In this document: positions 1 to 10,195 of the stretch, in pieces
How the letters are laid out: each line of letters begins with the position of its first letter
How positions within the stretch are numbered: the first letter of the stretch is position 1
DNA from: Desulfobacteraceae bacterium UBA2230
GTDB taxonomy: Bacteria > Desulfobacterota > Desulfobacteria > Desulfobacterales > Desulfosarcinaceae
NCBI GenBank assembly: GCA_002348005.1
Contig: DDYQ01000020.1
Span: 1 to 10,195 of the forward strand
Direction of reading: 5' to 3'
DNA length: 10,195 bases
Program-made: the position numbers and the translations under genes
Notes under the pieces: generated by a model
What the model was told of the DNA's origin: nothing
The model's input: only the letters and a program-made list of their open reading frames with translations
Databases searched by the model: none

Positions 1-659
1 CCTGCAAGCAGTGGCACGACCTGCCGGCTGAAGAGACGCTGAACCGGGGAATGTACGAGAACCCGCCCGATCTGTCGGGAACCACTTTCAAAGTGGTGCG
101 CATGAAGGAAGAGGTTATTGACGGTCGGCTGCGCTGGCTCTTTTTTCCTGAACAATGCCGGCACTGCGTCGATGCCCCCTGTGTCGACGTGGCCGGCGAC
201 GCGACCGCCATTTACCGCGACGAAAGCACCGGCGCGGTCATTTACACGGCCGCGACCAAGGAACTGGTAGCCGATGAAATCATCGAAGCCTGCCCTTACA
301 ATGTTCCGCGCAAAGGCCCCAACAACGTACTTTCCAAGTGCGACATGTGCAATGACCGGGTCCACAATGGTCTCCAGCCGATCTGCGTGAAAACCTGTGC
401 CACAGGGGCAATGAGCTTCGGTCCGCGAGAGGAGATCCTTCAAAAGGCGGAAAGCCGGCTGGCTGAAGTCCGAAAAATCCACCCCAAAGCGATTTTGACC
501 GACCCCGAGGAGGTCACGGTATTCTATCTGCTGGCGCATGATCCCTTTCTGTATCATCCGAGTGCAATCGCCTCAGCAGATTCTCCGGGGATCAGCCGCT
601 ATGCGGCGCTCAAGCGCCTGCTGCGTCCCTTTTCCCGGGCCGCAGCACACTTGGGGTAA
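1..659 (+). CDS. fdhB: Periplasmic formate dehydrogenase, iron-sulfur (beta) subunit, 5'-truncated
   Basis: This is the electron-transfer subunit of a molybdenum/tungsten formate dehydrogenase. It carries electrons from formate oxidation in the catalytic subunit through [4Fe-4S] clusters to a periplasmic acceptor such as cytochrome c3. The gene enters from the left edge: the first complete codon is at position 3, and the residues CKQWHDLPAE there match the end of the first cluster motif of this family, so the ATG at 51 is internal. Counting from that first Cys, the cluster ligands visible are the CRHC group (C52, C55, C60), C97 in EACPYNVPR, C113 and C116 in CDMC, and C128 and C132. The C-terminus has no membrane anchor helix, unlike E. 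coli FdnH, which fits the soluble Desulfovibrio-type enzyme. The catalytic subunit gene should lie just upstream, outside the window. fdhE follows on the same strand. Confidence 0.93.
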   Translation, partial: CKQWHDLPAEETLNRGMYENPPDLSGTTFKVVRMKEEVIDGRLRWLFFPEQCRHCVDAPCVDVAGDATAIYRDESTGAVIYTAATKELVADEIIEACPYNVPRKGPNNVLSKCDMCNDRVHNGLQPICVKTCATGAMSFGPREEILQKAESRLAEVRKIHPKAILTDPEEVTVFYLLAHDPFLYHPSAIASADSPGISRYAALKRLLRPFSRAAAHLG

Positions 660-670
660 AGCAAACTAAA

Positions 671-700
671 TCGACCGGAGGGTCAAGGCCCTCCGGTCGA
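671..700 (+). terminator. Perfect 12-bp inverted repeat after fdhB (hairpin without T-tract)
   Basis: TCGACCGGAGGG at 671-682 is exactly complementary to CCCTCCGGTCGA at 689-700, leaving a 6-base loop. It starts 11 bases after the fdhB stop. No T-run follows, so it is not a classical intrinsic terminator. It may be a transcript 3'-end stabiliser or processing element that lets fdhB mRNA outnumber fdhE mRNA. Confidence 0.6.
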
Positions 701-728
701 TCCGATCGCTGCATGCGCACCTCCGCGC

Positions 729-786
729 ACTGCGGCCGCCGGCAAATGTTCCTGGCGATTAAGTCCGGCGGCCGTGGTTTGTTTTG
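729..786 (+). terminator. GC-rich hairpin followed by T-rich stretch, upstream of fdhE
   Basis: CGGCCGCCGG at 733-742 pairs exactly with CCGGCGGCCG at 765-774. The stem can extend to 729-742/765-778 with two G-T wobbles, and the loop is 22 bases. It is followed by TGGTTTGTTTTG (775-786), which is T-rich but interrupted. This could be a leaky intrinsic terminator or attenuator that lowers expression of fdhE relative to the structural subunits. The long loop and broken T-run keep confidence moderate. Confidence 0.45.
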
Positions 787-810
787 AGTTGAACCTTTTG
801 GCACAGGAAG

Positions 811-1683
811 ATGCAAGTGGATTCATGGACCCCCGAAAGGGTGCACAAGGCGTTTCAGGCCGTTCTTCAGCGTGAGTCCGTCTACTCGGGCATGCTGCCT
901 TTTTTTGAATCGGTGTACATGCTGCAGGAAGCTTCTGTGGCTGCGGCACGTCCCGAGCCCCTGCCGGCGGTGATCGATGCCGCAATCGACCGGGAGCGTT
1001 CGCTGCTCGCACCCTCGCAGTTCACCATCGATTGGTCCAACGCACTGCAGCTGTTGGGCCGCCTGTGTGAACAAGCCCCTCAGTCCAATGCCGAAATGGC
1101 CGCCGGGGCAAGTTCGATCGCCGGCCGTCTGGATGCTCCTGAAACCAATTTCCAGCTTGCCTTCTCCTATTTGATAGAAGGCCGCTCAGAGGATTTCTCT
1201 GGTGCGGCAGCCGAACTGGAGGCCGGTCCCGACGTTCTGGGCTTCCTGCTGTTTAACAGTGCGTGGCCATCCATCGCCCATCATTCCCGCGCACTGGCGG
1301 CCAAATACGTTCAACCGGATTCCTGGGATAAAGGCACCTGTCCGATTTGCAATTCCGCTCCTTTCATCTCTTTGCTGGATGAAACCGGTCGCCGTGAACT
1401 GGTATGCGCGTTTTGCCGCCACCAATGGCACGCCAAACGCATTTTCTGCCCCTTCTGCGGGGAGGAGGACAGCCGCGCGCTGAGCTATTTTTTCAGCGAG
1501 GACGAAAAAGCCTATCGGGTGCATACCTGCCAATCCTGTTTGAAGTACCTTAAAAATGTGGATACCCGTGAACTGAACCGGCTCAGCTACCCGCCGCTGG
1601 AAGCGATCCTTACCACCCATCTCGACCTTACGGCCCAGCAGTTGGGTTTCAAAAGCATGACGCCTGTCTGGCTTTCGCTTTAG
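811..1683 (+). CDS. fdhE: Formate dehydrogenase accessory/maturation protein FdhE
   Basis: FdhE is a cytoplasmic iron-binding protein (rubredoxin-like in E. coli) that is needed for activity of exported formate dehydrogenases. It is thought to act on the catalytic subunit before Tat export. The 290-residue length is close to the E. coli protein. Four CxxC pairs, the family hallmark, are visible: C177/C180, C199/C202, C213/C216 and C240/C243. The N-terminal half is helical with no signal peptide or membrane segment. The start is uncertain: AGGAAG (805-810) abuts the ATG at 811, while a GTG at 817 lies six bases from it, a more normal ribosome-binding spacing; an in-frame stop at 790 rules out a longer form. 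The gene follows the beta subunit by 151 bp and probably belongs to the same operon, modulated by the hairpins between them. Confidence 0.95.
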   Translation: MQVDSWTPERVHKAFQAVLQRESVYSGMLPFFESVYMLQEASVAAARPEPLPAVIDAAIDRERSLLAPSQFTIDWSNALQLLGRLCEQAPQSNAEMAAGASSIAGRLDAPETNFQLAFSYLIEGRSEDFSGAAAELEAGPDVLGFLLFNSAWPSIAHHSRALAAKYVQPDSWDKGTCPICNSAPFISLLDETGRRELVCAFCRHQWHAKRIFCPFCGEEDSRALSYFFSEDEKAYRVHTCQSCLKYLKNVDTRELNRLSYPPLEAILTTHLDLTAQQLGFKSMTPVWLSL

Positions 1684-1908
1684 CCGGGCGAAATCAGGAG
1701 TCATCATCACCAGGGCGCAGAGAAGGCGGACTTGGATCAGCGCTGTGCGCGCTCTGATGATTGCCGGCACCTGCCCGATGAGTTCCTTCCGGCTGTCGTG
1801 CCGGCTGGACCGATGTCGTCGATGGCCATGGAACTCAACGATGCGATCGCTTCCACAACGCTCAGGGCAATGCCGCAGAGCGTGAGCCGTGGAAGATTAG
1901 AAGGACTT
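1684..1908. other. Convergent intergenic gap between fdhE and the RND gene
   Basis: About 225 bp separate the fdhE stop from the stop of the minus-strand RND gene. I see no credible gene here. Its only clear structure is the imperfect hairpin at 1850-1895. Small repeats (CCGGCTG at 1789-1795 and 1801-1807) look incidental. Confidence 0.6.
1850..1895 (-). terminator. Imperfect hairpin 14 bp after the RND gene stop
   Basis: CTTCCAC (1850-1856) pairs with GTGGAAG (1889-1895), and ACGCTC (1858-1863) pairs with GAGCGT (1878-1883). That gives 13 paired bases interrupted by an asymmetric internal loop (1 versus 5 bases). The apical loop can form a small GGC/GCC stem. It lies at the convergent junction and could end or protect both transcripts. 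It has no T-tract on either side, so intrinsic termination is not certain. Confidence 0.4.
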
Positions 1909-4900
1909 TTAAGCGGAGTGGTCCTCACCATCAGGCTGCCGCATGCATTCCGGGATCGATGGGGCCAGGGCCCGGGACAGGAGTTCGGCACCATTGAGTT
2001 CAGGTGCAAGCGCCACATCCACCATGGTCAGCGAAATGCTGAAGGCGCTCGCCGAAACAGCAGTTTGAGTCATTTCAATCACCTGCTCCAGGCGTTGCCG
2101 CAGCACCGAAAGCGCTTCGGTATTGTCGCAGGCTGTCAGCAGCCCCAAGGTGCGGCCGTCCAGGCGCGTGAGGGTGTCGTAGTCGCGAATGTGCCCGGTC
2201 AGCCGCTCCGCCAGGGAGCTCAAGATTTCGTCGCAGCACTCCCGCTGATCCGGCGGCTCACCCGGGTTAACCGTCAGGAGATGCAGCGAGAGCTTTTCGC
2301 CGCGCCGGCTGGCGCGGCGAACTTCCGTTTCCAGAATATTGCAGAAACCCTTGCGGTTGCACAGGTGGGTCAAATCATCCACCACGCTTTCGTTGGCCAG
2401 ACAATGGGTTAGTCGTTCCACCCGCCCGCACAAAATATTCAGAAGATTGCAGAACAGTTTGATCACCGTCGGTGGGTAGAGCCACTGAATGCGCTTCAGG
2501 ACGGCCCAGTTGATCGGTAGCAGTTCGCCATTCTCGCGGGCGATAACCGTGGCCGAGCGCGGCGCCTGGCGCAGCAGCCCCATTTCCCCAAGAATATCTC
2601 CGGCGCAGATGGAGTTGACGCTCTTCTGGCTGCCGGTGCCGGGTTTTCCATCCCCCTCGTAATCGATCACTTCAAAGCGTCCCGATACCACTGCATACAT
2701 GGAATCGCTCGGGTCTCCTTTGCGGAAGAGGATCTCACCCGCGGCTATGTTCCTGATGGTACCGGCCATGAGTATAGAATGGACTTCCGCGCGCGACAGC
2801 CCGTGCAGCAGGGGAATCTGCATGGAAGGGTCGCGGCCCATTTTGATCCGCACCAGGTCCCACAGGGTCACCAGTTCGACATGCCGCAGCAGGGAGGGTA
2901 AAATAATCAGATCGCCTGCCAGGGCCGAGAGCATGGTGATGACCATCAGCGTGCCGAATGTCGAGGTCGGCTTGAAACTTGAGAATATCAGCACCGCGAA
3001 ACCGAGACTGACCGTCAGGGTGGTAAAAATGACGGGCTGGCCGATCCGGGTCAAGGTTGTACGCATTGCCCGGCGCTCGTCCAGGTCCTTTTTAAATTCG
3101 CGGTTGAAGGTCACCATGTAGTGGATGGTGTCATCCACCGCCAGGCCGATGGCGATGCTGGCGATCAATACGGTGCCCATTGAAAGCTCTATGCCCAGCC
3201 AGCCCATCAGTCCGAAGTTGACCACGATAGGGAAGATGTTGGGCACAAGCGCTACCAGGCCGACTCTAAAGGAAAGAAACAAAAGGAACATGATGCCGAA
3301 GGTAACGGACAGAGTCAGTGAAAGGCTTTTGATTTGACCACTGACCAGATAGTGGCTGCTGGCCGATATGACCATGCCGAACCCGGTTACGTCCCACTTC
3401 AGTTCCGCGGGGAACCCGTCAGCCGAATACGAAGTGATCTTCCGACGCAACTCCAGAAAATCCCTTGAGTTGGAGATGTGCGTAAGCAGCAGGATGTTGG
3501 TGCGCGCAAAGCCTTCGTCCATAAAAGCGTTCAACATATCCGCACCCAACATGCTGCGGTAGCTGTTGATCAGCATGCGTAATTCGTAGGACTCCTCGGG
3601 CAGGCGGTAGTACTCGGGTTCGAAACGGTTGGACGCGTAGTTGACCAGTTTCAAATAGCTGGTGAAAGCGATTGCTTTGTCCACGCCCGGCAAGGTTTCG
3701 GCATATTGAGCAAGCTGGTCGATGCGACCCAGCTGTTCGATGTCTTCGAAATAGTCGGAATCGGGCGCCTGAATGTCGATATTGACGGGAAAGCTGCCGG
3801 ACAGGTGCCGGTAAATGTCATGAAAATTCTTGATAACTTCAGTATCCGGGCGGAAGTAGTCGACCGGGTTGGTTTCCACGCGCAGGCGTGGCAGGCCTGC
3901 CAGACTGATCAGGGCGATCACGCCCAACAGGGCGCATGCCGGTTTATGGTGATCGAGGTTGAGGTGTATGATGCTGTCGAGGATGCGCTGTATCCAGCGC
4001 GGCGCTCCCAGACGGTCGTGACCGCCGGCTGCGGCCGGCGCCAGAAAAGACAGCGCCACGGGCATTCCCGCCAGCAATATGATGATAAAGCCGAACATTC
4101 CCAGGCAGGCAAACAGGGCGAATTCGCGGACGGCATCGATGCGGTTGATGAACAGGGACGCCAGGCCGATAATCGTGGTGATGATGGCCAGGATAGTCGG
4201 CAGGGTGCATTCGGACATTGTTTCGATCACCGCGTCAGCCGAAGTGCCGGCCTGCTTCAGGTTGTGCCGATGCGCATTGACAATGTGCATGCAGTAGGCG
4301 GTGCCGACGGCGATCAGGAAAACCGGTACGATCATGGTGAGAATGGAGAGGTTTTTCCCGGACATGCCGATGAAGCCGAGGGTCCAGACAAGCGGCAGGA
4401 TTACGCAGAGGAGGGGGATGAGAACATATGACAGCCGCCGATAAATGGCCAGCAGCATGATCGTGATCAGGATGAAGGTGATAGGCGGCAGGCTCAAAAA
4501 ATCGCGCCGCGTGAATTGCGCCAGGGCTTGGGATATAAGCGGCATGCCGATCTGGTAGAGCGACAGGTTAGGGCCGCTTTGGGCAATGAGTGCGTCGACG
4601 GCGAAGATCACATCCGAATGCCGCGACGCGTCGGCGAGCACCAGGGTGATGGCCGAGGTGGTATGATCCCTTGAAATCAGATTGTGTTGAAACAGGGCGG
4701 TGCCGGCGATGTGCGCTTTGAAGCGCTCGGGCGGCCAATTGTCCGTGGGGTCCACCAGCTGTTTTATACCCGGCAGGCTGATGACGCGCTGGACGCCCGC
4801 GATGGCGCCTGCTGCTTCGGCCAGTTCGGTTATCTTGGCGAAACTGGCCGGTTCGAAAACGTCGTCGCATTTCACCACGATGCGGATTAGCTCTTCGGAG

Positions 4901-5121
4901 CCGAAGACCTGCTTGAATTCGGCATAGCGCGCCGCTTCCGGAATATCTTCGATAATCAGATCGTAAACCGATGTGCTGAAACGCAGGTGCGGGATGAATG
5001 AGGCCAGCACCAGGGTAATGCCGGTCAGCAGGGCCAGCACAATGTTGCGCCGCTCCAGAATGGAGCGCGCCAAAAGCCGCGTGTCGGGAATGGCCAGTTG
5101 CCAGTTGCTTCGTTTGAGCAT
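1909..5121 (-). CDS. RND/MMPL-family exporter fused to a cyclic-nucleotide-binding domain and a degenerate GGDEF domain
   Basis: This 1070-residue inner-membrane protein has an RND exporter core of the COG1033/MMPL type at about residues 1-750. TM1 lies at 27-46, a first extracytoplasmic domain at 47-211, TM2-TM6 at 212-362 and TM7 at 396-412. A second extracytoplasmic domain spans 413-598, followed by TM8-TM12 at 599-745. TM10 carries the family motif GLAVDDTIHYM (659-669), whose paired Asp are likely proton-relay residues. Residues 767-880 are a Crp-like nucleotide-binding domain with phosphate-binding cassette GEMGLLRQAPRSATV (845-859), including the Glu and Arg expected to contact the cyclic nucleotide. 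Residues 912-1050 resemble GGDEF (DDLTHLCNRKGF, 915-926), but the signature is DGRTL (988-992), so cyclase activity is unlikely; RDYD (979-982) sits at the inhibitory-site position. The substrate is unknown. The start has a weak AGGG six bases upstream. A 114-bp gap separates it from the kinase gene. Confidence 0.9.
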   Translation of the reverse strand: MLKRSNWQLAIPDTRLLARSILERRNIVLALLTGITLVLASFIPHLRFSTSVYDLIIEDIPEAARYAEFKQVFGSEELIRIVVKCDDVFEPASFAKITELAEAAGAIAGVQRVISLPGIKQLVDPTDNWPPERFKAHIAGTALFQHNLISRDHTTSAITLVLADASRHSDVIFAVDALIAQSGPNLSLYQIGMPLISQALAQFTRRDFLSLPPITFILITIMLLAIYRRLSYVLIPLLCVILPLVWTLGFIGMSGKNLSILTMIVPVFLIAVGTAYCMHIVNAHRHNLKQAGTSADAVIETMSECTLPTILAIITTIIGLASLFINRIDAVREFALFACLGMFGFIIILLAGMPVALSFLAPAAAGGHDRLGAPRWIQRILDSIIHLNLDHHKPACALLGVIALISLAGLPRLRVETNPVDYFRPDTEVIKNFHDIYRHLSGSFPVNIDIQAPDSDYFEDIEQLGRIDQLAQYAETLPGVDKAIAFTSYLKLVNYASNRFEPEYYRLPEESYELRMLINSYRSMLGADMLNAFMDEGFARTNILLLTHISNSRDFLELRRKITSYSADGFPAELKWDVTGFGMVISASSHYLVSGQIKSLSLTLSVTFGIMFLLFLSFRVGLVALVPNIFPIVVNFGLMGWLGIELSMGTVLIASIAIGLAVDDTIHYMVTFNREFKKDLDERRAMRTTLTRIGQPVIFTTLTVSLGFAVLIFSSFKPTSTFGTLMVITMLSALAGDLIILPSLLRHVELVTLWDLVRIKMGRDPSMQIPLLHGLSRAEVHSILMAGTIRNIAAGEILFRKGDPSDSMYAVVSGRFEVIDYEGDGKPGTGSQKSVNSICAGDILGEMGLLRQAPRSATVIARENGELLPINWAVLKRIQWLYPPTVIKLFCNLLNILCGRVERLTHCLANESVVDDLTHLCNRKGFCNILETEVRRASRRGEKLSLHLLTVNPGEPPDQRECCDEILSSLAERLTGHIRDYDTLTRLDGRTLGLLTACDNTEALSVLRQRLEQVIEMTQTAVSASAFSISLTMVDVALAPELNGAELLSRALAPSIPECMRQPDGEDHSA

Positions 5122-5126
5122 GATCG

Positions 5127-5145
5127 GCCCTAATAAGATAAGGGC
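5127..5145 (-). promoter_or_regulatory. Inverted repeat that masks the RND gene ribosome-binding site
   Basis: GCCCT at 5127-5131 and AGGGC at 5141-5145 flank a 9-base loop. In the minus-strand transcript, the only Shine-Dalgarno-like AGGG of the RND gene lies in the 3' arm of this 5-bp stem, six bases before the ATG. The arrangement suggests translational restraint of a large membrane protein, or a DNA operator. The stem is short, so this is tentative. Confidence 0.35.
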
Positions 5146-5187
5146 GGTTCTTTACCCGCAGTGAACGCAATCCGGTACTGGAACGAA

Positions 5188-5229
5188 GGTATGCCTATCA
5201 TAGCGGGTCGGCGTGGGCAACAGCATACC
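5188..5229. repeat. Inverted repeat GGTATGC / GCATACC between kinase and RND genes
   Basis: Seven-base arms at 5188-5194 and 5223-5229 are separated by 28 bases, within the 114-bp gap after the kinase stop. A minus-strand TATGAT (5197-5202) sits inside and could be a -10 element, but no convincing -35 is found at 16-18 bp. It could be an operator or a hairpin base. Chance occurrence cannot be excluded. Confidence 0.25.
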
Positions 5230-5235
5230 GGCGGT

Positions 5236-7101
5236 TCAGGAAGCGACCGGAAAAGAGAGCTTGAACATGGTCCCCTGGCCTTCGACGCTCGACACATCGA
5301 TCTTGCCGCCATAATCCTCGACGATGCCGTAAGAGATCGAAAGCCCCAGTCCCATGCCTTCGCCCATTTCTTTGGTGGTGAAGAAGGCTTCGAAGATTTT
5401 TTTGCGCATGGTTTCAGGGATTCCGCTGCCGTTGTCGGCCACCGAAACCACCGACCAGCCGTTTTCGGGATAGGTGCGGATGGTGATCTTGCGATCCACC
5501 TCGGGGTGCGTCTCGGCTTTTTGGTTCAGTGCGTCGCGCGCATTGGTCACCAGATTGAAGATGACCTGCTCTAAACGGTTCGGATGGGCCAGCACGATCG
5601 GCGGGTCCTCGGATAGATCGAGTTCTATCGTTATGTTCTGCAAAGCCAGTTGCCGGCCCAGAATTTTCAACACACTGTTAATCGGCTGGTTTAAAGAAAC
5701 TTTTTCGCGGCTGAAGTCCGACTTGCGCCCGAAGTCGCGCAGCCGTCTGATGATGTCCGTGGCGCGGTCGACCTGCCGGCTGATCTCCTCTACCACCACC
5801 TGTGCATCCCTGGGCTGCGTTTTGCGACGATCCTCCATGACCATCTCCAAAAACTCGCTTCCCATTTTGATGGCGTTCAGGGGCTGGTTGAGTTCGTGGG
5901 CAATACCAGCCGACATCTCTCCCAGGGTCTTCAACTTGCTGAACTGGATCAGCAGATTGTCTTTCTCCACCATTTCGGTGATGTCGGTGGTGGCGACGAT
6001 CAAGGCCTCCTGGTCGCCATAGTCCACCGGACAGGCCTGCACATTGACGTAGAAGGGGACTTCGCCTTTTTTCAGATAACGCTCCTTGGCGCTGACGATA
6101 ACGGTTTCGAATCCTTCCTTGCGACCGTCGGTCGCTCCCGGCTTGTAATCGAATCGGCCCAGTACGGAGAACGGTTTGCCCTTGAGTTCTTCACGGCTGT
6201 ACCCATAGGTGTCTTCGGCCGTCGGGTTTGCATCCAGAATCCTGAAGGAGTGGCGCTCGAGCACGAAGATCGGATTGGGGCCGCTCGCAAACAGGGAGCG
6301 GTACTTCTGTTCCGATTCGCGCAGCTTGATCTGGGACTGGATGATGCGCTGGGTCATATTGTCGAAAGAATAGGCCAGTTTCTGGACCTCATCCTTCGCC
6401 GGTTGGCGGCTCAGAACCTGGCGGCCCAGATCGACATGCACTTCGAAATTGCCCCGGCTGAGTTCATCCGAAATCCGGGTCAGCTGGGAAATGGGTTTGG
6501 TGATGTAACGGGCCAGCCAGTGGCTGAGAATGAAGCAGAAAACGGTCACCACCGAAACGAACCCCAGGAAGGTAATGCGCAGCTTTCCAATCAGCTGATC
6601 GATGTGCTTCTTGTAGAGTCCGACATGGATGCTGCCGATCTGGTAGATGCCTTCCAGCACCGGTACGGCAACGTCATAGACGTCATCGCCGCCGAGTCGC
6701 AACAGGGCCACCTGATGCGGCAATTCCGCCGCCATGTGGTTGGCGTACTGCAGACCCTGCGGAAAGGGTCTCACGAAAGTATGCGCCAGGACATTATCCT
6801 GCTTGTCCTGAACGAAAATGTAATTGATCAGCAGGCGGCGTTCGCCAAGCCGGGCCTCGAATATCAGGCTGGTCAACTGACCGATGTCCCGGGTCAGGAT
6901 AAAGGTGCGGCCGCTCTCCGCAATGCTGTTGGCAATTCCCAGCCCGCGCAGCTTCAGCTCCGAAGTCAAACCGGAAATCAGAATCCAGCGGGTAAAGACC
7001 GCAATGGGGATGCTGATCAGCAGGGTGACCAGGGCGGTGGTGATAAAAATTTTGTTTTTAAGGCTGGTATTGCCCAGCCGCGCGGCTATTCGTTTAACCA
7101 T
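5236..7101 (-). CDS. Membrane-bound PAS sensor histidine kinase
   Basis: This 621-residue inner-membrane two-component sensor autophosphorylates on His and should pass the phosphate to a response regulator not found in this window. Order of domains: TM1 about 19-42, an extracytoplasmic sensor region about 43-175 of unassigned fold, TM2 about 176-197, HAMP linker about 198-252, PAS about 265-375, dimerisation/phosphoacceptor domain about 389-455 with H402 in [11 protein letters not shown], and an ATPase domain about 500-619. ATP-binding boxes are intact: N-box [10 protein letters not shown] (516-525), G1 DNGSGIP (556-562), F-box around F570-F574 and G2 GMGLGLS (582-588). The HELNQPL form resembles DctB/NtrB-like kinases. 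The gene overlaps the upstream lipoprotein gene by 16 bp and has no clear Shine-Dalgarno sequence of its own, which suggests translational coupling and a joint sensing role. Confidence 0.95.
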
Positions 7102-8273
7102 ACGAAACGGCCATCTTTGATGATCGTGAAATAGACCCGCTCCAATCCCTGATGGTCTTCGGGGCTGAAGGCGAGCGGGTTGTCGATTCCCAGATCCAAT
7201 TGGTCTATCGATTCGATCGCATCGATGAAGCGCTCCCGATCCAGGGCCGGGCCGGCGCGCCGCAAACCTTCCACCAGTACTTTTGCATTGATGTACCCTT
7301 CCAGGCTGACGAAATTGGGCGCGTCATCCGGGAAATATTTTTTAAGCCGCTGGACGTAATCCTCGGCGCCCCACATGCGCAGCTCCTTGCGTCGCGGTTC
7401 AGGCGGCGGCACCACCTGGGTGATGATCACGCCTTCGGCATCCGGACCGAGAATCCGGCACAGTTCGTCTGCGCCCACGAATGACACGTTGGTGAAGATC
7501 GGACGGAAATCCCTGGAAAGCGCGAGTTGGATAAACCGCGCACACGGTTCGTACGTGCCGATCATCACGACCGCTTCCGCGCCGGCCGCCATGATCTTCT
7601 CGAGACCTTCTTCGACCTGGAGGGTCCCGCGCACATAGGTACCGGTGGCCACCGGTACCAGATCGTACTGCTTAAGGGCCAGTTCGGTGCCGCGCAGCCC
7701 ATCGAATCCATAAGCGTCGTACTGATAAAATACCGCGATTTTGCGCACCTGCCGCTTTTCCACCAGGTGCTGAACCATGGCACCGGTCTCCTGGTAGTAA
7801 GAAGCGCGGACGCTGATCAGGTAACGGCTCAAGGGTTCACGCAGGGCGTGGGCGCCGGTGAACATACCCACCAGCGGGATGCGGGCCTCCTGAACCAGGG
7901 GGATGATTTTTACCGTGGTGGGCGTGCCGACATAGCAGAAGAGGGCGAAAACATTGTCTTCGATGATCAGCCGCTGGGTGTTGAGCACGCACAGCGGCGG
8001 ATCGTAGCCGTCGTTGTAGTGGATTACCCGGAGCTGCCGGCCGTGAATGCCTCCGGATTCATTGATGTGGTGAATGTACGACATGGCGCCGTGCAGGGTC
8101 TGGGTTCCGAGATATCCCGCATGGCCCTCAAGGGCCAATGAAGAGCCGATCACGATTTCGTTGGCGCTGATGCCGGTCAGGGCCGAGTGCGTCGGTAACG
8201 GGGCCAGATCTTTTTGGCACGCCGTGGCGCCGAGCAACAGGGTGATGAAAAAAGCGAGGACGATGCGGTTCAT
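7086..8273 (-). CDS. Periplasmic solute-binding lipoprotein, branched-chain amino-acid (LivJ-like, type I) family
   Basis: This is a 395-residue ligand-binding protein of the ABC-transporter Leu/Ile/Val-binding family. The N-terminus is a lipoprotein signal peptide with lipobox-like ATAC (16-19), so C19 is probably lipidated and the protein membrane-tethered. The mature part starts at EIVIGSSLALEG (39-50) and shows family landmarks: GAMSYIHHINESGGIHGR (62-79), YVGTPTTVKIIPLVQEARIPLVG (114-136) and the KIAVFYQYDAYGFDG stretch (178-192). The ligand cannot be read from sequence; amino acids, amides, aromatic acids and others are known in this family. No permease or ATPase genes are nearby. Instead a histidine kinase gene overlaps its 3' end, which points to a sensory co-receptor role, although servicing a distant transporter remains possible. 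GAGG (8281-8284 on the plus strand as CCTC), seven bases upstream, supports the start. Confidence 0.93.
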   Translation of the reverse strand: MNRIVLAFFITLLLGATACQKDLAPLPTHSALTGISANEIVIGSSLALEGHAGYLGTQTLHGAMSYIHHINESGGIHGRQLRVIHYNDGYDPPLCVLNTQRLIIEDNVFALFCYVGTPTTVKIIPLVQEARIPLVGMFTGAHALREPLSRYLISVRASYYQETGAMVQHLVEKRQVRKIAVFYQYDAYGFDGLRGTELALKQYDLVPVATGTYVRGTLQVEEGLEKIMAAGAEAVVMIGTYEPCARFIQLALSRDFRPIFTNVSFVGADELCRILGPDAEGVIITQVVPPPEPRRKELRMWGAEDYVQRLKKYFPDDAPNFVSLEGYINAKVLVEGLRRAGPALDRERFIDAIESIDQLDLGIDNPLAFSPEDHQGLERVYFTIIKDGRFVWLNE

Positions 8274-8319
8274 CCGGTGGCCTCAACCTATATGGTTCGC
8301 GATAGTTTCAATCTGGCAT

Positions 8320-8361
8320 GGATCGGGACGCCGCGCAAGCGGGATCACGCAAGGATCACGC
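8320..8361. repeat. Helically phased GGATC repeats upstream of the solute-binding lipoprotein gene
   Basis: GGATCACGC occurs twice in direct orientation at 8342-8350 and 8353-8361, an 11-bp period. A third GGATC at 8320-8324 is 22 bp from the first of them. The sites therefore fall on one face of the helix within the 131-bp gap upstream of the minus-strand lipoprotein-kinase-exporter genes. Tandem sites with this spacing are typical of response-regulator or activator operators; that function is inferred. Confidence 0.35.
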
Positions 8362-8369
8362 TGGCCGCA

Positions 8370-8386
8370 AGGGGTTTTACACCCCT
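8370..8386 (-). other. Small hairpin after the peroxiredoxin-like gene
   Basis: AGGGGT (8370-8375) and ACCCCT (8381-8386) form a 6-bp stem with a 5-base loop, 18 bp past the stop of the peroxiredoxin-like gene at 8405. There is no T-tract in either direction. It may weakly punctuate the boundary between the thioredoxin-fold pair and the lipoprotein-kinase genes. Confidence 0.25.
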
Positions 8387-8404
8387 GACCTCCGCTGAAC
8401 CAAT

Positions 8405-8995
8405 TCATTGGACCGGGTGCAAACGCTCGAGCTGCTGCGCGATGACTTCCAATTTGGGGCGCTGGTTGATGTCGGAAACGTGAATATGGCTGATGAGCCC
8501 CGAACGATCGATAAAGATCAAGGCGCGCTCGGCAGTCCCGTCGCTGCGCAGGACGCCGTATTGCTCGGCGACCTGCCCGTGCGGCCAAAAATCGGAGAGC
8601 ACCGGAAACCAGAGTGCTCCCATCTGGCGGGTCCAGGACCATAATGTGGGAAGGTTGTCGGTGGTGATGCCGATCAGTAAAGTATGGTGTGCTTTGAAAA
8701 GGCTTTCGGCCAGCTGGTATCCCGGCCATTGATCCGAGCAGACCGGCGTCCAGGCGGCCGGCACGAAGGAGATCACCACATTGGACCCCCTCAAGGCGCT
8801 GAGCTGCACCTTTCGGCCGTCGATCGACGGCAAGGTAAAGTCCGGCGCCATTTGGCCGGCCCGGACCTTCAACTGACTGTCGATCGGCTTTAATAGCCCC
8901 GGGTTGTAGATATGATTTTCGAAAGCCACCGATCCCGCCCTGACCGGCGCGATTGCGGCCATCCAGATTGTCAGCCCGATTAACCATCTGATCAT
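8405..8995 (-). CDS. Exported peroxiredoxin-like (AhpC/TSA, redoxin) protein with one cysteine
   Basis: This 196-residue protein has a thioredoxin fold of the AhpC/TSA class, whose members reduce peroxides through a reactive cysteine. The first 20 residues form a Sec signal peptide (hydrophobic core LIGLTIWMAAIA, likely cleavage after PVRA), placing the protein in the periplasm. The mature domain begins APDFTLPSIDG (50-60). The peroxidatic motif is PAAWTPVC (79-86), with the expected Pro79, Thr83 and Cys86, and R157 may be the conserved active-site arginine. C86 is the only cysteine, so it would act as a 1-Cys enzyme or rely on a partner to resolve the sulfenic acid. A strong AAGGAG (plus-strand CTCCTT at 9003-9008) seven bases upstream supports the start. 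The gene lies 12 bp behind the TlpA-like gene, clearly the same operon. A non-peroxidase redoxin role is possible. Confidence 0.85.
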   Translation of the reverse strand: MIRWLIGLTIWMAAIAPVRAGSVAFENHIYNPGLLKPIDSQLKVRAGQMAPDFTLPSIDGRKVQLSALRGSNVVISFVPAAWTPVCSDQWPGYQLAESLFKAHHTLLIGITTDNLPTLWSWTRQMGALWFPVLSDFWPHGQVAEQYGVLRSDGTAERALIFIDRSGLISHIHVSDINQRPKLEVIAQQLERLHPVQ

Positions 8996-9007
8996 GATTA
9001 AACTCCT

Positions 9008-9577
9008 TCATTTCCCGCCGATTTGGGTGATGTGCTGCAGGAACTGCTGCGCGGAATCGAATTTGCCGGTATGGGTATAGATCACACGCGGACCGGTGGT
9101 GCGATCCTGCCGAACCACAATGAAGAAAGGCGTACGGACTTCTCCGATTTGTTTGTGGATCGTGAAGTCTTCATCCGAAAAGAGAGGGAATTCGATCTTA
9201 TAGCTCTTGCTGAAGAAATCCACTTCATAGGCTGAATTGCCCACCCCGATGCCGATCATCTTGATGCGCTTCCTGAGATCGGGAGTTTCCGCCAGCAGGG
9301 TAAAGAGCTGGTTGACCTTCGGGGCCTCGGCCTGGCAGTGCGGACAATACATGCTGAAAATTTCGATGATCAGCAGTTCGCCCTGGATCTGGCCGATGTC
9401 GCAGTTCGGGGCCGTGGTGGAGAGGCCCAGATATTCCCGATGTTGTGCGCTTGAGGGCAGGGACAAACGGATGTCCGGCAGGGGGTCGTTTGCGGCCGGT
9501 GCGCGGTTTTGAGCTTCCCCCGAGACCAAGGTCAGCAGGAACAGGAGCAATCCTGCTGCCAGGTTTAAACGCTTCAT
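9008..9577 (-). CDS. Exported TlpA/ResA-like thioredoxin-fold protein with CPHC motif
   Basis: This is a 189-residue periplasmic thiol-disulfide protein. An N-terminal signal sequence (KR then LAAGLLLFLLTLVSG, 7-20) precedes a thioredoxin domain. The active site is MYCPHC (76-81; C78 and C81) and the cis-proline loop is RTPFF (148-152, P150). The CPHC dipeptide is that of DsbA, but the fold context (IIEIFSMYCPHC followed by a helix, then the GIGVGNS strand) is TlpA/ResA-like, so it could reduce or oxidise partners. An extra Cys59 lies before the domain. It starts the minus-strand operon, with GGGAG (plus-strand CTCCC at 9585-9589) seven bases from the ATG. Its natural partner may be the single-cysteine peroxiredoxin-like protein encoded 12 bp downstream. 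Being divergent from a hydrogenase gene suggests a role in redox protection or maturation of periplasmic enzymes. Confidence 0.87.
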   Translation of the reverse strand: MKRLNLAAGLLLFLLTLVSGEAQNRAPAANDPLPDIRLSLPSSAQHREYLGLSTTAPNCDIGQIQGELLIIEIFSMYCPHCQAEAPKVNQLFTLLAETPDLRKRIKMIGIGVGNSAYEVDFFSKSYKIEFPLFSDEDFTIHKQIGEVRTPFFIVVRQDRTTGPRVIYTHTGKFDSAQQFLQHITQIGGK

Positions 9578-9660
9578 GGCATTTCTCCCTTCATACAGGC
9601 GGCATAAACAAGCAGTCCGGATTGCGTGATGATCTCGCCCCTTGCAACCCTGTGGCGTTT

Positions 9661-9666
9661 AGTATA
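9661..9666 (-). promoter_or_regulatory. Candidate -10 element for the TlpA-like/peroxiredoxin operon
   Basis: On the minus strand this reads TATACT, five of six matches to the sigma-70 -10 consensus, about 85 bp before the ATG at 9577. The hexamer 17 bp upstream (TTTTTA) is a poor -35, so an activator or AT-rich UP element would be needed. Confidence 0.3.
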
Positions 9667-9752
9667 GTACAAGCCGGGTGGTTTAAAAATGAGCTTTTTT
9701 TGATTATTTAAAGAGCCCTCGAATTGGATCGATTCCCTTGCTTTTTTTGCGC

Positions 9753-9767
9753 CCTGGCCTTACCAGG
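9753..9767. promoter_or_regulatory. Possible operator: CCTGG-N5-CCAGG palindrome
   Basis: Perfect 5-bp arms (9753-9757 and 9763-9767) flank five bases, about 145 bp before the hydrogenase start. The size fits a dimeric regulator half-site pair. No named regulator can be assigned. Confidence 0.25.
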
Positions 9768-9901
9768 CACGACTGGTTACTCGGAATGACTCAATTTTAC
9801 GGCTGATTATTTCCGGCCTTTCATGGATGGGCAGGCTTCTCGTCGCCGGGATGGTACGCGAGGCTTTCCCTGATCCATTTTTTCTATTTATAGCCGCACT
9901 T

Positions 9902-9907
9902 AGGAGG
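9902..9907 (+). promoter_or_regulatory. Consensus ribosome-binding site of the hydrogenase small subunit gene
   Basis: AGGAGG, continuing to AGGAGGTG, is a full match to the anti-Shine-Dalgarno sequence and ends five bases before the ATG at 9913. It fixes the start codon and predicts strong translation. Confidence 0.85.
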
Positions 9908-9912
9908 TGCCA

Positions 9913-10195
9913 ATGGAGAACGAGAAACAATTCTACGAAAGGTTGGAGAGCAAGGGGGTCTCACGAAGGGACTTTATGAAGTACTGCACCTTCCTGACCG
10001 CCACCTTGGGGCTGTCAGCATCCTTTGTGCCCAAGGTGGCCGAGGTGTTTGCCGCGCCCAGACAGCGTCCGCCATTAATCTGGCTGAATTTGGCGGAGTG
10101 CACGGGCTGTGCGGAAGGGATGTTGCGAACGATGTATCCTTACGTCGACGAACTGGTTCTGGAGATTCTCTCCATCGAGTATCATGAAACCATCA
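9913..10195 (+). CDS. hynB: Periplasmic [NiFe] hydrogenase small subunit, 3'-truncated by window edge
   Basis: This is the iron-sulfur electron-transfer subunit of a group 1 [NiFe] hydrogenase. It takes electrons from H2 oxidation at the large subunit's Ni-Fe site and passes them through a proximal, medial and distal cluster relay to a periplasmic acceptor. The 94 visible residues start with a twin-arginine signal, SRRDFMKYC at residues 17-25, then a hydrophobic stretch (TFLTATLGLSASFV) and a cleavage-like FAAP. The mature part opens PPLIWLNLAECTGCAEGML. The ECTGC pair supplies the first two proximal-cluster cysteines. The next stretch (PYVDELVLEILSIEYHET) resembles the Desulfovibrio gigas type. 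The usual ECTGCSES reads ECTGCAEG here, a mild deviation. The large-subunit gene is expected just beyond the window. The Tat signal exports the folded heterodimer, as for the formate dehydrogenase at the other end of the window. Confidence 0.95.
   Translation, partial: MENEKQFYERLESKGVSRRDFMKYCTFLTATLGLSASFVPKVAEVFAAPRQRPPLIWLNLAECTGCAEGMLRTMYPYVDELVLEILSIEYHETI

Follow-up and report, generated by a model that had tools for sequence, protein, structure and literature searches.

RND proteins have an established role as pumps, and Patched, SCAP and NPC1, which are related to them, act as sterol-related receptors or sensors. The HAE3/MMPL-type transporters (TIGR00921; HpnN, MmpL3-5, NPC1) have the same RND fold, the same two MMPL halves and the same TM10 motif, VDDTIH, as a protein of the sulfate-reducer-like Desulfobacteraceae bacterium UBA2230 encoded in what we call the window, the whole stretch of DNA analyzed (10,195 nt; contig DDYQ01000020.1, assembly GCA_002348005.1). 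By its two-halved MMPL/RND fold and its VDD(T)IH motif, the window protein fits the RND superfamily, HAE3/MMPL type. Unlike these transporters, however, it carries a cytoplasmic signalling tail of 300 residues, and its family is linked to hydrogenase genes; moreover, its TIGR00921 score is below the cut-off (224.8 bits versus 351.9), and it is therefore filed here as HAE3-like and not as HAE3 proper. Judging from the excerpted text of PMC13022988, in which a term search finds neither "RND" nor "MMPL", the SLC5-kinase transceptor CbrA comes closest as a precedent. As in the SLC5/STAC transceptors (CbrA, CrbS and RpuS), a transporter-like part and a histidine kinase are joined in one chain in the kinase-type sisters of the window protein, but their core is of the RND and not the SLC5 type, and no PAS domain was found in L124, the sole kinase-type sister scanned. 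The window protein itself has a cyclic-nucleotide-binding domain (CNBD) and a GGDEF-fold domain, and a domain scan finds no histidine kinase in it, so that only the sisters have the transporter-kinase make-up of a transceptor. MFS transporters fused to CNBDs, mentioned in the excerpt of PMC10710835, are likewise transporters with a cyclic-nucleotide-binding tail, but on a different transporter fold. The CNBDs of CRP and of the channel SthK have the same fold and phosphate-binding cassette as the window protein, which, unlike CRP, lacks a DNA-binding domain and, unlike SthK, is not a channel. Lastly, in the c-di-GMP receptors SgmT and PopA the A-site is dead and the I-site intact (PMC3509222, in excerpt); the window tail likewise has a dead A-site and a kept RxxD, but its GGDEF domain shares one chain with an RND core and a CNBD.

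An earlier note on this DNA had described an RND core running unbroken into a Crp-like nucleotide-binding domain and then a GGDEF-like domain, and this is confirmed: the locus is a single unbroken gene, conserved in many genomes, for an HAE3-like RND core followed by a CRP-like CNBD and a GGDEF fold (Table 1). The CNBD scores above the Pfam cNMP_binding cut-off and has the fold, together with the G-E...R-S-A phosphate-binding cassette. The GGDEF domain also scores above its Pfam cut-off; what stands of the GGDEF claim is the fold, whereas the cyclase signature is lost and the domain is catalytically degenerate. With a GGDEF fold, a dead A-site and an RxxD I-site, the tail has the make-up predicted for a degenerate-GGDEF c-di-GMP receptor. 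As for the core, TM4 positions 275-276 are without Asp in all 28 readable CNBD-GGDEF proteins and in 13 kinase-type proteins. We considered this absence as a sign of lost transport and rejected it, since TM4 is highly variable across 89 other HAE3-like ORFs (one of which, L168, is a kinase-type sister).

Table 1. Features of the window, with those of the RND gene grouped below their parent (positions are those of the window; residues are those of the RND protein).
Feature	Position	Strand	Remarks
Formate-dehydrogenase beta-like (FdhB-like) iron-sulfur subunit	3..659	+	Cut by window start
FdhE-like formate-dehydrogenase accessory protein	811..1683	+	NCBIfam FdhE match below cut-off
RND-CNBD-GGDEF gene, 1070 aa	1909..5121	-	
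RND core (HAE3-like, MMPL)	2851..5082	-	Residues 14-757; best NCBIfam match TIGR00921 HAE3, below cut-off
TM4 motif VGTAYCMH	4285..4308	-	Residues 272-279; Ala-Tyr where Asp possible in other RND proteins
TM10 motif VDDTIH	3121..3138	-	Residues 662-667; common to most HAE3-like proteins compared
Junction HVELVTLWDLV	2851..2883	-	Residues 747-757, behind last transmembrane helix; kept in kinase-type sisters
CNBD	2491..2754	-	Pfam cNMP_binding, residues 790-877
Phosphate-binding cassette GDILGEMGLLRQAPRSATV	2545..2601	-	Residues 841-859, within CNBD
Long helix joining CNBD to GGDEF fold	2389..2475	-	Residues 883-911
GGDEF-fold domain, degenerate	2029..2385	-	Pfam residues 913-1031
RDYD, the RxxD I-site	2176..2187	-	Residues 979-982
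DGRTL at GGDEF position	2146..2160	-	Residues 988-992
Histidine kinase (Cache, HAMP, PAS, HisKA, HATPase_c)	5236..7101	-	114 bases upstream of RND gene, same strand
Periplasmic binding protein (Peripla_BP_6)	7086..8273	-	16-base overlap with kinase gene
AhpC/TSA-type redoxin	8405..8995	-	Same strand as RND gene
Thioredoxin-like redoxin	9008..9577	-	Same strand as RND gene
[NiFe]-hydrogenase small subunit, start only, with Tat signal	9907..10195	+	Cut by window end

Genome searches also find paralogues in which the match ends at about residue 760 and the frame continues for some 260 residues, and this further part consists of HisKA and HATPase_c (Pfam on L124). The RND cores of 13 such kinase-type loci are 46-53% identical to that of the window, and a junction H-V-E-L-V-T-x-W-D-L (with small variations) is common to both kinds, the modules diverging only behind it. 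Among the 120 kinase-type proteins listed, HATPase_c is found in all, the H-box pattern in 115, the N-box pattern in 108 and GxGLGL in 96, from which the kinases look competent. At least 14 of 291 genomes have a match that extends through the kinase part, and both kinds occur in seven genomes (G003, G007, G022, G068, G100, G114 and G242; the CNBD-GGDEF type of G100 is judged by match range only). In a tree of 51 RND cores, a quick, short search with 15 of 48 inner branches open, kinase types are interspersed among CNBD-GGDEF types, with four changes of module label, at least two of them forced. A third, more distant kind, in which the core is followed by a CNBD and no GGDEF domain, was seen in Deltaproteobacteria/Myxococcota, Binatota and Nevskiaceae records and in Desulfobacteria genomes. 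An extension of 300 residues in L016, considered as a third tail type, has no Pfam domain past the CNBD and looks, by eye, like non-coding read-through; it was set aside.

The neighbours of both the CNBD-GGDEF and the kinase type include the large and small subunits of [NiFe]-hydrogenase, a HycI-type protease, HypF, HypD, HypE and ApbE. Counting as linked a hydrogenase or hyp gene at most 8 kb away, in loci flanked by 6 kb or more and with the window in no ratio, we find linkage in 13 of 14 kinase-type loci and in 11 of 25 CNBD-GGDEF loci, against 0 of 39 control loci, other MMPL genes of the same genomes (Fisher 1.7e-11 and 6.0e-6, respectively, kinship ignored); when loci with less flank are added, the counts are 15/16 and 12/30. 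The controls were initially 40 MMPL places, chosen by hand and mostly in list order, not at random, from a longer list; one of them, L168, turned out to be a sister of the kinase type and is counted there instead. L113, which has a gene of each type, enters both counts once; the kinase-type gene there is a piece of 519 residues. Four RND pieces with no assigned tail type (the second gene of L135, L140, L142 and L144) are uncounted; L140, L142 and L144 lie near hydrogenase genes. The other 14 of the 25 CNBD-GGDEF loci have no hydrogenase or hyp gene within 8 kb, and no hydrogenase gene is seen at L097-L100, the four nearest tree neighbours of the window (the flank of L098 is only 2 kb). Linkage is found in 1 of 21 CNBD-only loci, none in a first group of 12 and one in a further nine with sufficient flank; in this case, L004, a HycI-type protease and a large subunit are nearby, and no hydrogenase gene was seen at its sister L130. 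The core of L004 is 38% identical, on the branch nearest in identity, and the linkage may therefore predate the swap. The genes of L168 and L196 are arranged as structural small and large subunit, HycI, RND-kinase, another small and large subunit, histidine kinase and receiver. A Tat-type start is lacking in this second hydrogenase where it was read (L117, L121 and L128); the large subunit extends little past the last Cys-His motif in L117 and in L128, and further in L121. In these features it may resemble the hydrogen-sensing HupUV/HoxBC type.

The earlier note had proposed the direct gating of an exporter by a cyclic nucleotide and possibly c-di-GMP. Both halves of this proposal are plausible for the window protein, the first on account of its intact phosphate-binding cassette and the second on account of the dead active site and kept RxxD. 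A plain second-messenger-gated exporter is nevertheless less probable than a transporter or transceptor belonging to a signalling module related to hydrogen, because of the kinase-type sisters and the [NiFe]-hydrogenase linkage of both kinds; more surprising than the idea of gating are the wider family and its occurrence in hydrogenase loci. The reading we prefer, with confidence a little short of even, is that of a hydrogen-metabolism-linked RND transporter/transceptor coupled to an exchangeable cytoplasmic signalling module, for which we infer the ligands, transport, cargo and direction of signalling. The conformational cycle of a proton-driven, HAE3-like core would be coupled, through the short junction, to whichever module follows. 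In the window protein the module would be a receiver: the CNBD would bind a cyclic mononucleotide, probably cAMP, the dead GGDEF domain would bind c-di-GMP or a related dinucleotide at the I-site, and the two would jointly determine which state the RND core adopts. In the sisters, with a histidine kinase in the same place, the core would report its state to a two-component pathway, as in transceptors. The role of the family would be in hydrogen metabolism and, here, also in that of formate. The dinucleotide could be cGAMP, since a Geobacter Hypr GGDEF enzyme is reportedly involved in cGAMP signalling (PMC6456294).

The Peripla_BP_6 protein and the Cache-HAMP-PAS kinase encoded directly upstream of the window RND gene, on the same strand, recur in the family. 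This pair of binding protein and Cache kinase is also found next to kinase-type genes in L120, L124 and L129 and lies nearby in L117, the kinase alone being found in L126; among CNBD-GGDEF loci the pair is seen only in the window. As both kinds occur beside the same pair, in one case for CNBD-GGDEF, the RND core seemingly carries a common function. A bolder proposal, which we regard as possible and on balance doubtful, is that the Desulfobacteria RND proteins form a new class of transceptor for hydrogen, and for formate as well: the core would have evolved to read the periplasmic state around the hydrogenase; in one branch it would pass its own state on to a histidine kinase, and in the other cAMP and a cyclic dinucleotide would set that state, with the two kinds interchangeable beside the same pair. 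A bacterial RND core that switches between kinase and nucleotide-receiver tails, often within hydrogenase loci, would offer a testable bacterial case of the RND fold in signalling, as well as a new point at which sulfate-reducer-like bacteria could control their use of hydrogen.

The main rival of a transporter with a module is a pure sensor without transport, a serious alternative that we nonetheless hold to be rather unlikely. The RND core would then be a non-transporting membrane protein that detects proton-motive force, periplasmic pH or redox state, or a lipid or quinone, and signals to a partner: its own kinase in the sisters and, here, the neighbouring Cache/PAS histidine kinase, the CNBD-GGDEF tail being a modulator. 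It would suit such a sensor that HisKA and HATPase_c stand directly behind the last transmembrane helix in the kinase-type sisters, that the neighbouring kinase and binding protein are common to both kinds and that the neighbour representatives scanned (a few of which are without any match) include neither an outer-membrane channel nor an adaptor. However, D663 and H667 of the TM10 VDDTIH motif are kept in 29/29 CNBD-GGDEF and 13/13 kinase-type proteins, as expected for a working proton-driven core.

Returning to the transporter/transceptor with an exchangeable module, the tail of the window protein looks like a dual receiver and not a cyclase. We have compared it with 158 close relatives (P0001-P0159 without P0121), the best-scoring of two longer lists, so the following figures are those of close relatives. 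In the CNBD cassette, Glu846 is kept in 158/158 and Arg855 in 157/158, both together in 157/158; the I-site R979xxD982 is kept in 150/158, and D/E-E at 990-991 is found in none (two are gapped at I-site and signature). It is this combination, a lost D/E-E with a kept RxxD and kept CNBD Glu and Arg, that suggests a dual receiver; conservation of RxxD may, however, have structural reasons. At the GGDEF position itself, 988 is Asp in 124/158, 991 Thr in 92/158 and 992 Phe in 148/158, and the recurring D988 and T991 may mark a candidate new ligand site. Many other positions of the GGDEF domain are variable, unlike the kept I-site and CNBD residues. The broader set of 29 CNBD-GGDEF proteins, from genome loci and the window, is less uniform: Glu846 is kept in 24 (lost in five), Arg855 in 20 (lost in nine), R979 in 26 and D982 in 27, RxxD being broken in L003, L108 and L109. 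Seven of the nine proteins without Arg855 form one divergent clade (L110, L111, L114-L116, L141 and L143), three members of which, L110, L111 and L114, lie next to a DctP-cluster binding protein; the remaining two of the nine, L102 and L107, have hydrogenase linkage. Binding of cyclic nucleotides thus cannot be general in the family.

These losses, two of them at hydrogenase-linked loci, would also agree with a tail in which CNBD and GGDEF domain no longer bind nucleotides and act solely in oligomer formation or partner docking, as would the GGDEF signature lost in all the proteins compared and the long helix that joins both domains in the manner of a dimerisation helix. We consider this unlikely for a protein that has kept both Glu and Arg, as have 157/158 relatives, along with an RxxD found in 150/158. 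An active diguanylate cyclase under transporter control, the function implied by the Pfam match above cut-off and by automatic protein names ("diguanylate cyclase (GGDEF)-like protein"), is very improbable and was rejected, the signature being gone in close relatives and loci proteins alike: the window has DGRTL at that position, no D/E-E aligns there in the 158 relatives, no GG[DE]EF occurs in the 29 loci proteins, window included, and at position 950, which by eye corresponds to the first metal-binding Asp, this residue is found in only 17/158.

That the fusion arose artificially, by a sequencing or assembly error or a frameshift, or is unique to one genome, is next to impossible and was ruled out: a survey for the same domain order, as suggested in the earlier note, finds MMPL, cNMP_binding and GGDEF in 118 of the 120 homologues listed, query included, and in independent genomes. 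The survey drew on 948 homologues at E <= 1e-20 from a search of 5.8 billion proteins; their sources, where named, include Desulfosarcina, Desulfobacterales and Deltaproteobacteria, for example DSCA_17040 of Desulfosarcina alkanivorans (P0030). A search with the tail region, limited to proteins not much below 588 aa in length, gives 277 proteins at E <= 1e-6. MMPL is present in 120/120 of the matches listed, so among these the tail is found only with an RND core; the GGDEF call is missing in P0126 alone. In a sample of 291 genomes from the class to which the genome of L001 belongs, at least 51 contain a match, whatever its tail, at E <= 1e-100, and the genome counts are lower bounds because the top two candidates per genome were scored. 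The suspicion of a little-described class held up, in that we find no description of an RND-CNBD-GGDEF or RND-histidine-kinase fusion, or of the hydrogenase link, in the open-access literature searched, subscription journals lying mostly outside it.

Class III cyclases, a possible source of the cyclic mononucleotide, are present in 18/18 genomes searched. Using a home-made profile built from L097 and L099, which favours the CNBD-GGDEF side, we find a cyclase gene in 5/30 CNBD-GGDEF loci versus 3/39 controls, which is no significant excess (p 0.28); as support for cAMP such neighbours are weak, and as a hint of cAMP supply they are suggestive only. By position, the cyclase gene is next to the RND gene in L099, L139 and L155.

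The RND proteins of L085, L087, L093, L096, L117-L129, L168 and L196, homologous loci in other genomes, are sisters of the window protein; in these, a histidine kinase (HisKA and HATPase_c) is joined straight onto the RND core. [NiFe]-hydrogenase loci house the majority of the kinase-type genes, though not that of L129. A second hydrogenase adjoins the RND-kinase gene at five loci (see table); the pair is without Tat in the three read (L117, L121, L128) and looks like a hydrogen-sensing hydrogenase. At most of the five, genes for a histidine kinase and a receiver come after it. Hydrogenase genes were found within 8 kb at 1 of the 21 CNBD-only loci having at least 6 kb of flank (L004). No known domain was found in the extension of the L016 frame, which is probably a read-through of non-coding sequence.

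Features of the window and of homologous loci (CNBD, cyclic-nucleotide-binding domain)
Feature	Locus	Position	Remark
DGRTL in place of GGDEF	window	2146-2160	
Binding protein and Cache/PAS histidine kinase genes	window	5236-8273	16-base overlap
AhpC/TSA-type and thioredoxin-like redoxin genes	window	8405-9577	upstream of binding-protein gene
CNBD-GGDEF type gene adjoining 519-aa piece of RND-kinase gene	L113	3285-8854	same strand
Second, divergent [NiFe] hydrogenase pair adjoining RND-kinase gene	L117	12319-14785	
Same	L121	4689-7271	
Same	L128	4581-7080	
Same	L168, L196		
RND proteins with CNBD as sole tail domain	L004, L005, L008, L009, L011, L012, L029, L031, L130-L136		~890-930 aa
RND-CNBD frame with 300-residue extension	L016	5878-9561	

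At the GGDEF position the family consensus is DxxTF, and its recurring Asp and Thr may mark a new ligand site. The CNBD cassette is decayed in the divergent CNBD-GGDEF paralogues (L110, L111, L114-L116, L141 and L143), three of which adjoin a DctP-cluster binding protein. The binding protein and Cache/PAS kinase pair of the window is also found near kinase-type RND genes at other loci, and L117 has genes similar to the two redoxin genes.
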